Part shown: one piece after another, positions 1 to 64,000 of the stretch
How positions within the stretch are numbered: position 1 is the first letter of the stretch
Layout: every line of letters begins with the position of its first letter
NCBI GenBank assembly: GCA_951828385.1
Contig: OX639973.1
Span: 930,001-994,000, forward strand
Direction of reading: 5' to 3'
Source of the DNA: an uncultured Poribacteria bacterium
Lineage (GTDB): Bacteria; Poribacteria; WGA-4E; WGA-3G
Length of the DNA stretch: 64,000 bases
Notes under the pieces: generated by a model
Databases searched by the model: none
Seen by the model: the letters and a program-made list of their open reading frames with translations, nothing else
What the model was told of the DNA's origin: nothing
Made by a program: the position numbers and the translations under genes

Positions 1-91
1 ATGATGCTCGTGTAAAATGATTACTTGTGTCACAGAACCCGCCGCGCCGTAGGCGTAATAAAGGATGATAACTTAAGCAATTAAAAAACAG

Positions 92-1186
92 ATGCTAAAC
101 TCTATTGATACAGCCCGAGCAAAAGATGATAATACGCCAGCACTCCGACCAATGGGATTTGGCGGGATCCTTGATACAACCTTTAATCTGTATCGGCAGC
201 ATTTTCGGCTGTTTTTAGGGTTTATCGCCTTCCATTTTTGTGGACATTTGGTGGTATATTTATTCTGGCTTTTTCTCCCAAATGTTCCTATAAGAAACTT
301 GGTAACAGAGCTCGTTGACCTACCTTTTGGTCTAATCAGCATGGGCGGGATAATCGTCGCGACGGCTACAATTTATTTAGGCAAGCATCTCACAATCCGC
401 GATGCGTTGCAGCAAGTCAGACACCGATTCTGGCAGGTGTTAGGGTCTCTCCTTCTATGGGGCTTAGTTTTTGTGATACCGCGCGCTGTTTCCATATTTC
501 CCATATTTTATTATTTCGGGTATGCGGATGTTTGGGAGCCGGGGACGGATATTAGGGAGTATACGGGGTCTTCTATATTAGTGTTAGAGTGGACCATTTT
601 CATTACTTTAGTTTCTGCGCCTTTCGGAATTGATCTCCCGATGAATTGGGAGATCGTCACTCAAGGTTTAATACCTTGGCTGGCGAGACGTGGATATATA
701 TGGATCGGCCTCATTCCTTCAGTGATCGCGCCTTTCTCAATTTACTTTGCCGTGCGTTGGCTGTTCGTCACCCCTGCTATTCTAATTGAGAAACCTTTCA
801 TCCCACGCGCTTTTGAAAGGAGCAGTGCACTCACCCGTGGTAGTTGGTGGCGGGTCTGGGGTCTATTGGCTTCTTTTTGCGCGTTAAGTGGCGCAATTCA
901 GTATATCATTGCGGTTATGATTGGCTTCATCCTTATCTTAACAACAGGGACAGATGAAACAACACTTATTGACATTCTTAAAAGGACAGTAATGCTTCGC
1001 TTTGGTAGCATTAATCCGCTCTTTTCCCTTGTTATGGGATGGATCTATTTCATCGTTGCCACTTTCATTTATCCAATTTGGATCATTGGCATTACGCTTC
1101 TATACTTTGACCTGCGGATACGAAAAGAGGGATTTGATCTTGAAATGCAGGTGAACAACACGCCTGCTATGCACTCGCATATATAA
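92..1186 (+). CDS. Multi-pass membrane protein, GPDPase-membrane-domain-like
   Basis: The 364-residue product is strongly hydrophobic, with about six to eight likely membrane segments, for example around residues 38-62, 85-105, 115-140, 205-235 and 260-290. The opening GFGGILDTTFNLYRQHF resembles the start of proteins with a glycerophosphodiester phosphodiesterase membrane domain (a 'GEILDRTFRLYRRHF'-type motif), which are integral membrane proteins without the catalytic domain. No active-site motif is visible, so no function is assigned. The ATG at 92 has no clear Shine-Dalgarno sequence. The gene ends 20 bp before a secreted beta-helix gene on the same strand, so the two may be co-transcribed. 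The fold assignment is moderate; the membrane location is firm. Confidence 0.7.
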   Translation: MLNSIDTARAKDDNTPALRPMGFGGILDTTFNLYRQHFRLFLGFIAFHFCGHLVVYLFWLFLPNVPIRNLVTELVDLPFGLISMGGIIVATATIYLGKHLTIRDALQQVRHRFWQVLGSLLLWGLVFVIPRAVSIFPIFYYFGYADVWEPGTDIREYTGSSILVLEWTIFITLVSAPFGIDLPMNWEIVTQGLIPWLARRGYIWIGLIPSVIAPFSIYFAVRWLFVTPAILIEKPFIPRAFERSSALTRGSWWRVWGLLASFCALSGAIQYIIAVMIGFILILTTGTDETTLIDILKRTVMLRFGSINPLFSLVMGWIYFIVATFIYPIWIIGITLLYFDLRIRKEGFDLEMQVNNTPAMHSHI

Positions 1187-1206
1187 CTGAAATAGAGGTA
1201 GACATA

Positions 1207-2589
1207 ATGCTGAAAATATGTAGACGAAACATGTCCATAGCGTTCATTATTGGTTGGTTTTGGCTGAGTCCCGCAACATTTGCAGCAACGATTCATGTCC
1301 CTGCAGATCAACCGACAATTCAATCGGGCATTGATGCAGCAGAAAACGGTGACACAGTCTTGGTAAGCGACGGCATTTACACCGGTGCAGGCAACGTTAA
1401 CATCAGTTTTAGCGGCAAACAGATTACCGTTAAGTCCCGCAATGGTGCCGACGCGACGATTATTGATTGTGAAGAAACACCGAATACGAGAGGTTTCACT
1501 TTCCAAAGCAAAGAAACACATGATTCAGTGTTGGACGGATTCACGATTAAAAATGGGGTGCAAGACCTTGGCGGGGGCATTTACTGCCACACCGCTTCAC
1601 CGACGATTAAGAACTGTGTTATTACCCAAAATCGAGCGACTGCAACGCGTTTCCACGGTCAAGGTGGCGGTGGTATCTATGGAACAGACACCACAGTACA
1701 CATAATAGATTGCTTAATCACCAAAAATCGCGCAGAATCCAGTTTCGGTAGCGGTGTCCTCATTGACGGAGATGGCGTATGGGCATTCAACACACTCGAA
1801 TCGGTGATTCTTGATAATTGCACTGTTTCAGAAAATATTGGTAGCGGGATTGTTTGCCAAGATTTTGCCCCTTTATCCATAAAGGACTGCACAGTGCTTC
1901 AAAATAGTGGACGTGGCATTGTGAGTACTTTCATCTCACGTGATACTTCTATTACCAATTGCCGTATTGAGCGAAACGCAGGCGGCGGCATAGAATGTAG
2001 CGAAGAATCCTATTTAAGGGTAAAAGACTGTCTCATCATACAAAATACCGCCAAATACGGTGGTGGGATTTACTGTAGTCCAACATCCGAAATCGAAGTT
2101 TCAGGGTGCATCATTGCAGAAAACACAGCAACAGAGACCGGTGGTGGCATCGAGGTTATTTCGACCCGTGGGGCGGCAACAATCACGAATTGTACAATTA
2201 CACAGAACACCGCGCATCGCAAAGGTGGAGGCGTTTCCGCCTTCATTGAAGCCAGTATATTTACCCTTACTAATTCAATTGTTTGGGATAATCAGACGCG
2301 CGGGGAGCATGCGGAAATTTCCACAGTAGGTGGACAGATAACCATCAAATCGTGTGACATCCGAGGCGGGCTTGCAGGAATTGGTCGTCAACCCGATAGA
2401 AAGTGGTTTATCTATGAAGATAACATTGACGCAGACCCACGTTTCGTTGATGCGGATAACGGTAACTATCGACTTAAAGCGAATAGTCCGGCTGCGTCAA
2501 TGGGCGCACAACCACCATTCGGGTGGTCTCCTGTGGTAACACACACAGAAAAGCGACTGGTAACATGGGGTGAACTCAAGATTAAGTAG
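1207..2589 (+). CDS. Secreted right-handed parallel beta-helix protein
   Basis: The 460-residue protein begins with a basic, hydrophobic signal peptide that ends near residue 27 (WLSPATFA). It continues with IHVPADQPTIQSGIDAA, the usual start of pectate-lyase-like beta-helix domains. Repeated short coils follow (GGGIYC, TITNCTITQNTA, GGGIEV), typical of DUF1565/beta-helix repeats that bind or cleave polysaccharide. No catalytic residues can be assigned. The last residues (KRLVTWGELKIK) resemble the tail of another secreted protein at 57400-58158. The ATG at 1207 follows GAGGTAG at a suitable distance. It lies just after a membrane protein and 17 bp before a PhyH gene, so it may be in a three-gene unit. 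Export is well supported; substrate unknown. Confidence 0.8.
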   Translation: MLKICRRNMSIAFIIGWFWLSPATFAATIHVPADQPTIQSGIDAAENGDTVLVSDGIYTGAGNVNISFSGKQITVKSRNGADATIIDCEETPNTRGFTFQSKETHDSVLDGFTIKNGVQDLGGGIYCHTASPTIKNCVITQNRATATRFHGQGGGGIYGTDTTVHIIDCLITKNRAESSFGSGVLIDGDGVWAFNTLESVILDNCTVSENIGSGIVCQDFAPLSIKDCTVLQNSGRGIVSTFISRDTSITNCRIERNAGGGIECSEESYLRVKDCLIIQNTAKYGGGIYCSPTSEIEVSGCIIAENTATETGGGIEVISTRGAATITNCTITQNTAHRKGGGVSAFIEASIFTLTNSIVWDNQTRGEHAEISTVGGQITIKSCDIRGGLAGIGRQPDRKWFIYEDNIDADPRFVDADNGNYRLKANSPAASMGAQPPFGWSPVVTHTEKRLVTWGELKIK

Positions 2590-2606
2590 GAGATGTAGAA
2601 CATACA

Positions 2607-3431
2607 ATGGCATTTCAATTTGAAAATTCAATGGTAAACGAGTATCTCTCGCAGGGTTATCTGATTTTTCGCGGGATTGTTCCACCGTCGCTGCTCACCG
2701 ATTTGCGTCGTGAGGCAGAAAAGGCACGCGATCTCGCACACAAGCTCAACGGGCCGCAGACCCAACGCATCCAACCCCTATCCAATTACGGTGATGAATT
2801 AGATCTGAAACCTTTTTACGACTACACGGAGCTGCCTGAACTTCGAGACGCTATCGAAAAATTGCTCGGTCCTGACTACACGCATGGTCACGTTGACATC
2901 ATGGGACTCCTTGTTGAGCCGCTTGAGTACCCATGGCATATCGGTTGGCATCGAGACGGTGTTGTTGAGGTGCCACCCGAAGCCCGTGATGAGACTGTCA
3001 ATGCGAAGTTGGCGGAAGTCTGGTACGACCTACGGCACTTCAATCAGGTCAACTGTGCGATTTATGCGGATTCCTGTACGTGGTTCGTCCCCGGCAGTCA
3101 CCTTCGCCAGTGGGACATGCCCGGTGAAGCGCAATCCACAAAGGATCCAAAACTACGGAAACCTGCTGAAGGGCAGTCTAATGCTGAAGCTGAGCGATAC
3201 TGCTTAGAACATTGTAGGCAGTTTCCTGGGGCAGTTCAAGTGCATCTCGGACCGGGAGATTTTATGGTTTATCGAAACCTTGCATGGCACACCGGAAACT
3301 ATATCACCTACCAACCGCGCGCAACCATCCACGATGTCGTCCGGTATGAAGGCGGGAAAGATTGGACGGATTGGCAACAGACGAAACTGGATGCTGTTAA
3401 ACGGATGAAGGAAAAGCAGTCCGAAGCATAG
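2607..3431 (+). CDS. Phytanoyl-CoA dioxygenase (PhyH) family protein
   Basis: The 274-residue protein has the layout of non-haem Fe(II)/2-oxoglutarate oxygenases of the PhyH family. The iron-binding facial triad is visible as H115-x-D117 (WHRDG) and H228 (AWHTGNY), and R238 is placed to bind 2-oxoglutarate. The PGSH motif near residues 162-165 is also typical of the family. The length is normal. The substrate cannot be told from sequence, because the family covers many small-molecule hydroxylations. The gene starts 17 bp after the beta-helix gene, with GGAGATG upstream. A second PhyH protein is at 18823-19530 but is only distantly similar. Confidence 0.88.
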   Translation: MAFQFENSMVNEYLSQGYLIFRGIVPPSLLTDLRREAEKARDLAHKLNGPQTQRIQPLSNYGDELDLKPFYDYTELPELRDAIEKLLGPDYTHGHVDIMGLLVEPLEYPWHIGWHRDGVVEVPPEARDETVNAKLAEVWYDLRHFNQVNCAIYADSCTWFVPGSHLRQWDMPGEAQSTKDPKLRKPAEGQSNAEAERYCLEHCRQFPGAVQVHLGPGDFMVYRNLAWHTGNYITYQPRATIHDVVRYEGGKDWTDWQQTKLDAVKRMKEKQSEA

Positions 3432-3580
3432 TGTTAATCCAATTGTGTATGACCTGCCATTTACCTGAAACCGCTGGTGTCTGAAACCCACCTAAGCCAC
3501 GATCCAATATTTTCTGAATTTAATTCCATAACGTGGATTGAATCTTCTCAGAATATACCCACTACAGGAGGATTCATAAC

Positions 3581-4390
3581 GTGGACACAAAACAGACACA
3601 AACAAATGAAATTCTAAAGCACCCATTTCCACAGCAGCGACCGGACGTGAAGATTGTCGAAAGCGACGATCGTATCACTGAAGTTGACTGTCCGGAGCTG
3701 CAATGGTGGTTCGCCGTTCCAGAGATGGGTGAACCACACTTCCGGGCTGAGTACGATGCGAATACACTGGAACTCGATGCAATCGTAGAGATTACGCCGA
3801 CCACACCTGCAACAATTCGCGGTATTGATTGTGTGGAACTTCGAGTCAGAGAATGGTTGGCACCGAGAGACTGGCCCGATGTAAATCCGCCGGAAATGAT
3901 GTATGCGACACTTGACGATACCCATAGTAGATGGATTTCGGTGGTTAATATAGTAGATGGAAAACAAGTCTCCTACACAATCGGTGACGAGTGGTTTGAA
4001 GACGAGTGGGGTGGTCCCTTAAAACGACGGATTGTAGACGATGGTCGGTACGAACTTCAAGCTGATGGCTCGTACAGAATCACCGACGCTCAAGGTTTCG
4101 GTGCTGGCACATACAACGTGACAATTGGTGAAAACACTTTTCACTGTCTTCGTATTTTAGACGTTGACATTTCCGAGCCTCACGGTGGCGAACTTGCTGA
4201 GATATACATTGAGAGTGGTGGACGCACAGTCTTCTTCAGACGCTATGACGGTCGCTACTTGCGAGGACACGATTTAGTGCACAAGTATCCGAACAACCGC
4301 CGTATTGTCATCAACGATGTCCTCTACGTTCACAGCGATTGCAGCGGATGGGCACACGATCAGTTGACCTCTGAATCTTTACGTCTATAG
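3581..4390 (+). CDS. Hypothetical protein, beta-rich, soluble
   Basis: I do not recognise this 269-residue protein. It has no signal peptide or membrane segment. It is acidic, rich in aromatic residues and in alternating polar/hydrophobic stretches, which suggests a mostly beta fold. The GTG at 3581 is preceded by CAGGAGG at good spacing, so the start is well supported. The stop codon TAG (4388-4390) falls inside the left end of a repeat element (TATAGTAAAACC), so insertion of that repeat may have set or moved the C-terminus. The gene stands alone, 149 bp after the PhyH gene and convergent with the enolase-superfamily gene. Confidence 0.65.
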   Translation: MDTKQTQTNEILKHPFPQQRPDVKIVESDDRITEVDCPELQWWFAVPEMGEPHFRAEYDANTLELDAIVEITPTTPATIRGIDCVELRVREWLAPRDWPDVNPPEMMYATLDDTHSRWISVVNIVDGKQVSYTIGDEWFEDEWGGPLKRRIVDDGRYELQADGSYRITDAQGFGAGTYNVTIGENTFHCLRILDVDISEPHGGELAEIYIESGGRTVFFRRYDGRYLRGHDLVHKYPNNRRIVINDVLYVHSDCSGWAHDQLTSESLRL

Positions 4391-4500
4391 TAAAACCTAT
4401 AATTAATTGGGCACTCCCAAACAGTCTGAATGCCTCTAACGGGCATTCAGACTGGAAACCCAAACTAAAAGTTTATGCTACGAAAAAGCACCGGTATATG
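4386..4500. repeat. MITE-like repeat, TATAGTAAAA family, one end clear
   Basis: The left end (TATAGTAAAACCTATAATTA, then TTGGGCACTC) closely matches the element at 35072. It contains a strong hairpin, CAGTCTGAATGCC at 4422-4434 pairing with 4442-4454, and one AAACTAAAAGTTT mini-hairpin at 4462-4474 followed by TATGCTAC. The right terminal repeat is not recognisable, so the end near 4500 is approximate. The left end supplies the stop codon of the upstream gene. Confidence 0.6.
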
Positions 4501-4536
4501 TTTCGGTTGCAAATCATTCCGTGTAACCTGACCACG

Positions 4537-5739
4537 CTATAACCGATCCACTGTGTATGCCTCTAACAATTCTTCGTCTAAATCTACGCCGAATCCAGGG
4601 GCATCGTTGAGGGTGAAAAATCCATCACGCGTTTTGGGACGTAAACGGCGATAGAGTTCGTTTTCGATGCCGTTGCGGGAGGGACCGAAGGTCTCTGCCA
4701 TACACGGCATCGGGAGGCACGCAGTGAGATGTAAACCCCACGGTGTGCCGGCCTGATGGAGCCACGTTGGAATGTCCTGCTCAGCAGCTTCACGTGCAAT
4801 CCGCAGGCATTCTGTAAAACCGCCTGCCCAACTGATGTCCGGTTGAATCATATCTGCCGCTTTCCAACGGAGTAACTCACGAAAGCCGTATCGCGTGAAT
4901 TCATGTTCGCCAGAGACAATCCAAGTCGGTTGGACTTCGCGGACGAGTTGTGCCATGCCAGCGTAATCGTCAAGTGGGATAGGTTCTTCGATCCATTTGA
5001 GGCGTGTCTCGGTAGCGGCATCAGCGAAACGGGTTGTATAATCTACATCCCAACGGAGATAGATGTCTGCCATCAGTTCCACCTCTGCCCCGATAGCATC
5101 TCGCGCGGCGTGTATCATCTCAACGTTTTCTGCGAACCCATCTTCTCCCTCGGCGAGTCCGTTGCGGAGCGGTAGCTTGCAGGCGGCGAACCCGTTCTCT
5201 GCGTAATAACCGACATCTGCTCCAGTCGCATAAGCCGGAATTTTAAGGATCGGTGTCTCTGTCACGAGACTGTAAACCGGCGCGTCTACAATCTTTCCAC
5301 ACAGGTCAACGAGCGCGAGCTCTATACCGCTCAATGCGTAAATCACCAAGCCGCGCCGCCCGTAAATTGAGGTGATATGATACAGATGTTCCCATATCTC
5401 CTCAACATCAAGCGGATCGCGTCCGATAACGAAGTGCTGGAGATGTTTTTCAATAACCAGCGCGCCAGCAAGTCCGCCGCCGCCGAGCCCGTATCCTTTT
5501 AAGCCTTTATCGGTCGTTATCTCTACGATTAACGCTCCTGCTTGTGTTGCGAAGGGGCCGCGCCAATCGACATGCGCTATTTGGGTAGCCGGTTTCTGCC
5601 ACTGTCCTTTGGCAAACCCCAAACCGGGCATTGCGCGAGGGTTCAGATTGACATGCCATGTCCGAATTCCAGTAACAGCATGTCGGGTTTTTGCCCGTTC
5701 TTTCCACATAGCCGTGAGCTTGTTTTCATTGGCGTGCAT
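4537..5739 (-). CDS. Mandelate racemase/muconate lactonizing enzyme family protein
   Basis: The 400-residue protein belongs to the enolase superfamily, whose members abstract a proton next to a carboxylate using Mg2+. An N-terminal capping domain (DKGLKGYGLGGGGLAG) is followed by the barrel. The three metal ligands are recognisable: Asp in LMADIYLRW, Glu in WIEEPIPLDD and Glu in SGEHEF. DMIQPDISWAGG and WLHQAGTPWGLH are typical late-barrel motifs. The substrate is probably a sugar acid, but that is only a family-level guess. The start follows AAGGAG at 7-8 bp. The gene is convergent with the hypothetical gene upstream in the window. Confidence 0.88.
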   Translation of the reverse strand: MHANENKLTAMWKERAKTRHAVTGIRTWHVNLNPRAMPGLGFAKGQWQKPATQIAHVDWRGPFATQAGALIVEITTDKGLKGYGLGGGGLAGALVIEKHLQHFVIGRDPLDVEEIWEHLYHITSIYGRRGLVIYALSGIELALVDLCGKIVDAPVYSLVTETPILKIPAYATGADVGYYAENGFAACKLPLRNGLAEGEDGFAENVEMIHAARDAIGAEVELMADIYLRWDVDYTTRFADAATETRLKWIEEPIPLDDYAGMAQLVREVQPTWIVSGEHEFTRYGFRELLRWKAADMIQPDISWAGGFTECLRIAREAAEQDIPTWLHQAGTPWGLHLTACLPMPCMAETFGPSRNGIENELYRRLRPKTRDGFFTLNDAPGFGVDLDEELLEAYTVDRL

Positions 5740-5809
5740 GACATAACTCCTTCAAATTTTCCATAGTTTAGGGATGGGAGATTGAAAAATCAGCTCCTTT
5801 GTGAAGGTA

Positions 5810-7240
5810 TCACTCAAAAGCGTTTGCGACAATTACAAGGTCAAGGATATTGACAACGCCATCGCCATTTAGATCCGGTGCCTCCTCCCCGAGTGCATTC
5901 GCAACAAGCACTAAATCGAGAACATTCACAACACCATCGCCGTTGATGTCCGCTGTAGGAGAGGTTTCTAACTGCGATTCCGATTTCAGATAAATCTCGC
6001 CGTCTAAATCCGCCAGCACATGCTCTGTGCCCCGGAGCCCACTGGCGACACCGGTAGTTTCCGCCGGCAAATTGATAGTTTGAACCTCACCGCTGCGATT
6101 GTAGACTGCCCAGCCGTTGGTGAATTCACGGATAAATAAGCCTTCTGTGTCTCGGTAGAGCTGCCCCTTGACCTCATTACCGCCGATGGGTTGACCGAGA
6201 TCCGCATCCCAAAAGGGATACCAATAATGATCAGAGGGGTTCATGCCATCGCTGAGAGGGATGTATAAATCATCATAATCGTACCCGAAAATTAATGGCT
6301 GCATCCAAAAACCTAATGCGAAATTAACACACCCGTCTGAAAGCGTCAGTGACATTGTTGTAAAAAAACGCATCCGTTGTTGATTTTTCAATGACATAGG
6401 CGATTCTCGTGCGTCTGTGACACCTTCCAAACAATTAATGACTGGCGCACGTAACGAAGCCTCTGCCCATATCAGTGTCTTCTGAATTTCCTTTAGGTCA
6501 CCTTGCGTATAGTTACCGTCCACCGGAATCCCGATATTAGAATAACCTGGTCGTGTTTCTATGTGAAGTCCATTGACATAGGCTGCCCACCGTGGTATTT
6601 TTTTATGACCAGAATTGACAATTATCAGAAAATCAGAACCAACTTTTGAACGGATACCTTGTAAGATAAGATCGCGTGCTTTATGCTCCTCTGACAGTGG
6701 TTTCAACTCATTGAGTCTCTCATCCTCATTCCAATTATCCAAAAATATGCCATCAAATAATCCTGTCTCCCAAGCAGCTACCGTTTGTGTTATAGCCCAT
6801 TGCTGAGTTTCAGGTAATGTAAAATCTAAAAGTTGCTCATTTCCCCAAAGCTCATCTACCACAGGGACACCTTCCGCATCCCTTAACAACATCGGATTAT
6901 CTTCAGGAAAAGAACCTGGCGGATAACCGCTAAAATAACGCACGTCAACCAAAAATAACATATCAGGATTCATTGACAAAAATAGTGCTTTTCTTTGATG
7001 TGCAGCATCGACATCACCTACCCATTCAATGCCATTAAAGCGAAGCCCAAAATCCGCATTCCATACCACATCGTGCATTGCCCAACGCATTTCTGATGAA
7101 AGTTCAGGTTTGTTGAGGATGTTTCCCCAAGCTACATACGTTGATGGAAAATCCCGGTCAATGAAATCCGCGACATCCGCATCACTAAAAAAAGCAAGTA
7201 CGAATATAAAAGTAAAACAGATAAAAAAGAATTTTTTCAT
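5810..7240 (-). CDS. Secreted glycosidase-like protein with C-terminal dockerin-like repeats
   Basis: The 476-residue product has a signal peptide (residues 1-21, hydrophobic FFFICFTFIFVLAFF). A barrel-like domain of the 'putative glycoside hydrolase' (GHL-type) kind follows, with the strand motif LFDGIFLDNWNED, where the acidic residues could be catalytic. The C-terminus carries two 22-24 residue EF-hand-like repeats (DINGDGVVNVLDLVLVANAL and DLNGDGVVNILDLVIVANAF) that match the calcium-binding pattern of type I dockerins. GAGG lies 8 bp before the ATG. It is a paralogue of the interrupted gene just upstream (7343-10751), so the pair probably arose by duplication. Catalysis is not proven; export and repeats are clear. 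Confidence 0.75.
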   Translation of the reverse strand: MKKFFFICFTFIFVLAFFSDADVADFIDRDFPSTYVAWGNILNKPELSSEMRWAMHDVVWNADFGLRFNGIEWVGDVDAAHQRKALFLSMNPDMLFLVDVRYFSGYPPGSFPEDNPMLLRDAEGVPVVDELWGNEQLLDFTLPETQQWAITQTVAAWETGLFDGIFLDNWNEDERLNELKPLSEEHKARDLILQGIRSKVGSDFLIIVNSGHKKIPRWAAYVNGLHIETRPGYSNIGIPVDGNYTQGDLKEIQKTLIWAEASLRAPVINCLEGVTDARESPMSLKNQQRMRFFTTMSLTLSDGCVNFALGFWMQPLIFGYDYDDLYIPLSDGMNPSDHYWYPFWDADLGQPIGGNEVKGQLYRDTEGLFIREFTNGWAVYNRSGEVQTINLPAETTGVASGLRGTEHVLADLDGEIYLKSESQLETSPTADINGDGVVNVLDLVLVANALGEEAPDLNGDGVVNILDLVIVANAFE

Positions 7241-7342
7241 TTAAGAGCCTCATTATTTTTGAATATTCTTTTTCAAACCCGGTGCGGTATCAGAAAATAT
7301 CTCATGTTTATCTTCATATCTTACTCCTTCACTCAATGCAGT

Positions 7343-9214
7343 CTAAAGATTTCCAAAAGCATTCGCAACAATTACCAAATCCTGAATGTTCACAACACCA
7401 TCACCATTGAGATCAGGTTCCGCTTCGCCAAAAGCATTCGCAACTATCACTAAATCCTGAATATTTACTACGCCATCGTCATTGACATCCACATCCGACC
7501 GGAAGTCCGTAAGATTCAAAGCCGCAAGCGGACTAAAATCCGTTCCTAAGTTATTATCAATCTGCAACGTCTCCAAATTCATAAGTCCCGCAAGTGGGCT
7601 AAAATCTACGATTTGATTGTGGCTCAGATACAAAGCACGAAGTTTCTTCAACCCAGCAAGCGGGCTTATATCCGAAATGCCGTTATCTATAAGAGAGAGC
7701 TCGTCTAAGTTAATAAGCTCAGCAAGCGGGCTTATATCCGAGATACCACTCCTTTCAAGGACGATGAACTCTAAGTTGATAAGACCTGATAGTGGACTTA
7801 TATCCAGATTTGTAACTGGAGGCATACCGTCTACCTCACGATGCCAGATATGTAATTGGGTGAGATTTGTTAAGTTCGCAAGTGGACTGAGGTCGGTGAT
7901 ACGATTTCTTCCCCCAAGATGCAGTTCTTTTAGGGACAGCGCGAATTCTAACCCTGTTATATCAACAATGCCTCTGTGATTTGCTTTCAGAGAAGTCAAT
8001 TGTAGCATCTTCTCTTTCGTCAACAGTGTTGATGCGGGGAGTCCGAGTTCCACGAGTGCCTCCCGAACCACTGCCTGCAACGCGACATCCGGCATCCATA
8101 CTGATGGGTCCTCTACCGTAAGTTCTATGTCTAACACTTTGATGGTGCCATCGGCAATAGTGTCGGGTTCCTGTTTCAGATACATCTCGCCATCTAAATC
8201 AGGGACGATGTGTGTCGTGCTTGTGATACCACTTGCAACACCGGTGGCTTGTCCGGGGAGTTGGATCTTTTGTGGCTGTCCACTGCGATTGTAGGCTGCC
8301 CAGCCGTTGGTGAACTCCCGGATAAATAATCCCTCGATGCCGTTGTAGGTTTGCCCTTTTGTTTCATTGCCGCCGACAGGACGACCGAGATCCGCATCCC
8401 AGAAATCATACCAGATATGTACCTTCCCCATATTTATCTGTGGCACTCTAAATATGAAGTAGCCATCAGAGTGGGTCAAGGACATGGTTGTAAACAGACG
8501 CATCCAACGTAGGTTGTTTAGACTCTTTAAAGGCTCTTCGACACCATAAACCATCAATACATTAATTCTCGGTTTTCTAAGATTTTTTTCGTTCCAAAGC
8601 AGGGCATCTTCAATCTCAATAAGTCCCTGATATGTGTATCCACCTGGGTAATCCAAATCAATCTCCATGAGTGCTCCATTGATCCATTCCGCATAACGCT
8701 CGGATTTTCGCCTGTTTCTGTTTACGAGTATAAGGAAATCGTCCCGGACACGTGCCCGTATGCCTTTTAAGATGTTTATATATGCTTCTATAACGACTTC
8801 ACCATCAATACCAAAGTGCTTATCGTAGGCATATTGATGAGAGTGTACAAACGAATCAAACAATACGCCCTGAAAAATACCACACTCAGCAACTGCGACA
8901 ACACGCTCGATGAGAAGCTCTTGAAGTTTGGGGTTTAGAATGTCAAGCGTCCATTCGTCCCAAGCCACACCTTCACTTGACACCGTACTGGTTATAATAT
9001 TTCCATTGGTATCTCTAAGCCAAAACTCAGAATCTGCGGGGAGTTCATCTAATCCCAGACGATTAAGGAGGCGGATCTCAGGGAAAAATAACATATTTGG
9101 ATTACGCTGCGCGTATTGTTGGTATCTGAAAATTATATTTTCTAAATTCCCAAAAAGTTGTGTTGATACACCTTCAGCAGGTTCCGCGGGGGTCAAATAC
9201 CAACGTGTACCCAA
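7343..9214 (-). pseudogene. C-terminal part of a glycosidase-like/LRR/dockerin-like gene split by an IS
   Basis: This open region encodes about 623 residues but lacks a signal peptide and a good start. The only in-frame candidate is TTG at 9214, without a Shine-Dalgarno sequence. It begins inside the glycosidase-like domain (ARPNML/AQRNPNML region aligns with MNPDML of the neighbour at 5810-7240). It then has the GIFQGVLFDSF motif, a stretch of SDS22-like leucine-rich repeats (DISPLAGLxxLxxLxLxxN, about residues 400-570) and two dockerin-like EF-hand repeats at the end. An IS3-family element lies directly upstream; the missing start with signal peptide is on its far side at 10444-10751. An in-frame TAA from the IS edge precedes the fragment. 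It is probably inactive unless transcribed from the IS. Confidence 0.75.
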
Positions 9215-9256
9215 AGTTGAAGTGCATACGCTTATTTAGACCACTTTTTCGCAAAG

Positions 9257-10060
9257 TTAAGATAAGTTTTGCTGTTGAAATTCCATAGGTGTCAGATACC
9301 CTAACGCCGAATGTGGACGTTTCTGGTGATACACTTGTTCGATAAACTGTCCAATGCGATCTCTCGCCTCGGTGATGCTTTGATAGTCATTGAGGTGAAC
9401 TTCTTCCTCTTTGAGGGTGCGGATGAGTCTTTCAGCGTATCCGTTCTCCCAAGGGCGTCCTCGGTGTGCGACGGAAATCTCAACGCCATGTGCTTTGAGC
9501 GTGGTAATATAAGCTTTTGAAAGATACTGCGCGCCTTGATCGGAATGATGAACCTCAGGGACGCTTTGGCACAACGCCTCTTCGAGCGGTGTCAATGTCA
9601 GAGTTTGCGTCAAGTGTTGACTGAGATGCCACCCTCTTATCATTCGGGTGAAGATATCCATAAGGAGCGCGAGATAGACGAAGCGTCCCTTGAGACGGAC
9701 GTATGTAATATCAGCCACCCAGACCTGATCCTGACGAGAGACCTCAAGGGTTTCGAGCCGGTTGGTCCAGGGTTTATCCCCCTGAAGCGATTTTGTTGTT
9801 TGACACGCACGCTTGATGGGGACCAAGAGATTCTTCTCTTTCATCAGCCGAGCGACGCGTCGGGTGCCAATGGTGTATCCCTGACGCAGTAGCAACTCTC
9901 TGATACGCCTATATCCGTATCTCGGATGCGCTCCGGCAAGTTTCTCTATTTCAGCGCGCAAGCCCTCTTCGGAAGGATCCTCTCTCGGTTGATAATAGAA
10001 ACTGCTGCGGTTAACACCGAGGATTCCACAAATATCTCGCACAGAATGCTCCCGCTGCAA
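9257..10060 (-). CDS. IS3-family transposase OrfB (DDE integrase)
   Basis: This is the catalytic part of the transposase. An HTH_21-type region (HPRYGYRRIRELLLRQG) precedes an rve integrase core with the DDE residues: D in VADITYV, D in HSDQGAQY and E in ENGYAERLIRTLKEEE. The C-terminus HQKRPHSALGYLTPMEF is typical of IS3. The open frame extends upstream of the TTG at 10060 (through LTLSKKRCFISA) to a TGA, overlapping the end of orfA by about 23 nt. It lies in the +1 frame relative to orfA, whereas IS3 elements normally use a -1 shift. Production of a full transposase may therefore need an unusual shift, internal initiation, or may have been lost. Confidence 0.85.
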   Translation of the reverse strand: MQREHSVRDICGILGVNRSSFYYQPREDPSEEGLRAEIEKLAGAHPRYGYRRIRELLLRQGYTIGTRRVARLMKEKNLLVPIKRACQTTKSLQGDKPWTNRLETLEVSRQDQVWVADITYVRLKGRFVYLALLMDIFTRMIRGWHLSQHLTQTLTLTPLEEALCQSVPEVHHSDQGAQYLSKAYITTLKAHGVEISVAHRGRPWENGYAERLIRTLKEEEVHLNDYQSITEARDRIGQFIEQVYHQKRPHSALGYLTPMEFQQQNLS

Positions 10061-10082
10061 TGCCGAAATGAAGCATCGCTTT

Positions 10083-10382
10083 TTAGATAACGTTAGTCCG
10101 GTTCCATGTCAATAGTTTTTTTTGGATGTCTAACGCCACCGCCATCCTCCCAACGAGCTGCTCAAGGTGGGCGATACGCTTCTCGGAGACCTCGCTTGAC
10201 TGCTTATCAGCAGATTCAAACAGCGAGGGCGCATTTTCAAGCACCTGTCGCTTCCATTGTGAGAGTTGAGTTTCGGTGAGATTATGCCGCCGACACACTT
10301 CTGCTTGGGAACTCGCACCACTGAGGACTTCGAAAACCAGTTCAGCTTTAAACTCAGGGGTGAAGGTTCTTCGTTTCGCCAT
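10083..10382 (-). CDS. IS3-family transposase OrfA (helix-turn-helix)
   Basis: The 99-residue protein has the IS3/HTH_8 opening RRTFTPEFKAELVFEVLSG followed by the DNA-binding helices (SSQAEVCRRHNLTETQLSQWK) and a C-terminal leucine-rich stretch for oligomerisation. The ATG at 10382 follows AAAGGAG at about 6 bp. An A7 run near the 3' end (CAA AAA AAA C) is a possible slippery site, but slipping -1 there leads to a stop after eight codons. The orfB reading is in the other frame. Confidence 0.85.
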   Translation of the reverse strand: MAKRRTFTPEFKAELVFEVLSGASSQAEVCRRHNLTETQLSQWKRQVLENAPSLFESADKQSSEVSEKRIAHLEQLVGRMAVALDIQKKLLTWNRTNVI

Positions 10383-10443
10383 TAGATACTCCTTTCAATG
10401 AGATTGTATTATAGCACAATCTTATATTAGGGAGTAGTCTAAA

Positions 10444-10751
10444 AAACCGTAGGCAGTACAAGTGCCTACATATATGTACATATCATGTTTTGCTGCGACA
10501 TTATAGTAAATCTTACCATCATCCCATCTGGTTATAGGTTTTGTTGTATCTATATTGTGGACAAGACTATGCTCCGGTAATGCTATTGAAGGGAAAGTTC
10601 TATTCTCAATACGTTCCCTAACTGGTGGTGGAAGCGGTGCAATTTCACAGATTATATCATGCTCTTCCCCGTATAGAGGGACAACAAGAGCAAACAAAAA
10701 AAATATAACAAATCCTACAGAAAAGTATTTAAGTGTGATATGCAAATTCAT
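10444..10751 (-). pseudogene. N-terminal fragment of the IS-interrupted secreted glycosidase-like gene
   Basis: About 103 residues of the original gene remain before the frame runs into the IS end and stops inside it at 10422. The product has a clear signal peptide (VGFVIFFLFALVVPLYG). The segment NVAAKHDMYIYV aligns by eye with RWAMHDVVWN near the same distance from the signal peptide in the intact paralogue at 5810-7240. This supports the view that this piece and 7343-9214 were once one gene of about 730 residues. Confidence 0.65.
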
Positions 10752-11224
10752 TGTACAGCCCCTTTACTTTCTGATTTTGAGCAAGTTTAAGTATTAACAT
10801 TCAAGTTTTGCATTCCCAATTAGGCTGAAAAGTCGGAAGTTTGGAAGGCTGGAAGATAGCACACACAGCGTTTCTCGCAGTCTTTCTGTTTTCCAAACCT
10901 CCTAAAAACTTAAGAACTGTGAGGTAAGTTTGCGGTCTAAACATGCTGTGAATAGCGAACCATGCCTTATTACCACTCTTAATTAACGTGGGTTCGATAG
11001 ACGGTTAAATTTGGAGCATCGTCTTACAATTTATTAAAGACACAATTTGAGAGTAGAAAACGTGCATAATGTCAAAAAAAATGAAAAATCTGAGTTTTAA
11101 AGTAAGAAAATGAGTATGGATTGGAGGGACGATCCACTCTGGCGTTCTCTAAATTCTTTAAGTCGAACTCACGTTTATTATCCAGTTCAACTTAATGGCA
11201 GGGCAGCTTACGACTCTCCACGTT
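10752..11224. other. Intergenic region without a supported gene
   Basis: This 473-bp AT-rich stretch has no convincing gene. It contains a loose inverted repeat, AGTTTGGAAGG near 10839 against TTCCAAACCTCC near 10890, separated by about 50 bp. A 49-codon plus-strand frame at 11110-11259 overlaps the end of the next gene, lacks a ribosome binding site and was not accepted. Confidence 0.5.
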
Positions 11225-13234
11225 TTACGATGGCAGCGCGAAATAACCGATGCCCGTAAATATCCCGACTATCATCCATAATGCTACCATCACATATTCG
11301 CCGAAGATCAAACCGAACGCGATGGGTCGAATTTTCCGATACGTTGCGGCACCCCCAAACTTCAGTGCCATGTATTTAATGAACCATCCAATCAGGATTG
11401 ATGACCAGAGGTGGAAGGGTGGATACGTCGCGCCGAGAAGATAACCGATTGGATGCAAGGACCACCAGACGAAGTTCTGTCGCATCCAGAGCATAAAGCC
11501 AGTAAACCCCGCCCCAGCAATCATACTGTAGACCTCGCCCCACTTTGTCTCAATAGGGAATTGGATAAGATTGCTCATCCGTTGGAAATAGTTACGCGGT
11601 GCGACAACGAAGGACCAACTCTGTAAAAATAGTGCGCCTTTGTCGTAAATCAGCGTCAATGAGGCATAAACAGAAATAAGAATGGCGACGACAATTGCGA
11701 TGCCCAAAATCGGTACAACGCGTCGGCGTGCGAGTTTTACCTCATCCGCTGCCTTGAAACTGTGCAGGAAGTTTGGCATCATAAACTCGCCCCAATCCCG
11801 CAGAAAGGTGCGTTGGAAACTTAGAATTGCGAGACTCTTATGCCCCAACGCATTGGACCCCAAGGTAATATCAATGTATTCTGAAGGGAAAAAAGGAGCC
11901 TGGACGAGCAACAACCCGCCGTTAACGACCATCCAAGTCAACACAATAGATGTGATAAAGATAGAGAGCAGCGTCACGACAGCGACCCATGTCGTGACGC
12001 CTGCGACCACTAAGAACACAACTAACGTAACGAATCCGAAAAGAAAACCGAGGAGTGCGATACGATACGATACGGGTTCGTTTGAATCATCTATCGGTTG
12101 CCTTTCTAATGTAGTAGGAGCTGTCCTTGCGTGCCCTAATCCGAACGTCTTCCGAAAAACTGTTATGATGTGTTCACGTCCTATCCAGAAAACCGCGGGG
12201 ACAAAGACGAGATAGCCTCCCATCACTTGACGACTACAACTAATCCACGGACCGATGTTGAGTCCGATCGCATTCATGATGATATATTGGAGTTTGAAAA
12301 AGAGGTAGAAGAACCAGAGACTGAACGACACTTCAAGTGTCAGTAAAGAGGCTATTCCGATGACCGAAAAATAGATGACGAACCGCATCGCGGGCCACCA
12401 CCCAAGTGTATGCCACGGTTTTTCGGTAAAGACGGTGTAGATATTATAAATAAGTGGGATCTCTGGCACCTTCGGGAAATGTGCATGTAATCCGTTGATC
12501 AGGTGCAGCACCACAGGCAGTGCCATCCCAGCCCAAAGGAGTCTGTTCTTGAAAAAGCTGTTGAGCAGCGTCCCCCGTGCCGGTTCCGCAGCGAGTTGTA
12601 TCGGGATCTGAATGAGTGGAAACGAAAATCGTTCACGTTCTACCCACTGCTTTCGGAGGATTGTTGAGAGGCAGAGCGTTGTGAAATAGAAGACGAGGAC
12701 GAAGAGTCCCCAGATAAGCAAGGGTTTGAGCCAGAACATCCACGGGACACTTTCACCCGCAGAGATTCCTTCATAGAAATCTGTGACAGCCCGAGAATCT
12801 GTGACAACGAGCCACTCTGGAACGTGTGGGTGGAGCGTTTCGGACCAATCGTTTTCGGTCGTTGCGAAGTATCGGAGCGCGACGAGGGAGGGCAGCAAAA
12901 ATTGCAGCAACCCCATTGACGGGATGCCGACCGCCACGATTAACATCATCCAAATAACAGTCAATTCGAGTGCGGAGAAGGCAAAACGCCTGCTCTGCAT
13001 GAACTTCCGCAACGGTAGATTGACGAGAAAGACGAGAATGAGGAGTCCGAAGATTGAACCGACAGGGAGATGATTGCCTGCAATTTTGGTATTTTGTAGG
13101 AAATAGTTGTTGTAGGGTGTGATTGCGCACATTGCACCCACTAAAAGTAGCCCTACAAGGATAGCAGAAAACCGGATTTTCAGGTTTGACTTACTATTTT
13201 TCCCAAAATTGTCATTAAAAGTATTGGCAGCCAA
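11225..13234 (-). CDS. DUF6785/DUF6784-like multi-pass membrane protein
   Basis: The 669-residue protein has about 14 hydrophobic segments spread along its length, and family-like motifs such as RKQWVERERFSFPLIQIPIQL, FKLQYIIMNAIGLN and the C-terminal IRPIAFGLIFGEYVMVALW. These match a second protein in this window (26079-27971), which has RKQWIDHEKLSYPLTTLPVEL at the equivalent place. The pair fits the DUF6785 (N-terminal)/DUF6784 (C-terminal) arrangement. Its overall shape suggests a transporter, but the substrate is unknown. The start appears to be a TTG at 13234, preceded at 12 bp by AGGAG; no ATG lies before the first membrane segment. It is 46 bp downstream of the sulfatase gene, so uptake or export of a sulfated compound is a possible link. 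Confidence 0.75.
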   Translation of the reverse strand: MAANTFNDNFGKNSKSNLKIRFSAILVGLLLVGAMCAITPYNNYFLQNTKIAGNHLPVGSIFGLLILVFLVNLPLRKFMQSRRFAFSALELTVIWMMLIVAVGIPSMGLLQFLLPSLVALRYFATTENDWSETLHPHVPEWLVVTDSRAVTDFYEGISAGESVPWMFWLKPLLIWGLFVLVFYFTTLCLSTILRKQWVERERFSFPLIQIPIQLAAEPARGTLLNSFFKNRLLWAGMALPVVLHLINGLHAHFPKVPEIPLIYNIYTVFTEKPWHTLGWWPAMRFVIYFSVIGIASLLTLEVSFSLWFFYLFFKLQYIIMNAIGLNIGPWISCSRQVMGGYLVFVPAVFWIGREHIITVFRKTFGLGHARTAPTTLERQPIDDSNEPVSYRIALLGFLFGFVTLVVFLVVAGVTTWVAVVTLLSIFITSIVLTWMVVNGGLLLVQAPFFPSEYIDITLGSNALGHKSLAILSFQRTFLRDWGEFMMPNFLHSFKAADEVKLARRRVVPILGIAIVVAILISVYASLTLIYDKGALFLQSWSFVVAPRNYFQRMSNLIQFPIETKWGEVYSMIAGAGFTGFMLWMRQNFVWWSLHPIGYLLGATYPPFHLWSSILIGWFIKYMALKFGGAATYRKIRPIAFGLIFGEYVMVALWMIVGIFTGIGYFALPS

Positions 13235-13280
13235 GCGTGTCCGTGTCTCCTATGCTTGATGTCGGTTCAAAACTATGCTC

Positions 13281-14741
13281 TCAACCCTCGTCTCTTACTG
13301 AAGGACTATAGAGACAAGTTTCGGCATCTACAACACGTCCGTCAGGTAATGTATACTGATTAGGGGTACCTCTGCCCCACGGTTCCTTGAAATCTCGGCT
13401 GCGTACTTTATCTGCCGTCTTCTGTTCAGCGACAGATTCCCATGAGAACCCGTCCATGAGCTGCGCGTGAAGTGATGCTTCTAATTCCTTATATTCTTCT
13501 TGCCCTGATAGGTTCTCAAACTCATCTGGGTCAGACTCTAAATCGAAAAGGATGGATTCATCTTCAGGGAATGCGACGTATTTATAGCGAGGGGTTCGGA
13601 GCATACGCATCGGTCCTGTGGTCTGATTTGCCCAGTATTCTGTGATTGCGGTGTCGCGCCAACTTTCAGTATCACCGGACATAAGATTCGTTAAATCATC
13701 GCCATCTAAACCTTCAGGGATAGGAACGCCTGCTCTCGCGCATAACGTCGGGAAGAGATCGTTTAATTCGACAGGTGCTGTTATGCGTGCGCCGTGTGAT
13801 TGCTGCAGCTGCCTATCCGATACGATTAACGGGACTCGCGCTGCGGCTTCGTAGTAACTGGATTTCCACCACTGTCCGTGTTCGCCTGCCATCTCACCGT
13901 GGTCTGTGGTATAAACGATGATGGTGTTATCTAAAAATCCGTCGCGTTCCAAAAGTGTGAGCAGGTCTCCGACGGTCTCGTCAAGGAATTCGCAACAGGC
14001 GTAGTAAGCGGCTCTGGCTTTTTGGGCTTCTTCGGGTGGGATATCCTGCGTGTTAAAATTATCTCGCAAACCCTTCGCGAAGCGGTGTGTCTGTTCTAAG
14101 TGACCGGGTGGGATATTGGGCATATCTACATTATCGGGCCAATACTTATCAAGGAGTCGTTTCGGTGCTGTGAGCGGGAAGTGTGGTCGGCTGTAACTCG
14201 CAAGCAGGAACCACGGTTGTTCTGAAGGTTGTGACCTTAAGTATTCTAATGTCTCTTCGTTAATCACCCGTTCTTGTAGAAGGCTGGTCGGGATCTCTGT
14301 GACACCTGCGAGTCGTGTCCGTTGCCGTATGCGAGATGGCGGATTCAGTGGATCCGTTTGGTGTCCGGCATAGCCGCGCAGATCACCATAAGGACGAGAC
14401 TCGAAACCGTTGTTCTGTTCTTTCCCACCGAAGTGCATCTTTCCGACAAGCGCGGTTGCGTAGCCGTGCTGTGCGAAATGTGCGGGCATTGTGAGATGCT
14501 CAGGAAATAGGATGGATCCGTTATCCCACGCGGAGCAGCGATGTGCGTATTGCCCGGTTAGCATACACATCCGGGAGGGTGTGCAAAGCGGGACTTGGCA
14601 GTACGCGCCCTCAAAATAGGTGCCGGATGCTGCGAGTCGGTCAAGGTTTGGTGTCTGGACAATGGGATTACCTTCGCACCCTATCGCGTGTGGACTGTGT
14701 TCATCACTCATCAAAAATAGAATATTCGGTTTTTGCGCCAT
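13281..14741 (-). CDS. Arylsulfatase-type sulfatase
   Basis: The 486-residue protein has the sulfatase core: metal-binding D13 in LFLMSDEHSP, the formylglycine signature C53-T-P-S-R at residues 53-57, and DHGEMAGEHGQW near residue 275. Cys53 would be converted to formylglycine by an anaerobic or aerobic maturase not seen here. The C-terminal ESILFDLESDPDEFENL is typical of type I sulfatases. No signal peptide is visible, so the enzyme may be cytoplasmic or exported another way. Substrate is unknown; sulfated polysaccharides are common for the family. AAAGGAGA lies about 12 bp before the ATG. It is probably co-transcribed with the DUF6785-like gene 46 bp downstream. Confidence 0.9.
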   Translation of the reverse strand: MAQKPNILFLMSDEHSPHAIGCEGNPIVQTPNLDRLAASGTYFEGAYCQVPLCTPSRMCMLTGQYAHRCSAWDNGSILFPEHLTMPAHFAQHGYATALVGKMHFGGKEQNNGFESRPYGDLRGYAGHQTDPLNPPSRIRQRTRLAGVTEIPTSLLQERVINEETLEYLRSQPSEQPWFLLASYSRPHFPLTAPKRLLDKYWPDNVDMPNIPPGHLEQTHRFAKGLRDNFNTQDIPPEEAQKARAAYYACCEFLDETVGDLLTLLERDGFLDNTIIVYTTDHGEMAGEHGQWWKSSYYEAAARVPLIVSDRQLQQSHGARITAPVELNDLFPTLCARAGVPIPEGLDGDDLTNLMSGDTESWRDTAITEYWANQTTGPMRMLRTPRYKYVAFPEDESILFDLESDPDEFENLSGQEEYKELEASLHAQLMDGFSWESVAEQKTADKVRSRDFKEPWGRGTPNQYTLPDGRVVDAETCLYSPSVRDEG

Positions 14742-14810
14742 TAATTAAAAAGTCTCCTTTTGCTGTTCACCACGGCTTTGATTAGTTGATTGGATACGCT
14801 CTTCCTTATT

Positions 14811-14913
14811 TATAGTAAAATTTAGAATTAATAGGACACTCTGTGCCGGTTCGGTTAGGAAACCGAACCTACCGGGGGATGAAAGTGTCTCTTTATTTTT
14901 ACGATTCACTATA
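14811..14913. repeat. MITE-like repeat, TATAGTAAAA family, complete 103-bp copy
   Basis: The left end TATAGTAAAATTTAGAATTA and the reverse complement of the right end TATAGTGAATCGTAAAAATA form imperfect terminal inverted repeats, both followed by a GACACT block. The centre holds a perfect hairpin, GGTTCGGTT (14848-14856) pairing with AACCGAACC (14861-14869). There is no coding capacity. A TA target duplication is possible because the element begins and ends with TATA. Confidence 0.65.
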
Positions 14914-14999
14914 GTTTACCCGATTCCTCTGGGATATTCAAGCGGATTCTTTAGGTGAGGCACTCAAAGAATTACGTCGCAGGCACAGATAAAACCTCT

Positions 15000-17009
15000 T
15001 CAATGTGATGGTTTTGCTTTGCGCTTAGTGATTCCCATTGTGAATGCTGGTAACACCGTCTCAGAAATGTCAAGAGAATAGTCAAAGATTGTCCACCCGG
15101 AAGCACCTAAGTTACGCGACAAGTAAATTTGCTCAACGACTGCATCTGGGGTCAATAGTGAATTAGAGGCTGTCGCGCCGATACCGGGATAAATGGCAAC
15201 GTCTTTAGGCATTAGGGCAAGCTGGTTGACTAACAGTTCCTTGAAATAGTCTGTACTTTCCGTATAGTTCATCGGACATACGAAATCGACATAACCTGCC
15301 TTCGCCCATGCGATCCAATCCTGTCCGATGGTTGTGATACACCCTGGATACCAGCCAAAGACTGCAGCAGAAATTTTGATTGTAGGGTCCGCTTCACGTA
15401 GCCGTTTGTGGAGCAAGCGTACCAAGCGCGTGATCTGTTGTCCCCTCCATTCAGTATACTTTTCGCTATGTGTTCCCGTTTTTGGCAAGACAGCGGCGGG
15501 CCATTTATCAATTTGTAGTCGCGTTGCAAGCACGAATCTTTGACGACATCCCTCACAGTAGCAGGCGTGGCTTCCGGGATAGCGGATGTAATCGAGATGG
15601 ATACCGTCCACATCGTAATTCGCCACGATCTCAAGACTACTTTCCAATTCCAGCCGCACATTTTTCGGATGCGAAGGGCAGAGCCAATTGAGTGCTTGCC
15701 CCGTTGCGGAGACTTGGGTCCGTCCCTCTGCTCGTATTTTTTCAACAAATTCTTTCGGCGCGCCTTCTAAATTCCACGTAATTTTCCACACATGAACCTC
15801 TAAGCCGTGCTTGTGTGCGGCTTCAACGCATTGCGCAATCTGATCCCCGTATTGCGTAAAAGTTTTGCTCTGCGGCAAGATTTTACTCGGATAATGTGCG
15901 ACACCTGCCCACGCCATGTTTGGCAGAATTATGTTGACTCCTGCAGATGCTAATTCCTTAGCGGAGCGTTCCCAATCTCCGGGGTAGGCACCAAGTCCTG
16001 AGTGATTCCATACGGCGCGCCCTTCAGTTTCAACACTTATGTGCGATAAGAAATAGGCTTTTGAGAATTCTGCACGACTCGCGCGTGCTACTGTTATTGC
16101 CGTATTGTAAGCCTCAGTATCATACTCGGTGCGCGCCCGTTTCATCAAATCTGCGCCTGTCTTTAACGCTTCATTCGCTTCGGGAACATCGCTCTGTTGG
16201 ACAAATTGCTTTAGCTCAGTGAAATCCTTGGTGTGCCCAATGGTCGTCATCGCCGCTATCGCTTGCTCAGCAAACGTGCGCCGAAACTCAGGGACGAGAT
16301 GTCCCAAGAGTGCAGCGAACATCTGCATCTTGCGCTGGATGTCGTCTGGGAGGAAAATATGACTAAAAAACACTCCTGACTTCCCTACAGATAGCGCAGG
16401 TAAACCCGTAGATTCTCCGTTTGCATTGTGCCAATACCCGATAATTTTTGTATCGGGTGTTGTCGGCTCTGCTACTGTAATGTTCCACGATGCTTGCCTG
16501 ATAGATACCGGCATATCAAGTATATCGGGTGCATTCAGCTGAATTGAAGCAAAATGCCCGGGTGCTTCTTGTTTTAGCCAATCTGTTTGACGCAAGCCGA
16601 GGAGCGGTGCCACTGTATCGGGTAAAGTATAGGTTACGAAAAGTTTACCACCGTTTGCTACAAAACTTTTCAATAAACTCGCAGTTTTCGGGGCAATCAC
16701 GGGGTTTAGTGGAAGAATAACCAAACGGCGAGATTTGAGTTGTGCTTCAGAGAGTGAAGTCTCTTCGAGTGTGACAGCGGTTAACCCGATGCCATTGAGC
16801 ATCCGATTGAATCGTTTAGCGACAGAACGCGCGTATTGAACATCACCTTCTGATACCTGTGATGTTTTTTTCGGTAAGACAATCGCAATCTCCGACTGTT
16901 GCGCGAAAGCGAGGTTGCGCCCACCAACACACGAGAGTAGCATACATACGAGGATAATTATCGTGGTTACATAGGGTAGACGTTGACTTGCAAATCTGGC
17001 AAAAAGCAT
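15000..17009 (-). CDS. Secreted family-10-like glycosyl hydrolase (GHL10-type)
   Basis: The 669-residue protein has a hydrophobic N-terminal signal (residues 13-36). The first half, about residues 45-250, looks like a beta/alpha cap (PLNPVIAPKTASLLKSFVANGGKLF). The second half, from about residue 310, is a GHL10-type barrel: VEVHVWKITWNLEG, YDVDGIHLDYIRYPG with conserved acidic residues, and MNYTESTDYF. Family members act on glycans, and some are linked to cell-wall processing. The ATG overlaps the stop of the upstream amidase gene by one base (TAATG), so the two are translationally coupled. That supports a joint role in cell-wall or glycan turnover. Confidence 0.8.
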   Translation of the reverse strand: MLFARFASQRLPYVTTIIILVCMLLSCVGGRNLAFAQQSEIAIVLPKKTSQVSEGDVQYARSVAKRFNRMLNGIGLTAVTLEETSLSEAQLKSRRLVILPLNPVIAPKTASLLKSFVANGGKLFVTYTLPDTVAPLLGLRQTDWLKQEAPGHFASIQLNAPDILDMPVSIRQASWNITVAEPTTPDTKIIGYWHNANGESTGLPALSVGKSGVFFSHIFLPDDIQRKMQMFAALLGHLVPEFRRTFAEQAIAAMTTIGHTKDFTELKQFVQQSDVPEANEALKTGADLMKRARTEYDTEAYNTAITVARASRAEFSKAYFLSHISVETEGRAVWNHSGLGAYPGDWERSAKELASAGVNIILPNMAWAGVAHYPSKILPQSKTFTQYGDQIAQCVEAAHKHGLEVHVWKITWNLEGAPKEFVEKIRAEGRTQVSATGQALNWLCPSHPKNVRLELESSLEIVANYDVDGIHLDYIRYPGSHACYCEGCRQRFVLATRLQIDKWPAAVLPKTGTHSEKYTEWRGQQITRLVRLLHKRLREADPTIKISAAVFGWYPGCITTIGQDWIAWAKAGYVDFVCPMNYTESTDYFKELLVNQLALMPKDVAIYPGIGATASNSLLTPDAVVEQIYLSRNLGASGWTIFDYSLDISETVLPAFTMGITKRKAKPSH

Positions 17010-18493
17010 TAATTATTCCTCTCAACACCCTCAGCGACAAGTCTTGGGCTTTGGGCTTTAGCAAAAGGCGTTTCTCCGGTCTTCCCTAAAAACTTATCAA
17101 TACCTTGTGCGATAGCGGTGGCAATTTTAGACTGATACGCCGATGTTGTAAGTTTCCGTCCTTCCACTGGATTCGACACAAATCCGGTCTCAATGAGAAT
17201 AGCAGGTACCTTTGTTCCAATCAAAACAACAAAACGGGCGTGCTTGACCCCTCGGTCAACTGCCCCTGTGCTCTGGACCAACGTATCTTGGACATGCCTT
17301 GCCAAGCGTTTGCTATCCTCACTTTTGCTTTCCTGTATCAATCCCTCCAACAATGTCTCCAATTCTTGGATACTGTAGCCGGAGTTTGCATTTTCTCGTG
17401 CTGCGATTTTTTCTGAGGCTTTGTCCGTACTGGTGACATCCAGATAGTAGGTTTCGATGCCGTTGGCTCTCGAACTTTCAACCGCATTGGCATGGATACT
17501 GAGAAAAAGATCTGCTTTATGTTGCGTCGCGAATTCGGTGCGTTTTTTGAGTGGAATAAGCTGATCGCTCTCGCGTGTCATCAGGACAGTATAGCCTTTT
17601 GCTGTTAAAACCTCGCGGAGTTTTCGCGAGATACTGAGAACAATACCTTTCTCTTGAAGATTGCCACTTCCGCGTCCACCTGGGTCTTTCCCGCCGTGTC
17701 CGGGGTCAATAACAATCGTTTTCGCGGTCAATCCAAATTCACGCGTTAATGATTTTGGGGCTAAAGGTTCAGGCTCCGTAACCGGTGCTGCGGATTTTGG
17801 TTGCTTTGCTTGGTGCTGTGGTTCAGACTGCGGTTGTGGTTGTATTTGAATATTTTCTTTCGCGGATGGAGCAGCTGGTTTGGGTTGTGTCTTGAGCATC
17901 TGTAGTTCTTTAGCGGCAACATCGCCAATTTCCTGACTTATTGAAGAATCAACAAGACTTTTATAGGACGTTTCAGCGTGTGTGCCATACCCTTGCTTTG
18001 CATACGCACGTGCCAATTCCAACTTGGCAGGCTCGGATACTTGGGAATCCGCATAACGGTTCTCTACAAGTTGGTATTGCATGATAGCCTGAGAATCGTC
18101 GTTGATATAATCGTAGCAACGTCCTAACCAATAGTGAGATAGTGGTCTGTATTCCGAGTTAGGATAGGTGTGAATCAGTTTTCGGAATGCTTTAATCGCC
18201 TGCTGTGGGGCTTCGGTGTCCCCAACCTTGATGCTCCACATCCAACTTGAGGCGATTGCGTATTGGGCATCATCTGCTGATGGCCCCTGGACATCCGCAT
18301 CAATAACCTTTTGGAACTCTGAAACAAGGGCACGCCACTCCGCAGCGGTAGCACGCGTTGTCCCGGTTGCATACGCATGATGGCGCAGTGAAGCCTCTTC
18401 ATATAACGAAGCCTGTTTATAACCCGACATGCTCAGACACCCAGGCAATATTGCCAGAAAAAGTCCCAGCAGACAAAAACAACACATTTTCAT
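17009..18493 (-). CDS. Lipoprotein N-acetylmuramoyl-L-alanine amidase with TPR-like N-terminus
   Basis: The 494-residue protein starts with a lipoprotein signal ending in L16-P-G-C19, so it should be lipid-anchored. Residues 25-200 contain tetratricopeptide-like repeats similar to YbgF/BamD outer-membrane proteins (ADDAQYAIASSWM, YRPLSHYWLGRCYDYINDD). A proline/glutamine-rich linker follows. The C-terminal Amidase_3 domain from about residue 260 shows the zinc ligands and catalytic Glu: IDPGHGGKDPG, LQEKGIVLS, FLSIHANA and ILIETGFVSN. It cleaves the bond between N-acetylmuramic acid and the stem peptide. The TPR plus amidase fusion suggests recruitment to a cell-envelope complex. Confidence 0.88.
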   Translation of the reverse strand: MKMCCFCLLGLFLAILPGCLSMSGYKQASLYEEASLRHHAYATGTTRATAAEWRALVSEFQKVIDADVQGPSADDAQYAIASSWMWSIKVGDTEAPQQAIKAFRKLIHTYPNSEYRPLSHYWLGRCYDYINDDSQAIMQYQLVENRYADSQVSEPAKLELARAYAKQGYGTHAETSYKSLVDSSISQEIGDVAAKELQMLKTQPKPAAPSAKENIQIQPQPQSEPQHQAKQPKSAAPVTEPEPLAPKSLTREFGLTAKTIVIDPGHGGKDPGGRGSGNLQEKGIVLSISRKLREVLTAKGYTVLMTRESDQLIPLKKRTEFATQHKADLFLSIHANAVESSRANGIETYYLDVTSTDKASEKIAARENANSGYSIQELETLLEGLIQESKSEDSKRLARHVQDTLVQSTGAVDRGVKHARFVVLIGTKVPAILIETGFVSNPVEGRKLTTSAYQSKIATAIAQGIDKFLGKTGETPFAKAQSPRLVAEGVERNN

Positions 18494-18822
18494 AATTTTT
18501 CTCCTCTTACCCGATGTTTGTTTTCTAATTTATTTTTTATACCATAAAATAAAACGAAATATCTCTATTTTTCGTTACCAATAAATTGTGCTATTACGAT
18601 AGCGAGCAGCCATCAGCAATCAGCAATCAATGTGGATCGCGAGCGACAAGAAATACCCAAGCAAATACGCTCGATCCTACAGCGGGAGGGTTCGGGATTT
18701 GGAAATCCTTCTTATGGGAGAACTGAATGGCTCTGATCAACTACATTTCCGTGTTGACTCACATTACCATCTATGCTAAACTGACATCCCACAACGGATT
18801 CTGAATATGATGGAAGGAATCG
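18494..18822. other. Intergenic region between divergent genes
   Basis: This 329-bp stretch separates the amidase (minus) from the PhyH gene (plus), so it should hold both promoters. It is AT-rich near 18520-18600 and contains a short CAGCAAT-type heptamer repeat (about 18611-18632). No gene or strong promoter could be fixed. Confidence 0.4.
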
Positions 18823-19530
18823 ATGGAACTGACTCCGCAAGAAATCCAGTTGTTTCGTCACAACGGCTTCATCAAATTTCCGACTCAACTCTCGACTGAT
18901 CATGTAGCGGCATTAAAAGCGGCGGCGTTGAAAGATATGGCGGAAGTCGTAGAACCTGTAGCGCGTCAAGACGGCAGGATTATTCGGATCTCCGCGGTCT
19001 GGGAACGCGGCGGTATTTTCCGAGAAACTATTACCTGCGATGAAATCCTGAATCCCTTAGAATCGCTATTGGGCTCGGATATAGAATTTGTGTTGAATCG
19101 CCACAACCATATCTATCTCCGAGACGCGGGTTCAAGCCATTCGCTTGCGTTACATCGCGATGTCCGCCATTGGTCTCGGACGATTGCGACGGTCTTGATC
19201 TATCTGGAAGAAACCAATTTAGAGAACGGCTGCACGCGAGTTGTGCCTGGGTCACACCATTTGCCTGCTTTCGCCAACCTTCAAGACGACGCGCTTCAGG
19301 AGATCGCTGCGAGCCAAGCGATTCCGTTACCGATGCCGGCAGGCGGTTTGCTCGCCATTGATAGCATGATCATCCATTCAGCGGGAATCAACCACACAGA
19401 TGGTACGCGGATGAGTATGACGCTCGGTTACCATAGTGCGGACGAACTCACGTGGGAAGACAACCCCAGAAGAGTGCTTGTCCGTGGCGAGCGACCGTAT
19501 CGCGGAAACGACAAGCCGACGGAGTATTAG
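18823..19530 (+). CDS. Phytanoyl-CoA dioxygenase (PhyH) family protein
   Basis: The 235-residue protein is a second Fe(II)/2-oxoglutarate-dependent oxygenase of the PhyH group. The iron triad is H111-x-D113 (LHRDVRHW) and H185 (IIHSAGIN), with R196 (GTRMSMT) as the likely 2-oxoglutarate ligand. The ENGCTRVVPGSHH motif at residues 134-146 is characteristic of the family. The ATG at 18823 has ATGGAAGG upstream. It is a single gene between an intergenic region and a tRNA unit. It shares little sequence with the PhyH protein at 2607-3431 apart from the active-site motifs. Confidence 0.88.
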   Translation: MELTPQEIQLFRHNGFIKFPTQLSTDHVAALKAAALKDMAEVVEPVARQDGRIIRISAVWERGGIFRETITCDEILNPLESLLGSDIEFVLNRHNHIYLRDAGSSHSLALHRDVRHWSRTIATVLIYLEETNLENGCTRVVPGSHHLPAFANLQDDALQEIAASQAIPLPMPAGGLLAIDSMIIHSAGINHTDGTRMSMTLGYHSADELTWEDNPRRVLVRGERPYRGNDKPTEY

Positions 19531-19640
19531 CGTTAGCACGAATTCGCTCCGCTATTGAGATCAACTTGCGAGCAATGTTTGAAAAACTATTTTGATAAGG
19601 GTTGCTTTTTATTATTTTTTCGGAAAAAAGCAATTTTTTC

Positions 19641-19669
19641 TTGACAAACATCAGACTATGTGGTATACT
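19641..19669 (+). promoter_or_regulatory. Sigma-70-type promoter of the tRNA unit
   Basis: A consensus -35 box TTGACA (19641-19646) and -10 box TATACT (19664-19669) are separated by exactly 17 bp. The expected transcript start near 19676 lies just before a tRNA-Val-like fragment, followed by tRNA-Val and tRNA-Asp. It is one of the best promoter matches in the window. Confidence 0.8.
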
Positions 19670-19682
19670 TAATAATGTTCTT

Positions 19683-19767
19683 GCTGTAGGTCACAGGTTC
19701 AAGTCCTATCTTTACTACCTGCGGTGATTACCGTGAAATGAAAAGCCTCTCGATTACGAGATTGAAA
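19683..19767 (+). repeat. Duplicated 3' part of tRNA-Val plus spacer (tRNA remnant)
   Basis: This segment repeats the 3' third of tRNA-Val and the spacer after it (19807-19890). GCTGTAGGTCACAGGTTCAA is identical in both copies, and then the acceptor strand diverges (TATCTTTACTACC instead of TGTCCCGCCTACC). The spacer motif CTCGATTACGAGATTGAA occurs at 19749-19766, 19873-19890 and 19894-19911 with small changes. No 5' half of a tRNA precedes it, so it cannot fold as a full tRNA. Confidence 0.75.
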
Positions 19768-19841
19768 GGGCGGGTAGCTCAGGTGGCTAGAGCGACAGCC
19801 TTACAAGCTGTAGGTCACAGGTTCAAGTCCTGTCCCGCCTA
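19768..19841 (+). tRNA. tRNA-Val (anticodon TAC)
   Basis: The 74-nt gene folds as a standard cloverleaf. The acceptor GGGCGGG pairs with CCCGCCT (one terminal G-U), the D arm is GCTC/GAGC, and the anticodon stem ACAGC/GCTGT encloses loop CTTACAA with anticodon TAC. The T arm ACAGG-TTCAAGT-CCTGT is canonical. The discriminator A is followed by CC-T rather than an encoded CCA. Confidence 0.92.
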
Positions 19842-19914
19842 CCTGTAGTGACTGTCGTGAAGCGAAAAGTCACTCGATTACAAGATTGAAGTACTCGATT
19901 ACGAGGTTGAATAT

Positions 19915-19990
19915 GGGCTCGTGGCGCAGTTTGGTTTAGCGCGCCTGCCTGTCACGCAGGAGGTCGCGGGTTCAAGTCCCGTCGGGCCCG
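19915..19990 (+). tRNA. tRNA-Asp (anticodon GTC)
   Basis: The 76-nt gene has acceptor GGGCTCG pairing with CGGGCCC, an anticodon stem CCTGC/GCAGG with loop CTGTCAC (anticodon GTC), a T arm with TTCAAGT and discriminator G73, an identity base for tRNA-Asp. It lies 73 bp after tRNA-Val and should share its transcript. Confidence 0.93.
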
Positions 19991-20010
19991 TTTTTATTAT
20001 ACCGAATTAG

Positions 20011-20044
20011 CCACAGGTTGTGTTTTACAATGCTGTGGTTTTTT
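20011..20044 (+). terminator. Rho-independent terminator after the tRNA unit
   Basis: The stem CCACAG (20011-20016) pairs with CTGTGG (20033-20038), with TTGT/ACAA pairing inside the loop, followed by TTTTTT. It ends the tRNA-Val/tRNA-Asp transcript and also shows that the downstream TPR gene does not start as early as its open frame would allow. Confidence 0.75.
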
Positions 20045-20121
20045 CGTTACAGGACAGTCTACCCCACTATTTATTCTCGGATGCCATCCGTGTTAAAGAC
20101 ACCGAACATAGAGGTATAGAC

Positions 20122-20862
20122 ATGCAAACTGAAAGACGATCTGACACATCCGCACTCGCTGAATACGATGAGGCTATTCGGCTTAATCCGGGTTCTGCCG
20201 AAGCCTATTTCAATCGAGGGAAAGCGAGGGCTGCGTTAGATCAAGATCCCTCTGCGATTGCGGACTATGATACGGCAATACAACTCAACCCAAATTTCGC
20301 CGAAGCCTATTTTCATCGTGGATCTTTGAAGGACTATCTGGTACAACGGGATCCACACAAACCTATGACTGCTGCTCGTTTTGAGGCGCGCCGTTCCGCG
20401 ATTGCGGATTTTGACGAAGCGATACGGTTAGATTTAGATTTCCCTAAACTACTTCATGCCCACTACAGACATGGACTTGCAAAATACGACTTAGACCGAT
20501 ATGAAGAGGCAATTGTCGACTTTGATGAAGCTCTCAGGCTCATAAAACAGGGGGATCCTGAATGCCTCACTACTGAAATCCAGGAATTACGGGAAGAAGC
20601 AGAAAGTATGCTGAACTTTTATGAAGAAGGCATTGCGGGTATAACTGAGAGAATTCGACAGAATCCCAACGACATCAGAGATTACAAAATCCGAGGCGAA
20701 ACAAACGGTTTTTTAGGGCGGATGCCGGAAGCGAAGGCGGATTTTCAAAAAGTCTTGGAACTCACTACCGACAGACAGGTTCTAACAGAGATAGAACGAC
20801 ACTTTCAAGAACTTGACAATCCCTACTACTGGCAGCAATATAGTTGGCGTACCGGAAATTAA
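20122..20862 (+). CDS. Tetratricopeptide repeat protein
   Basis: The 246-residue product contains several TPR units, for example ALAEYDEAIRLNPGSAEAYF, AIADYDTAIQLNPNFAEAYF, AIADFDEAIRLDLDF and AIVDFDEALRL. These fold into helix pairs that bind partner proteins. No signal peptide is present. The frame is open from 20020, but that region overlaps the tRNA terminator. The ATG at 20122 has GAGGTATAGAC in front and begins immediately before the first repeat, so it is preferred. A possible hairpin (AATGCTG/CAGCATT near 20891-20921) follows the gene. No specific partner can be named. Confidence 0.8.
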   Translation: MQTERRSDTSALAEYDEAIRLNPGSAEAYFNRGKARAALDQDPSAIADYDTAIQLNPNFAEAYFHRGSLKDYLVQRDPHKPMTAARFEARRSAIADFDEAIRLDLDFPKLLHAHYRHGLAKYDLDRYEEAIVDFDEALRLIKQGDPECLTTEIQELREEAESMLNFYEEGIAGITERIRQNPNDIRDYKIRGETNGFLGRMPEAKADFQKVLELTTDRQVLTEIERHFQELDNPYYWQQYSWRTGN

Positions 20863-20960
20863 ACATAGTAGTAACCAAGGATTGTTCTAACAATGCTGTG
20901 GCTGTTTTACTGCAGCATTAACAGTATAATATAAATCTAAAATGGAGGAACGGAATCGCT

Positions 20961-22250
20961 GTGATTGATCTTAAATTTATTCGCGAAAATACCGAAGATG
21001 TTCGCCAGATGTTGGCAGATCGCCGGACAGAAGCTGACTTGGACCGGTTGGTAGCATTGGATACACGCTGGCGTGAGAATTTGACGCACACTCAATCCCT
21101 CAAAGCACATCAAAACCAAGTCTCACAACAGATTGCTGAGCGCAAGAAGGCGAAACTGGATGCGGCAGAGACTATTGCAGAGATGCGGGAACTCTCCCAA
21201 AAAATCAAGGAACTCACCGCCGAAAACAACGATTCAAAAGCCGAGATAGACGCTATTTTGCTGACGATTCCAAATATGCCTGAAGCAAGTACACCGGTCG
21301 GCACCTCTGAAGAAGATAACATCGAAATTAAGACGTGGGGCGAATTGCCGAGTTTCGATTTTGAACTGAAACCGCATTGGGAAATTGCGGAACAACTGGA
21401 TATTGTCGATTTTCAACGCGGTGCTAAGGTCGCGGGTAGCAACTTTGTACTGTTCAAAAGCTTAGGGGCGCGGTTAGAGCGCGCGCTGATTCAGTTCATG
21501 CTTGATTTGCACACAACGCAGCACGGCTATACCGAAGTCTCTCCACCGTTTCTCGCTAACCGTCCGACGATGACAGGGACAGGACAACTCCCGAAATTTG
21601 AGGCGGATATGTACCGCTGCGACAGGGACGAAGAAAACCCGGACAGCGATTTGTTCCTCATTCCAACAGCTGAAGTTCCTGTGACGAACCTTTTCGCGGG
21701 TGAGATACTCTCCAGCGATGATCTGCCTATCTACTATACTGCCTATACACCGTGTTTCCGGCGTGAAGCGGGTGCTTATGGCAAGGACACACGCGGCTTA
21801 CAACGTATCCATCAATTTGACAAGGTAGAGATGGTGAAGTTTACGACCCCCGAAACCTCTTATGCCGAACATGAATCACTCTTAGCGAACGCTGAGAGCG
21901 TTTTGCAGGCACTTGGATTGCCGTATCGCGTCGTGCAACATTGCACAGTGGAACTCGGTTTCGCTGCAGCGAAATGCTACGATATTGAGGTGTGGGCACC
22001 TGCGCGACAACGGTTTTTAGAGGTCTCCTCCTGTAGCAACTTCGAGGCGTTCCAAGCGCGTCGTGCGAATATCCGTTTCCGCCCAGAACCCGGTGCAAAG
22101 CCGGAGTTCATCCATACGCTGAACGCATCAGGGACTGCATTGCCGCGCGTCGTCATCGCGCTCCTTGAGACGTACCAGAATTCAGACGGCACAGTCCGTG
22201 TGCCAGCGGTGCTACAACCGTATATGGGTGGTCTGACGCAGATTGGATGA
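20961..22250 (+). CDS. serS: Seryl-tRNA synthetase
   Basis: The 429-residue enzyme attaches serine to tRNA-Ser. It has the N-terminal coiled-coil arm (about residues 30-105, alternating K/E/A-rich) that grips the tRNA long variable arm. The class II core follows, with motif 2 ([21 protein letters not shown]) and motif 3 ([16 protein letters not shown]). [10 protein letters not shown] is the typical serine-site loop. The length is normal. The GTG start at 20961 is preceded by TGGAGGAA. The DUF2283 gene follows after 18 bp and may be co-transcribed. Confidence 0.96.
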
Positions 22251-22268
22251 TAACCGAGGATTCAAACT

Positions 22269-22487
22269 ATGAAACTCAACTACTATCCAGAAACCGACTC
22301 ACTGTATATCAATCTGTCTGAACACCCCAGTGTAGAGAGTCAGGAAATCTCGGAAGGTATTCTCCTTGACTATGATGCCGACGGTAGGCTTGTTGGGATT
22401 GACATTGATAATGCCAGTCACAAAGTTGAAATGGAGAAACTGATTCTCAGCAAGATCCCTGCCAAGGTTGAAATGGCGAGTGCATAG
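22269..22487 (+). CDS. DUF2283 family small protein
   Basis: The 72-residue protein matches the DUF2283 pattern: YYPETDSLYINLS near the start, then EISEGILLDYDADGRLVGIDIDNAS. Proteins of this family are about 60-80 residues long, often lie near toxin-antitoxin or tRNA-related genes, and have no established function. It starts 18 bp after serS with CCGAGGA upstream, so it is likely translated from the same message. Confidence 0.85.
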   Translation: MKLNYYPETDSLYINLSEHPSVESQEISEGILLDYDADGRLVGIDIDNASHKVEMEKLILSKIPAKVEMASA

Positions 22488-22582
22488 GGACATTTAATTT
22501 CCTTAAACATCACAACTTCACTTGGAGCTCCAAGAGGAAGAATGCGACTGCTATTAGGTATTGTCACACCGTTTGTTCGGAA

Positions 22583-23686
22583 TCAAGCATCAGATGCCAT
22601 GCGTGGTCGAAGCACTTTTAACTCTTTGAGAAGTACACCTCTTTTCTCTATTTCGTCCTGATTGCGTTGTTCAACGTTTTCAGCCTTTGTTTTCACCGTA
22701 AATCCCGCGTCTCGGATCATCTCAAGTGTTCGAGATGCCGTCGAACCTTCCGCATTTAGGTAACCATCAATAAACATTGAATTTGCTGGATAGAGTGCCA
22801 TCACTTCCATACCTCGGAGGTGGTGTTCTCTACCCGCGGCGACCCGTATCTCTGCTCGTGGATTCAAGAATCGGTACAGACACAGGACTCGGAGACAATA
22901 CTCTGGAGTTAAAGTAGTAGGCACACTCCGCTGTGCCGTAACAGGCTCCGACAATTGTGTACCGGATATCGGTAAGAAAAAGTTAACCGGAAGTGAGGCG
23001 ACCTCAAGCTGACGGAGCGCCTTGGCGACCTGAATTAAGTCGTCTGTTTCCTCACCCATTCCTACGATTACGCCTGAACAACAAGCGAGTCCAGCCGTTT
23101 GTGCGGCTTGCAGCGTCTCCATCCGATCCTGATAAGTGTGCGTGCTACAGATATTTGGATAGTGAGCTTCGGAAGTATTTAGATTATGGTTCAATCTATC
23201 CAATCCCGCCGCTTTCAGGATATGCGCGGATTCTATGTCAATTAGCCCCGCAGAGAGACAGACCTCAACCGGATAGTGTGCTTTCACAGTGTGGATAAGT
23301 TCTGCGAGGTGTGATACGCGTTTTGGCGAGGGCCCGCGTCCACTCAGGACAATGCAGTAACGATACGCGCCCGATTCATAAGCGCGTTTCGCTTCTTCCA
23401 GAATCTCAGCATCGGGCTTTAAGGGATAAGTCTCAATATCCGTTGTTGCTGAACTTGCCTGTGCGCAATAGCCACAATCCTCTGGACAATAGCCGTTTTG
23501 TGCGTTGTTGAGGATATGGAGTTGCACCTCGTTCTGGAAGTAAGTTTTGCGAACCTGATATGCAGCATCCAAGAGCGGAAGTAATTCCACGTCCGACCCA
23601 GTGAGTATCTTTTCACAGCAGGCATCGGAGAGCAATTTGTCTTGGAGACTGGTGGTTGTTAATTCATAATAAAATGGAGTCTTCAT
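22583..23686 (-). CDS. bioB: Biotin synthase (radical SAM)
   Basis: The 367-residue protein inserts sulfur into dethiobiotin in the last step of biotin synthesis. The radical SAM cluster motif is C67-x3-C71-x2-C74 (YCPEDCGYCAQ). RYCIVLSGRGPS, LDRLNHNLNTSE, CCSGVIVGMGEE and NFFLPISGT are conserved BioB blocks. The C-terminus (about 40 residues after FTVKTKAE) is somewhat longer than in E. coli. The ATG at 23686 lacks an obvious Shine-Dalgarno sequence. No other bio genes are near, so the pathway must be scattered. Confidence 0.93.
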   Translation of the reverse strand: MKTPFYYELTTTSLQDKLLSDACCEKILTGSDVELLPLLDAAYQVRKTYFQNEVQLHILNNAQNGYCPEDCGYCAQASSATTDIETYPLKPDAEILEEAKRAYESGAYRYCIVLSGRGPSPKRVSHLAELIHTVKAHYPVEVCLSAGLIDIESAHILKAAGLDRLNHNLNTSEAHYPNICSTHTYQDRMETLQAAQTAGLACCSGVIVGMGEETDDLIQVAKALRQLEVASLPVNFFLPISGTQLSEPVTAQRSVPTTLTPEYCLRVLCLYRFLNPRAEIRVAAGREHHLRGMEVMALYPANSMFIDGYLNAEGSTASRTLEMIRDAGFTVKTKAENVEQRNQDEIEKRGVLLKELKVLRPRMASDA

Positions 23687-23774
23687 ATTTTTAACGATTG
23701 GGTTTCTGCTCTGATTTTTCGGTTATGAAACTGATATTTAACCAAAAACTGTCCTTTTAACATTTTACGACCGA

Positions 23775-24593
23775 CTAAAAAATGTCCCAGGCAATGTCAG
23801 TAGCATTAAAGACAGGTCCTTCGGTGCAAACACGTTGATACGCAATAGTGTTCGTGTTAATGCGGACAGGGCACACACAACCGAGACACACTCCCATCGC
23901 ACACCCCATCCGATTCTCCATAGCGATTTGGGTTGGGACTTCAAAATCAGCAGTTATCTCTGCGATGGCGGAAAGCATCCCGTGTGGACCGCATGCATAA
24001 ACTGTTGGCTCCTGCCAAGCGGTATTCTCAAGCAGGTCTGCGAGGATGTCAGTGACGTACCCGTGATGCCCGATACTTCCATCGTCTGTAGCGACATGTA
24101 CCTCAATGTCAATTGATTCTAAATCCTTCACACTCAAGAGTCGGGCATGATACTGAGCCCCTACCAATCCGAGTGTGTGTATACCGTTTTTACGCAATGC
24201 CACAGCCAGCAACATGAGCGAAGCAATTCCTGCACCGCCACCAACGAGAATTGCGGGTTCGGGTTTCGTGGTAAAATCAAATGTATTGCCGAGCGGTCCC
24301 AATACCTGTATCGGTTCACCTTCCAGCATCTGCGACAATCGCTGCGTTCCTTCGCCGATAATCTGATAAAGCATCGTAATCTCGCGTCCGTCCACTGTAT
24401 AGATTGTGAACGGGCGGCGGAGGAGCATACCGGTATCTTGCGAAATCATAACGTGGATGAACTGCCCCGGACGTGCATGTTGAGCGATTTCGGGACATTC
24501 ACAACGCAACAAGTAATGTGCTTCCGCTACCGCTTCGTTTGAGAGAATAACGGTCCGGAGATCATAAGTGCTCGATAAACGGTCATTTGGCAT
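23775..24593 (-). CDS. pyrK: Dihydroorotate dehydrogenase electron transfer subunit-like (PyrK)
   Basis: The 272-residue protein has a ferredoxin-reductase fold: an FAD domain (LLRRPFTIYTVDG, ~residues 65-80), an NAD-binding region (ILVGGGAGIASLMLLA) and a C-terminal [2Fe-2S] cluster with the cysteines of CAMGVCLGCVCPV plus a later Cys near the end. In the family it passes electrons between NAD and dihydroorotate dehydrogenase in pyrimidine synthesis. PyrD is not next to it here. The frame is open upstream to 24809, but that would overlap the divergent gene's start. The ATG at 24593 (MPNDRLSS) is the sensible start. Confidence 0.85.
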   Translation of the reverse strand: MPNDRLSSTYDLRTVILSNEAVAEAHYLLRCECPEIAQHARPGQFIHVMISQDTGMLLRRPFTIYTVDGREITMLYQIIGEGTQRLSQMLEGEPIQVLGPLGNTFDFTTKPEPAILVGGGAGIASLMLLAVALRKNGIHTLGLVGAQYHARLLSVKDLESIDIEVHVATDDGSIGHHGYVTDILADLLENTAWQEPTVYACGPHGMLSAIAEITADFEVPTQIAMENRMGCAMGVCLGCVCPVRINTNTIAYQRVCTEGPVFNATDIAWDIF

Positions 24594-24660
24594 AGCATAT
24601 ATGTTACCACGAAAAATTGGATATGGCAAGGTTATTCTAATCTGGCAGTAAAGAATTTGT

Positions 24661-24688
24661 TTGCAATTTTTGGGAATTATGCTATGAT
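24661..24688 (+). promoter_or_regulatory. Putative promoter of the metallophosphoesterase gene
   Basis: TTGCAA (24661-24666) and TATGAT (24683-24688) are 16 bp apart and lie 26 bp before the ATG at 24714, which has AAGGAG in its leader. The match to sigma-70 boxes is moderate. Confidence 0.45.
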
Positions 24689-24713
24689 TATGCCCCAAGG
24701 AGATTAACATATA

Positions 24714-25658
24714 ATGAAAAATATATTGAAGTTCCGCAGCGATCAGCGTTTCAAGATCGTGCAATTTACCGATATTCATTGGCAAAACGGTGAACCGCCC
24801 GACCAACAATCAGCAGCACTGATGACACAAATCGCAGCAGCAGAATCCCCGGATTTAATTGTGTTGACAGGTGATATTTTGTCCGGTGGTGGATGCGATG
24901 ATGCCGCCGATGCCCTCCGAGCGGTCGTTAAAATTGTAGAGGGATGTGGAATTCCGTGGGCAGCAGTTTTCGGCAACCATGATGATGAGGGCAGTGCCGA
25001 TCGTCAGGAGCTGATGGCAGTTATGCAAGAGAGCAAATTGTCACTCTCGGAACCAGGTCCCGAAGAGATACCCGGGGTCGGCAATTACGTTTTACCGATC
25101 CAAAATTCTGAAGAGGCAGTAGCTGCTGCAGTGCTTTATTTCATCGATTCCGGTAGTTATGCGCCAACAGATATTGGCGGCTACGATTGGATTAGACGGG
25201 AGCAAATTGTATGGTATCTGCAAGAATCAGCAAAGTTCACCGCTGAAGCGGGACATCCCCTTCCTGCGCTTGCGTTTTTCCACATCCCAATTCCGGAATA
25301 TGACGAGGTGTGGGATTTTCATACCTGCTACGGTATGAAATACGAGAATGTTTGCGCGCCTCAGGTTAATACCGGATTTTTTGCTGCGATGCATGAAGCG
25401 GGCGATGTTATGGGGACTTTTGTTGGGCATGAACATATCAATGATTTCTGGGGCGATCTACACGGTATCCGTCTCTGCTACGGTCGTGCGACTGGCTATC
25501 ATACGTATGGCAGAGAAGGGTTTCCGCGCGGCGCACGTGTCATTCAGTTAGAGGAAGGGATGCGGCAATTTGAGACATGGCTCCATCTTGAGGATAGTGC
25601 CATCATTCGTTCACAACCTGAGCATACACCGCTCCAACGAACTTTTACTGAGGATTAA
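24714..25658 (+). CDS. Calcineurin-like metallophosphoesterase
   Basis: The 314-residue protein has the five phosphoesterase blocks that bind two metal ions: FTDIHW (D-x-H), LTGDIL (GD), FGNHDDEG (GNHD/E), FFHIPIPEY (H) and GHEHINDF (GHxH). Related proteins are often called DUF/PPE1-like phosphohydrolases or purple acid phosphatase-like. The substrate is unknown. It has no signal peptide, so it is probably cytoplasmic. The start has AAGGAG 9 bp upstream. It is divergent from pyrK and 50 bp before a STAS gene. Confidence 0.88.
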   Translation: MKNILKFRSDQRFKIVQFTDIHWQNGEPPDQQSAALMTQIAAAESPDLIVLTGDILSGGGCDDAADALRAVVKIVEGCGIPWAAVFGNHDDEGSADRQELMAVMQESKLSLSEPGPEEIPGVGNYVLPIQNSEEAVAAAVLYFIDSGSYAPTDIGGYDWIRREQIVWYLQESAKFTAEAGHPLPALAFFHIPIPEYDEVWDFHTCYGMKYENVCAPQVNTGFFAAMHEAGDVMGTFVGHEHINDFWGDLHGIRLCYGRATGYHTYGREGFPRGARVIQLEEGMRQFETWLHLEDSAIIRSQPEHTPLQRTFTED

Positions 25659-25708
25659 TAGGTTATATTGCAACTAATCATCAGATTTAACGAATTTAGG
25701 AGGGAATT

Positions 25709-26053
25709 GTGAGAGCAAATTCTCAAATCTCGGTTCGACACGAAGGAAAAATCGCTATATTTGACATCACGGGTTACCTTACCGATGCGTCTGAAGCTAT
25801 TTTGAGTGATGCTTACGCTGACGTGGAGGTTCAATCCGCTGAAAAAGTGCTACTTAACTTTGAACGACGCAGTTTTATTACAAGCAGTGGGTTCGGTGAG
25901 ATTATCAGATTGCTCTGGAAGATGCGGGAAAAGGGACAGGTTTTACGCGTCGCCCACCCATCTACGCAAGTCCGTAATATTTTTAACACCATCGGTCTAA
26001 CGCAAAGCATAGGTGTCTTTGAATCGGAAGCAGATGCACTGGAAGACTTTTAA
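25709..26053 (+). CDS. STAS-domain protein, anti-sigma factor antagonist-like
   Basis: The 114-residue protein is a single STAS domain. The first strand pair (ISVRHEGKIAIFDITGYL) is followed by VLLNFERRSFITSSGFGEIIRLL, where a Ser of ITSSG lies at the position phosphorylated in SpoIIAA-type antagonists. It would bind an anti-sigma kinase and free a sigma factor. No kinase or sigma gene is adjacent. The GTG start follows AGGAGGG at 5 bp, a strong ribosome binding site. Confidence 0.85.
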   Translation: MRANSQISVRHEGKIAIFDITGYLTDASEAILSDAYADVEVQSAEKVLLNFERRSFITSSGFGEIIRLLWKMREKGQVLRVAHPSTQVRNIFNTIGLTQSIGVFESEADALEDF

Positions 26054-26078
26054 CGCATTTTCCTGTTGCCTGAAAATT

Positions 26079-27971
26079 TTAGGGAAAAAGGGTGTACATA
26101 TTCATATTCAAGACGACTCCGAGTAAACTCCAGAGACTTCCGGCGAGGAACTGACCGAATACGAGACCCAAGAAAAGCGGTAACGCCCGGCGATAGGCTC
26201 GCACCCCACCTCCGGCGAAAAGTACCTGTTTAAAGAGCCATCCCAAAAAGATTGAGAACCACATCCAACCGATAGCCCAACCGTTGCCGACAGCATAACC
26301 GACAGGATAAAACGGCCACCACAAAAACTGACGTTTCAGCAACGTCAGTACACCGGTGAACAGAAAACCGAATGCTATATGTTGAACAGCCGGTAAATTC
26401 GGTGCTCGTGGTGCTATGATCCAGCTTTGCAAACGGTTAAATTCGCCAACGCCCCACCGTGCAAACCGGTATTCATAATAGAGTGCCACATGCCCGACAA
26501 TCGAAACGATTGTTCCGACGACTGATGCTACAATGAGTGCTACAACCAGCCGATTCTCATGCAAGCGGAATTGCCTACCGATTTTAAATGCCTCTAATTG
26601 ATGTGGCATCGGATGGCATCGATATCCATACGCAAGCCAGGACAATAGCGTTGTGTTGGTTAGATTTTGCGCGCCTAATGGACGACCACCGCCGAATAAC
26701 ATCATAATCCTATCGGGATGCATCCCGTGCAATTCGTGTGTCGGGGGTCCGAGTTCGGCACGCATACGTGTCATTGCGATGCACAACACCAAATAGATCC
26801 CGAAATACCCGAGTGCGACCCAAGGTGAAAGCCCGGCGAAATACCAGAATATCAAGACGAATGCCATACCGATTATCAACCCGAAAACCGCGAGTCGGTA
26901 TAAGCCATCTTTTGACCTAAAGGAGAACACACCGCTAAGTATCTCCCAAATCTGTCGCCGACTTGTGACGAGCGCGAGTGCGCCAATGCCGAGCCACGCG
27001 CCGCCGCGTTGTTCGGTCTGTAAACCGATAGCAGTTGTCCACCCAGTCGCGCTGAAAAAGACGCGCTGTGCGCCCCAAAACAGATAGAAAAACCACAAGG
27101 ATAACGACAAATCCAGTGGCATGAGGTACCCAAATCCTATTGCGAACGGATAGACATAGATCGGCAAACGTCCCATTGCGTTCCAGGGTCGGTCAGCAAA
27201 AAAGAGTTGATATTTGATTTTGAGGGAAGGTATCACAGGAAAGAGATAGTTCAAGCCAGCCAGCATCTCTAATCCGAACGCGATGCCGAAACCGAGCCAA
27301 ATGAGTTTATTCCGAAAGAGCGCGGATGTGTTGCCGAGCAGTTCAACAGGCAGCGTCGTTAAGGGGTAACTCAATTTCTCGTGGTCAATCCACTGCTTCC
27401 TTATGATAATATTGACACATAGCATCATAAAGAGGAGCACAATGACCAATCCGCTCCACGCCACGATGGGCCACAGCCACGCTTCCATGTACTGTTTCTG
27501 CCAAAATGTATCATCGCCCTCAAAATAGCCTTGTAGAATCCCGCGGTCGGTAATCGTTAGCCATGTCGGCATGAATCGGAAGAAGAGGTCTGCCCACTCA
27601 TTTTCAGGTGTTGCGAACCATCCGGCATTAGCAATCATCGGTACCAATTGTCGAACGATGTCGTGTCCTGCGAGTGCAGTTGCCACGGATACCATTATAT
27701 ATGTCAGTGCGAGTTCGCGCGATGTCGGTGCTAAACCTTTGAATACCTTTTTGAGGAGCGGGGTAATAAGAGCTAAGAGAAAGAACGTAAAAAGCACAGT
27801 GGGAAAAATCGAAAAATCAGTGAGTTCCCACACAACACGATTTTCTGCGGAAATAATCCAATAACAGGTGAGAATAATAAGGATTGAACCGAAGACGAGC
27901 GTCCCGAAAAGAAAACGGAGTGTTGAGGATTTTTGGTTGCTTTCAGTCGTACCTTGTGCTTTGTGCTGCAT
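26079..27971 (-). CDS. DUF6785/DUF6784-like multi-pass membrane protein
   Basis: The 630-residue protein is a paralogue of the one at 11225-13234: the same arrangement of about 14 membrane segments, RKQWIDHEKLSYPLTTLPVEL in the middle third and a C-terminal FLGLVFGQFLAGSLW. The frame is open further upstream to 28091, but that would overlap the divergent glycosyltransferase gene. The ATG at 27971 (MQHKAQGTTES) gives an N-terminus like that of the paralogue. No Shine-Dalgarno sequence is visible. It may be a transporter; the substrate is unknown. It converges with the STAS gene. Confidence 0.75.
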   Translation of the reverse strand: MQHKAQGTTESNQKSSTLRFLFGTLVFGSILIILTCYWIISAENRVVWELTDFSIFPTVLFTFFLLALITPLLKKVFKGLAPTSRELALTYIMVSVATALAGHDIVRQLVPMIANAGWFATPENEWADLFFRFMPTWLTITDRGILQGYFEGDDTFWQKQYMEAWLWPIVAWSGLVIVLLFMMLCVNIIIRKQWIDHEKLSYPLTTLPVELLGNTSALFRNKLIWLGFGIAFGLEMLAGLNYLFPVIPSLKIKYQLFFADRPWNAMGRLPIYVYPFAIGFGYLMPLDLSLSLWFFYLFWGAQRVFFSATGWTTAIGLQTEQRGGAWLGIGALALVTSRRQIWEILSGVFSFRSKDGLYRLAVFGLIIGMAFVLIFWYFAGLSPWVALGYFGIYLVLCIAMTRMRAELGPPTHELHGMHPDRIMMLFGGGRPLGAQNLTNTTLLSWLAYGYRCHPMPHQLEAFKIGRQFRLHENRLVVALIVASVVGTIVSIVGHVALYYEYRFARWGVGEFNRLQSWIIAPRAPNLPAVQHIAFGFLFTGVLTLLKRQFLWWPFYPVGYAVGNGWAIGWMWFSIFLGWLFKQVLFAGGGVRAYRRALPLFLGLVFGQFLAGSLWSLLGVVLNMNMYTLFP

Positions 27972-28106
27972 GGTTATAGTATACCATATCGGTGGGTGTT
28001 GATGCAACGATATGTATCTGCTCGCGGTGCGCAGCTTCGAGATTGCCAACACCCGCGCTTTGTGGTATAATAAAAAACACTTTAAGTGCACAGGCGAGGA
28101 AAAGTT

Positions 28107-29171
28107 ATGCGATCCCGCGCCCTGAAAAACAGTGATCCGCTTCCTAATATCAATAAAATACTCGTTATCCGTGTTGATGGTATCGGCGATTTGCTGAACT
28201 CAACACCGGCGATTGCATTGTTACGGAAGAATTATCCATCTGCAGAAATCACAGTATTGGCGCGCCCGCTTAATGCCTCTGTGTTAATCGGCAACCCTGA
28301 CGTAGATCGGATTCTCATCTTTGACCGAGATGGGGAGCACAGCGGGATGTTAGCACGACTCCAATTTTACCGTGAATTACGCCGTGAGCGGTTTCAACTC
28401 GTCGTTGCCATGCAGACAGCGATGTGGACCCACCTTGTGGCTTTTCTCTCAGGTGCGACTTACCGCTTAGGACGTTATCAGAAACGCTTTAGATCTACCC
28501 TCACACACGCATGGCGGGGTAAGTACCGAAAAGGAGAAACCCACGAAGTCGATAGGAACTTGGAACTGGTACGCCTCATCTGTGCCGGAGAAGGCAAACG
28601 GGAACTCATCTTCCGATTGTCGTCTGACGAAATTGCCGCTGCTGAGGCACAGTTTGCATCGTTGGGTATCGGTAGAGATGCTTTTCTAATTGGTATCCAC
28701 CCCGGCGGGAGTTCGTTTGATAAACGCTGGCCCGAAAAGCAGTACGCTGACCTCGCTGACAGGTTAGTGCAGCAGTATAATGGGACGATACTTCTTTTAC
28801 GGGGTCCTGAAGAAGCAGGATTGGTGCAGAACATCCAAGCGGCGATGCAATCTGATGCTATAACTTACGCACCAGAGACGATTCGTGAGTTGGGTGCGAT
28901 GCTCTCCTGTTGCGACTTGGTCGTCTGTAATGATTCCGGTCCGATGCATCTCGCTGCGGCATTGGACGTGCCGACAGTCGCTATCTTCGGTCCCACTGAC
29001 CACGTAGCATGGCATCCGTTGAGCGAGAACGCCTCTATCGTGCGGCGCGATATGCCGTGCTGGCCCTGCAGTGCACATAAATGTAAAATCGGATGGGAAT
29101 GCACGAAAAAACTACCTGTTGAACCGGTTTGGGATGCAACCCTACGAACCATAGAGGCGAGTCAAAAATGA
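28107..29171 (+). CDS. Glycosyltransferase family 9 (heptosyltransferase-like)
   Basis: The 354-residue protein has the GT-B fold of ADP-heptose:LPS heptosyltransferases. The N-terminal motif ILVIRVDGIGDLLNSTPAIALL contains the conserved G-D-L-L/T-P. The C-terminal donor site includes IHPGGSSFDKRWPEKQYADLADRL and CNDSGPMHLAAALDVPTVAIFGPTDH. It would add a heptose or similar sugar to a lipid-linked core, at the cytoplasmic face of the inner membrane. The ATG at 28107 follows GCGAGGAAA; the frame is open slightly further but without a better site. It overlaps the next gene by 4 bp (ATGA). Confidence 0.9.
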   Translation: MRSRALKNSDPLPNINKILVIRVDGIGDLLNSTPAIALLRKNYPSAEITVLARPLNASVLIGNPDVDRILIFDRDGEHSGMLARLQFYRELRRERFQLVVAMQTAMWTHLVAFLSGATYRLGRYQKRFRSTLTHAWRGKYRKGETHEVDRNLELVRLICAGEGKRELIFRLSSDEIAAAEAQFASLGIGRDAFLIGIHPGGSSFDKRWPEKQYADLADRLVQQYNGTILLLRGPEEAGLVQNIQAAMQSDAITYAPETIRELGAMLSCCDLVVCNDSGPMHLAAALDVPTVAIFGPTDHVAWHPLSENASIVRRDMPCWPCSAHKCKIGWECTKKLPVEPVWDATLRTIEASQK

Positions 29172-30400
29172 AAATTGTCATAGTCTGCTGGGGATCAACG
29201 GGGGATGTTTATCCGGTTTTAGCACTGTCGGAACGTTTGCTGGCACGTGGGCATCAGGTACGTGTCTGTTCACCAGCCCTCTATAGAGATAAGATTCTTG
29301 AGGTAGGCGCGGAATACTATGAGATAGGCGTTGCTTTTGATTTAGCGGAATTCCACGCGGCGATGGATGCTATTATTCCGAAGCGGGACCCGACCGCGAT
29401 GCTACGATTGATCGTAGAAGAGGGGATTGTGCGTCGCGGTGAAAAATGGTATCAAGATTGCTTGACCGCAATGAGAGGGTTTGATATAGCAATATGTCAT
29501 TCAGTCGATATTCCGGGACAGGAGGCTGCGATTCGTAACGGGATTCCGTGGCTTACGGTGACGTATTGTCCGGGTTTCATCAAATCTTTAGACTTCGCCC
29601 CGTATCCGTTCCCAAATTGGGGACGCATCTGCAACGCTATTGTGTGGAAATTGGCGGAACTCCGTCTTGCCTCAAGTATAGATACACTCTTTAACCAATT
29701 TATTGCGTCCGTCGGCGGAGAGCCGAGGTCTTCCGTAGCGTTAGATGGTATGTATTCGCCACATCTAAACCTCATTGCTGCATCTCCAACGCTCTGTCCA
29801 CCAGCTGATTTCCCACCGAATCACAAATTCACGGGTGTCTGGCATCTTGCGTCGCCTTCTTATACACCACCAACGGAACTTGTCGATTTTTTAGCGGCGG
29901 GTCCGCCGCCTGTCATTATTACGTTTGGCTCTATGGGCGGGTCCAATGGACGTGAGACAACAGAAATCTTGATTGAGGCTGTCAAAAAGACGAACCAACG
30001 TGCGATCATTCAAGCCGGATGGGGACAACTCGGCACACCAGAGACGTTACAGGACCTCTATTGCACAGAATATGTCCCGCACCAGTGGCTCTTTCCAAAA
30101 GGGTGTTGCGTTGTGCACCACGGCGGCGCAGGGACTACCGCTTCGGTGTGCCGTGCGAAAGTTCCATCTGTTGTCGTAGCGCATCACGCGGATCAACCCT
30201 ATTGGGGAAAACGCCTATTCAATTTAGGGGTTGCCCCGAAACATCTGCGTCGCCGGAATCTTACCGCTGAACGTTTGGCGAGACGGATCCAGCAAGTCTT
30301 AGCGACTCCAGAGATGACGGCGCGGGCAGAGGTCTTAGGAAAGCAGATGGAAACAGAAGATGGGTTGACGACAGCCGCTGAAATGATTGAATCATTTTAA
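29168..30400 (+). CDS. GT1/GT28-like UDP-sugar glycosyltransferase
   Basis: The 410-residue protein looks like a sterol/macrolide/flavonoid-type glycosyltransferase. It has an N-terminal WGSTGDVYPVLALSERL motif and a C-terminal nucleotide-sugar motif (VVHHGGAGTTASVCRAKVPSVVV, then HADQPYWGKRL). Such enzymes use UDP-sugars and often glycosylate lipids. The ATG at 29168 overlaps the stop of the GT9 gene, which fits translational coupling. The acceptor is unknown. Confidence 0.88.
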   Translation: MKIVIVCWGSTGDVYPVLALSERLLARGHQVRVCSPALYRDKILEVGAEYYEIGVAFDLAEFHAAMDAIIPKRDPTAMLRLIVEEGIVRRGEKWYQDCLTAMRGFDIAICHSVDIPGQEAAIRNGIPWLTVTYCPGFIKSLDFAPYPFPNWGRICNAIVWKLAELRLASSIDTLFNQFIASVGGEPRSSVALDGMYSPHLNLIAASPTLCPPADFPPNHKFTGVWHLASPSYTPPTELVDFLAAGPPPVIITFGSMGGSNGRETTEILIEAVKKTNQRAIIQAGWGQLGTPETLQDLYCTEYVPHQWLFPKGCCVVHHGGAGTTASVCRAKVPSVVVAHHADQPYWGKRLFNLGVAPKHLRRRNLTAERLARRIQQVLATPEMTARAEVLGKQMETEDGLTTAAEMIESF

Positions 30401-30412
30401 GGAGCTAGAAAA

Positions 30413-30919
30413 ATGCTAAACTTGTTTGACATTTCAATGCACGACAGAGAAGGCTTTATTGAAGCTTTAGAAAAACTTCACGCAAAAACAACTGCTGTTG
30501 CGTGGGAGTTTTTGGAGCGTGAGATTCCCGGCGTTGCTGACGATGAGGCGTTCGACGGACTGTCTTGGTTTGAGATCGCCGAAGTAGAACTTGACTTAAC
30601 CCTGGAAGAAATGTTGGCTCTAACAACTTTTAACTCTATAGGTATCAGTATGTATGCGATGGACATGCAGGGACGGGATCCGCTCAGTGACGTGCAGTAT
30701 CTTCACAATCTTTATGAATGGTGGGAGGTATTAGAAAAAGATCGCGAAAAACTTGAGAACCTTTTTCAAAATAAAGCCGTTTCTGAAATACTTGAGGAAA
30801 TACACACCGTTCTAAAATTCTATAGTATCCCTTTTGGTAGCATAGAGAGCGTTCACAGGTTCTGTGAAAACGCAAGGCGGGAAGCAATGGATGCGTGGTT
30901 AAAAGACGAGAAGCGTTAA
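30413..30919 (+). CDS. Hypothetical acidic helical protein
   Basis: I do not recognise this 168-residue protein. It is acidic, mostly predicted helical (EALEKLHAKTTAVAWEFLE, EVLEKDREKLENLF), with no signal peptide or membrane segment. The start has AAGGAG 9 bp upstream, and the gene lies 12 bp after a glycosyltransferase gene and before a second GT9 gene, so it is probably part of that operon. It could be a regulatory or scaffold protein for the glycosyltransferases, but nothing in the sequence proves this. Confidence 0.65.
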   Translation: MLNLFDISMHDREGFIEALEKLHAKTTAVAWEFLEREIPGVADDEAFDGLSWFEIAEVELDLTLEEMLALTTFNSIGISMYAMDMQGRDPLSDVQYLHNLYEWWEVLEKDREKLENLFQNKAVSEILEEIHTVLKFYSIPFGSIESVHRFCENARREAMDAWLKDEKR

Positions 30920-30984
30920 ACCCGCTCCACTTCAATTATTTACTCAATTTGCGTAAGTCCTGATAAAAAAACCTTTCATAAAAA

Positions 30985-32004
30985 ATGCCAAAGAAAATTC
31001 TCGTCTTTAGTTTCTCTTTTATCGGTGATGCGGTGCTGTCTACTGCCGTTATCCAGCCCTTACACAAATACTTTCCAGATGCACATATCACCTTCCTCGT
31101 CGGACCGCAAGCGTCTGATCTTCTTGCCACCGAACCGAACATTGATGCCGTTATTGTCTATGACAACCGAGGCGAACACGCGGGTTGGAAAGGACGGCTG
31201 CGTCTCATAAAGACCTTACGTGTTGACAAATTCGACCTTGTTGTGAACCTACGGGATAGTCTTACGGCGCGATGTATTGGTGCGGAACATTGGGGAATGG
31301 TTCGCGGTGAAAGCAATCGCCATGCTGTTACCCGCTATCTGGAGGTGCTTCAGAGGCATGGCATTGATACAACGGATGCACATCCACATTTACAACTCAC
31401 TGAAGCCGAACAGGCTATGGCGTACAGTTTTCTCAGCGAAGCAGACGTTACCTCGAAACGGTTGTTAATCGGCATGCATCCCGGAGGAAATTGGGTATAC
31501 AAGTTGTGGGATGTGGAGAAATATGCCTTGGTCGCAAATGCTTTGAGTAAAGAACAGAATGCGGCGATTTTGTTGTTTGCCGGTCCGAACGAACGAGCAC
31601 TCCAAACCCAAGTATCAGAAATGATGGATATTCCGCCAATTCTTGTTCAGACGGAAAATCTACGTCACCTCGCGGCGTTAATCTCTAACTGTAATGTCTA
31701 TATTGGGAATGACACAGGACCGATGCATATCGCTGCGGCAGTGGATACGCCAGTCGTCGCGCTTTTTGGTTCAACGAACCACATTCGGAGTGGGCCTTAT
31801 GGTGAGAAACACAGAGTTGTGCAGAGTGGGATAGATTTGGGCTGCAACCCGTGTCATCCGGGTCGGCATCCGGGGGGATGCGGTGCTGGCAGCTGTGAGG
31901 TGATTGCGGGGATTACGGTGGAACAGGTATTAGCAGCAGTGAAGCGTCACATCATTCTTTCCAATCTTTCACACGTTGGAAGGGAATGTAACCTACTGGA
32001 TTAG
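30985..32004 (+). CDS. Glycosyltransferase family 9 (heptosyltransferase-like), second copy
   Basis: The 339-residue protein is a GT-B enzyme like the one at 28107-29171. N-terminal ILVFSFSFIGDAVLSTAVIQPL has the conserved GD; the C-terminal donor region has MHPGGNWVYKLWDVEKYALVA, IGNDTGPMHIAAAVDTPVVALFGSTNH. Near the end a Cys/Gly/His-rich loop (CNPCHPGRHPGGCGAGSC) is typical of this subgroup. It would transfer a sugar to a lipid-linked glycan. It follows 65 bp after the hypothetical gene. Together with the other two it suggests a core-oligosaccharide or lipid glycosylation pathway. Confidence 0.88.
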   Translation: MPKKILVFSFSFIGDAVLSTAVIQPLHKYFPDAHITFLVGPQASDLLATEPNIDAVIVYDNRGEHAGWKGRLRLIKTLRVDKFDLVVNLRDSLTARCIGAEHWGMVRGESNRHAVTRYLEVLQRHGIDTTDAHPHLQLTEAEQAMAYSFLSEADVTSKRLLIGMHPGGNWVYKLWDVEKYALVANALSKEQNAAILLFAGPNERALQTQVSEMMDIPPILVQTENLRHLAALISNCNVYIGNDTGPMHIAAAVDTPVVALFGSTNHIRSGPYGEKHRVVQSGIDLGCNPCHPGRHPGGCGAGSCEVIAGITVEQVLAAVKRHIILSNLSHVGRECNLLD

Positions 32005-32051
32005 TCATTATTTGAATATCCTTTTCAGAATTGGGTTTATCAAGTGAATTT

Positions 32052-32519
32052 CTATTGCGTTCCACCGCCAGTTACCAATAGGCAAAGGCCAATTATCAGT
32101 AACGCCGTAAAGCAGACAAAGAAAATAGTCGGTACAAAAGTTTCAACGACAGTCAGTCGCCAATAGGTTTTCTGCTCTCTGCCTTCAGCGAGTAGATCCC
32201 ATTCCCGTTTGAAAAATGGATAGGCGAGTTTTTCTTCCAATTCATGCAACGCTTTAAATTTACCAGAATTCAGTTGGCGATAAGAGCGAATGACAATATA
32301 CCACGCCGATGCTAAGAGCATACCAAACAGCCCAAAGCCTACCATGAGCCATCCGAGCGGTACTCCGTTTTCACGTTGTAAGAAAGCGGAAAAAAGCACT
32401 GCCAATCCAGACAAGACCAGCATGTAGAAACGGTTTGCGGTGCCCCGCTGCTTGCTGACACTGTCGGCAAGTTCCGCGTGGAGTTTGTAGATTTCTACCA
32501 ATTCCTGTTTTTCGTCCAT
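32052..32519 (-). CDS. Small RipA-like inner-membrane protein
   Basis: The 155-residue protein has two clear pairs of membrane segments, at about residues 30-46, 55-75 and 125-150, with charged N- and mid-regions (YKLHAELADSVSKQRGTANRFY). It is similar in layout to RipA-type octameric membrane proteins, which have a short cytoplasmic helix then membrane segments. The family link is by eye only. An 8-bp palindrome, GAGTTTTG/CAAAACTC at 32615-32631, lies about 95 bp upstream of its start and could be an operator. Confidence 0.6.
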   Translation of the reverse strand: MDEKQELVEIYKLHAELADSVSKQRGTANRFYMLVLSGLAVLFSAFLQRENGVPLGWLMVGFGLFGMLLASAWYIVIRSYRQLNSGKFKALHELEEKLAYPFFKREWDLLAEGREQKTYWRLTVVETFVPTIFFVCFTALLIIGLCLLVTGGGTQ

Positions 32520-32725
32520 ATTATTCGTCTAATTGTTACGTACCTAATTTATGTGAGGTTATTATACTATATTAAATTTAAAATATCAAATCAAATTCTC
32601 AAAGAGAGCATATAGAGTTTTGTCAAAACTCAAATGTTGGGTCTCACTAATTTTCAAGTTTTTCGGAAGAATTCGTGTATACTCTGGGATAAGTCTATGC
32701 TCACGTGCTTGTTGCTGAAGTTCGC

Positions 32726-34951
32726 TTACTTGCTCTTCCACTGCAGGCGTAGACTATTCAACACGACGGATACACTGCTAAACGCCATGGCGAACGCTGC
32801 GAGCATGGGGTGGAGTTCCCGAAACATCATCGGCACGAAAGATAACGAATAAAGCGCGCCTGCTGCGATCGGAATTAAAAGCACGTTGTAGAAGAACGCC
32901 CAGAAAAGGTTCTGTTTAATCGTGCGCATCGTGGAACGGCTGAGCCGAATGGCATCCGGGAGTCCACGTAAGTCGCTGTGCATGAGCGTCACGTGCGCTG
33001 TCTCTCTGGCAATATCGGTGCCTGTGCCGAGTGAGATCCCGATGTCGGCTTGTGCCAATGCGGGGGTATCGTTAATGCCGTCGCCTACCATTGCGACGCG
33101 TCCACCATTTTCCGCCTGTAACTTTTTAACGGCTGCCGCTTTATCTTCGGGTTTGAGTTCTGCCATGACATCGCTAATCCGCGCAGCCTTGGCAATCGCA
33201 TCAGCCGTAACGCGGTTATCGCCTGTCATCATTGTTACCGTACATCCAAGTTCGTAGAGTTCGGCGACCGCAGCTTGCGCTTCCGATTTCAATGTGTCCG
33301 CGACCGCCAGAAGTCCAACAACGTGTCCATCAACAGCGACCCATAGGACGGTTTTCGCCTCAGTCTGTAGACGCTCTGCTTCTTCTTCAAATCTCTTCGC
33401 CAGGATATCTTGCTGTTGAATTAAGGATAAATTGCCGATGATAACACTATTTTCACCGACCTGTGCGGCGATACCGTGTCCAGCGATCGCTTTAAACTGA
33501 CTCGGTGTCGTGACATCCAATCCACGTTCCTGAGCGGCTTGGACGACTGCTTTTCCGATGGGATGTTCACTGCCACGCTCGGCAGCGGCAGCTAACTGTA
33601 AGAGTTCCGATGCGTCTTTATCCGTGAAAATATCGGTAAGCGTGAGTTTTCCTTCTGTCAAGGTGCCTGTCTTATCGAGAACAATTGTGGTTAAATCTCC
33701 AGCGCGTTCCAATGCTTCGCCGTTTCGGAAGAGGATACCGCGCTGGGCACCGATACCGGTTCCCATCATAACAGCGGTTGGAGTGGCGAGCCCCAATGCA
33801 CACGGGCAGGCTGTGACGAGGATTGCAACGAGGCGGAGCATTGCCGGGGTGAACCCTTCTCCGAGGGGGAACCACCACACGAGGAACGTTACAACGGCAA
33901 TTCCGGTGACGACAGGCACAAACACATTTGTGACCGCATCGGCGGCGCGTTGGATGGGGGGTTTGCTTTGTTGCGTCGTGTATACTAATTGGACAAGACG
34001 GGCAAGGGATGTTTCGGCACCAACGCGTGTCGCTTCGATTGTGAGCATTCCACTCTGGTTCATCGTTGCAGCGGTCACAGGGTCGCCTGGCACCTTATCT
34101 ACAGGTAGGCTTTCTCCGGTGAAGACGCTTTCATCGATGGCACTGTTACCGCTGCGCACCACGCCATCCACAGGAATGCTGTCGCCGGGACGTACAACCA
34201 GGACATCTCCGACACCGACTTGTTCAATAGGAATGTGTTGTTCTTCGTCGTCTGTTAAGCGGCACGCTATTTTGGGGGCAAGTTGGGGCAGTTTTTTGAG
34301 TGCTGCGTTTATTTTACCTTTAGCACGTGCTTCAAGCAGTTTCCCTAACTTAATCAACGTAATGATAACTGCGGCTGTCTCAAAATAGACGTGCGCGCCG
34401 AAGCGTTCTCCTTCACCCATTGTTAGGGCAATCGTTACAGTGAGGCTATAGAGAAACGCCACGGATGAACCCATCGCGACGAGTACATCCATATTGGCGG
34501 ATCGGTTGCGCAGTGCCTTAAAGCCGCCGATGTAATAGTCCCATGCAACATAACCCTGCACAGGGAGAGCTAAACCAAACATGAGCCAGTTAACCCAGTG
34601 TGCAGATGCCCACTCACCCAACAGGTTCATATCCCTACCCATGCTGAGGAGGAAAAGCGGGAGCGTGAAGATGACTCCGACAGTGAATTGGAGTTTCTGC
34701 CGTCGGAATTCCGCAGCGCGAGCCTCTTCTTCTTCATCTTCATCGACAACGTCAAAGCCGAGGTCTCGGATCTTATCGACGATGGTTTCCTCGCTGAGCG
34801 TGGATGTATCAAAGGTAACAGCGGCGTATTCGGTGGCGAGGCTGACTTCTGCGGCAAGTATGCCATCCATCTTTTTAAGATGTCGTGTGATGGTGCTTGA
34901 GCAGTTTTCGCAATGCATTCCGGTGATTGGCAAGTTAACTTGATGTTCCAT
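32726..34951 (-). CDS. copA: Copper/heavy-metal translocating P-type ATPase
   Basis: The 741-residue protein pumps Cu+ or related ions out of the cytoplasm. It has one N-terminal HMA domain with the metal site GMHCENC (residues 11-17), then eight membrane segments with the CPC motif near residue 386. The catalytic Asp lies in DKTGTLTEG near residue 425, the SEHPIG histidine motif follows, and [14 protein letters not shown] is near residue 622. This fits a P1B-1 ATPase. The ATG at 34951 ([14 protein letters not shown]) is preferred over an upstream in-frame ATG that would add 35 residues unlike the family. No CopZ or CueR gene is near. Confidence 0.93.
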
Positions 34952-35071
34952 GATTTTAAACGATTGACGCTGTGCACCACTCCAAATGTAAAGCAAAGAC
35001 AAATTATGCCATTTAAGACATAATTTCGTTTCGCGATGATTTTCAGTAAGTTTCAATCGTCTCCGGAGCTT

Positions 35072-35270
35072 TATAGTAAAACCTATAGTTAATTGGGCAC
35101 TCTCAAACAGTCTGAATACCTATGACAGGCATTCAGACTGGCACAAACTAGAAGTTTATGCTACAAAGATATCCACTTATTTATCTGAATACCTATGACA
35201 GGCATTCAGACTGGCACAAACTAGAAGTTTATGCTACAAAGATATCCACTTATTTATGGGCTTCACTATA
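35072..35270. repeat. MITE-like repeat, TATAGTAAAA family, with an internal 73-bp tandem duplication
   Basis: The 199-bp element has terminal inverted repeats about 25 bp long (left TATAGTAAAACCTATAGTTA, right end reverse complement TATAGTGAAGCCCATAAATA). The inside holds a perfect 73-bp tandem duplication (35112-35184 and 35185-35257). Each copy has the arms of a hairpin (CTGAATACC... GGCATTCAG) and one AAACTAGAAGTTT mini-hairpin followed by TATGCTACAA. There is no coding capacity. Confidence 0.75.
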
Positions 35271-35417
35271 AAAAGTTTCTTTACCAATATTTTAGCACAT
35301 TGCAGATAACGCGCGCAACACCCAAACCTAATATCGGATAGGGTCATTTAGTTTTAAGAGATGCTCAGGTTTCGCGCTTTTTTTCGAGGTTTGGGTGCGG
35401 TGTCGAAAGTCCTCCGA

Positions 35418-36386
35418 TTATCCTAAGTGGACCGGTAGACCTGTTTCGAGAGATTCGTTGGCGGCGATTGATAAAATAGCGGTTTTCGCGGCATCGGCGT
35501 AGGGGGATCGGATTGCACTGCCGTCTCCGGTACGGACTGCGTTGATAAAGGTGCTATCCATATCAATGGTGCAATTGTTTTCCGGGTTCCACGTGGTTTT
35601 CTCATCGGCAGTGGAAAGCACAAGCGCACGACGGAGATGGTATTCAAGCGAACCGTCTTCACAGAAGATGTCCAATCCAGAACGCTTCATACCATTCGTT
35701 GTGAAGCAGGCGGAGAACATGATCCCAAAAACACCGCTCTCAAATTGCAAAGAGACCGCAGATGCTTCTTCAATGTCGTAATCGGTATCAGGAATCAGAT
35801 CATAGCGTGCGACGGCATAGACGGTTTTGACTTCGCCGAAGAGGTATCTCGCCATATCAAATTCGTGTGTCGTCTGTTCCATGAGCTGCCCCCCGGATTT
35901 CGCCTTCTCGCGCCACCATCCACCGGGCATGCCGCCCATCCAGTAGCCCATGAAGAATCCGACGCGTCGAGAAGCGAGGAGTTCCTGCGCTTTGTCGATG
36001 ATGTCAAGATAACGTTCCTGATACCCGGTAGCAGTGATGATGCCTTTATCTTCTATCACCGCTGCGATCTCCTTTGCGTCGTTGGCATCCATGTGTACCG
36101 GTTTTTCGACAAACATCGCCAATCCAGCGTCAATCACGGCGCGTTCAGGAGCACCGTGCGCGAAAGGTGGGATAGAGATATAGACGGCATCCAATTCTTC
36201 GCGTGCGAGCATCTCATTATAGTCGGCATAAGCCTTACCGCCGTACTGCGTGACAGCCCGTTCCGCTTTTTCGATGACAATATCACAGAAGGCGACGAAT
36301 TGTGAGCCGCCGATTTCGGTTAATTCACGTAGGTGGCGGTTCATATTACCACCTGTGCCGATAAAACCTAATCTAACATCTGACAT
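35418..36386 (-). CDS. Gfo/Idh/MocA family oxidoreductase
   Basis: The 322-residue protein has an N-terminal Rossmann fold (VRLGFIGTGGNMNRHL) and the family signature AMFVEKPVHMD, where Lys is a catalytic/NAD-contact residue. HEFDMARYLFGEVKTVYAVA is in the C-terminal substrate domain. Members oxidise sugars, inositols or related polyols with NAD(P). No signal peptide. The neighbouring genes give no clear substrate clue. Confidence 0.9.
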   Translation of the reverse strand: MSDVRLGFIGTGGNMNRHLRELTEIGGSQFVAFCDIVIEKAERAVTQYGGKAYADYNEMLAREELDAVYISIPPFAHGAPERAVIDAGLAMFVEKPVHMDANDAKEIAAVIEDKGIITATGYQERYLDIIDKAQELLASRRVGFFMGYWMGGMPGGWWREKAKSGGQLMEQTTHEFDMARYLFGEVKTVYAVARYDLIPDTDYDIEEASAVSLQFESGVFGIMFSACFTTNGMKRSGLDIFCEDGSLEYHLRRALVLSTADEKTTWNPENNCTIDMDSTFINAVRTGDGSAIRSPYADAAKTAILSIAANESLETGLPVHLG

Positions 36387-36671
36387 TTTCTACTGTTGTC
36401 CTTGCTCGTTTCTCTCCGTTGTCGAGAAACGGGTAGTTTATTAATTCTTGGTTTCAAGGTTATAGTAAAATCTAAAATTACCTATACAGTGACGAGGTTA
36501 CATGAGATTTAAGAAATAAATTGGGTAATTGTGGCTACGCGACGTGCGATGAATCGCACTACTACAAACCGAGCTGCTTGTTATCACACGTCTTAGAATT
36601 ACCCGATTAAATTCTTAATCTTCATCTGCCACACGTCCTACTGACTGCTGACTGCCCTTAGCTGAAAGCCA
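36387..36671. other. Intergenic region with one end of a TATAGTAAAA-family repeat
   Basis: TATAGTAAAATCTAAAATTA starts at 36461 and matches the left end of the 14811 and 35072 elements, but no right end (ACTATA) follows. A small hairpin, GTGCGA TGAA TCGCAC at 36548-36563, is also present. Nothing else recognisable. Confidence 0.45.
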
Positions 36672-38132
36672 TTAAAACACGGAATTCTGTGCTGGCGTGA
36701 GCATGAGTGATGGCAGAATACCGATCAGTAAAACACCAATTACGGCGAGAATTAAGCCGACCACTAAGGTAGAGGCATAAGGCGTAAACGCCAACTCTTC
36801 CTCTGGCTCACGCATATACATCGTTACAACGACGCGCAGGTAATAGAACGCTGATATTGCGGTGTTAATGGCACCGACAATGACGAGCAGATAAAGCTCT
36901 GACCCGATAGCTGATTTGAAAATATAGAATTTTCCGACAAATCCAGCAGTCGGCGGAAAACCGGCAAGCGATAAGAGCATTACGGACATAAATATAGCGA
37001 GCAATGGCTTTCGGGTCCCGAGTCCAGCGTAATCCGAGATCATTAGACTCTCACCGTCCTCCGTTTTTGCTAATATAACTGCCCCGAACGCACCGATATT
37101 CATCACGCAGTAAATCAGAAGATAGAGTATCGTGCTCGAGATGCCTTCACTTCTTGCTGCTTCATTACCTGCCGCTGCACCTGCCGCTGCCAAGCCTATG
37201 AGCACGTAACCGGCGTGCGCAATACTCGAATAGGCGAGCATCCGTTTGATGTTTGTCTGTGCAATCGCGATGACATTCCCGACCGTCATTGTTAACATCG
37301 CTAATAAGATGAGAACACCACTCCACTCAACCTGCAAGTTTGGTAGTGCTTCCATGAAGATTCTGAGGAACGCTGCGAAGCCTGCCGCCTTTGGTCCTGC
37401 AGAGATAAACGCTGCTATCGTTGTGGGTGCGCCTTCATAGACATCCGGTGCCCATTGGTGGAACGGGACAATTGCGACCTTAAACCCGAACCCGACGACC
37501 AGTAGAAACATCCCCGCCAAAAGCAGTGGCGATTTGTTGTCTGCTGTAATCGCCTCAGCAATCGCGGGTACACTCGTGGTTCCTGCACCACCGTAAATCA
37601 GCGCGATGCCGTAGAGGAAGAACGCGCTTGCGAACGCGCCGAGCAGCAGGTATTTCATTCCCGCCTCGCTTGAAGCAGGACTCTCTCGGAAATAGCCCGC
37701 CAACACATACAACGACAACGACATCAGTTCCAAGCCGAGGAAAACGATAATCAACTCATTGCCCGCGGCCATTAACATCATACCGAGCGTTGCAAGCAGG
37801 ATAAGCAGATAGTAAGGTCCCTGCTTCCTGTCGCCTCTGTCCAAATAACTCATCGAAATCAACGCGACTAAAATTGTTGAAACGAGGAAAATAATATTGA
37901 AGAACAGGGAGAAACTATCTACCTTGAACATTTCGTTGAACTGGGTGCCCACCGTGCCTGCTTGATGCATCTGGATAGAAACCCATAGGGCAATCCCGGC
38001 ACCAACGATTGTCATCCAGCCGAGGACCGTTTTGGAAATCGAATCAAAAAGGTCAAAGACGAGGACAATGATCAAGGTTAAGGCGATAACCAGTTCCGGC
38101 ATTAGTAATTGCCAGTTAATCTCTATTGGCAT
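36672..38132 (-). CDS. nuoN: NADH-quinone oxidoreductase subunit N
   Basis: The 486-residue protein is an antiporter-like membrane subunit of complex I with about 14 membrane segments. Conserved blocks include GMMLMAAGNELIIVFLGLELMSLSLYVL, the helix with FKVAIVPFHQWAPDVYEGAPT, and RMLAYSSIAHAGY. Lys and Glu residues in these helices form the proton path. It closes the nuo cluster: it is downstream of the antiporter-like gene at 38260 and nuoM. Confidence 0.95.
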   Translation of the reverse strand: MPIEINWQLLMPELVIALTLIIVLVFDLFDSISKTVLGWMTIVGAGIALWVSIQMHQAGTVGTQFNEMFKVDSFSLFFNIIFLVSTILVALISMSYLDRGDRKQGPYYLLILLATLGMMLMAAGNELIIVFLGLELMSLSLYVLAGYFRESPASSEAGMKYLLLGAFASAFFLYGIALIYGGAGTTSVPAIAEAITADNKSPLLLAGMFLLVVGFGFKVAIVPFHQWAPDVYEGAPTTIAAFISAGPKAAGFAAFLRIFMEALPNLQVEWSGVLILLAMLTMTVGNVIAIAQTNIKRMLAYSSIAHAGYVLIGLAAAGAAAGNEAARSEGISSTILYLLIYCVMNIGAFGAVILAKTEDGESLMISDYAGLGTRKPLLAIFMSVMLLSLAGFPPTAGFVGKFYIFKSAIGSELYLLVIVGAINTAISAFYYLRVVVTMYMREPEEELAFTPYASTLVVGLILAVIGVLLIGILPSLMLTPAQNSVF

Positions 38133-38259
38133 TTTTTAATTTCCTTTGCAGCGTACAACATTTTCTGCAGTAGTTATCATCCACTGGAAAATCTCGAAAG
38201 AGTCTACTGCAGTAATCCAAGAATTGAGGTCAAGCCAGCACCTACAAGCAGATCGCCAA

Positions 38260-39753
38260 CTAACGGAGGAACACAAACGTTACAATCACAAAGAGTGGGA
38301 CTAAGATTGCGACCGACCAGATCATATACCCGAAGAAGCTCGGCATGCGGATACCACTTTGTTCTGCAATTGATTTCACCATGAAATTCGGTGCATTGCC
38401 GATATAGGTATTCGCGCCCATAAAAACGGCACCCACCGAAATGGCGGTTAGCAATTTAATAAACTCTAAGTGCTGTGCATCGACTAATTGTCCAGTCAAT
38501 ATCTCCGGTACGACAGATTCAGTGAGATGTAATTTTCCGAGTGCCGTATTATAGAACGTCAGATACGTAGGCGCGTTGTCTAAGAAGCTCGACAGGACCC
38601 CTGTTACCCAAAAATAGTGAACCGGTTCTTTGATTGCCAGAATTAGCCCACTCAACACCCCGTTTTCACCCGCCTTTAGAATCGCCAACGCCGGAATAAT
38701 TGTCATAAAGATACCGGCGAATACCTTTGCCACCTCTTCAATGGGTTCCCATGAGAACTCGTTTGATTGCCGCAATTCACCACTAAAGGGTGTAAACCTG
38801 AGCGACAATAATCCCATGACGACAATTAAGACATCGCGGGCGATATTCTGCCAGTATACATGGACACCGAGAATGTTGACCTCTCCCCACTTGAAGGTTC
38901 CGCTCATCAGGACTGCGGCAACGATGCCGAGCAGGAAGACGAGGTTGAAAAGTCCTTCTACGCGAATCGGCTCGCTGGTGCCATCATCTGGTACGACCCC
39001 GCCTTCGCGTTTAAACATAAACGTGTCTACAATAAAGAAGATCACAATTAAGATAACACTAATAAACAACATGTGCGGGAAGAGTGCCGTCGTTGTCCAG
39101 AAGAACGGCACACCGTGCAGGAATCCCAGAAAGAGCGGTGGATCGCCCAAAGGCGTTAAAGATCCCCCGATGTTGCTCACGAGAAAGATAAAGAAGACAA
39201 TGAGATGGACTTTGCTCTTCCGGTATTCGTTTGCTCGAATCAGAGGACGGATGAGGAGCATTGACGCGCCGGTCGTTCCGACCCACGAGGCGATAGCCGT
39301 ACCGATAAGCAATAAGAGTGTATTAACGATGGGTGTGCCACGCAACGTGCCACGCACGAGAATCCCACCTGCGACCGTGAATAATCCCCATAACAGAATG
39401 ATGAACGGGATATAGTCTATCAGGTAGATGTGCAGGATGTCGTAAAAAGCCTCTCCTCGAAAAGCAACGAGATATGGGATTGCGAAGGCTGATGCCCATA
39501 CCAAAGACATTTTCCCGCCGTGGTGGACAAGAAAGTGTGAATCCAACACGAGTGGAAAAATTGCGATTGAGAGCAAAATACCGACAAATGGGATAATACT
39601 CCAGATAGGTAATTTTGCGCCATCGACGCCATGCCCGTGATGTGCGCCTTCGGCACCGTGTGCGTCATCTGCCCCGAACGCCTCCATCGAAACCGAAAGG
39701 GCAAGCCCAACAATTACACAAAGAATCAGACAAGATACAAGTTTGAACTTCAC
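38260..39753 (-). CDS. NhaD-like Na+/H+ antiporter embedded in the nuo cluster
   Basis: The 497-residue protein has a signal-like first helix (SCLILCVIVGLALSVSMEAFG), a His-rich segment near residues 30-50 (HGAEGAHHGHGVDG) and about 12 membrane segments of the ion-transporter superfamily (NhaD/ArsB/CitMHS). IGGSLTPLGDPPLFLGFLHGVPF, FLDNAPTYLTFYNTA and FMGANTYIGNAPNFMVKSI are typical. It exchanges Na+ for H+ in characterised relatives. The GTG start is immediately next to the stop of nuoM, so it is part of the nuo transcript. It is not a complex I subunit. Confidence 0.85.
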   Translation of the reverse strand: MKFKLVSCLILCVIVGLALSVSMEAFGADDAHGAEGAHHGHGVDGAKLPIWSIIPFVGILLSIAIFPLVLDSHFLVHHGGKMSLVWASAFAIPYLVAFRGEAFYDILHIYLIDYIPFIILLWGLFTVAGGILVRGTLRGTPIVNTLLLLIGTAIASWVGTTGASMLLIRPLIRANEYRKSKVHLIVFFIFLVSNIGGSLTPLGDPPLFLGFLHGVPFFWTTTALFPHMLFISVILIVIFFIVDTFMFKREGGVVPDDGTSEPIRVEGLFNLVFLLGIVAAVLMSGTFKWGEVNILGVHVYWQNIARDVLIVVMGLLSLRFTPFSGELRQSNEFSWEPIEEVAKVFAGIFMTIIPALAILKAGENGVLSGLILAIKEPVHYFWVTGVLSSFLDNAPTYLTFYNTALGKLHLTESVVPEILTGQLVDAQHLEFIKLLTAISVGAVFMGANTYIGNAPNFMVKSIAEQSGIRMPSFFGYMIWSVAILVPLFVIVTFVFLR

Positions 39754-41322
39754 TTACTTCGTCTCTGCCTCCTTTTCACTTTTTTCATCCTGTATGTGCT
39801 GTGTTCCGTGTAGTGCGAGTTTGGGATCTCGCGGCTTCTGTTTTTCCAATCGTCCCATAGCAGGTTCAGTCGTCTGTACTTTTGTCACAACAATCCCTAC
39901 GGATTTTTCCATCTTACTCAGGAAAGGCTTCGGATAAACACCAATCCAGACGATGAACAGCAGCAGTGGCAGCATCACGACGATTTCACGAGCGTTCAAG
40001 TCAGGTAAGTTTTCGTTTGTTTTATCGAGTGTTCCGAACATCACCCGCTGGAACATCCACAGCATATATACGGCTGCGAGGATCACACCTGCGGTAGCGA
40101 AAACGACATGTACTTTAGAGAACGCTCCCCGAACAAAACTGCCGAACAGTATCATATATTCACCGACGAATCCGTTCAAACCCGGTAATCCAATCGATGA
40201 CAACGTCACAATCATAAAAATTACGGCGAAAATCGGCATCCGCTTTGATAAGCCACCGAAATCAACAATCATTCTGCTGTGCCGTCGCTCGTAAATCATC
40301 CCGACCAAGAGGAACAGTGCTCCGGTGCTTAAGCCGTGGTTAATCATTTGCAGCACGCTACCCTGAATACCTGCGGCACTTTGAGAAAAGAGTCCCAACA
40401 CGACAAAACCGAGGTGACTGACACTGGAGTATGCGACAAGTTTTTTGAGATCCGGCTGGACCATCGCCACCAATGCGCCATAGATGATGCCGATGACAGC
40501 GAGTGTGACGATCAAGGGTGTAAATTTTTCCGCTGCATCAGGAAAGAGTGGTAGACAAAATCGGATGATCCCGTAGGTTCCCATCTTTAGCAAGACACCG
40601 GCAAGGATAACACTTCCGACTGTTGGTGCCTCAACGTGCGCATCTGGGAGCCATGTATGGAATGGGAACAGCGGTACTTTAATAGCAAACGCGATAAAAA
40701 ACGCGAGGAATAGTAGATCCGAATGCTCAAAGGATCCGCTTAGCGTCGTTAGGTCAAAACTATTATCGTTCTGAAAATAGAGTGCTAAAATCCCGACCAA
40801 CATGAGTGCGCTGCCCGCCATCGTATAGAGAACGAACTTGATAGTGGCGTAAATCCGACGCTCTCCGCCCCAAACACCGATGAGGAAATACATCGGAATC
40901 AGCATCGACTCCCAAAACACGAAAAAGAGGAACAGATCGAGGGAACAGAAAACACCTAACATCCCAGTTTCGAGTGCGAGGAGCGACATCATAAAACCGC
41001 TCAATCCTTTGTCAATCGAATCCCATGCGGCGAGAATACATACGGGGGTTAGGAATGTCGTAAGCAACACCAACCACAGCGAAATACCGTCAATACCAAT
41101 ATGGTAGCTTATGCCTAAACTGGAAATCCAGTTTTCTTGCGTAACATATTGGAACGTGCCGGTGTCTGCGTTAAACCCGGTGTAAAGCCCCAGCGAGATA
41201 ACAAAGGTGAGTACCCCAATGCCAAGTGCAATGGTTTTGATAGCAGTAGCACCCAAGCCTCTGAGCAGTGCGATTGCTATCACGCCGAGTAGTGGTAAAA
41301 AAATGACTATTGAAAGTAACAA
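39754..41322 (-). CDS. nuoM: NADH-quinone oxidoreductase subunit M
   Basis: The 522-residue protein is the second antiporter-like membrane subunit of complex [65 protein letters not shown] and [14 protein letters not shown] are conserved. The C-terminal about 40 residues are charged and soluble ([10 protein letters not shown]), which is longer than usual. The start is a TTG at 41322 with AAGGAG 8 bp in front. Confidence 0.95.
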
Positions 41323-41340
41323 ATAGAAACTCCTTTTTTA

Positions 41341-41460
41341 TAGTTCTCGGTTATCGGTTGTCAGCCGTCGGTTAAGAGACTCTTGTGTAACAATTGCTGG
41401 AGTACTTCAAGAATATGAAAACCTCTGAACTGATAACCGATCACTGACAACTGACAACTA
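41341..41460. repeat. Heptamer-repeat inverted element A
   Basis: The 120-bp block starts with TAGTTCTCGGTTATCGGTTG and ends with CTGACAACTGACAACTA. The two ends are imperfect reverse complements built of TTGTCAG-type heptamers. It occupies the gap between nuoM and the tiny membrane genes. There is no coding capacity. Confidence 0.6.
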
Positions 41461-41472
41461 CTTCATAAAGGG

Positions 41473-41574
41473 TTAATTTTTATTAGCGTAGTTTATGGCA
41501 TCTCTTACAATAACCCCGAGTCCACCGAGCAATGCCACAACTGTAAATACTGCAATCCATTCTGCCCAACTCAT
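41473..41574 (-). CDS. Very small single-helix membrane protein (33 aa)
   Basis: This 33-codon gene begins with MSWAEWIAVFTVVALLGGLG and ends with RDAINYANKN: one membrane helix with a short charged tail. The ATG at 41574 follows a good GGAGG located in the last codons of the upstream gene, and is only 3 bp after that gene's stop, so translation is coupled. It is too short for usual gene calls but has all the signs of a real gene. It lies between nuoL and nuoM on the same strand. The function is unknown. Confidence 0.65.
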   Translation of the reverse strand: MSWAEWIAVFTVVALLGGLGVIVRDAINYANKN

Positions 41575-41577
41575 GTC

Positions 41578-41802
41578 TCAGTCCTCCAATTGATTAATCT
41601 TTCGATATGCGACCCGATTGATGCCAATAGAAATGAGCATAAAAATAAGAGCACCAAGCGTATTGAGTATAAGTAGCACCCGGGTGGTTTTTCCATAGTT
41701 CTGAAGTACCCAAGCTCCTTCGGAGAGAGTAGTGGCAATAGACATAGCAAATATCACTTTTAACCACCCAATTTCTTCTTTGAGCTTATTGTTGTGTTCC
41801 AT
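41578..41802 (-). CDS. Small two-helix membrane protein (74 aa)
   Basis: This 74-residue protein starts MEHNNKLKEEIGWLKVIFAM and has two membrane helices (about residues 14-32 and 40-60), with an NYGK turn between, and a charged C-terminus (RKINQLED). The ATG at 41802 has TAGGTG upstream; a GTG three codons earlier is less likely. It is followed 3 bp later by the 33-aa gene. This pair of small membrane genes recurs, to my recollection, as a unit in other bacteria, but I cannot name it. It sits inside the nuo cluster. Confidence 0.65.
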   Translation of the reverse strand: MEHNNKLKEEIGWLKVIFAMSIATTLSEGAWVLQNYGKTTRVLLILNTLGALIFMLISIGINRVAYRKINQLED

Positions 41803-41879
41803 AAACCGCACCTACCGGGCCTGGAGATCTAAAATCGACAAGAGAAATTATATGGCACAAGCACCTACCATCCATTGAC

Positions 41880-43766
41880 TTAAGTGAAAAACAGATAATA
41901 TGCAAGGAATATCACAATTCCGAGAACCATCGAGACAATATACACTTGGACGAGACCTGTTTGGAGTCGTCGCAACAATCCACCAATAAACCTGATCAGA
42001 GCAGCCACGCCGTTGACAATTCCATCAATAATGCCGTTATCCACCAATTTCCACAAGAGGAAATGAGAACCGTTTTTGACCGGTTGCACGATGAGTGCGT
42101 TATAGATTTCATCAACATAGTACTTGTTCGCGAGCAGTCTATGGAATGCCCCGGTAGGTTCATCGGACGGTACGCGTTTGCTATAACGTGTCCATGCGAA
42201 CGCAATGCCCGCCAAGCCGACAATCGATGAAATTACCATAAACAAGATAACATTGCCCGATGCGTCATGGTGTGCTTCTGGGAAAACGCTCTTCGTGAAA
42301 TGGTGGAACCAACTGTCATGTCCGCCCCAACCTAATAATCCGATCAAGGCAGAAGGGATCGCCAGAATTGCTAAGGGTAGCCACATAATTGCCGGCGATT
42401 CGTGCAGATGTGAAGCGACCTCGGAATCAACGCGAGATTCACCGTAAAATGTCACGAAGATGAGACGGAACATATAGAAGGCTGTCAGGAATGCTGTGAC
42501 CAATCCGATACCATAAATTAGGGAGGAACTCCCCCACGCGCTGTGCAAGATTTCGTCTTTGCTCCAGAAACCGCTTAGGAACGGGAACCCAGCAATAGCA
42601 AGGGCACCCACTAAAAAGGTCCAATGCGTTATCGGCATTTTCGATTTCAAGCCGCCCATCTTCCGCATATCCAATTCATTCGCCATGGCGTGCATTACAC
42701 TGCCAGCGGTCAGGAACATCAACCCTTTAAAGAAGGCATGCGTTACCAAGTGGAAAACGCCAGACGCATAGGCACCGACCCCGACACCGACGAACATATA
42801 CCCGAGTTGACTGACAGTGGAATAGGCGAGTATGCGTTTGATGTCGTTCTGTGTGAGTGCGATGGTTGCGGCGAAGAATGCTGTTAAAACACCGATCCAT
42901 GCGACGACCTGTCCAGTATCTGCTATTTCATAAAGCACAGCGGAGCGCGCTATCATATACACACCCGCCGTAACCATTGTCGCGGCGTGAATCAAGGCAC
43001 TGACAGGTGTTGGACCTTCCATAGCGTCGGGTAGCCATACATAAAGCGGGATCTGTGCCGATTTACCAATCGCGCCGACGAAGAGTAGCAACGTCGCAAT
43101 TACGAGTGTATTTGCACCGAAAATTTGCTCGAAAGTACCAGCCTCGGCTCTATCAAATATGGCTGTGAAATCTAAGGTATTAAACGCTGCAAATAGGGTG
43201 AACATCCCCAGCAGAAAACCGAAATCGCCAATCCGGTTCACGATGAATGCCTTTTTTCCAGCGTCCGTCGCCGACTGTTTATCATACCAGAATCCGATCA
43301 GCAGATAAGAGCAGAGCCCAACGCCTTCCCATCCGACAAACATCATCAGATAGTTGTTGCCGAGGACGAGGATGAGCATTGCGAAAACAAATAGGTTCAG
43401 GTAGGCAAAATAGCGTGTATAGCCTTCATCGCCGTGCATGTAGCCGATCGAATAGACGTGGATGAGGAAACCGACACCGGTAATGACTAACAACATGACT
43501 GCTGTGAGTGCGTCCACACGGAATCCGATATTGAAAGCGAACCCTTCGCCTGTGATCCACGGATACAGTGTTTCATCGAGCGGCGCAGCACCGCCGTTCA
43601 AACTGGTGAAAGCGATAATTGAACAGACTAAGGAGACCAGCACTGCAAGCGCGCCGATCCAGCCGCTCAGTTTCTCGTTACCTTTTAGCCATTTTCCAAA
43701 TAACCCGTTAATCAGAAACCCAACAAGCGGGGCAACTAATAAGACAACAATTAGTTCTTTCGACAT
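41880..43766 (-). CDS. nuoL: NADH-quinone oxidoreductase subunit L
   Basis: The 628-residue protein is the distal proton-pumping subunit of complex I, with about 16 membrane helices and a long lateral helix near the C-terminus. FRVDALTAVMLLVITGVGFLIHVYSIGYM, FVGWEGVGLCSYLLIGFWY, PLYVWLPDAMEGPTPVSALIHAATMVTAG and RILAYSTVSQLGYMFVG are conserved. AGGATAAAAT precedes the ATG. Confidence 0.96.
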   Translation of the reverse strand: MSKELIVVLLVAPLVGFLINGLFGKWLKGNEKLSGWIGALAVLVSLVCSIIAFTSLNGGAAPLDETLYPWITGEGFAFNIGFRVDALTAVMLLVITGVGFLIHVYSIGYMHGDEGYTRYFAYLNLFVFAMLILVLGNNYLMMFVGWEGVGLCSYLLIGFWYDKQSATDAGKKAFIVNRIGDFGFLLGMFTLFAAFNTLDFTAIFDRAEAGTFEQIFGANTLVIATLLLFVGAIGKSAQIPLYVWLPDAMEGPTPVSALIHAATMVTAGVYMIARSAVLYEIADTGQVVAWIGVLTAFFAATIALTQNDIKRILAYSTVSQLGYMFVGVGVGAYASGVFHLVTHAFFKGLMFLTAGSVMHAMANELDMRKMGGLKSKMPITHWTFLVGALAIAGFPFLSGFWSKDEILHSAWGSSSLIYGIGLVTAFLTAFYMFRLIFVTFYGESRVDSEVASHLHESPAIMWLPLAILAIPSALIGLLGWGGHDSWFHHFTKSVFPEAHHDASGNVILFMVISSIVGLAGIAFAWTRYSKRVPSDEPTGAFHRLLANKYYVDEIYNALIVQPVKNGSHFLLWKLVDNGIIDGIVNGVAALIRFIGGLLRRLQTGLVQVYIVSMVLGIVIFLAYYLFFT

Positions 43767-43782
43767 ATTTTATCCTTGCTTA

Positions 43783-43842
43783 GTAGGGGTGAGGTTCCCT
43801 CGTCCCCGTTGGGGCAATCGGGCGGGGAGCCCCCGCCCCTAC
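43783..43842. repeat. GTAGGGG...CCCCTAC palindromic element
   Basis: The 60-bp GC-rich element in the nuoL-nuoK gap is bounded by GTAGGGG and CCCCTAC. Inside are three small hairpins: GAGG-TTC-CCTC, CCCC-GTT-GGGG and GGGCGGGG-AG-CCCCCGCCC. Its ends are the same as those of the palindrome inside the restriction-modification gene at 56072-56098. It may act as an mRNA-stabilising structure between two nuo genes, but that is a guess. Confidence 0.55.
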
Positions 43843-43852
43843 AGTGAATTGT

Positions 43853-44152
43853 TTAGCCTTTCAACGAATTAACTTCGTCCACGTTAATTGTCTGTCGATG
43901 TTTGAAGACGCTGACAATAATTGCGAGCCCGATAGCGACTTCCGCCGCAGCGACAGCCATTACGAAAATGACGAAAACTTGCCCGGATGCCTCTCCGAGG
44001 CTACGACTGATCGCTACAAAGGCGAGATTCGCGGCGTTTAACATCAGTTCAATACACATAAAAATAATGATGGCATTCCTACGGATGAGGACTCCAACAA
44101 CACCGATTGTAAACAAGAGCGCGCTCAAAATAAGGTAAGCTTCTAATGGCAT
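43853..44152 (-). CDS. nuoK: NADH-quinone oxidoreductase subunit K
   Basis: The 99-residue protein has three membrane helices. [28 protein letters not shown] contains the conserved Glu of the proton channel, and a second Glu lies in [11 protein letters not shown]. Length is normal for NuoK. It lies upstream of nuoL. Confidence 0.95.
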
Positions 44153-44155
44153 AAA

Positions 44156-44292
44156 TAGTTGTCAGTTGTCAGTTGTCAGTTGTCAGTTGTCAGAGGATGG
44201 GTTGCCAACTGTCCTCCTCCGTGATGACGGGCGGATCGTGTAGTTGTCAGACGGATGACTGATAACGTATAACTAATAACCGATGACTCCTT
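44156..44292. repeat. Heptamer-repeat element B
   Basis: TAGTTGTCAG is followed by five TTGTCAG copies in tandem (44158-44193). A second TAGTTGTCAG lies at about 44243, and GACTGATAACGTATAACTAA and AACCGATGACTCC follow. The region fills most of the nuoK-nuoJ gap. It belongs to the same family as the blocks at 41341, 52196 and 60421. Confidence 0.6.
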
Positions 44293-44325
44293 AGTAGTTG
44301 TAGGCATTATAGCCTGAAACCATGT

Positions 44326-44853
44326 TTAGTTTTCTTCCTGATTCCCGCGTTTTACTAAGACGATAACGCCAATCAATGCCGCTAATAAAATAAGTGAGGT
44401 AACCTCAAACGGTAAAAGATACTCGTTGAACAAGAGTTCACCAATGTTATAGGTCGTGGTGTTTACGGATTCGGTAGCAGTTTCCGCCGATGCGACTGCG
44501 GGGTCGTTGATTGCATTCACTGCGATATAGACCCCTTCGATGGCAAGGAGGATGCCAAGGATCACCGCAAACCCTTTCAGTTTCCGACTCATAGCCCCCT
44601 TCGCCGAGAGTGTGCCGAGGTTCAGGAGCATAATCACAAAGAGGAATAGGACCATGATTGCGCCAGCATAGACAATTACTTGGACAGCTGCAACAAAATG
44701 CGCGCCGAGTAGGACAAACAGACCTGCTTGTGCGAAAAACGTCACAATAAGCGAAAGCGCGCTATAAATTGGATGTCGAAACGAGATAACAGCAATAGCA
44801 CCAATCAACGAGACTGCCCCAAAGAGAATAAATAGAATTTGTTCTGGATTCAT
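44326..44853 (-). CDS. nuoJ: NADH-quinone oxidoreductase subunit J
   Basis: The 175-residue protein has five membrane helices with the typical FRHPIYSALSLIVTFFAQAGLFVLLGAHF and AGAIMVLFLFVIMLLNL, which form the flexible half of the proton-linked quinone path. The ATG at 44853 has AGGAGG 7 bp upstream; a GTG two codons earlier is too close to that site. It is 11 bp after nuoH, where nuoI would normally lie. Confidence 0.93.
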   Translation of the reverse strand: MNPEQILFILFGAVSLIGAIAVISFRHPIYSALSLIVTFFAQAGLFVLLGAHFVAAVQVIVYAGAIMVLFLFVIMLLNLGTLSAKGAMSRKLKGFAVILGILLAIEGVYIAVNAINDPAVASAETATESVNTTTYNIGELLFNEYLLPFEVTSLILLAALIGVIVLVKRGNQEEN

Positions 44854-44864
44854 TCGCACGCCTC

Positions 44865-46061
44865 CTACTCTATCGCGTCTAACGCGCTGGGTGTAATTTG
44901 CCGGTCGTTATCCGGTATTGCTGGCTCAGGTGCCTTGTTCATGACCAGCAGCCCTGCCACAATCGATACAACAATAAACGCGGCTACGACATTGCCGATA
45001 CCGACAACCAGACGAGAACCAGTGGTTATCCATAGGGTACCGGTTACGACGATGGAAGTCAAAACGATAGGCAACAGGAATTTCCAACCGAAGTTCATAA
45101 GTTGATCATATCGGAATCGCGGGAGTGTCCATCGGACCCAGATAAACACGAACAGGAAAATCGCTGTTTTGACGAAAAAGATACCGAACGAAATAAGTCC
45201 ACTCCATACAGGACCGCCGACATTCTCCAAGCCGAAGAAGTGCCATCCGCCTAAGAAGAGTGTCACCACTACAGCGGATCCGACAATCATGTTCATGTAT
45301 TCCGCCATAAAAAACATCGCGAATTTCATGCTGCTGTATTCGGTGTGATATCCTGCGACGAGTTCCTGCTCGGCTTCTGCGAGGTCAAACGGCAAGCGGT
45401 TCGTCTCTGCGAACATTGCGGTTGTAAATGCGAGAAATGCGGGGAAGTGAATTAGGAAGTTCCATTGCCACAGATATGCCCCTTGTTCTATAGCGATTGT
45501 CCGAAGGCTGAGTGCGCTGCCCGTCGCGCTGTCCGTCAGCATTAGCACACCAATGATTCCCAATCCGAGTGTCAATTCGTAACTAATCATCTGTGCTGAT
45601 GACCGTAGACCGCCTAAAAGCGAATACTTGTTATTCGATGCCCATGCGCCAAGCACAACGCCATAAACGCCAAGAGACGTTATCGCCAAGACATACAGAA
45701 TACCGATGTTGATGTCTGCAATCTGGAGATTGATAGTTTCTCCAAACAGTTCTATTGAACTCCCAAATGGCACGACTGCGACCGTAATAAGTGCTGGTAC
45801 CAAGAGCATTGCCGGGGCAAGCACATAAAGCGGCTTATCCACATGATTCGGGATGAGATCCTCCTTAAACATGAACTTAAGCCCATCTGCGATAGGTTGG
45901 AGCAGCCCTTGGGGGCCAACACGGTTCGGTCCCAGTCGATCTTGCATCCATCCACTCACTCGGCGTTCTGCCCAGATCATCGCCATTACGCCAATAATCA
46001 ACAAGTGGGCAATGAAGAGAATTTTGATGATTGGAATAATAATATCTGGTAATAGCTCCAT
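44865..46061 (-). CDS. nuoH: NADH-quinone oxidoreductase subunit H
   Basis: The 398-residue protein anchors the quinone chamber of complex I. RRVSGWMQDRLGPNRVGPQGLLQPIADGLK, ETNRLPFDLAEAEQELVAGYHTEYSSM and the RWTLPRFRYDQLMNFGWKFLLP segment are canonical. About eight membrane helices. AAGGAG precedes the ATG. Confidence 0.96.
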   Translation of the reverse strand: MELLPDIIIPIIKILFIAHLLIIGVMAMIWAERRVSGWMQDRLGPNRVGPQGLLQPIADGLKFMFKEDLIPNHVDKPLYVLAPAMLLVPALITVAVVPFGSSIELFGETINLQIADINIGILYVLAITSLGVYGVVLGAWASNNKYSLLGGLRSSAQMISYELTLGLGIIGVLMLTDSATGSALSLRTIAIEQGAYLWQWNFLIHFPAFLAFTTAMFAETNRLPFDLAEAEQELVAGYHTEYSSMKFAMFFMAEYMNMIVGSAVVVTLFLGGWHFFGLENVGGPVWSGLISFGIFFVKTAIFLFVFIWVRWTLPRFRYDQLMNFGWKFLLPIVLTSIVVTGTLWITTGSRLVVGIGNVVAAFIVVSIVAGLLVMNKAPEPAIPDNDRQITPSALDAIE

Positions 46062-46103
46062 AGTTTCTCCTTCTTAATAACTCTCACAATTGAGGTATCA
46101 GAC

Positions 46104-47759
46104 TTACGCTAATTTTATTCCCGCATCCCCAATTTTTTGATGTGTTGTGTCCGCATAGTCCGGTACATTCTCTGCAATCGCGAGTGCAATCTCGCCAGCG
46201 AAATGATAGTTCATCTCACCGCCCAACTGCTTGGCAAGCTGCTGGGTAATCTCCCAGTCTACGCGTGCTTCGCCCGGTGGATCAATCGTCTTGCGGATCC
46301 GTTGTACCCAACCGGTTGAATTGGTGAAGGTGCCATCTTTCTCGGCGAAAGTTGTTCCCGGTAATACGACATCGGCTAATTGCGTCACCTCTGATGGCAA
46401 AATGTCTTGCACGATAAGAAACTCGACGTTTTCCAACGCGGCTTTCTCTGCGTCCTCAAGCGGACGTTCTGGTGCACCACTAACGAGATAAACGACTTTT
46501 GCTCCGGATACCTTCTCCCAAAGCGCCTCATCTTCCAGAACGACGTTCCCGTTTGCAGAGCCGAGTATCGTTCGCGCCCCTGCCGTATTCGGATTCTTGT
46601 CGGCTTCAATTGTAAATTGTGGGAATTTGTGTTCTTCACCCGGTAGCTGTCCGAAGAGTCCTAACTGCGTTGTCTGCAGCACGTCATGTGCAAACTGCTG
46701 CAAAACGTAGTTGTCTTCGTTTGTGCCTTGTGCCGAACCAATAACAACAATGTCCTCAGCTGCTACTTCCGATAACTGCTCCTGAATCACGGTTAGGGCA
46801 TCCGCCCAATGTGTTGGCATGAGTTCGTCATCAACGCGTTTCAGGGGAAGTTGAAGTCGGTCATCGCTGTTTACATAGTGGTAACCGAGACGACCGTCGT
46901 CACACATCCAATGTTGGTTAATATCCTCATGGAAGCGCGGTTTGAGCCTGTAGACACCATCGGCTTTGTATTCTACGGTGATATTACAACCGACACTGCA
47001 TCCGGAGCAGACACTGTTCGCCTTCTCCATAAACCATGGCCGCGACTTGAACAAGAAATCTTTGCTAATCAATGCCCCGACGGGACAGATGTCAACGACA
47101 TTTCCTGCGAGTTTGTTATCCAGTACCTGCAACGGAACGCCCTCGTGGCTTCGTGGAATGTCAATTTCGTCGTGGGAACCGCGATTGATTAAGCCTAATT
47201 CACCGGTTCCGGATACCTCTTCAGCAAATCGGATACACCGAGTGCAGACAACACAACGTGTTGAGTAGAGCAGTACATCCGGTCCGAGATCTTTTTTAGG
47301 TGGGACATTTTTGACTTCAAGGTAGCGGCTCTTATCGCTTCCGTGCCGATAGGAGTAGTCTTGCAAATCGCATTCGCCAGCTTGATCACAGACAGGACAA
47401 TCCAACGGGTGATGCACGAGCAGGAATTCGAGTATGTCCTCGCGTGCCTTTTTGACGCGCGGGCTGTCTGTTTGGACGATAGCGTCATATTTATCGTCCA
47501 ATTTTCTGTCAGGTGGTGCAGTCCGAACGGTAGTTGTACAGCCTGTTGCTAATTGTCGAGCTGGACCAATTGTACCTGGAGGCGCGCCTGGTATGGGACC
47601 GTAAGGTTCAACGAGACACATTCTACAGTTCGCTGGACGACTCAATCCAGGGTGATAGCAGTAGTGAGGCACTTCAATGCCGTGTTGCCTCGCTGCCTCA
47701 ACTATATTCGTTCCATCTTCAACCTCTATCTCAAGGTCATTCAGTTTAACAAGTGCCAT
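46104..47759 (-). CDS. nuoG: NADH-quinone oxidoreductase subunit G
   Basis: The 551-residue protein carries iron-sulfur clusters of the peripheral arm. The [2Fe-2S] N1b site is near residues 33-52 (HYCYHPGLSRPANCRMC). The His/Cys3 N5 site follows (HHPLDCPVCDQAGEC), then the N4 [4Fe-4S] cysteines (STRCVVCTRC and CPVGAL), and an N7-type set CSGCSVGC plus a later Cys (HWMCDDGR). The molybdopterin-type domain that follows is short, so the protein is smaller than E. coli NuoG (~900 residues) but like shorter forms in other bacteria. Confidence 0.93.
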   Translation of the reverse strand: MALVKLNDLEIEVEDGTNIVEAARQHGIEVPHYCYHPGLSRPANCRMCLVEPYGPIPGAPPGTIGPARQLATGCTTTVRTAPPDRKLDDKYDAIVQTDSPRVKKAREDILEFLLVHHPLDCPVCDQAGECDLQDYSYRHGSDKSRYLEVKNVPPKKDLGPDVLLYSTRCVVCTRCIRFAEEVSGTGELGLINRGSHDEIDIPRSHEGVPLQVLDNKLAGNVVDICPVGALISKDFLFKSRPWFMEKANSVCSGCSVGCNITVEYKADGVYRLKPRFHEDINQHWMCDDGRLGYHYVNSDDRLQLPLKRVDDELMPTHWADALTVIQEQLSEVAAEDIVVIGSAQGTNEDNYVLQQFAHDVLQTTQLGLFGQLPGEEHKFPQFTIEADKNPNTAGARTILGSANGNVVLEDEALWEKVSGAKVVYLVSGAPERPLEDAEKAALENVEFLIVQDILPSEVTQLADVVLPGTTFAEKDGTFTNSTGWVQRIRKTIDPPGEARVDWEITQQLAKQLGGEMNYHFAGEIALAIAENVPDYADTTHQKIGDAGIKLA

Positions 47760-47798
47760 ATTTTAATTTTTCCTTGCAGTTCGGTACTGAGGTCACTC

Positions 47799-49274
47799 CT
47801 ATAGATCAGCGAACTCTTTGGGAACAAACCGTTGTTGATATGCGTAGTTTTCCTCTGGTGGAACTGTCGCCTCAGCCACAGGCAGCGTGACGAGTTTGCC
47901 TTCTCGGATGGTGGCTTCAAATTCGGGTCTGAATTTGCGCATATAACTCACAGCGGGCCATGAGACAGCGATGCCAAAGACACAAATCGTATTCCATGTC
48001 ATCGTATCGACATTTGCGATGTTGTTAGCGACACTTTCCAGCAGATCAAGGTCTTCATAGATTTCTTCTGTTTCGCCGGTATCGCCCCATCTGCCGTTTT
48101 CAGCGACACCGAATTTCGGACGTGTGATAGTGTCTTTTCGTCCGTTTCCGTCGGCGATACGTTGAACAATATCGCGGACCCACGGTGTGCCCCACCGACA
48201 CGGCGTACACTGTCCACATGACTCATGTGCGTAGAACTTCATGATATTGAGCAAGCAGTCAACGATATTCCGAGTCTCATTCATGACAATGATACCGCCG
48301 GAGCCGAGCATGGATTTAGCGAGTGTGAGTGAAGTAAAATCGAGTCGTGTGTCCAATTCATAGTGCGTTAAAATCGGAGCGGAACTGCCACCGGGAATAA
48401 CGGCTTTCACCTCTTCGCCGCGCAAACCGCCTGCGACCTCAATGAGTTCTGTACATGTCAAGCCGAGATCAAGTTCATAAACACCCGGCTCGTTGACATC
48501 ACCGCTGATACAGTAAAGCTTCGTGCCCGTATTAGCGTCAGGTTTCGGCGGATCAAACCGCGTATCTGCATACGTCGGTCCCATCTGGGTGTACCACTCA
48601 ACGCCGTTACCAACGATGAAAGGCAGGTTGCATAAAGTCTCAACATTCTGCACGACGGTAGGTTTTCTGAACACACCTTCAACAGCAGGGAACGGGGGTT
48701 TGTTGCGAGGCTGCCCGCGTTTCCCTTCAAGCGACTCAATCAACCCAGTCTCTTCGCCACAGATATAAGCACCGGCACCCGGATGGGAATAAATATCGAC
48801 GTTGAGTCCTGTGCCCCGGATGTCTTTGCCGAGGTATCCCTTCTCATAAGCCTCCTTGATGGCAGCATCTAACATCTTTTTTCCGAGTGTAAATTCACCG
48901 CGGATGTAGATATAAGTCGTCTCAATGCCCATCGCATAGCAGCAGATCAGGATGCCTTCAATCAATAGATGTGGATTCTTCTCCAAGACGTAGCGGTTAC
49001 TGAACGTTCCTGGCTCACTTTCGTCAGCGTTGCAACAGAGGTAACACGGCTTTATATCCCTTGGGACAAAACTCCATTTTTCCCCAGTAGAAAAACCGGC
49101 ACCGCCTCTACCTTTCAATCCTGAATCTAACACCATTTGAGCGATCTCTTCAGGTTGATATTCCGCTATTGCCTTTTCAAAACGGGTGTAGCCATCATAT
49201 TGCCGAAAGACATCGAACGTGTTAATATCAGGCACATCCAGATGCTCGTAGAGAATCCTTCTTTCTTCAACCAT
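47799..49274 (-). CDS. nuoF: NADH-quinone oxidoreductase subunit F
   Basis: The 491-residue protein binds NADH, FMN and the N3 [4Fe-4S] cluster. GLKGRGGAGFSTGEKW and CCNADESEPGTFSNRYV are the FMN/NADH motifs. The cluster ligands are in ESCGQCTPCRWG and a C-terminal Cys (TICVFG). The length is slightly longer than usual. It begins 10 bp after nuoE with GAGGAG upstream. Confidence 0.96.
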   Translation of the reverse strand: MVEERRILYEHLDVPDINTFDVFRQYDGYTRFEKAIAEYQPEEIAQMVLDSGLKGRGGAGFSTGEKWSFVPRDIKPCYLCCNADESEPGTFSNRYVLEKNPHLLIEGILICCYAMGIETTYIYIRGEFTLGKKMLDAAIKEAYEKGYLGKDIRGTGLNVDIYSHPGAGAYICGEETGLIESLEGKRGQPRNKPPFPAVEGVFRKPTVVQNVETLCNLPFIVGNGVEWYTQMGPTYADTRFDPPKPDANTGTKLYCISGDVNEPGVYELDLGLTCTELIEVAGGLRGEEVKAVIPGGSSAPILTHYELDTRLDFTSLTLAKSMLGSGGIIVMNETRNIVDCLLNIMKFYAHESCGQCTPCRWGTPWVRDIVQRIADGNGRKDTITRPKFGVAENGRWGDTGETEEIYEDLDLLESVANNIANVDTMTWNTICVFGIAVSWPAVSYMRKFRPEFEATIREGKLVTLPVAEATVPPEENYAYQQRFVPKEFADL

Positions 49275-49284
49275 ATTTTCTCCT

Positions 49285-49803
49285 CTACAGATTGTCTAAG
49301 ACTTCGTCAACCTTTTCCGGGGTCAGATTCTTATACAAATCATCATTCACCATGATAACCGGCGCGACATCGCACGAAGCGAGGCATTCTACTTTCATGA
49401 GGGTGAACTTACCGTCAGCCGTTGTGCCTTTCGCGAGATTCGTTTCGGAAGCGATATCGGTGTCGAGTTTTGCTTTGAGATGGTCGAGAACCACTTTGCA
49501 ATCCCGCAATGCACAGGGTAGCGTATGGCATACGCGAATGACGTACTCGCCTACCGGTTCTTCAAAGAACATAGGATAGAACGTAACGACATCCTTGACC
49601 TTCATCACGGTGACTTCGAGTAGTTCTGCGACGTACTTCATGACAGCAGGCGTGATGTAGCCTGCCTGTCGCTGCGCGAGGTGAAGCGTTGGCAGCATCG
49701 CTGCTTCTTTAATAGGATACCGCCCTATTAATTCGTCGAATTCACGTTGGTTTTCTGCGTTAAACGCGAAAGGTGTTTCTATTTGAATAAGTTCCTCTGA
49801 CAT
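49285..49803 (-). CDS. nuoE: NADH-quinone oxidoreductase subunit E
   Basis: The 172-residue protein carries the [2Fe-2S] N1a cluster of the NADH dehydrogenase module. The four cysteines are visible in VCHTLPCALRDC and VECLASCDVAP. The ATG at 49803 (MSEELIQIE) is preferred: the frame is open about 31 codons upstream but those residues do not match the family. AAGGA lies 11 bp before it. Confidence 0.93.
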   Translation of the reverse strand: MSEELIQIETPFAFNAENQREFDELIGRYPIKEAAMLPTLHLAQRQAGYITPAVMKYVAELLEVTVMKVKDVVTFYPMFFEEPVGEYVIRVCHTLPCALRDCKVVLDHLKAKLDTDIASETNLAKGTTADGKFTLMKVECLASCDVAPVIMVNDDLYKNLTPEKVDEVLDNL

Positions 49804-49959
49804 ATTTTTAATTTTCCTTGCGGTTAAAGGACGTGGTTTGTGCTTTGACGCTTTTCGCTCAAGAGCTGAAAAAATACCCAAGCAAAACCCCTCCACTTCG
49901 TTTCGGGCTTGCGATCTTAGACTGAAAAGAAAGATGTTTGGGTTACCAAAAACCCTTCA

Positions 49960-50190
49960 TTAGACTGCCGCTACGAACGCCTCCTGTACTTTGCGAGGCA
50001 GTTCAACAAAAATGAAATAGGATTCCGGATACAAGTAATCCTCCTGAGATTCATCAACAACCCGCAGATAGCCTTCACGAGCGGCTGCTTCATCAGGCAG
50101 AATTTGGTAAATTTTTCGCTTCTCTATGTCTTCGCAACCGTTATTTTCGATGCAAAGTGCAAATTGGGTTTCTAATAGTTTCTTTTTCAT
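49960..50190 (-). CDS. Hypothetical small protein, nuo-neighbour
   Basis: The 76-residue protein (MKKKLLETQFALCIENNGCE, with LYPESYFIFVELPRKVQEAF near the end) has no recognised domain. Small proteins with this start (MKKKLxxxxFALCIxNxG) occur widely next to unrelated genes, but I know no function. Its ATG lies 1 bp from a 14-bp inverted-repeat end (50189-50202), so the leader is unusual and has no Shine-Dalgarno sequence. It sits between nuoE and nuoD and separates the two halves of the complex I cluster. Confidence 0.6.
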   Translation of the reverse strand: MKKKLLETQFALCIENNGCEDIEKRKIYQILPDEAAAREGYLRVVDESQEDYLYPESYFIFVELPRKVQEAFVAAV

Positions 50191-50320
50191 AAAATGTTAC
50201 ACTGGTGTAACATTTGGCTGCAGAGGTCATCGGTCTAAAACGCAATAGCTGTAAGGGTTTATGCTTATTTTATACTTTTTCTGCTGTGCAGAAAAAAAGA
50301 CGAAAAGTGTAACATTTTAT
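50189..50320. repeat. 132-bp MITE-like element with 14-bp inverted ends
   Basis: ATAAAATGTTACAC at 50189-50202 is a perfect reverse complement of GTGTAACATTTTAT at 50307-50320. A third half-site GTGTAACATTT at 50205-50215 makes a perfect 11-bp palindrome with the left end. Inside is a hairpin TTTTTCTGC-TGT-GCAGAAAAA (50276-50296) that could act as a weak bidirectional terminator. It could be a MITE inserted at the start codon of the 76-aa gene, or a multi-site operator for it. Confidence 0.6.
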
Positions 50321-50370
50321 TAGTGGTTGATAAATCGCCTCTCTCAAATTGACCTGTACGGTATGTCTTA

Positions 50371-50598
50371 CAATAGTTTGGACAATTCGCATTACATTTC
50401 TGTAGCGTTTTCAAGGTTCAATCGATTTTTCTACGCGTTAGACCCCGCACAGAACTTTCCGAAAATAATGGAGGCTCTTGGACCGCGGCACAGGCTAACA
50501 GCCTATGCTACAAAAGAGGCACAAACTGAAAGTTTATGCTACACAAGAGAATATCCAAGCGGAAACCTGTGTCTATTTTTAAAATTGTCCAAACTTTA
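50371..50598. repeat. 228-bp MITE-like element with 10-bp flanking direct repeats
   Basis: AGTTTGGACAATT (50375-50387) is a perfect reverse complement of AATTGTCCAAACT (50583-50595). The segment is flanked by identical 10-bp direct repeats GTATGTCTTA at 50361-50370 and 50599-50608, as expected from a transposition event. It holds two mini-hairpins of the TATGCTAC family (AGGCTAACAGCCT at 50492-50504 and AAACTGAAAGTTT at 50523-50535). The right direct repeat contains the stop codon of the VOC gene. Confidence 0.65.
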
Positions 50599-50605
50599 GT
50601 ATGTC

Positions 50606-50947
50606 TTAGTAGTCCCCGTGAAACTGAATACGGTTGCCTTCTGGGTCACGGATGTCGAAAATGGCACGTCCGTCTTCGTTCTCAAGTTTTCGTAATCGCT
50701 TCCCTTTCGATTTTATGTGCTGATGAATGGCACTCACGCTTTCAACGTGAAAGACAAGTTTTTGTCTTCCTTCGTTCGGTTTGCTTGCGCTATGGAGGCA
50801 CAACTTGCAAGCACCGGTATTGAAGCGGAAAAACCGATGTTCTGGGAACGGTTGATCCTCCTCCGGTACTAATCCGACAACATCCCTGTAAAATGCGATG
50901 ACAGACTTCATGTCTTTGACAAAAAGCATAACGCTTCCGAGTTCCAT
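50606..50947 (-). CDS. VOC (glyoxalase/bleomycin resistance) superfamily protein
   Basis: The 113-residue protein is one VOC domain with paired beta-alpha-beta-beta-beta motifs: VMLFVKDMKSVIAFYRDVVGL at the start and FDIRDPEGNRIQF at the end, the latter including the family Glu/Asp-Pro-x-Gly. Members bind metals or small ligands in a dimer; the substrate is unknown. TAGGAGAACAAA precedes the ATG. It is 35 bp downstream of nuoD and so sits on the same transcript, but is not a complex I gene. Its stop codon lies inside a 10-bp direct repeat of the neighbouring element. Confidence 0.8.
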   Translation of the reverse strand: MELGSVMLFVKDMKSVIAFYRDVVGLVPEEDQPFPEHRFFRFNTGACKLCLHSASKPNEGRQKLVFHVESVSAIHQHIKSKGKRLRKLENEDGRAIFDIRDPEGNRIQFHGDY

Positions 50948-50981
50948 TTTGTTCTCCTAAAATCGGCAAACTCGGACAAAA

Positions 50982-52178
50982 CTATCGGTCCAATTCGCCT
51001 GCGATGACGTTCAGACTTCCCAAAACAGCCACGGTGTCAGAAACCATTCCGCCTTCTAACATGTGTGGCAATGCTTGGAAGTGCAAGAAACTTGGCGGCC
51101 GGATGCGGATACGATAAGCGGTGCCGCTGCCATCACTGACGATATAAAAGCCGAGTTCACCGTTCGGCGATTCGGTTGCACAATAGTGCTCACCCATCGG
51201 CGGTTGCACACCGTGTCCGTCCATAACAATCTTAAAGTGATGGATTAAGCCCTCGATATGCCCATAAGCATCGGACTTATCTGGCATCGTAATCTTGTTA
51301 TCTTCGAGGTTGACCGATCCATCAGGCATATTATCAAGTACTTGGGTGACGATGCCACAACACTGAATCATCTCCTCCATTCGGACGAGGTATCGGTCGT
51401 ATGCATCCCCGTTGGTACCCACAGGTACTTCAAAAGTTACTTCATCATAACTGGAATAGGGTTCAGCTTTGCGGATATCGTGTGCTATGCCAGTGGCTCG
51501 GAGACAGGGACCTGTCAACCCGTAGTCAATCGCTGCATCGGCTGAAATAGCACCAACACCTTTTGTCCGGTCCATCCAGATCCGATTCTTTGTGAGCAGC
51601 GTATGGGTTTCTTTCAGTGCCTTCGGGAAGTTGGTAACGAATTGTCGGACATCTTCCTCACAACCGTCATAGAGGTCACGGAAAACGCCGCCTACGCGTG
51701 TGTAGCTCGTTGTCAACCGTGCGCCGGTCGTCTTTTCAAAGATGCTATACAATTTTTCACGTTCGCGGAAGCTATAGAGAAATACCGAAAATGCGCCTAA
51801 GTCGAGTGCGGCAGTTCCCAACCATAAGAGGTGATCGGCGAGTCGCGAGAGTTCCGCCATCAAAATCCGGATGTATTGACACCGTTTCGTGACTTCAATA
51901 CCAAGCAGCTGCTCGACAGCGAGCACATACCCAAAATTGTTGGACAACGGCGACAGATAGTTCATCCGGTCTGTTACAACGATGTATTGGTTGTAATCGA
52001 GGTGTTCACCGAGTTTCTCGAACCCGGTATGCAGGTAACCGGCATGGGGTGTCGCCTTCAAAACGGATTCGCCATCAAGTTCTAACACAATACGGAGGGT
52101 GCCGTGTGTCGCCGGATGTTGCGGTCCGAAGTTAAGAACCATCTTCTCGCCTGTAGCACGTTCCTGCCCACCTTGCAT
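50982..52178 (-). CDS. nuoD: NADH-quinone oxidoreductase subunit D
   Basis: The 398-residue protein is the 49-kDa subunit, which with NuoB forms the quinone site. LNFGPQHPATHGTLRIVLELDGE, HTGFEKLGEHLDYNQYIVVTDRMNYLSP and GELGFYIVSDGSGTAYRIRIRPPSFLHFQAL are conserved. A His in QHPATHG contacts the quinone head. AAGGAG precedes the ATG. Confidence 0.96.
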   Translation of the reverse strand: MQGGQERATGEKMVLNFGPQHPATHGTLRIVLELDGESVLKATPHAGYLHTGFEKLGEHLDYNQYIVVTDRMNYLSPLSNNFGYVLAVEQLLGIEVTKRCQYIRILMAELSRLADHLLWLGTAALDLGAFSVFLYSFREREKLYSIFEKTTGARLTTSYTRVGGVFRDLYDGCEEDVRQFVTNFPKALKETHTLLTKNRIWMDRTKGVGAISADAAIDYGLTGPCLRATGIAHDIRKAEPYSSYDEVTFEVPVGTNGDAYDRYLVRMEEMIQCCGIVTQVLDNMPDGSVNLEDNKITMPDKSDAYGHIEGLIHHFKIVMDGHGVQPPMGEHYCATESPNGELGFYIVSDGSGTAYRIRIRPPSFLHFQALPHMLEGGMVSDTVAVLGSLNVIAGELDR

Positions 52179-52195
52179 ATCATACTCCTTGTAAA

Positions 52196-52454
52196 TAGTT
52201 GTCAGTTATCAGTTGTCAGTTGTCAGTTAAGAGTCACCTAAGAGTCACCTTGTAGCAGTCTCGTTTGCTGTATCTGCCACAGAAACCCTCTTTAACTGAC
52301 AACTATTCTTATTTCGGTTATCGGTTTTCAGAGTCCTGGTTATCAGTTTTCAGTTCGGTTTTTCTGCGAAAAACCTTTCAGTTTTCAGAAAGAGACTTTG
52401 GAACTACCCAAAACCTCTTGTAACTGACAACTGACAACTGATAACTGACAACTA
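52196..52454. repeat. Two heptamer-repeat inverted elements C
   Basis: The nuoD-nuoC gap is almost filled by two blocks. The first (52196-52305) starts TAGTTGTCAGTTATCAGTTG and ends AACTGACAACTA. The second (52314-52454) starts with CGGTTATCGG and ends with GACAACTGATAACTGACAACTA. Each block has heptamers on the left and their complements on the right. Confidence 0.6.
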
Positions 52455-52457
52455 TTC

Positions 52458-53006
52458 TTACATATTCTGTTTATCAAAATTAAAGCGTTCGCGTTCGCCG
52501 CGTCCGCGGAGCGGATAATCTTTCCGGAGCGGGTGTCCCTCAAAATCGTCGGGCATTAAGATTCGCCTGAGATCGGGATGTCCCTCGAAATTGATACCGA
52601 ACATATCATAAGTCTCGCGTTCCAACCAGTTCGCCCCTTGCCACAAAGTGGTGACCGATGGAATGTTCAAGTCGTTTTCATGTACAGGAACTTTCACCCG
52701 CGCGCGACACTGTCCCTGATAGGAATAGAGTTGATAGACCACCATGAACCGAGCGTAGTCAAACTGCATTAATTCGGATTCCATCTGCGAATTATCGACT
52801 GCGGTGACATCAACGAGGAAGGTATAGGCGAGTTCGGGATCCGTTTTGAGATATTCCAAAATGGCGTAAGACTGCTCTTTACGGACAGTTACGACGACTG
52901 TACCACGCGACTCATCCTGCGCTAAAAGCGCGTCTGCGTGATTCGCCTCTAATTTTTCAAGAATAAGAGGTTTCGGTTGTTCTTCGACTTGGTTCTCTTC
53001 ACTCAT
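52458..53006 (-). CDS. nuoC: NADH-quinone oxidoreductase subunit C
   Basis: The 182-residue protein is the 30-kDa hydrophilic subunit. [21 protein letters not shown] and [40 protein letters not shown] are diagnostic. The ATG overlaps the end of nuoB by 8 bp (ATGAGTGA). Confidence 0.95.
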
Positions 53007-53511
53007 AAACTGCCTCTACTCCTTTAGGCGCGGCACCACTGGCGATTTTTTGCTGTACCTGTAGCACCGCATCAATGAGATCTTCGGGGCGCGGTGGGCA
53101 TCCGGGGATATAAACATCAACAGGTATAAACTGGTCAACGCCTTGAATGAGGGTATAGGTATCAAACACACCGCCGCAGGAAGCGCATGCGCCCATTGAA
53201 ATTACCCACTTTGGATCGGGCATCTGGTCATAGATACGTTTCAGGACAGGCATCATTTTGATGGAAATCCTGCCGGAAACGATCAGCAGATCGGATTGGC
53301 GTGGTGAAAAACGGATCGCCTCAGAGCCGAACCGAGAGAGGTCAAACTTGGAAGCCAAGGTCGCCATCATTTCTATGGCACAGCAAGCGGTCCCGAACGG
53401 CATCGGCCAGAGCGAGTTTTTCCGTCCCCAGTTGACGACTTTATCAATCGTCGTGGTGATGATGTTGCCATCGGTCTCCGCGGCACCTTGTCCAACAAAA
53501 TCTAATCCCAT
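52999..53511 (-). CDS. nuoB: NADH-quinone oxidoreductase subunit B
   Basis: The 170-residue protein binds the N2 [4Fe-4S] cluster that reduces quinone. The ligands are the CC pair in [12 protein letters not shown], the Cys residues of GACASCGG and the Cys of PGCPPRPE. The ATG at 53511 follows GAAAGGAGG by 6 bp and overlaps the end of nuoA by 10 bp; a TTG 7 codons earlier is not preferred. Confidence 0.96.
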
Positions 53512-53870
53512 GTTAAGCCTCCTTTCTTCCAAGCGTAGATATAGCCGAGAAGCAGAATGCCGATAAATACCAGCATTTCAATTAAAATAAACAAACCACT
53601 CGTTTCAGAGAATTTCTTGAAGACCACAGCCCACGGATAGAGGAAAACGACTTCAATATCAAAGATGATAAAGAGCATCGCGATGAGGTCAAACCGGATG
53701 GTAAACCGTTGCCGTGCATCGCCAATAGGTTGAACGCCGGATTCGTAAACGGAGAGTTTAACGCGGTTCGGGCGTTTGGGTCCAAGAAGATGGGTCAGGC
53801 CGAGATTGATCGCTGCAAAGAGAACGGCGAACACCCCTAATAACAAGATTGGGAGATAATCTATTAACAT
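53502..53870 (-). CDS. nuoA: NADH-quinone oxidoreductase subunit A
   Basis: The 122-residue protein has three membrane helices. [39 protein letters not shown] is the canonical NuoA motif with conserved Asp and Glu residues. It is the first gene of the nuo cluster; the next 437 bp upstream are non-coding with a MITE and should hold the nuo promoter. Confidence 0.95.
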
Positions 53871-53921
53871 TGTTTCTAATCTATTTTGTCCTCTTTTGAT
53901 AACGTAAGACGGATTGCGCTT

Positions 53922-54139
53922 TATAGTAGATTCCGTAATTATTTAGACACTCGTATCCTATTGTGAACTGTGAAGTTGTGTCCCGATGGCACAGAAAACT
54001 AACGGTTTTCTATGCTTCGAGGCACAGGCTAACGGTTTCCTATGCTACAAGGAGGCACAAACTAACGGTTTTCTATGCTACGAGGCACAGGCTAACAGCC
54101 TATGCTACAAGTGTCCACTTATTTTCGGGTTTTACTATA
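53922..54139. repeat. MITE-like repeat, TATAGTAAAA family, with four mini-hairpins
   Basis: The 218-bp element starts TATAGTAGATTCCG and ends CGGGTTTTACTATA; the two ends are imperfect inverted repeats. Inside are four mini-hairpin units, each followed by TATGCT: AGAAAACTAACGGTTTTCT (53993-54011), a hybrid near 54027-54041, AAACTAACGGTTT (near 54059) and AGGCTAACAGCCT (54089-54101). It lies between the start of nuoA and the restriction-modification gene. The nuo promoter must be inside or between it and nuoA. Confidence 0.7.
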
Positions 54140-54272
54140 GTAGCCTAATCTGGCGTTGCAAACTTCGCGCAAGTGACGGTTAATACAGATTCACAAACAG
54201 ATTTTTTGAATATGCTTAATAGTTTCTCATATTTTAAAAAGATTGTCAAGTTTTTTTTGAAAAAAATGCAAG

Positions 54273-54301
54273 TTGATGTATTTCCCTAAATCTGCTATTA
54301 T
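54273..54301 (+). promoter_or_regulatory. Sigma-70-type promoter giving a leaderless mRNA
   Basis: TTGATG (54273-54278) and TATTAT (54296-54301) are spaced by 17 bp. The ATG of the restriction-modification gene begins at 54308, about 7 bp after the -10 box, where transcription would be expected to start, and no Shine-Dalgarno sequence is present. Leaderless starts are known for several restriction-modification genes. Confidence 0.6.
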
Positions 54302-54307
54302 GCCGTT

Positions 54308-57300
54308 ATGCGACAACTCAATCTCAAAACTAACGACAAAGCGATCCGCGACTATTACATCACACTGCAGCAATACAAAGCGCACGCGATTACACACGAA
54401 GGCGCGGTCAGTTCGCCTTTTGATACACTCCTGCAAGTGTGTGCCCAGCAGGTAAACGCCACGCTTGTCCCGCAATATGCGATGCGCACTGTAGCGGGAA
54501 ACCGAATCGTCATTGACGGCGTGATACTCGACGAATACGGACTCCCTTTCGCTTACTGGGAAGCAAAGGACACTGACGACGACCTCATCAAAGCCGTCGA
54601 AGCCAAAAGCAAGGCAGGTTACCCGCTTGACAATATCCTTTTCCAAAACCCGCGACACGCCATCTTGTATCAGAACGGACAGGTAGCATTAGACCTTGAC
54701 ATCACCGAACCGGCACGTCTGATTGCAGCACTCCAGTATCTTTTCTCATATATCCCACCGGCACTTGACAATTGGCAGACTGCGGTCGCGGATTTCAGAG
54801 AACACGTACCAGACCTCGCCAACAAATTGAAAGAACTCATTGACCAACAACACAAAACCGATCCTGCGTTCAAAAAGGCGTTCATGGACTTTTACGAGAC
54901 CTGCCAGACCGCGATTAACCCGGAACTTTCACAGGCTGCCGTTGAGGAGATGCTGATTCAACACATCCTCACGGAACGTATTTTCCGCACCGTTTTCAAC
55001 CGTTCGGATTTCACGCGGCGAAATATTATTGCCCGCGAGATTGAAAACGTCAGCGACGCGCTCATGCAGCACGCGGTGAGTCGCGACGCGTTTCTTGCAC
55101 CCCTGGACCGGTTCTACCTCGCGATTGAACAAGCGGCACTGCTCTGCAAAGACTTCTCGCAAAAACAGCACTTCCTCAACACCTTTTATGAGAAGTTTTT
55201 TCAAGGCTTCTCTGCGGATGTTGCCGATACACACGGCATTGTTTACACGCCACAACCGATCGTCGATTTCATGGTGAAAAGCGTTGAACATATCTTGAAA
55301 ACCGAGTTCGATCGATCGTTGTCGGACAGCGGTGTGCATATTATTGATCCGTTTGTCGGGACGGGCAACTTCATCGTCCGCCTCATGCAAGACATCCAAG
55401 GCGCGGCGTTAGAAGAGAAGTACCGCCACGAGTTGCATTGCAACGAGGTGATGCTCCTGCCCTACTACATCGCGAGTCTGAACATAGAGCAGGAATTCTT
55501 TCAACGCACGAGGACATACGTACCGTTTGAGGGGATCGCGCTTGCGGATACGTTTGAGTTGCTTGAGCAGCAGCAAGGTGAGCTCTTCACACGTGAAAAC
55601 ACGGAGCGGGTCAAGCAACAGAAGGCAGCGGATATGTTTGTTGTCATAGGTAACCCACCTTACAATGCATGGCAGGTTAACGATAGCGACAATAACAGAA
55701 ATAGAAAATACGCGGCAATGGACGATCGGATTGCCGAAACCTACGTAGCAGATTCTAAAGCAACCCTCAAAAATGCACTCTACGATCCATACATAAAAGC
55801 GATTCGATGGGCATCTGACCGGATTGGTGCGGAAGGCGTTGTTGCATTCGTGACAAATAACGGATTTCTTGAGGGTTTAGCGTTTGATGGGATGCGGAAA
55901 CACCTCGCAAATGATTTCGACGCGATCTATGTTCTTGATTTAGGTGGAAACGCTCGGAAGGGATTAAAGGTCTCGAATGCGAATGTGTTTGGCATTCGGG
56001 TGGGCGTGAGCATCAATTTTTTCATCAAAAAGAGTTCCGTCAAGGTTGAATTATCCAACAAAAAGAGTTCCGTAGGGGTTGGGTTACCCAACCCCTACTA
56101 CTATAAAGCAGACGAGCTGTGGAATAAACAGCGGAAATTCGACTTTCTGAATGAATGCGGACACATAGGCAATATTGAATGGCAAGCGATTCAACCGGAC
56201 GCACGATATACTTGGCTCACCGAAGGGCTCCACGCCGAGTTTAACACCTTTATCCCTATTGGAACTAAAGAAGCGAAGGCGCAGAAAGGTGTAGCGACGG
56301 ATGTGATCTTTAAGACTTACTGCAGAGGTGTCGTGACCAACCGCGATGCGTGGGTTTACAACTTCAACCGAAATGCCCTAACCAAAAATGTTCAGGGAAT
56401 GATCGGCATTTACAACACAGAGGTAGATAGGTGGAGGCGTCGAGAGAATCAGCGAGTGGCGGTTAATGATTTTGTGGTTTATGATGATACGAAGATTAAA
56501 TGGGATCGGGAATTACGTCAACACTTGCAACGGGGCAGATATGCTGAATGGACAGACAACAAGGTGCGTACCTCACTCTATCGTCCGTTTACCAAATCAA
56601 ATTTGTTCTTCGACCGGGTTTTGAATAATTGTGTTTACTTACTGCCATCCTTCTTTCCAACGCCTGAAACAGAAAAGGAAAATCAGGTGATATGGCTTAA
56701 GGTGGGAAAAGAATTGCCGATGTTTGCCCTAATGACAAACCAAATTCCAGACTTACTGCCACAGAGTGGTTCTCAATGTTTCCCTTTCTACACCTACAAT
56801 GAAAATGGCACAAACCGACAAGAAAACATCACCGATTGGGCATTGGCGGAATTCCGAAATCACTACAATGATGATACTATCACCAAGTGGAACATCTTCC
56901 ACTACAATTACGCCCTCTTGCACCATCCGACCTATCGTGAGAAATACGAGATGAACCTCAAGCGCGATCTCCCGCATATCCCGTTTGCCGAAGATTTCTG
57001 GGGATTTGCGAAAGCAGGCGAGGTGTTAGCAGATATCCACGTCAACTATGAAGCTGCTCCGGCATACAATCAATTGAGACAATCCGAAACATCTGGAGTG
57101 CCGGTCAATTGGTACGTGGAGAAGATGAAGATGTCCAAAGACAAGACGCAGTTGAAATATAACGAGTTTTTGACGCTGGACGGCATCCCTGTGGAGGTTT
57201 ATGACTATAAGTTAGGGACTCGGTCTGCGTTGGAGTGGGTGGTCGATCAATATCGTGTGAAGGTAGACAGGCGGAGTGGGATTAAAAACGACCCGAATCG

Positions 57301-57397
57301 TGAAGCAGAGCCGCGGTATATTGTGGATTTGATTAAGCGGGTTATCACTGTGAGCCTAAGGACAGTGGAGATTGTTGGGAATTTGCCTGAACTTTGA
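54308..57397 (+). CDS. Single-chain type ISP-like restriction-modification enzyme (nuclease-methylase-TRD)
   Basis: The 1029-residue protein resembles the ~1000-residue 'type ISP restriction/modification enzyme' group. An N-terminal PD-(D/E)xK-like region shows VIDGVILDE ... FAYWEAKD near residue 83. A helical linker follows, then an N6-adenine methylase core with motif I DPFVGTGNF near residue 345 and motif IV GNPPY near residue 448. The C-terminal ~450 residues, with DLLPQSGSQCFPFY and the KLGTRSALEWVVDQY block, should include the target recognition domain. No helicase motifs are visible, so it would act more like a type IIG enzyme than LlaBIII. Residues ~573-597 are an extra insert of two 11-residue repeats (KKSSVKVELSN, KKSSVGVGLPN) encoded by a palindromic repeat. 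No separate specificity gene is adjacent. Confidence 0.88.
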   Translation: MRQLNLKTNDKAIRDYYITLQQYKAHAITHEGAVSSPFDTLLQVCAQQVNATLVPQYAMRTVAGNRIVIDGVILDEYGLPFAYWEAKDTDDDLIKAVEAKSKAGYPLDNILFQNPRHAILYQNGQVALDLDITEPARLIAALQYLFSYIPPALDNWQTAVADFREHVPDLANKLKELIDQQHKTDPAFKKAFMDFYETCQTAINPELSQAAVEEMLIQHILTERIFRTVFNRSDFTRRNIIAREIENVSDALMQHAVSRDAFLAPLDRFYLAIEQAALLCKDFSQKQHFLNTFYEKFFQGFSADVADTHGIVYTPQPIVDFMVKSVEHILKTEFDRSLSDSGVHIIDPFVGTGNFIVRLMQDIQGAALEEKYRHELHCNEVMLLPYYIASLNIEQEFFQRTRTYVPFEGIALADTFELLEQQQGELFTRENTERVKQQKAADMFVVIGNPPYNAWQVNDSDNNRNRKYAAMDDRIAETYVADSKATLKNALYDPYIKAIRWASDRIGAEGVVAFVTNNGFLEGLAFDGMRKHLANDFDAIYVLDLGGNARKGLKVSNANVFGIRVGVSINFFIKKSSVKVELSNKKSSVGVGLPNPYYYKADELWNKQRKFDFLNECGHIGNIEWQAIQPDARYTWLTEGLHAEFNTFIPIGTKEAKAQKGVATDVIFKTYCRGVVTNRDAWVYNFNRNALTKNVQGMIGIYNTEVDRWRRRENQRVAVNDFVVYDDTKIKWDRELRQHLQRGRYAEWTDNKVRTSLYRPFTKSNLFFDRVLNNCVYLLPSFFPTPETEKENQVIWLKVGKELPMFALMTNQIPDLLPQSGSQCFPFYTYNENGTNRQENITDWALAEFRNHYNDDTITKWNIFHYNYALLHHPTYREKYEMNLKRDLPHIPFAEDFWGFAKAGEVLADIHVNYEAAPAYNQLRQSETSGVPVNWYVEKMKMSKDKTQLKYNEFLTLDGIPVEVYDYKLGTRSALEWVVDQYRVKVDRRSGIKNDPNREAEPRYIVDLIKRVITVSLRTVEIVGNLPEL
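56023..56098 (+). repeat. In-frame tandem palindromic repeat inside the restriction-modification gene
   Basis: Two tandem units start with AAAAAGAGTTCCGT (first copy 56026-56040, second 56059-56073). The second unit continues as a perfect palindrome GTAGGGGTTGGGT (56072-56084), spacer T, ACCCAACCCCTAC (56086-56098). The first unit continues as a decayed version (CAAGGTTGAATTATCCAAC). The reading frame stays open through both, adding about 25 residues. Confidence 0.75.
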
Positions 57398-57399
57398 TT

Positions 57400-58158
57400 C
57401 TAAAACCGCTTCAAGTCTCCCCACGTTGTCGTGAGTTTTCCTTGGGGCGTTACGGTGAACCCGCCGCTGTTTGGAACGCTATCGCCGGTGACAGTGATAT
57501 TATCAAAACGTGCCGTATAATTCGAGAGACCGAAACCGACACCACCCGTCCGAAAGTCGGGAAATCCAGCGAAATTGAAATTGTGTCCCCCATGTTGAAC
57601 GTCTTTGAGATTCCGAATCTCTGTGGGTTTCATGACTTGCTTTTCATTAACCCAGAAGGCAACCACGTTTCCATCAACGCTTAATTTTAGATGCGCCCAC
57701 TTATTCAATTTTAAAAGTGGGTGGGGTTCAGTGTGGAGGGTTAGAAATATTACGTCGTGCAAATTGCCGTATGCACAACTCATCCGTGATTCGTGAAGAG
57801 GTTCACCATCAACCAGCACTACTGGATCCGCAATACTGCAGTAGATTAGCCAAGTTCCCTTAACCCGCCCGGCAATTGAGATATTGGAAATACCGTGTTT
57901 TTTAAGGGGTTTGACATCAAATTTAATAGTATAGTTTTCCCATGTGTTATCGCCGGTTGTGAGCAAACGAAGAAACGTCTCACGACTGACGGCGTGGAGT
58001 TCATCATCAATAATCTCCCATGAACCAGACGGGTTATTCAATTGGATGAGTTCCTGCCACCTTTGCAGCTCTCTGTCGTCGAAGGTTTCGAGAAACGTTC
58101 CCGCCACGGCAGAAAAAGGTAGCAATAAAAGTAGGATCATAATGCCTGTAAATTTCAT
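57400..58158 (-). CDS. Secreted LamG/DUF1080-like jelly-roll protein
   Basis: The 252-residue protein has a signal peptide (residues 1-19, MILLLLLPFSAVAG). It is a concanavalin-like jelly-roll domain: FDDRELQRWQEL, WEIIDDELHA, NYTIKFDVKPL, WAHLKLSVDGNVVAFWVNEKQV and a final GVGFGLSNYTARFDNITV. Such domains bind or hydrolyse sugars; no catalytic residues are assigned. The C-terminus TPQGKLTTTWGDLKRF resembles the tail of the beta-helix protein at 1207-2589, hinting at a shared sorting signal. It is convergent with the restriction-modification gene and ends 2 bp from it. Confidence 0.78.
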   Translation of the reverse strand: MKFTGIMILLLLLPFSAVAGTFLETFDDRELQRWQELIQLNNPSGSWEIIDDELHAVSRETFLRLLTTGDNTWENYTIKFDVKPLKKHGISNISIAGRVKGTWLIYCSIADPVVLVDGEPLHESRMSCAYGNLHDVIFLTLHTEPHPLLKLNKWAHLKLSVDGNVVAFWVNEKQVMKPTEIRNLKDVQHGGHNFNFAGFPDFRTGGVGFGLSNYTARFDNITVTGDSVPNSGGFTVTPQGKLTTTWGDLKRF

Positions 58159-58190
58159 TTTGTACCTTCCTTGATTTCAGAACATTAGAT

Positions 58191-58835
58191 TCACGGCGAT
58201 AGGCGCGTCATCTCCCATATTTCATCGGGCTGCAGCGTGTAACAGAGCCGATCATGGAGACGGCTTGGACATCCCTGCCAAAATTCAAATAGATTTGGCA
58301 CGAGTCGGTACCCACCCCAATGCGGCGGACGCGGAATATCCTCGGATGAATATGTCTCTTCCGCGCGTTGGTAACCGTCTGTGAGATGTTCTCGGCCGCT
58401 AATAACGATGCTTTGGCGTTCTGTTTGTACGGCGAGTTGACTACTCACAGGACGACTGGCGAAATAGGCATCTGATTCTTCCGGGCTCATTTTCTCAATG
58501 ATACCCGTACTACGTACCTGTCGGTCGAGTTCACGCCAATAGAAAACCAAGGCGGCGTTTGGGTTCTCCGCGAGTTCTTTCCCTTTTTGGCTCTCATAAT
58601 CGGTATAGAAACAGAACCCTCTTGCGTCAAAACCTCTAAGGACTACCATCCGGGCAGAAGGTATGCCGTCCGGTGTCGCTGTCGCTAACGTCATTGCGTC
58701 TGGCAGGTCTATTTCGGCGGCAATCGCATCAGCGAACCATTGCTCAAAGAGTTCAAAAGGATCGGAGGCGACATTCTGCTCAAGCAGGTGCCCGTTTTGT
58801 GCGCTGTATTCTCTGCGGAGTTTATCAGTGTTCAT
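58191..58835 (-). CDS. pdxH: Pyridoxamine 5'-phosphate oxidase
   Basis: The 214-residue protein makes pyridoxal 5'-phosphate using FMN. AMTLATATPDGIPSARMVVLRGFDARGFCFYTDYESQKGKEL, VFYWRELDRQVRSTGIIEKM and the C-terminal WGGYRLVPNLFEFWQG and RLHDRLCY motifs are diagnostic; Arg and His residues bind PLP and FMN. The length is normal. It is downstream of trkH and may be in the same transcription unit. Confidence 0.95.
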   Translation of the reverse strand: MNTDKLRREYSAQNGHLLEQNVASDPFELFEQWFADAIAAEIDLPDAMTLATATPDGIPSARMVVLRGFDARGFCFYTDYESQKGKELAENPNAALVFYWRELDRQVRSTGIIEKMSPEESDAYFASRPVSSQLAVQTERQSIVISGREHLTDGYQRAEETYSSEDIPRPPHWGGYRLVPNLFEFWQGCPSRLHDRLCYTLQPDEIWEMTRLSP

Positions 58836-58843
58836 AATTGAAA

Positions 58844-58890
58844 TAGTTGTTCGTTATTGGTTATCGGTTATCAGTTAAGAGGTTTTTGGT
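58844..58890. repeat. Heptamer-repeat element D
   Basis: TAGTTGTTCGTTATTGGTTA is followed by TCGGTTATCAGTTAAGAGG. It matches the left half of the 60421 and 52196 elements, without a clear right half. It lies between trkH and pdxH. Confidence 0.5.
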
Positions 58891-58908
58891 TAAATCAGAT
58901 TCTGCACA

Positions 58909-60414
58909 TCAACCTTTCCAGAAATTTGGGGAAAAGAGGATAAGTACGGTATAAAGTTCTAAGCGTCCGAGTAACATACAGAAAGAGAGGACGAATTTTC
59001 CGGTTGTATGAATATGTGCGTAGTTGTCAGTGGGGCCGACACTGCCGAGCCCAGGTCCGATGTTTCCCATGGTAGCGATTGTTGCGCCTGCGGCACTGAC
59101 AAGGTCAAGCCCTAAAGTTGTCATGATACAGGTTACAATCGCGAAAATTCCGATAAAAAAGAAGAAAAAACCGAGCACGTTCGTCATGACTTCGGGTGGT
59201 ACTACTCGGTCGTTAACCCGAATAGGTAGCACAGCATGTGGGAAAATGAGACGTTTAATTTCAGCACCGCTCTGTTTGATAAGGAGGAGGAACCGAACCT
59301 GTTTCATCCCGCCGCCAGTAGAACCCGCACACCCGCCGTAGAACATAAGTGTCACCAAGATGAACTGGGATAGGGCGGGCCACTGTTCAAAATCAGCAGT
59401 GCCGTAGCCTGTGGTTGTGATGATAGACATCACCTGAAACGCCGCATAGCGGAGCGATGTCCACATCGAATCATAAGGCACGTCTCCATCGACCTGAAAC
59501 CTGATGGTATTCCATGAGATTAAAGTGATACTGACTGCGATAACAATGCAGTAAAACTTAAACTCTGTATCTTGGAAATAACTTTTGACATTGCCTCGGA
59601 GTGCCCGATAGTGGAGTGCGAAATTGGTGCCAGCGAGGAACATAAAGAAGCAGATGACGATGTCAATGTAGACGCTATCGTAGTGGCCGATGCTGGCGTT
59701 CTTTGTAGAGAACCCGCCGGTCGCCATTGTTCCAAAGGTATGACAGAGTGCATCGAAGAGCGACATACCGCCCAGCATGAGTAGCACAGTTTCAAGAACA
59801 GAAAGGAGTAGATAAACCCCCCAAAGCAGTTTAGCGGTTTGTGCGATGCGAGGGGTAAGGCGATCGGTTTGCGGTCCAGGTGCTTCGGCGCGAAAAAGCT
59901 GCATGCCGCCAACACCGAGCATCGGCAGAATAGCCACTGCAAGCACAACGATCCCCATTCCGCCGAGCCAATGTGAGAAACTTCGCCAGAAGAGCATCGC
60001 GTGTGAAAGGTGTTCAATCTCGGTCAGCACGGTGGCACCGGTCGTTGAAAACCCCGCCATAGATTCAAAATAGCAGAAAGAAAATTCTGTCCACAGGGAG
60101 CGTCCGTCAGCGTGAAAGACATCTGCGGATAGATAGGGGAGTGTGCCAAAAAGTGCGACTGTTACCCACCCTAAAGCGACGACGGCAAAACCTTCTCGGA
60201 TGCCGAGTTCTTCCTGTCGTGCTCGAATACTGAATCGAAGGATTAAACCGACAATCAGAGTGATTATTGCTGAAATAACAAACGCCATCAAATCGCTTTG
60301 GATTTCATCGGCGGTTGCTCGATAATAGAGAGCCACTCCCAACGGGAGTAGCATAGTCCCCGCGAGACAGATAAGTAAATTACCGAGGGTGTAAATAGTT
60401 AATTTGAGGCTCAT
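58909..60414 (-). CDS. trkH: Trk-type potassium transporter subunit TrkH
   Basis: The 501-residue protein is the membrane channel of the Trk K+ uptake system. It has four membrane-pore-membrane units with selectivity loops STTGATV, TMATGGFSTKNAS, TTTGYGTAD and TMGNIGPGL. SHWLGGMGIVVLAVAILP is the family block. The extra GGCAGSTGGGMKQVRFLLLIKQ follows the third pore. TrkA lies 185 bp upstream on the same strand. Confidence 0.95.
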   Translation of the reverse strand: MSLKLTIYTLGNLLICLAGTMLLPLGVALYYRATADEIQSDLMAFVISAIITLIVGLILRFSIRARQEELGIREGFAVVALGWVTVALFGTLPYLSADVFHADGRSLWTEFSFCYFESMAGFSTTGATVLTEIEHLSHAMLFWRSFSHWLGGMGIVVLAVAILPMLGVGGMQLFRAEAPGPQTDRLTPRIAQTAKLLWGVYLLLSVLETVLLMLGGMSLFDALCHTFGTMATGGFSTKNASIGHYDSVYIDIVICFFMFLAGTNFALHYRALRGNVKSYFQDTEFKFYCIVIAVSITLISWNTIRFQVDGDVPYDSMWTSLRYAAFQVMSIITTTGYGTADFEQWPALSQFILVTLMFYGGCAGSTGGGMKQVRFLLLIKQSGAEIKRLIFPHAVLPIRVNDRVVPPEVMTNVLGFFFFFIGIFAIVTCIMTTLGLDLVSAAGATIATMGNIGPGLGSVGPTDNYAHIHTTGKFVLSFCMLLGRLELYTVLILFSPNFWKG

Positions 60415-60420
60415 GTTTTA

Positions 60421-60584
60421 TAGTTGTCAGTTGTCAGTACGATTTTTTTCTACGAAAAAAATCTTTCAGTTATCAGAAAGAGACTTTGGGATTATCAAAT
60501 ATTTCTTTTATTGGTCATCGGTTAAAGAGGCGTATGGTTTAATCAAATACCTCTTTAACTGACAACTGACAACTGACGACTGTT
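60421..60584. repeat. Heptamer-repeat inverted element E
   Basis: The 164-bp block starts TAGTTGTCAGTTGTCAGTAC and ends with ACTGACAACTGACAACTGAC followed by GACTG. Between are CAGAAAGAGACTTTGG, also seen in the 52314 block, and CCTCTTTAACTGAC. It fills the trkA-trkH gap. Confidence 0.6.
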
Positions 60585-60599
60585 ATAACTGATCACCCT

Positions 60600-62006
60600 T
60601 TAGTTTCTCCGTTCAGCGAATAGGTCTTCGACAACAGGGATTGCCTCAGGCATACTAAAGACGATAACGCGATCTGCGGGTTGGATAACAGATTGCCCGG
60701 TCGGGATAATGAGTTTTTCCCGCCGAAGGATAGCACAGATAAAGGCATTTTCTGGAAATTTAGTTTTGAAGACGGAGAGTTCTTTATGGACAATTTTTGC
60801 GTTGACCCCGGCGACAATCTCAATGACTTCGGCATCTATGCCGTGAAGCGAGGCAACAGAAATTATATTTCCACGGCGGATAAGCCGCAAAATATTGCTA
60901 ACAACAGTCAGATGCCGACTGACGGCACCATCAAGCCTCGGAATACGTGCTAACAACGGAAGGTAACTCGGCTGCTGGACGAGTGCGAGTGCCCGTTGTG
61001 CCCCGTTCTCTTTCGCTGTCATACACGCCATAATGTCGTTTTCATCGTCTCCTGTAACGGAAACAAACCCGTTGACATCATCGATACCTGCTTCTTCAAG
61101 CAGCCGAAATTGGAGATAATTGCCTTGTAAAACGGTCGTGTGCTTTAGCCGCTGGGATGCGAGTCGGGCTTCGGTTTGATTCTCCTCGATAAGTTTGACG
61201 TTGGTGTCGTTCTCTTCAAGCGTGCGTGCGAGTTCAATCCCGATAGGGCTGGCGCCGACAATGATAACACGGTCCAGCTGCTGATTGAACGTGATACCGC
61301 TGATACGTAGCAATTGTTCAACTGCCAGGGCGCTGCCGATAACAAAAACTTCGTCACCCTGTTGTAAAGCATCGGTACCTCTTGGAATGATAATGTGTCT
61401 ATTGCCGTTACTGATAGGGTTTCCGTTATTAGAACGTCCACGCCGGCTAATCGCAGCAAATCGGATATCGTTGAGCAGTCCACTAACATCTAACTCGACA
61501 AGTGATTTTCCAATTAACGGATTTGACTGTTTGACCCGAAAGGAGACAAGTTGTATCCTGCCATCCTCAAATTCAACAATTTCTCGTGCTTCAGGTATCT
61601 GTAACAGCCGAACGAATTCAGCGACACAGAGTTGCTCAGGATTAATCAGCAGATCAATGCCAAAATCCTTAGGTCTCAGACCGCTTTCTGTAGAGAAATA
61701 GTCAGGATTGGAGACGCGCGCGATTTTTGTGTTAACGCTGTATCTCTCGGCAATCTGACACGCGAGCATATTAATTTCATCGCTGTTGGTAACGGCGATA
61801 AGGAGACCGGCTTCATCAATCCCAGCGGTTTTGAGCAGTCGCGGCGATGCGCCTGAGCCGCGTAAAGTCTGCAAGTCCAACTGTTCGTTAACTCGGCTGC
61901 AGGCGGCATTGGATTCATCAATGAGGACAACGTCGTTATGCTCAGCGGTGAGAAGTTTGGCGGTATGAAACCCAACTTCGCCTGCCCCTATAATTATTGC
62001 TTTCAT
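60600..62006 (-). CDS. trkA: Trk potassium uptake regulator TrkA
   Basis: The 468-residue protein is the cytoplasmic NAD(H)-binding regulator of TrkH. It has two RCK/KTN units, each with a Rossmann glycine motif: KAIIIGAGEVGFHTAKLL at the start and RVIIVGASPIGIELARTL near residue 235. A TrkA_C domain follows each. Length is as in E. coli TrkA (458). It pairs with TrkH encoded downstream, the usual partnership for constitutive K+ uptake. Confidence 0.95.
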   Translation of the reverse strand: MKAIIIGAGEVGFHTAKLLTAEHNDVVLIDESNAACSRVNEQLDLQTLRGSGASPRLLKTAGIDEAGLLIAVTNSDEINMLACQIAERYSVNTKIARVSNPDYFSTESGLRPKDFGIDLLINPEQLCVAEFVRLLQIPEAREIVEFEDGRIQLVSFRVKQSNPLIGKSLVELDVSGLLNDIRFAAISRRGRSNNGNPISNGNRHIIIPRGTDALQQGDEVFVIGSALAVEQLLRISGITFNQQLDRVIIVGASPIGIELARTLEENDTNVKLIEENQTEARLASQRLKHTTVLQGNYLQFRLLEEAGIDDVNGFVSVTGDDENDIMACMTAKENGAQRALALVQQPSYLPLLARIPRLDGAVSRHLTVVSNILRLIRRGNIISVASLHGIDAEVIEIVAGVNAKIVHKELSVFKTKFPENAFICAILRREKLIIPTGQSVIQPADRVIVFSMPEAIPVVEDLFAERRN

Positions 62007-62013
62007 GTTTTTG

Positions 62014-62050
62014 TAGTTGTTGGTTATTAGTTGTTGGTTGTTAGTTAAGT
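62014..62050. repeat. Heptamer-repeat element F
   Basis: TAGTTGTTGGTTATTAGTTG is followed by TTGGTTGTTAGTTAAG. It is the left half of the heptamer family, located between trkA and the LRR gene. Confidence 0.45.
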
Positions 62051-62059
62051 CATTTGATA

Positions 62060-64000
62060 CTATTTCCGTATCAAGAGTTTTCGTGTTGCCGAAAAGTCCC
62101 CAGCTGTTAGCCTGTAGAAATAGACACCACTTGCCACACGTTCACCTTGTTCATTTCGCCCATCCCAATACGCTGCGCGACTTTTGTTATGATACACTCC
62201 GGCAGGTTGATGTCCCAACGTCAACTGCCGCACCAATGCCCCGTTCACAGAATAGATGTGAAGCGTCACCTTTGTAGGTTGTACTAACTGGTACGGTATC
62301 CATGTCTCTGGGTTAAACGGATTCGGGTAGTTCGGCAAAAGAGCCGTCTCTTTCGGCAGCAAGAGGGCAAGCAGTTGCTCCAAGACCGCGATGCCGCGCA
62401 GATGGGCAGCGTCTGTGCTTCCCAAATGCTTGGCATTGTCTAACCACCGCTGAATGTCCTGCGTAGAGAGTTTTGCCAGGACCGAGGGATGCAAGGCAGG
62501 CGCAGCGGTAGTCCCCGCTCCAAAGGCACTTGCTACTAAAACGAGGTCTTGGATATTGACGGCTCCGTCGCTGTTGACATCCGCATGACTTTCTCCAGTC
62601 TGTCCAAAACTCGCGGATACCAAGACAAGGTCTTGGATGTTGACGATCCCATCGCCGTTGACATCTGCAGCGAGCTGCGCTGCCCGGGTAGCCATGGCAG
62701 TAAAAGTTACAGGGTATGTTATCTGCGGTGCTGTTACGCGGATCTTGTTCACACCTGGATCCGGGCCGAGGCTGAGTCTTGTGTGCGCCCTGCCCCGAGC
62801 ATCTGTGGTAACGGCTGTCGCGCTGAGGCTTCCGCCGCCTTCAATGACGCGAAACGTAACGGACAATCCGGTTATTGCGGTGCCGTGTGGGTCTAGTGCT
62901 TCGACGACAAACGGTGTTACTAATGTTGTCAGCACTTCGCTCTCTTGCGTATCGCCTGATATTTTCACCAATGCTGAATGTGCCTTGTTGTCAAACTTCA
63001 CCTCAACGCCTCTCGCCTGCATGGCGGGGATATACATATGCACCGAGGCATAGTTCAGCGGGTTGCGTTCAATATACAGACCTGTGCTGTTCCACTGTGT
63101 CCCCGGCAAATCCAATCCTACTAGCGGCGAGACATCTAAGATCCTGTTAGCGTTAAGATCCAGCACCTGTAGTTGGGTTAGACTTGACAATGCTGAGACA
63201 TCGGTGATACTGTTGCCACCGAGATACAGCGATATGAGTTGTGTTAACCCTGACAGCGTAGCTATATCCGAGATGACGTTGTTTCCAAGATGCAGATAAG
63301 TCAGCTGCGTGAGCCCTGCAAGGGGAGACACATCCGAGGCAGAGGTGCCGTAAATACTTAGGTTTGTCAATTGCCTCAAATCGGACAAGGCAGACACCTC
63401 TGAGAGGGAAAGACCGGAGAGAGAGAGACTTCTCAACTGTGCTAAGCCCGCAAGGGATGATACATCCGAGAGGGGATTTCCGCTAAGTTGCAGTGAGGTT
63501 AGTTGTGTTAGGGACGCAAGTGGGGTCAGATCGGTGATGGCGTTGCCTTGAAGGCTTAGAGATGTGAGTTGTGTTAAGGATGCCAGCGGTGCCACATCGG
63601 TGATGGCATTGTTCCAAAGTATCAAACTGGTCAGTTGTGTCAATTTTGAGAGCGCAGATATATCTGAAAGATCGTTGTTCCCAAGATGCAAGTTTTTTAC
63701 TTGTGTCAAACTCAAAAGGAACGATGTACCTGGGAGCGGACTGAAGGAGAGATTAAGGACCGACAATTGCGTTAAATCGAAAAGTGGTGAAAAATCTGAG
63801 ATGGCATTGTTGTTAACCCACCCCTCGCCGCTGATATATTCACCGCCGAGGTTCAGTGTCGTCAGATTGTGGGCGTATTCAAGCCCGGCGAGGTTTCGGA
63901 TGTTGGCGTTTGGTGCTTCAAGTCGCGTTAACGCCAACATATCCGCCGCGGTGAGCTGCACGTCCCGTGCCTTACCAAGGGTCTCCGCTATCCTCGCCCG
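62060..64000 (-). CDS. Leucine-rich repeat protein with dockerin-like and C-terminal sorting-like domains (5' end cut off)
   Basis: The reading frame continues past the window edge, so the N-terminus with any signal peptide is missing. From its start it holds a long run of SDS22-like repeats (NAISDFSPLFDLTQLSVLNLS, then about ten LxxLTSLxLxxNxITDxxPL units). An Ig-like domain follows, containing ALDPHGTAITGLSVTFRVIEGGG. Two dockerin-like EF-hand repeats (DVNGDGIVNIQDLVLVSASFG and DVNSDGAVNIQDLVLVASAFG) come next. The end matches the FlgD-Ig/type-IX-like tail (LLPNYPNPFNPETWIPYQL ... VASGVYFYRLTAGDFSATRKLLIRK). It is exported; LRRs suggest protein or glycan binding. Confidence 0.8.
   Translation of the reverse strand, partial: RARIAETLGKARDVQLTAADMLALTRLEAPNANIRNLAGLEYAHNLTTLNLGGEYISGEGWVNNNAISDFSPLFDLTQLSVLNLSFSPLPGTSFLLSLTQVKNLHLGNNDLSDISALSKLTQLTSLILWNNAITDVAPLASLTQLTSLSLQGNAITDLTPLASLTQLTSLQLSGNPLSDVSSLAGLAQLRSLSLSGLSLSEVSALSDLRQLTNLSIYGTSASDVSPLAGLTQLTYLHLGNNVISDIATLSGLTQLISLYLGGNSITDVSALSSLTQLQVLDLNANRILDVSPLVGLDLPGTQWNSTGLYIERNPLNYASVHMYIPAMQARGVEVKFDNKAHSALVKISGDTQESEVLTTLVTPFVVEALDPHGTAITGLSVTFRVIEGGGSLSATAVTTDARGRAHTRLSLGPDPGVNKIRVTAPQITYPVTFTAMATRAAQLAADVNGDGIVNIQDLVLVSASFGQTGESHADVNSDGAVNIQDLVLVASAFGAGTTAAPALHPSVLAKLSTQDIQRWLDNAKHLGSTDAAHLRGIAVLEQLLALLLPKETALLPNYPNPFNPETWIPYQLVQPTKVTLHIYSVNGALVRQLTLGHQPAGVYHNKSRAAYWDGRNEQGERVASGVYFYRLTAGDFSATRKLLIRK

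What the first reader, a model, noticed from the sequence alone, without database searches (positions are those of the whole stretch)
41473..41802. Coupled pair of tiny membrane genes between nuoL and nuoM
A 74-residue two-helix protein and a 33-residue one-helix protein are separated by 3 bp, with the ribosome binding site of the second inside the end of the first. They interrupt the usual nuoL-nuoM order on the same strand. They could be complex I accessory subunits, assembly factors, or an unrelated cassette such as a stress peptide pair. The 33-aa gene is below normal gene-calling size.
Basis: partly seen in the sequence, partly recalled or inferred. Interest (0 to 1): 0.6.

Follow-up and report, generated by a model that had tools for sequence, protein, structure and literature searches.

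The report
Coupled pair of tiny membrane proteins
Two tiny membrane-protein genes tucked inside a respiratory operon belong to an unnamed, widespread pair whose two genes are translated together, and its smaller half often survives without its partner, which suggests a self-contained membrane module rather than a part of the respiratory enzyme.

Summary
Both ORFs are real genes. On the minus strand a 74-aa two-helix gene (41802-41578) is followed after 3 bp by a 33-aa one-helix gene (41574-41473), between nuoL and nuoM. The pair is a conserved two-gene unit with no above-cutoff Pfam or NCBIfam entry. It occurs in Poribacteria, Proteobacteria, Campylobacterota and other bacteria, on two small plasmids and one prophage. 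Of 71 intact first genes in 80 named loci, 70 carry the peptide gene directly behind; 56 overlap by one base. A Shine-Dalgarno is kept inside the last codons of the first gene far beyond chance (66 of 70 against about 16 expected). Both genes are mostly under purifying selection. Surroundings differ everywhere (about 40 unrelated upstream genes), so it is not a general complex I part, although two of the Poribacterial sites lie in nuo operons. Dependence is one-sided: the first gene is never intact without the peptide (41 of 41 in 84 Poribacterial genomes), while 45 of 105 peptide copies stand alone without a stop inside. My best guess is a toxin-antidote-like membrane pair, hairpin dependent or harmful, peptide protective; function is untested. 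A peptide-centred physiological role is the main rival.

The parts
41578..41802 (-). 74-aa protein ('hairpin'): two transmembrane helices, N and C termini predicted cytoplasmic; stop codon included
   Evidence: homologues; AlphaFold2 two helices 2-34 and 41-73, mean pLDDT 91.6; charge topology
41473..41574 (-). 33-aa protein ('peptide'): one transmembrane helix, acidic/aromatic N terminus, basic C terminus; stop codon included
   Evidence: homologues behind 70 of 71 intact hairpin genes; paired copies and stand-alone copies under purifying selection at most loci
41582..41587 (-). Shine-Dalgarno GGAGGA of the peptide gene, inside the L-E-D codons at the end of the hairpin gene
   Evidence: Sequence; GGAG in the last 18 nt of 66 of 70 hairpin genes against 16.0 expected from synonymous reshuffling, maximum 28 in 2000
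41575..41577 (-). 3-bp spacer GAC between stop and start (most relatives: one-base overlap TGATG/TAATG)
41880..43766 (-). nuoL, upstream neighbour (77 bp from its stop to the pair)
39754..41322 (-). nuoM, downstream neighbour (TTG start)

Best explanation
A conserved two-gene membrane module that happens to sit in the nuo operon. SHOWN: two protein-coding genes; tight, selected translational coupling (Shine-Dalgarno inside the first gene, start overlapping stop in most relatives); many genomic positions behind unrelated genes; one-sided dependence, the hairpin gene never intact without the peptide gene in 84 Poribacterial genomes while the peptide often persists alone or in extra copies. INFERRED: the two proteins meet in the inner membrane (hairpin N-in/C-in, peptide N-out/C-in) and form a complex made co-translationally; the hairpin alone is costly or harmful (for example it perturbs the membrane) and the peptide is its antidote, so loss of the hairpin is tolerated and loss of the peptide is not. 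In the window the pair has no promoter above chance and would be made from nuo transcripts. The module-level claim is about 0.9 likely; the confidence below is for the toxin-antidote-like mechanism.
For: Pairing: 70 of 71 intact hairpin genes in 80 named loci, 27 of 27 intact in 30 Campylobacterota loci (lenient small-ORF rule), 41 of 41 in 84 Poribacterial genomes (one search finds 40; the 41st, G024:C30, has its peptide ORF). Reverse dependence: of 105 peptide hits 40 sit behind an intact hairpin, 8 behind a broken one, 10 are second copies, 47 have none within 600 bp (2 of these broken); 18 of 52 peptide-bearing genomes hold no intact hairpin, 13 no trace, and no genome the reverse. Peptide survives hairpin decay: L092, L087, G000:5466k; L206, hairpin split by an inserted gene with its C-terminal relic still before the peptide. 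Coupling. Extra peptides in tandem: Campylobacter coli plasmid and the 10 second copies. Purifying selection: paired hairpin pN/pS 0.14-0.38, peptide 0.00-0.28 apart from one two-sequence set at 0.54. Scattered sites. Plasmid and prophage copies. Short overlaps are enriched among subunits of heteromeric complexes (PMC10666635, abstract read).
Against: No function was tested. Rare on mobile elements: by tblastn 2-3 of 72,556 plasmid records and 1 of 50,697 phage records, none in four viral-contig scans. No defence-gene enrichment beside 12 Campylobacterota loci; the 12 control loci had more hits. Stand-alone peptides at kamA, nuoN and phyH loci remain constrained (pN/pS 0.07-0.15), also, weakly, in genomes without any hairpin (13 synonymous, 13 nonsynonymous private codons, P about 0.01 against neutrality; not different from genomes with a hairpin, P=0.33). 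A pure antidote should drift there, so the peptide may have its own role. The sulfatase-locus copies are relaxed (0.50-0.72), and some stand-alone copies have lost their start (L190, L261). Related genomes are not independent. One named locus (L111) has an intact hairpin and a frame-shifted peptide.
Confidence: 0.4

Rival explanations
1. Peptide-centred physiological module: the single-helix peptide is the working part (a small regulator of membrane proteins, as CydX or CioY are for oxidases) and the hairpin is an optional partner that places, stabilises or regulates it.
For: Peptide is usually the more constrained partner; it stands alone under constraint at kamA, nuoN and phyH loci and in 18 of 52 genomes without an intact hairpin. 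Small single-helix subunits are a known kind (CioY, PMC11955535, passages read).
Against: No constant neighbour whose product it could serve: about 40 unrelated upstream genes. Several copies per genome and patchy presence. Does not by itself explain why the hairpin never stays without the peptide.
Confidence: 0.3
2. Complex I accessory subunit or assembly factor.
For: Window pair between nuoL and nuoM; another Poribacterial pair (L055) and seven stand-alone peptides (L189, L193, L199, L200, L246, L255, L258) behind nuoN of a second complex I; two other sites lie by NuoE/F/G-like formate dehydrogenase genes (L104; L075/L076).
Against: Only 1 of 80 named loci beside nuo; 26 of 30 nuoL loci lack any trace at nuoL-nuoM, though 3 of those 26 do not reach nuoM; the hairpin is lost repeatedly at nuo sites. 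Profile match to ND4L in the PDB is not significant (E 0.47).
Confidence: 0.06
3. Phage-exclusion or other anti-phage membrane pair.
For: Pair in a Helicobacter canis prophage; patchy distribution.
Against: No PADLOC match, no defence enrichment around 12 loci, absent from viral-contig scans.
Confidence: 0.1
4. Peptide is the toxin (like type I membrane toxins) and the hairpin its antitoxin.
For: Size, single helix and basic tail resemble type I toxins such as TisB (recalled).
Against: 45 stand-alone peptides without a stop inside and 13 genomes with the peptide and no trace of a hairpin, several loci under purifying selection.
Confidence: 0.07

Closest known systems
Two-gene toxin-antitoxin modules (as reviewed for type II, PMC2701414; search listing only)
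   Same: Short coupled two-gene unit, patchy, many genomic sites, several copies per genome, one-sided retention as with orphan antitoxins (concept: PMC7354431, search listing only)
   Different: Both products predicted to be membrane proteins; no known toxin or antitoxin fold; rarely on plasmids or phages; toxicity not tested
Type I membrane toxins (TisB, Hok, Fst; recalled)
   Same: Peptide is about 30 aa with one hydrophobic helix and a basic tail
   Different: No antisense RNA known here; partner is a protein; the peptide persists alone
Small oxidase subunits CydX and CioY (PMC11955535, passages)
   Same: About 30-aa single-helix membrane peptide, operon-encoded
   Different: No fixed partner enzyme; no oxidase genes beside the pair were noticed
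Unidentified reading frames in nuo operons of Rhodobacter and Paracoccus (recalled)
   Same: Small genes inserted among nuo genes
   Different: Here the pair is known from many other places
Pfam DUF6962 and 8xMP, NCBIfam SLATT domains
   Same: Weak generic two-helix similarity
   Different: All below the curated cut-offs

Membership tests
Complex I accessory subunit/assembly factor | Co-occurs with nuo genes across hosts | tested here: not met
   1 of 80 named loci beside nuo; traces at nuoL-nuoM in 4 of 30 loci
Complex I accessory subunit/assembly factor | Physically part of complex I | not testable with these tools
   Needs proteomics or a structure
Protein toxin-antitoxin module | Two adjacent, co-expressed genes | tested here: met
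   Adjacency 70 of 71; Shine-Dalgarno selection; expression itself not measured
Protein toxin-antitoxin module | Presumed toxin not found without its antitoxin | tested here: met
   41 of 41 intact hairpins with peptide in 84 genomes; one exception, L111, in the named set
Protein toxin-antitoxin module | One product toxic, the other neutralises it | not testable with these tools
   No expression data
Protein toxin-antitoxin module | Common on mobile elements | tested here: inconclusive
   Two to three plasmids and one prophage only; no viral contigs
Known anti-phage defence system | Match to a PADLOC profile or location in defence islands | tested here: not met
   No profile match; no enrichment near 12 loci against 12 controls
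Pfam/NCBIfam/PHROG family | Match above the curated cut-off (Pfam, NCBIfam) or a strong PHROG match | tested here: not met
CydX/CioY-type oxidase subunit | Encoded with terminal oxidase genes | tested here: inconclusive
   None noticed among the neighbours printed; not searched by profile

The most novel reading that the evidence does not exclude
A broad, unnamed class of selfish or conflict modules in which harmful agent and antidote are both tiny integral membrane proteins, coupled at the start/stop codon, that take their expression from arbitrary host operons; hosts repeatedly delete the harmful half and keep the antidote as chromosomal immunity.
Probability: 0.25. Interest if true: 0.8.

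Novelty: new variant of a known kind. Interest (0 to 1): 0.55.

Why it matters
A pair of genes of 75 and 30 codons recurs in many bacterial phyla, often sits in several copies per genome, is tightly coupled and conserved, yet has no above-cutoff Pfam or NCBIfam entry, and the smaller gene lies below normal gene-calling size. The one-sided retention gives a direct test: does the hairpin harm a cell unless the peptide is present? If so, it would be a two-protein antagonist/antidote system lying wholly in the membrane; if not, it reveals a widespread small-protein regulator.

Tried and rejected
Complex I role: weighed and set aside. Defence-island association: tested on part of the material, not supported. 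Structure: the hairpin folds as a plain helical hairpin; the fold search in BFVD found nothing with E below 0.001; the tethered read-through model is only moderate (pLDDT 77, pTM 0.58) and I draw nothing from it; a first alignment of tethered, hairpin-only and peptide-only rows misaligned and was not used. PHROGs and PDB profile searches gave no convincing match. Rfam: nothing in 40900-42200. Promoter scan: 2 found, 1.9 expected. Literature: nine searches on the concept and one on the sequence motif KEEIGWLK found no description of the pair; the library lacks most subscription journals. A peptide profile for Campylobacterota (A9) was too weakly conserved, so the orphan count was not repeated there.

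Rows dropped: in the pN/pS work, L190 and L208 and L190, L208, L248, L261, L263 were left out as lacking the start or broken. Hairpins outside 70-80 aa were not counted as intact (9 of 80); L111 was dropped from the Shine-Dalgarno test. L112 is a MAG labelled Klebsiella and L105/L106 carry the same hairpin and peptide in two bins, so organism labels of MAGs are unsafe. Toxin-antitoxin genes near several pairs were recognised by eye only, not counted.

Full report
OBSERVATION. I call the 74-aa product 'hairpin' and the 33-aa product 'peptide'. The window lies in a 6.66-Mb single-contig genome; its closest named relatives in the homology scan are Candidatus Poribacteria, so I take it to be a Poribacterium by inference.

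BOTH GENES ARE REAL AND BELONG TOGETHER. The hairpin has homologues at two other places in the same genome, one intact (49% identity) and one broken. A scan of 84,980 species' genomes for KEE[IL]G[WI]LK gave 197 stretches, of which 94 encode relatives and 80 were kept: about 35 Poribacteria, the rest mostly Gamma-, Beta- and Deltaproteobacteria, Campylobacterota, Nitrospirales, Binatia, Desantisbacteria and Cytophagales bins. In 71 of the 80 the hairpin is intact, and 70 of these 71 have a peptide ORF at spacing -1 (56), +1 (8), 0 (4), +2 (1) or -4 (1). The exception, L111, has MEWF and then another frame. In Campylobacterota, 30 of 298 genomes carry the hairpin; of the 30 loci, 27 are intact and all 27 have a hydrophobic ORF of 22-50 codons within 26 nt (this ORF rule is lenient). 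Sixteen genomes behind named loci hold 1 to 7 hairpin copies each, some of them broken.

SELECTED COUPLING. In 66 of 70 hairpin genes GGAG lies in the last 18 nt, against 16.0 expected (maximum 28 in 2000) when synonymous codons are redrawn; the codon three from the end is GAG in 59 of the 60 cases where it codes for E, while GAG:GAA is 36:129 elsewhere in these genes. Where the protein end changes from LEEL to IGEI or IGEL the motif persists through other codons (L079, L091, L098, L217). One-base and four-base overlaps are the arrangement known to couple translation by termination-reinitiation (PMC6728339, search listing and start of abstract; PMC10666635, abstract).

PROTEIN-LEVEL SELECTION. 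In orthologous paired loci pN/pS is 0.14-0.38 for the hairpin and 0.00-0.28 for the peptide, with one two-sequence set at 0.54.

NOT A COMPLEX I PART IN GENERAL. Thirty nuoL loci, the window included, were compared. A DUF5069 gene (Pfam PF16798, E 1.2e-15) is found in 22 of them. Only four carry a trace of the pair: the window (both genes), L133 and L122 (peptide alone, 94% and 91% identical; L122 begins with GTG) and L138 (broken peptide). Three of the 30 loci do not reach nuoM. Of the 80 named loci only L055 is beside nuo genes. Upstream neighbours fall into 40 sequence groups among 101 loci that have a same-strand ORF of 100 aa or more within 150 bp (a few of these ORFs may be spurious), including sulfatase, lysine 2,3-aminomutase, alpha/beta hydrolase, PhyH, aldehyde:ferredoxin oxidoreductase, formate dehydrogenase, UvrB, YrdC, pseudouridine synthase and a glutamine amidotransferase (Pfam; the PhyH call rests on L049, while the L065-type upstream gene gave no Pfam match), at gaps down to a few bases. 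One reservation: at least eight species carry the pair or the peptide behind nuoN of a second complex I (L055, L189, L193, L199, L200, L246, L255, L258), so two of roughly a dozen Poribacterial sites are nuo operons. That is more than I would expect by chance, but it is noticed after the fact and not formally tested.

ONE-SIDED DEPENDENCE. In 84 Poribacterial genomes the hairpin profile matches 41 genomes and the peptide profile 52. Of 105 peptide hits, 40 follow an intact hairpin, 8 a broken one, 10 are second copies behind a pair, and 47 have no hairpin within 600 bp (2 of these broken). All 41 intact hairpins have a peptide: one search finds 40, and the last, in G024, is visible. Thirteen genomes have the peptide and no trace of a hairpin; no genome has the reverse. 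Stand-alone peptides often keep the Shine-Dalgarno relic of the hairpin's end: 19 of 29 have GGAG or GAGGA within 20 nt. In L206 the hairpin is split by an inserted gene and its last codons still precede the peptide. Stand-alone peptides at the kamA, nuoN and phyH-like loci are constrained (0.10, 0.15, 0.07), those at the sulfatase locus less so (0.50). In genomes without any hairpin the private changes are 13 synonymous to 13 nonsynonymous, below neutrality (P about 0.01) and not significantly different from 31:18 in genomes with a hairpin (P=0.33). These counts come from related genomes and are not independent events; a few copies counted as unbroken have lost the ATG (L190, L261).

ANATOMY. 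AlphaFold2 gives two long helices, 2-34 and 41-73, mean pLDDT 91.6. Positive residues average 3.5 in positions 1-15, 1.0 in the loop and 3.1 at the C terminus of the hairpin, and 0.1 at the start against 3.0 after position 20 of the peptide: hairpin N-in/C-in, peptide N-out/C-in by the positive-inside rule (recalled). In the window no promoter above chance was found, so expression probably comes from nuo transcription.

MECHANISM. What never loses its partner and what does not need it is the pattern expected of a harmful part and its antidote; coupling would ensure that no hairpin is made without peptide, and tandem extra peptides fit a dosage of protection. Against this, the pair is rare on plasmids (2-3 of 72,556 records) and phages (1 of 50,697), defence genes are not enriched near 12 Campylobacterota loci (18 PADLOC families matched among 75 neighbour proteins, against 73 families among 68 control proteins), and the peptide is conserved in its own right. 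I commit to the toxin-antidote-like reading at 0.4, with a peptide-centred regulator at 0.3.

NOVELTY. No Pfam or NCBIfam match reaches its curated cut-off, no PADLOC profile matches, no PHROG match is convincing, and no PDB or viral-structure match is significant. Ten paper searches found no description of the pair; most subscription papers are not in that library.

Noticed in passing
nuoL-nuoM gap in relatives, e.g. L119-L131: A DUF5069 gene occupies the nuoL-nuoM gap in most relatives (22 of 30 loci) but is missing in the window; its order relative to the peptide gene differs between L122 and L133.
   Followed up: partly
window 38260-39753 (-): A CitMHS_2-type transporter gene lies between nuoM and nuoN, starting directly after nuoM.
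   Followed up: partly
window 44326-46061: No nuoI-like ORF of 90 aa or more was seen between nuoH and nuoJ in the ORF list.
   Followed up: no
window 41330-41470: Spacer between the pair and nuoM is rich in short direct and inverted motifs of the GATAACCGA/GACAACTGA type; similar strings occur in relatives' spacers.
   Followed up: no
L189, L193, L199, L200, L246, L255, L258, L055: The peptide gene (or pair, L055) lies behind nuoN of a second complex I in at least eight Poribacterial species.
   Followed up: partly
L192, L195, L058, L070, L210, L105: By eye, DNA methyltransferase genes follow closely behind the peptide gene at three unrelated loci.
   Followed up: no
window 41719-41721 (codon 28 of the hairpin gene): The window hairpin departs from near-invariant positions (E28 where others have L, N5 where most have D), so this copy may be drifting although intact.
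   Followed up: no
L063, L068, L069, L071, L075, L109, L117, L220, L236: By eye, toxin-antitoxin-like genes (PIN, MNT/HEPN, RelE, Phd) lie within a few kb of many pairs outside Poribacteria; not counted against controls.
   Followed up: no

Follow-up and report, generated by a model that had tools for sequence, protein, structure and literature searches.

A 27-nt palindromic repeat dispersed in a Poribacteria genus and carried in frame within protein genes

A type ISP restriction-modification gene of an uncultured Poribacteria bacterium carries, in frame, one copy of a palindrome that recurs throughout the genome and is concentrated in a single Poribacteria genus. The repeat family is designated PAL27, after the 27-nt pattern GTAGGGGnnnGGTnACCnnnCCCCTAC that defines it; the genome (G000) comprises 6.66 Mb, and the window is the whole 64,000-nt stretch of it that was analysed. 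PAL27 is quite probably a dispersed REP-like repeat that has expanded in this genus and whose copies in genes would persist where they fall in loops tolerant of length changes and carry no stop codon.

The window protein has domain matches to PF18135 (E 7e-96), PF22240, PF02384 and PF07669, with 7lo5, 5ffj (LlaGI) and 4xqk (LlaBIII) as relatives in the PDB. As originally noted, its gene (Table 1) contains a perfect palindrome, with 13-bp arms and one central base, for which 100 shuffles produced no match, and the reading frame remains unbroken across the palindrome and across both units of a 33-nt tandem repeat, the first of them decayed. The units are identical over AAAAAGAGTTCC and present 6 differences downstream. 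All of these lie in the palindrome part, a pattern to be expected had the first copy decayed and the 12-nt lead stayed unchanged. These differences fall within 14 consecutive positions (15-28 of the unit), with a clustering p of about 0.003 if differences were evenly spread, for an interval picked post hoc. On folding, the hairpin is no longer present in the first unit; PAL27 as single-stranded DNA is predicted to fold at -12.8 kcal/mol (z -5.2), with GTAG pairing with CTAC. The intergenic element to which the palindrome had been likened does share the GTAGGGG and CCCCTAC ends, but it is a related two-hairpin form and not a PAL27 copy.

Table 1. Positions in the window of the host gene, its repeat units and the related intergenic element
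Feature	Position	Strand	Basis or remark
Type ISP restriction-modification gene, 1029 aa	54308..57397	+	Coupler, N6 methylase, ISP specificity domain
First 33-nt unit: 12-nt lead plus decayed, truncated palindrome; KKSSVKVELSN	56027..56059	+	Tandem comparison
Second 33-nt unit: 12-nt lead as in first unit plus first 21 nt of palindrome; KKSSVGVGLPN	56060..56092	+	
PAL27 palindrome GTAGGGGTTGGGTTACCCAACCCCTAC, phase 0, read as VGVGLPNPY	56072..56098	.	Palindrome test, genome counts, fold
Intergenic 60-nt two-hairpin (REPIN-like) element, GTAGGGG...CCCCTAC ends	43783..43842	.	Related form, not a PAL27 copy

The ISP homologue set consisted of 80 loci, labelled almost all as Poribacteria, and an alignment with 22 homologues gave 47 aa for residues 566-612 of the window protein vs a modal 36 aa. 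The additional residues that had been predicted are thus present, and the 25 residues concerned are not conserved in the homologues; nevertheless, the net gain, as judged from the aligned sequences, is 11 residues (33 nt), equivalent to one tandem unit, and not 25. This unit, to which the extra length corresponds, holds most of the palindrome. The solved structure 7lo5 also has fewer residues in the region, and in an AlphaFold model of the window protein residues 575-594 join two strands, although this is a low-confidence model (pLDDT 60) that lends weak support. Two other homologues have different in-frame inserts in the linker: that of L082 resembles the REP beside the G000 RAYT gene L107 (ACGGGCGATGAATCGCCCTACTACAAAC), and a longer one lies around position 5228 of L089, a locus that also holds repeated GTGCCGAGACCAGGG. 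About 23 type ISP restriction-modification matches were found in G000 (e.g., C1:1231698, 2503912 and 540268), and such matches are numerous in every congeneric genome too.

Since linker length differs between ISP homologues, an ordinary variable loop with a palindrome formed by chance could be envisaged. This explanation is refuted by the shuffling result and by the recurrence of the perfect 27-nt palindrome in G000, where PAL27 occurs at 62 sites with at most 3 mismatches (the reversed control giving 1) and exact GTAGGGG(N5-35)CCCCTAC at 31 sites. The absence of the palindrome from the rest of the genome, which would have refuted the original observation, was therefore not borne out, and many copies lie in open reading frames (ORFs). 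With at most one mismatch, PAL27 was found in 34 of 38 congeneric genomes, at 0-52 copies each, the four with none being G003, G014, G034 and G037. Outside the genus, 16 of 47 genomes of the phylum had it, at 0-4 copies per genome. PAL27 is, then, concentrated in one genus.

In comparisons with close relatives, the palindrome apparently represents the derived state. Empty sites were searched for by querying relatives with the joined flanks minus the palindrome, using pairwise and MAFFT alignments; flank identity to the nearest relatives is about 85-90%, and conservation reaches close to the palindrome edges. At site 2154437, PAL27 is common to G000, G008 and G030, with identical borders, and G001, G005 and the more distant G034, G036 and G037 retain a five-codon WSRL[LP] loop. 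Copies shared at one site by several genomes also occur at 1515112, 2631514 (a decayed copy) and 2158787. In addition, PAL27 lies at one site of an apparent aminotransferase (HisC-like) gene in two genomes (L182:1501-1527 and L206:330-356).

The same comparisons modify the idea of insertion into genes, which is right as to the frame; at most sites part of a loop seems to be replaced rather than cleanly interrupted. Most sites have 27 nt in place of 9-18 nt of the relatives, namely 15 nt at 1347935, 2154437, 1356508, 2632813 and 3505116, 12 nt at 3728141 and 9 nt at 2426875, and about 5-10 nt are lost at the intergenic sites 3507632, 5509517 and 1354497. PAL27 would thus usually replace 5-18 nt of its target, a picture less clear-cut in the ISP gene and GcvP and drawn from relatives at moderate distance, whose flank identity of about 85-90% leaves room for later editing of the empty sites. 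Visual inspection of the listed flanks and of the aligned sites revealed no flanking direct duplication of the MITE type. Replacement, both within and between genes, favours the view that template switching or short-homology gene conversion gives rise to the palindromes or spreads them, with a hairpin from elsewhere copied into a gap in place of the target. This is also suggested by the GTAG- or CTAC-like edge that a relative already possesses at 410210, 4918808, 2632813 and 2972611. However, such edge similarity is not general, the alignments are ambiguous at this level of identity and no copy was matched to its donor, so that template switching is entertained only tentatively. Microhomology of the palindrome ends with the empty sites was seen at few sites only and was not retained as a general feature.

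Copies inside genes were surveyed in 0.80 Mb of G000 fetched around 53 PAL27 copies, with ORFs of at least 150 aa. Twenty-nine of the 53 were within ORFs, which cover 85% of the surveyed sequence; PAL27 is therefore under-represented there (p 1e-7), yet common. When each congeneric genome was represented by a single locus, 12 of 34 copies were in ORFs, so that the majority in this genus sample is extragenic. A looser G000 list of 30 in-ORF sites served for the orthologue and phase counts; alignments with a relative extend over both flanks at 25 of these sites and put the palindrome peptide in a gap-rich loop. The short peptide is apparently tolerated in such loops, the status of the host genes being putative and based on ORFs and orthologues. 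From their sequences, the hosts presumably include LpxB (palindrome-bearing stretch ...CRGEVTSPLQIPSIK), GlgB, GcvP, galactokinase and CtaA/COX15, and we also take ABC ATPases, WD40 proteins and an Omp85-like protein to be among them.

The three reading phases of PAL27 differ in their consequences. Phase 2 always contains TAG. Phase 1 is invariably free of stops, with RGxVTxPL as its peptide, and phase 0, read as VGxGLPxPY, is stop-free only with C or T at the centre on the coding strand. In-ORF copies were distributed over phases 0:1:2 as 10:19:1 in G000 and as 5:7:0 in the genus sample, the expectation for random placement followed by removal of stops being 1:2:0. The centre base was T in 8 and C in 2 of the phase-0 copies, never A or G, because either of these would create a stop, and in phase 1 all four bases were found (A6, C3, G6, T4). 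Phase and centre-base counts fit random placement with a stop filter, with the proviso that the ORF definition excludes stop-bearing copies and hence forces part of the pattern. The independent part of the argument is the scarcity of split genes: among 24 non-ORF copies, 2 could represent a gene split by the palindrome stop, and both resemble natural gene ends.

It could be argued that in-gene copies are kept for a function, either as a DNA or mRNA hairpin signal or as a selected peptide, and the four sites at which several genomes share a copy speak in its favour. This seems very improbable considering that host genes are unrelated, that phases and peptides differ, that ORFs are depleted of copies, that one of the shared copies is decayed and that four congeneric genomes have none.

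Another explanation is that PAL27 is a canonical GTAG REP moved in trans by a RAYT (Y1 HUH) and inserted as a single-stranded hairpin. PAL27 indeed begins with GTAG and forms a GC-rich hairpin, and RAYT genes abound in the genus, several having similar GTAG REPs, for example GTAGGTTCGGTTTCCTAACCGAACC, on their flanks. Moreover, G000 has two RAYT reptrons (L107:1035-2373 and L106:1139-1972) with GTAG REP arrays of their own, composed of GTAGTAGTGCGATTTATCGCA and GTAGGAGCGAGCTGCGCTCGC, as well as REPIN-like dimers of 50 nt and 60 nt whose GTAGGGG ends face outward. From these dimers, PAL27 may be a collapsed REPIN. On the other hand, the GTAG of PAL27 is paired with CTAC, when the tag of GTAG REPs lies at one end, outside base pairing (PMC3733652), and target bases are lost, when a clean IS200-like insertion would lose none. 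PAL27 was absent from the flanks (about 1.5 kb) of all 30 RAYT-family loci examined in the genus, and those loci with recognisable adjacent repeats display other REP families. RAYT count and PAL27 copy number are also uncorrelated (rho 0.05, p 0.77, some genomes being incomplete). An IS200-like Y1 gene of G000 (L105:1282-2260) is flanked by repeated palindromes other than PAL27 (CACCCCTACGGGGTG). A dedicated RAYT was thus rejected as the PAL27 mobiliser, given that any recognisable repeats beside the G000 Y1 genes and the 30 genus loci are of other families, and mobilisation in trans as a canonical REP is considered possible but doubtful.

A shorter repeat of 21 nt, GAAACACCCnAGCAAAAAC, is found at 119 sites in G000 with at most one mismatch (control 0). 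Most of 30 inspected sites (L208-L237) sit within GTAG/REP-type palindromes, RAYT-type REPs included. Within coding PAL27 copies the element adds 21 nt, that is seven codons, in frame, as at site 1520960, where the net difference to L187, an orthologue with an intact palindrome, is +21 nt. It is present in two of three G000 WD40 paralogues and also in G036 at site 4918808. A bolder proposal, which we hold to be rather unlikely, is that PAL27 and this nested element together act as a mobile system, independent of RAYTs, in which a hairpin-copied sequence replaces target bases and so rewrites protein loops, generating in-frame diversity across many proteins.

In the explanation favoured here, that of a dispersed REP-like repeat, PAL27 would have spread as a selfish or neutral repeat, nearly at random in phase and orientation. 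Its 27 nt amount to nine codons, palindromy renders both strands nearly equivalent, and in-gene copies would survive in length-tolerant loops when in a stop-free configuration. In the window gene, the linker that follows the methylase domain holds a copy, and its lengthening by 11 residues would be due to slippage that duplicated 33 nt. The most uncertain step is how copies are written; the loss of about 5-18 nt of target suggests hairpin-templated copying or gap repair over clean Y1 transposition.

How tiny repeats can spread within genes that stay unbroken is now shown in a new lineage, the Poribacteria, with an allele-by-allele record (empty, filled, and filled with a nested element) in conserved genes. 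Phase and centre-base counts make the tolerance of proteins to random nine-residue changes countable, and target replacement, if it holds in closer strains, would point to a mode of spread unlike known REP/MITE transposition.

Among known repeats, MITEs have target-site duplications, for which the PAL27 sites gave no sign by eye. Cyanobacterial small dispersed repeats, as reportedly described by Elhai in 2008, are 21-27 nt long, with nested insertions. PAL27 and its nested element are like them in length and nesting, but belong to another phylum and have coding insertions as their main feature. Such small dispersed repeats are mentioned in PMC3116915 (Bertels and Rainey 2011). Most REPs and REPINs lie outside genes, and they are linked to a RAYT (PMC2817692; PMC3116915), with the great majority of the REPs identified by Nunvar (2010, PMC2817692) being extragenic. 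PAL27 shares with REPINs and RAYT reptrons the GTAG start, the hairpin and the dimers present in G000, but differs in being solo, often intragenic and absent from the flanks of the 30 RAYT-family loci.

Rickettsia palindromic elements (RPEs; Ogata 2000, 2002, summarised in PMC10969869) are about 150 bp long. PAL27 resembles them as a palindrome in frame within unrelated protein genes, a parallel that had been foreseen, for another lineage and repeat family, and that the genome survey and orthologue comparisons support. However, PAL27 has 27 nt, belongs to a different sequence family and lineage, and seems to replace target bases. The original prediction is refined here, since it did not name the intragenic GTAG-tagged REPs. 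Full-text searches of an incomplete literature collection returned no paper tying Poribacteria to such repeats, and the name is absent from the main text of PMC3733652 (Di Nocera et al. 2013). That study reported GTAG and CGTC REPs within ORFs, most in Opitutus terrae, which has the highest number of intragenic GTAG REPs, and R. conorii, whose intragenic RPE-4 and RPE-6 it equated with CGTC REPs, and considered REP insertions perhaps neutral in flexible linkers or loops. PAL27 is not a strict GTAG REP, given its fully symmetric structure with the tag paired in the predicted hairpin, its absence from the flanks of the 30 RAYT-family loci and its location in G000, where about half of the copies are intragenic. 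It further differs from the published repeats in its Poribacteria host. It is nonetheless, like these REPs (palindromes of 20-40 nt), a short, GC-rich and multicopy palindrome that starts with GTAG and is sometimes in frame within unrelated ORFs. In light of the published intragenic GTAG/CGTC REPs and RPEs, PAL27 therefore works like known elements, with intragenic GTAG-tagged REPs as the nearest described kind.
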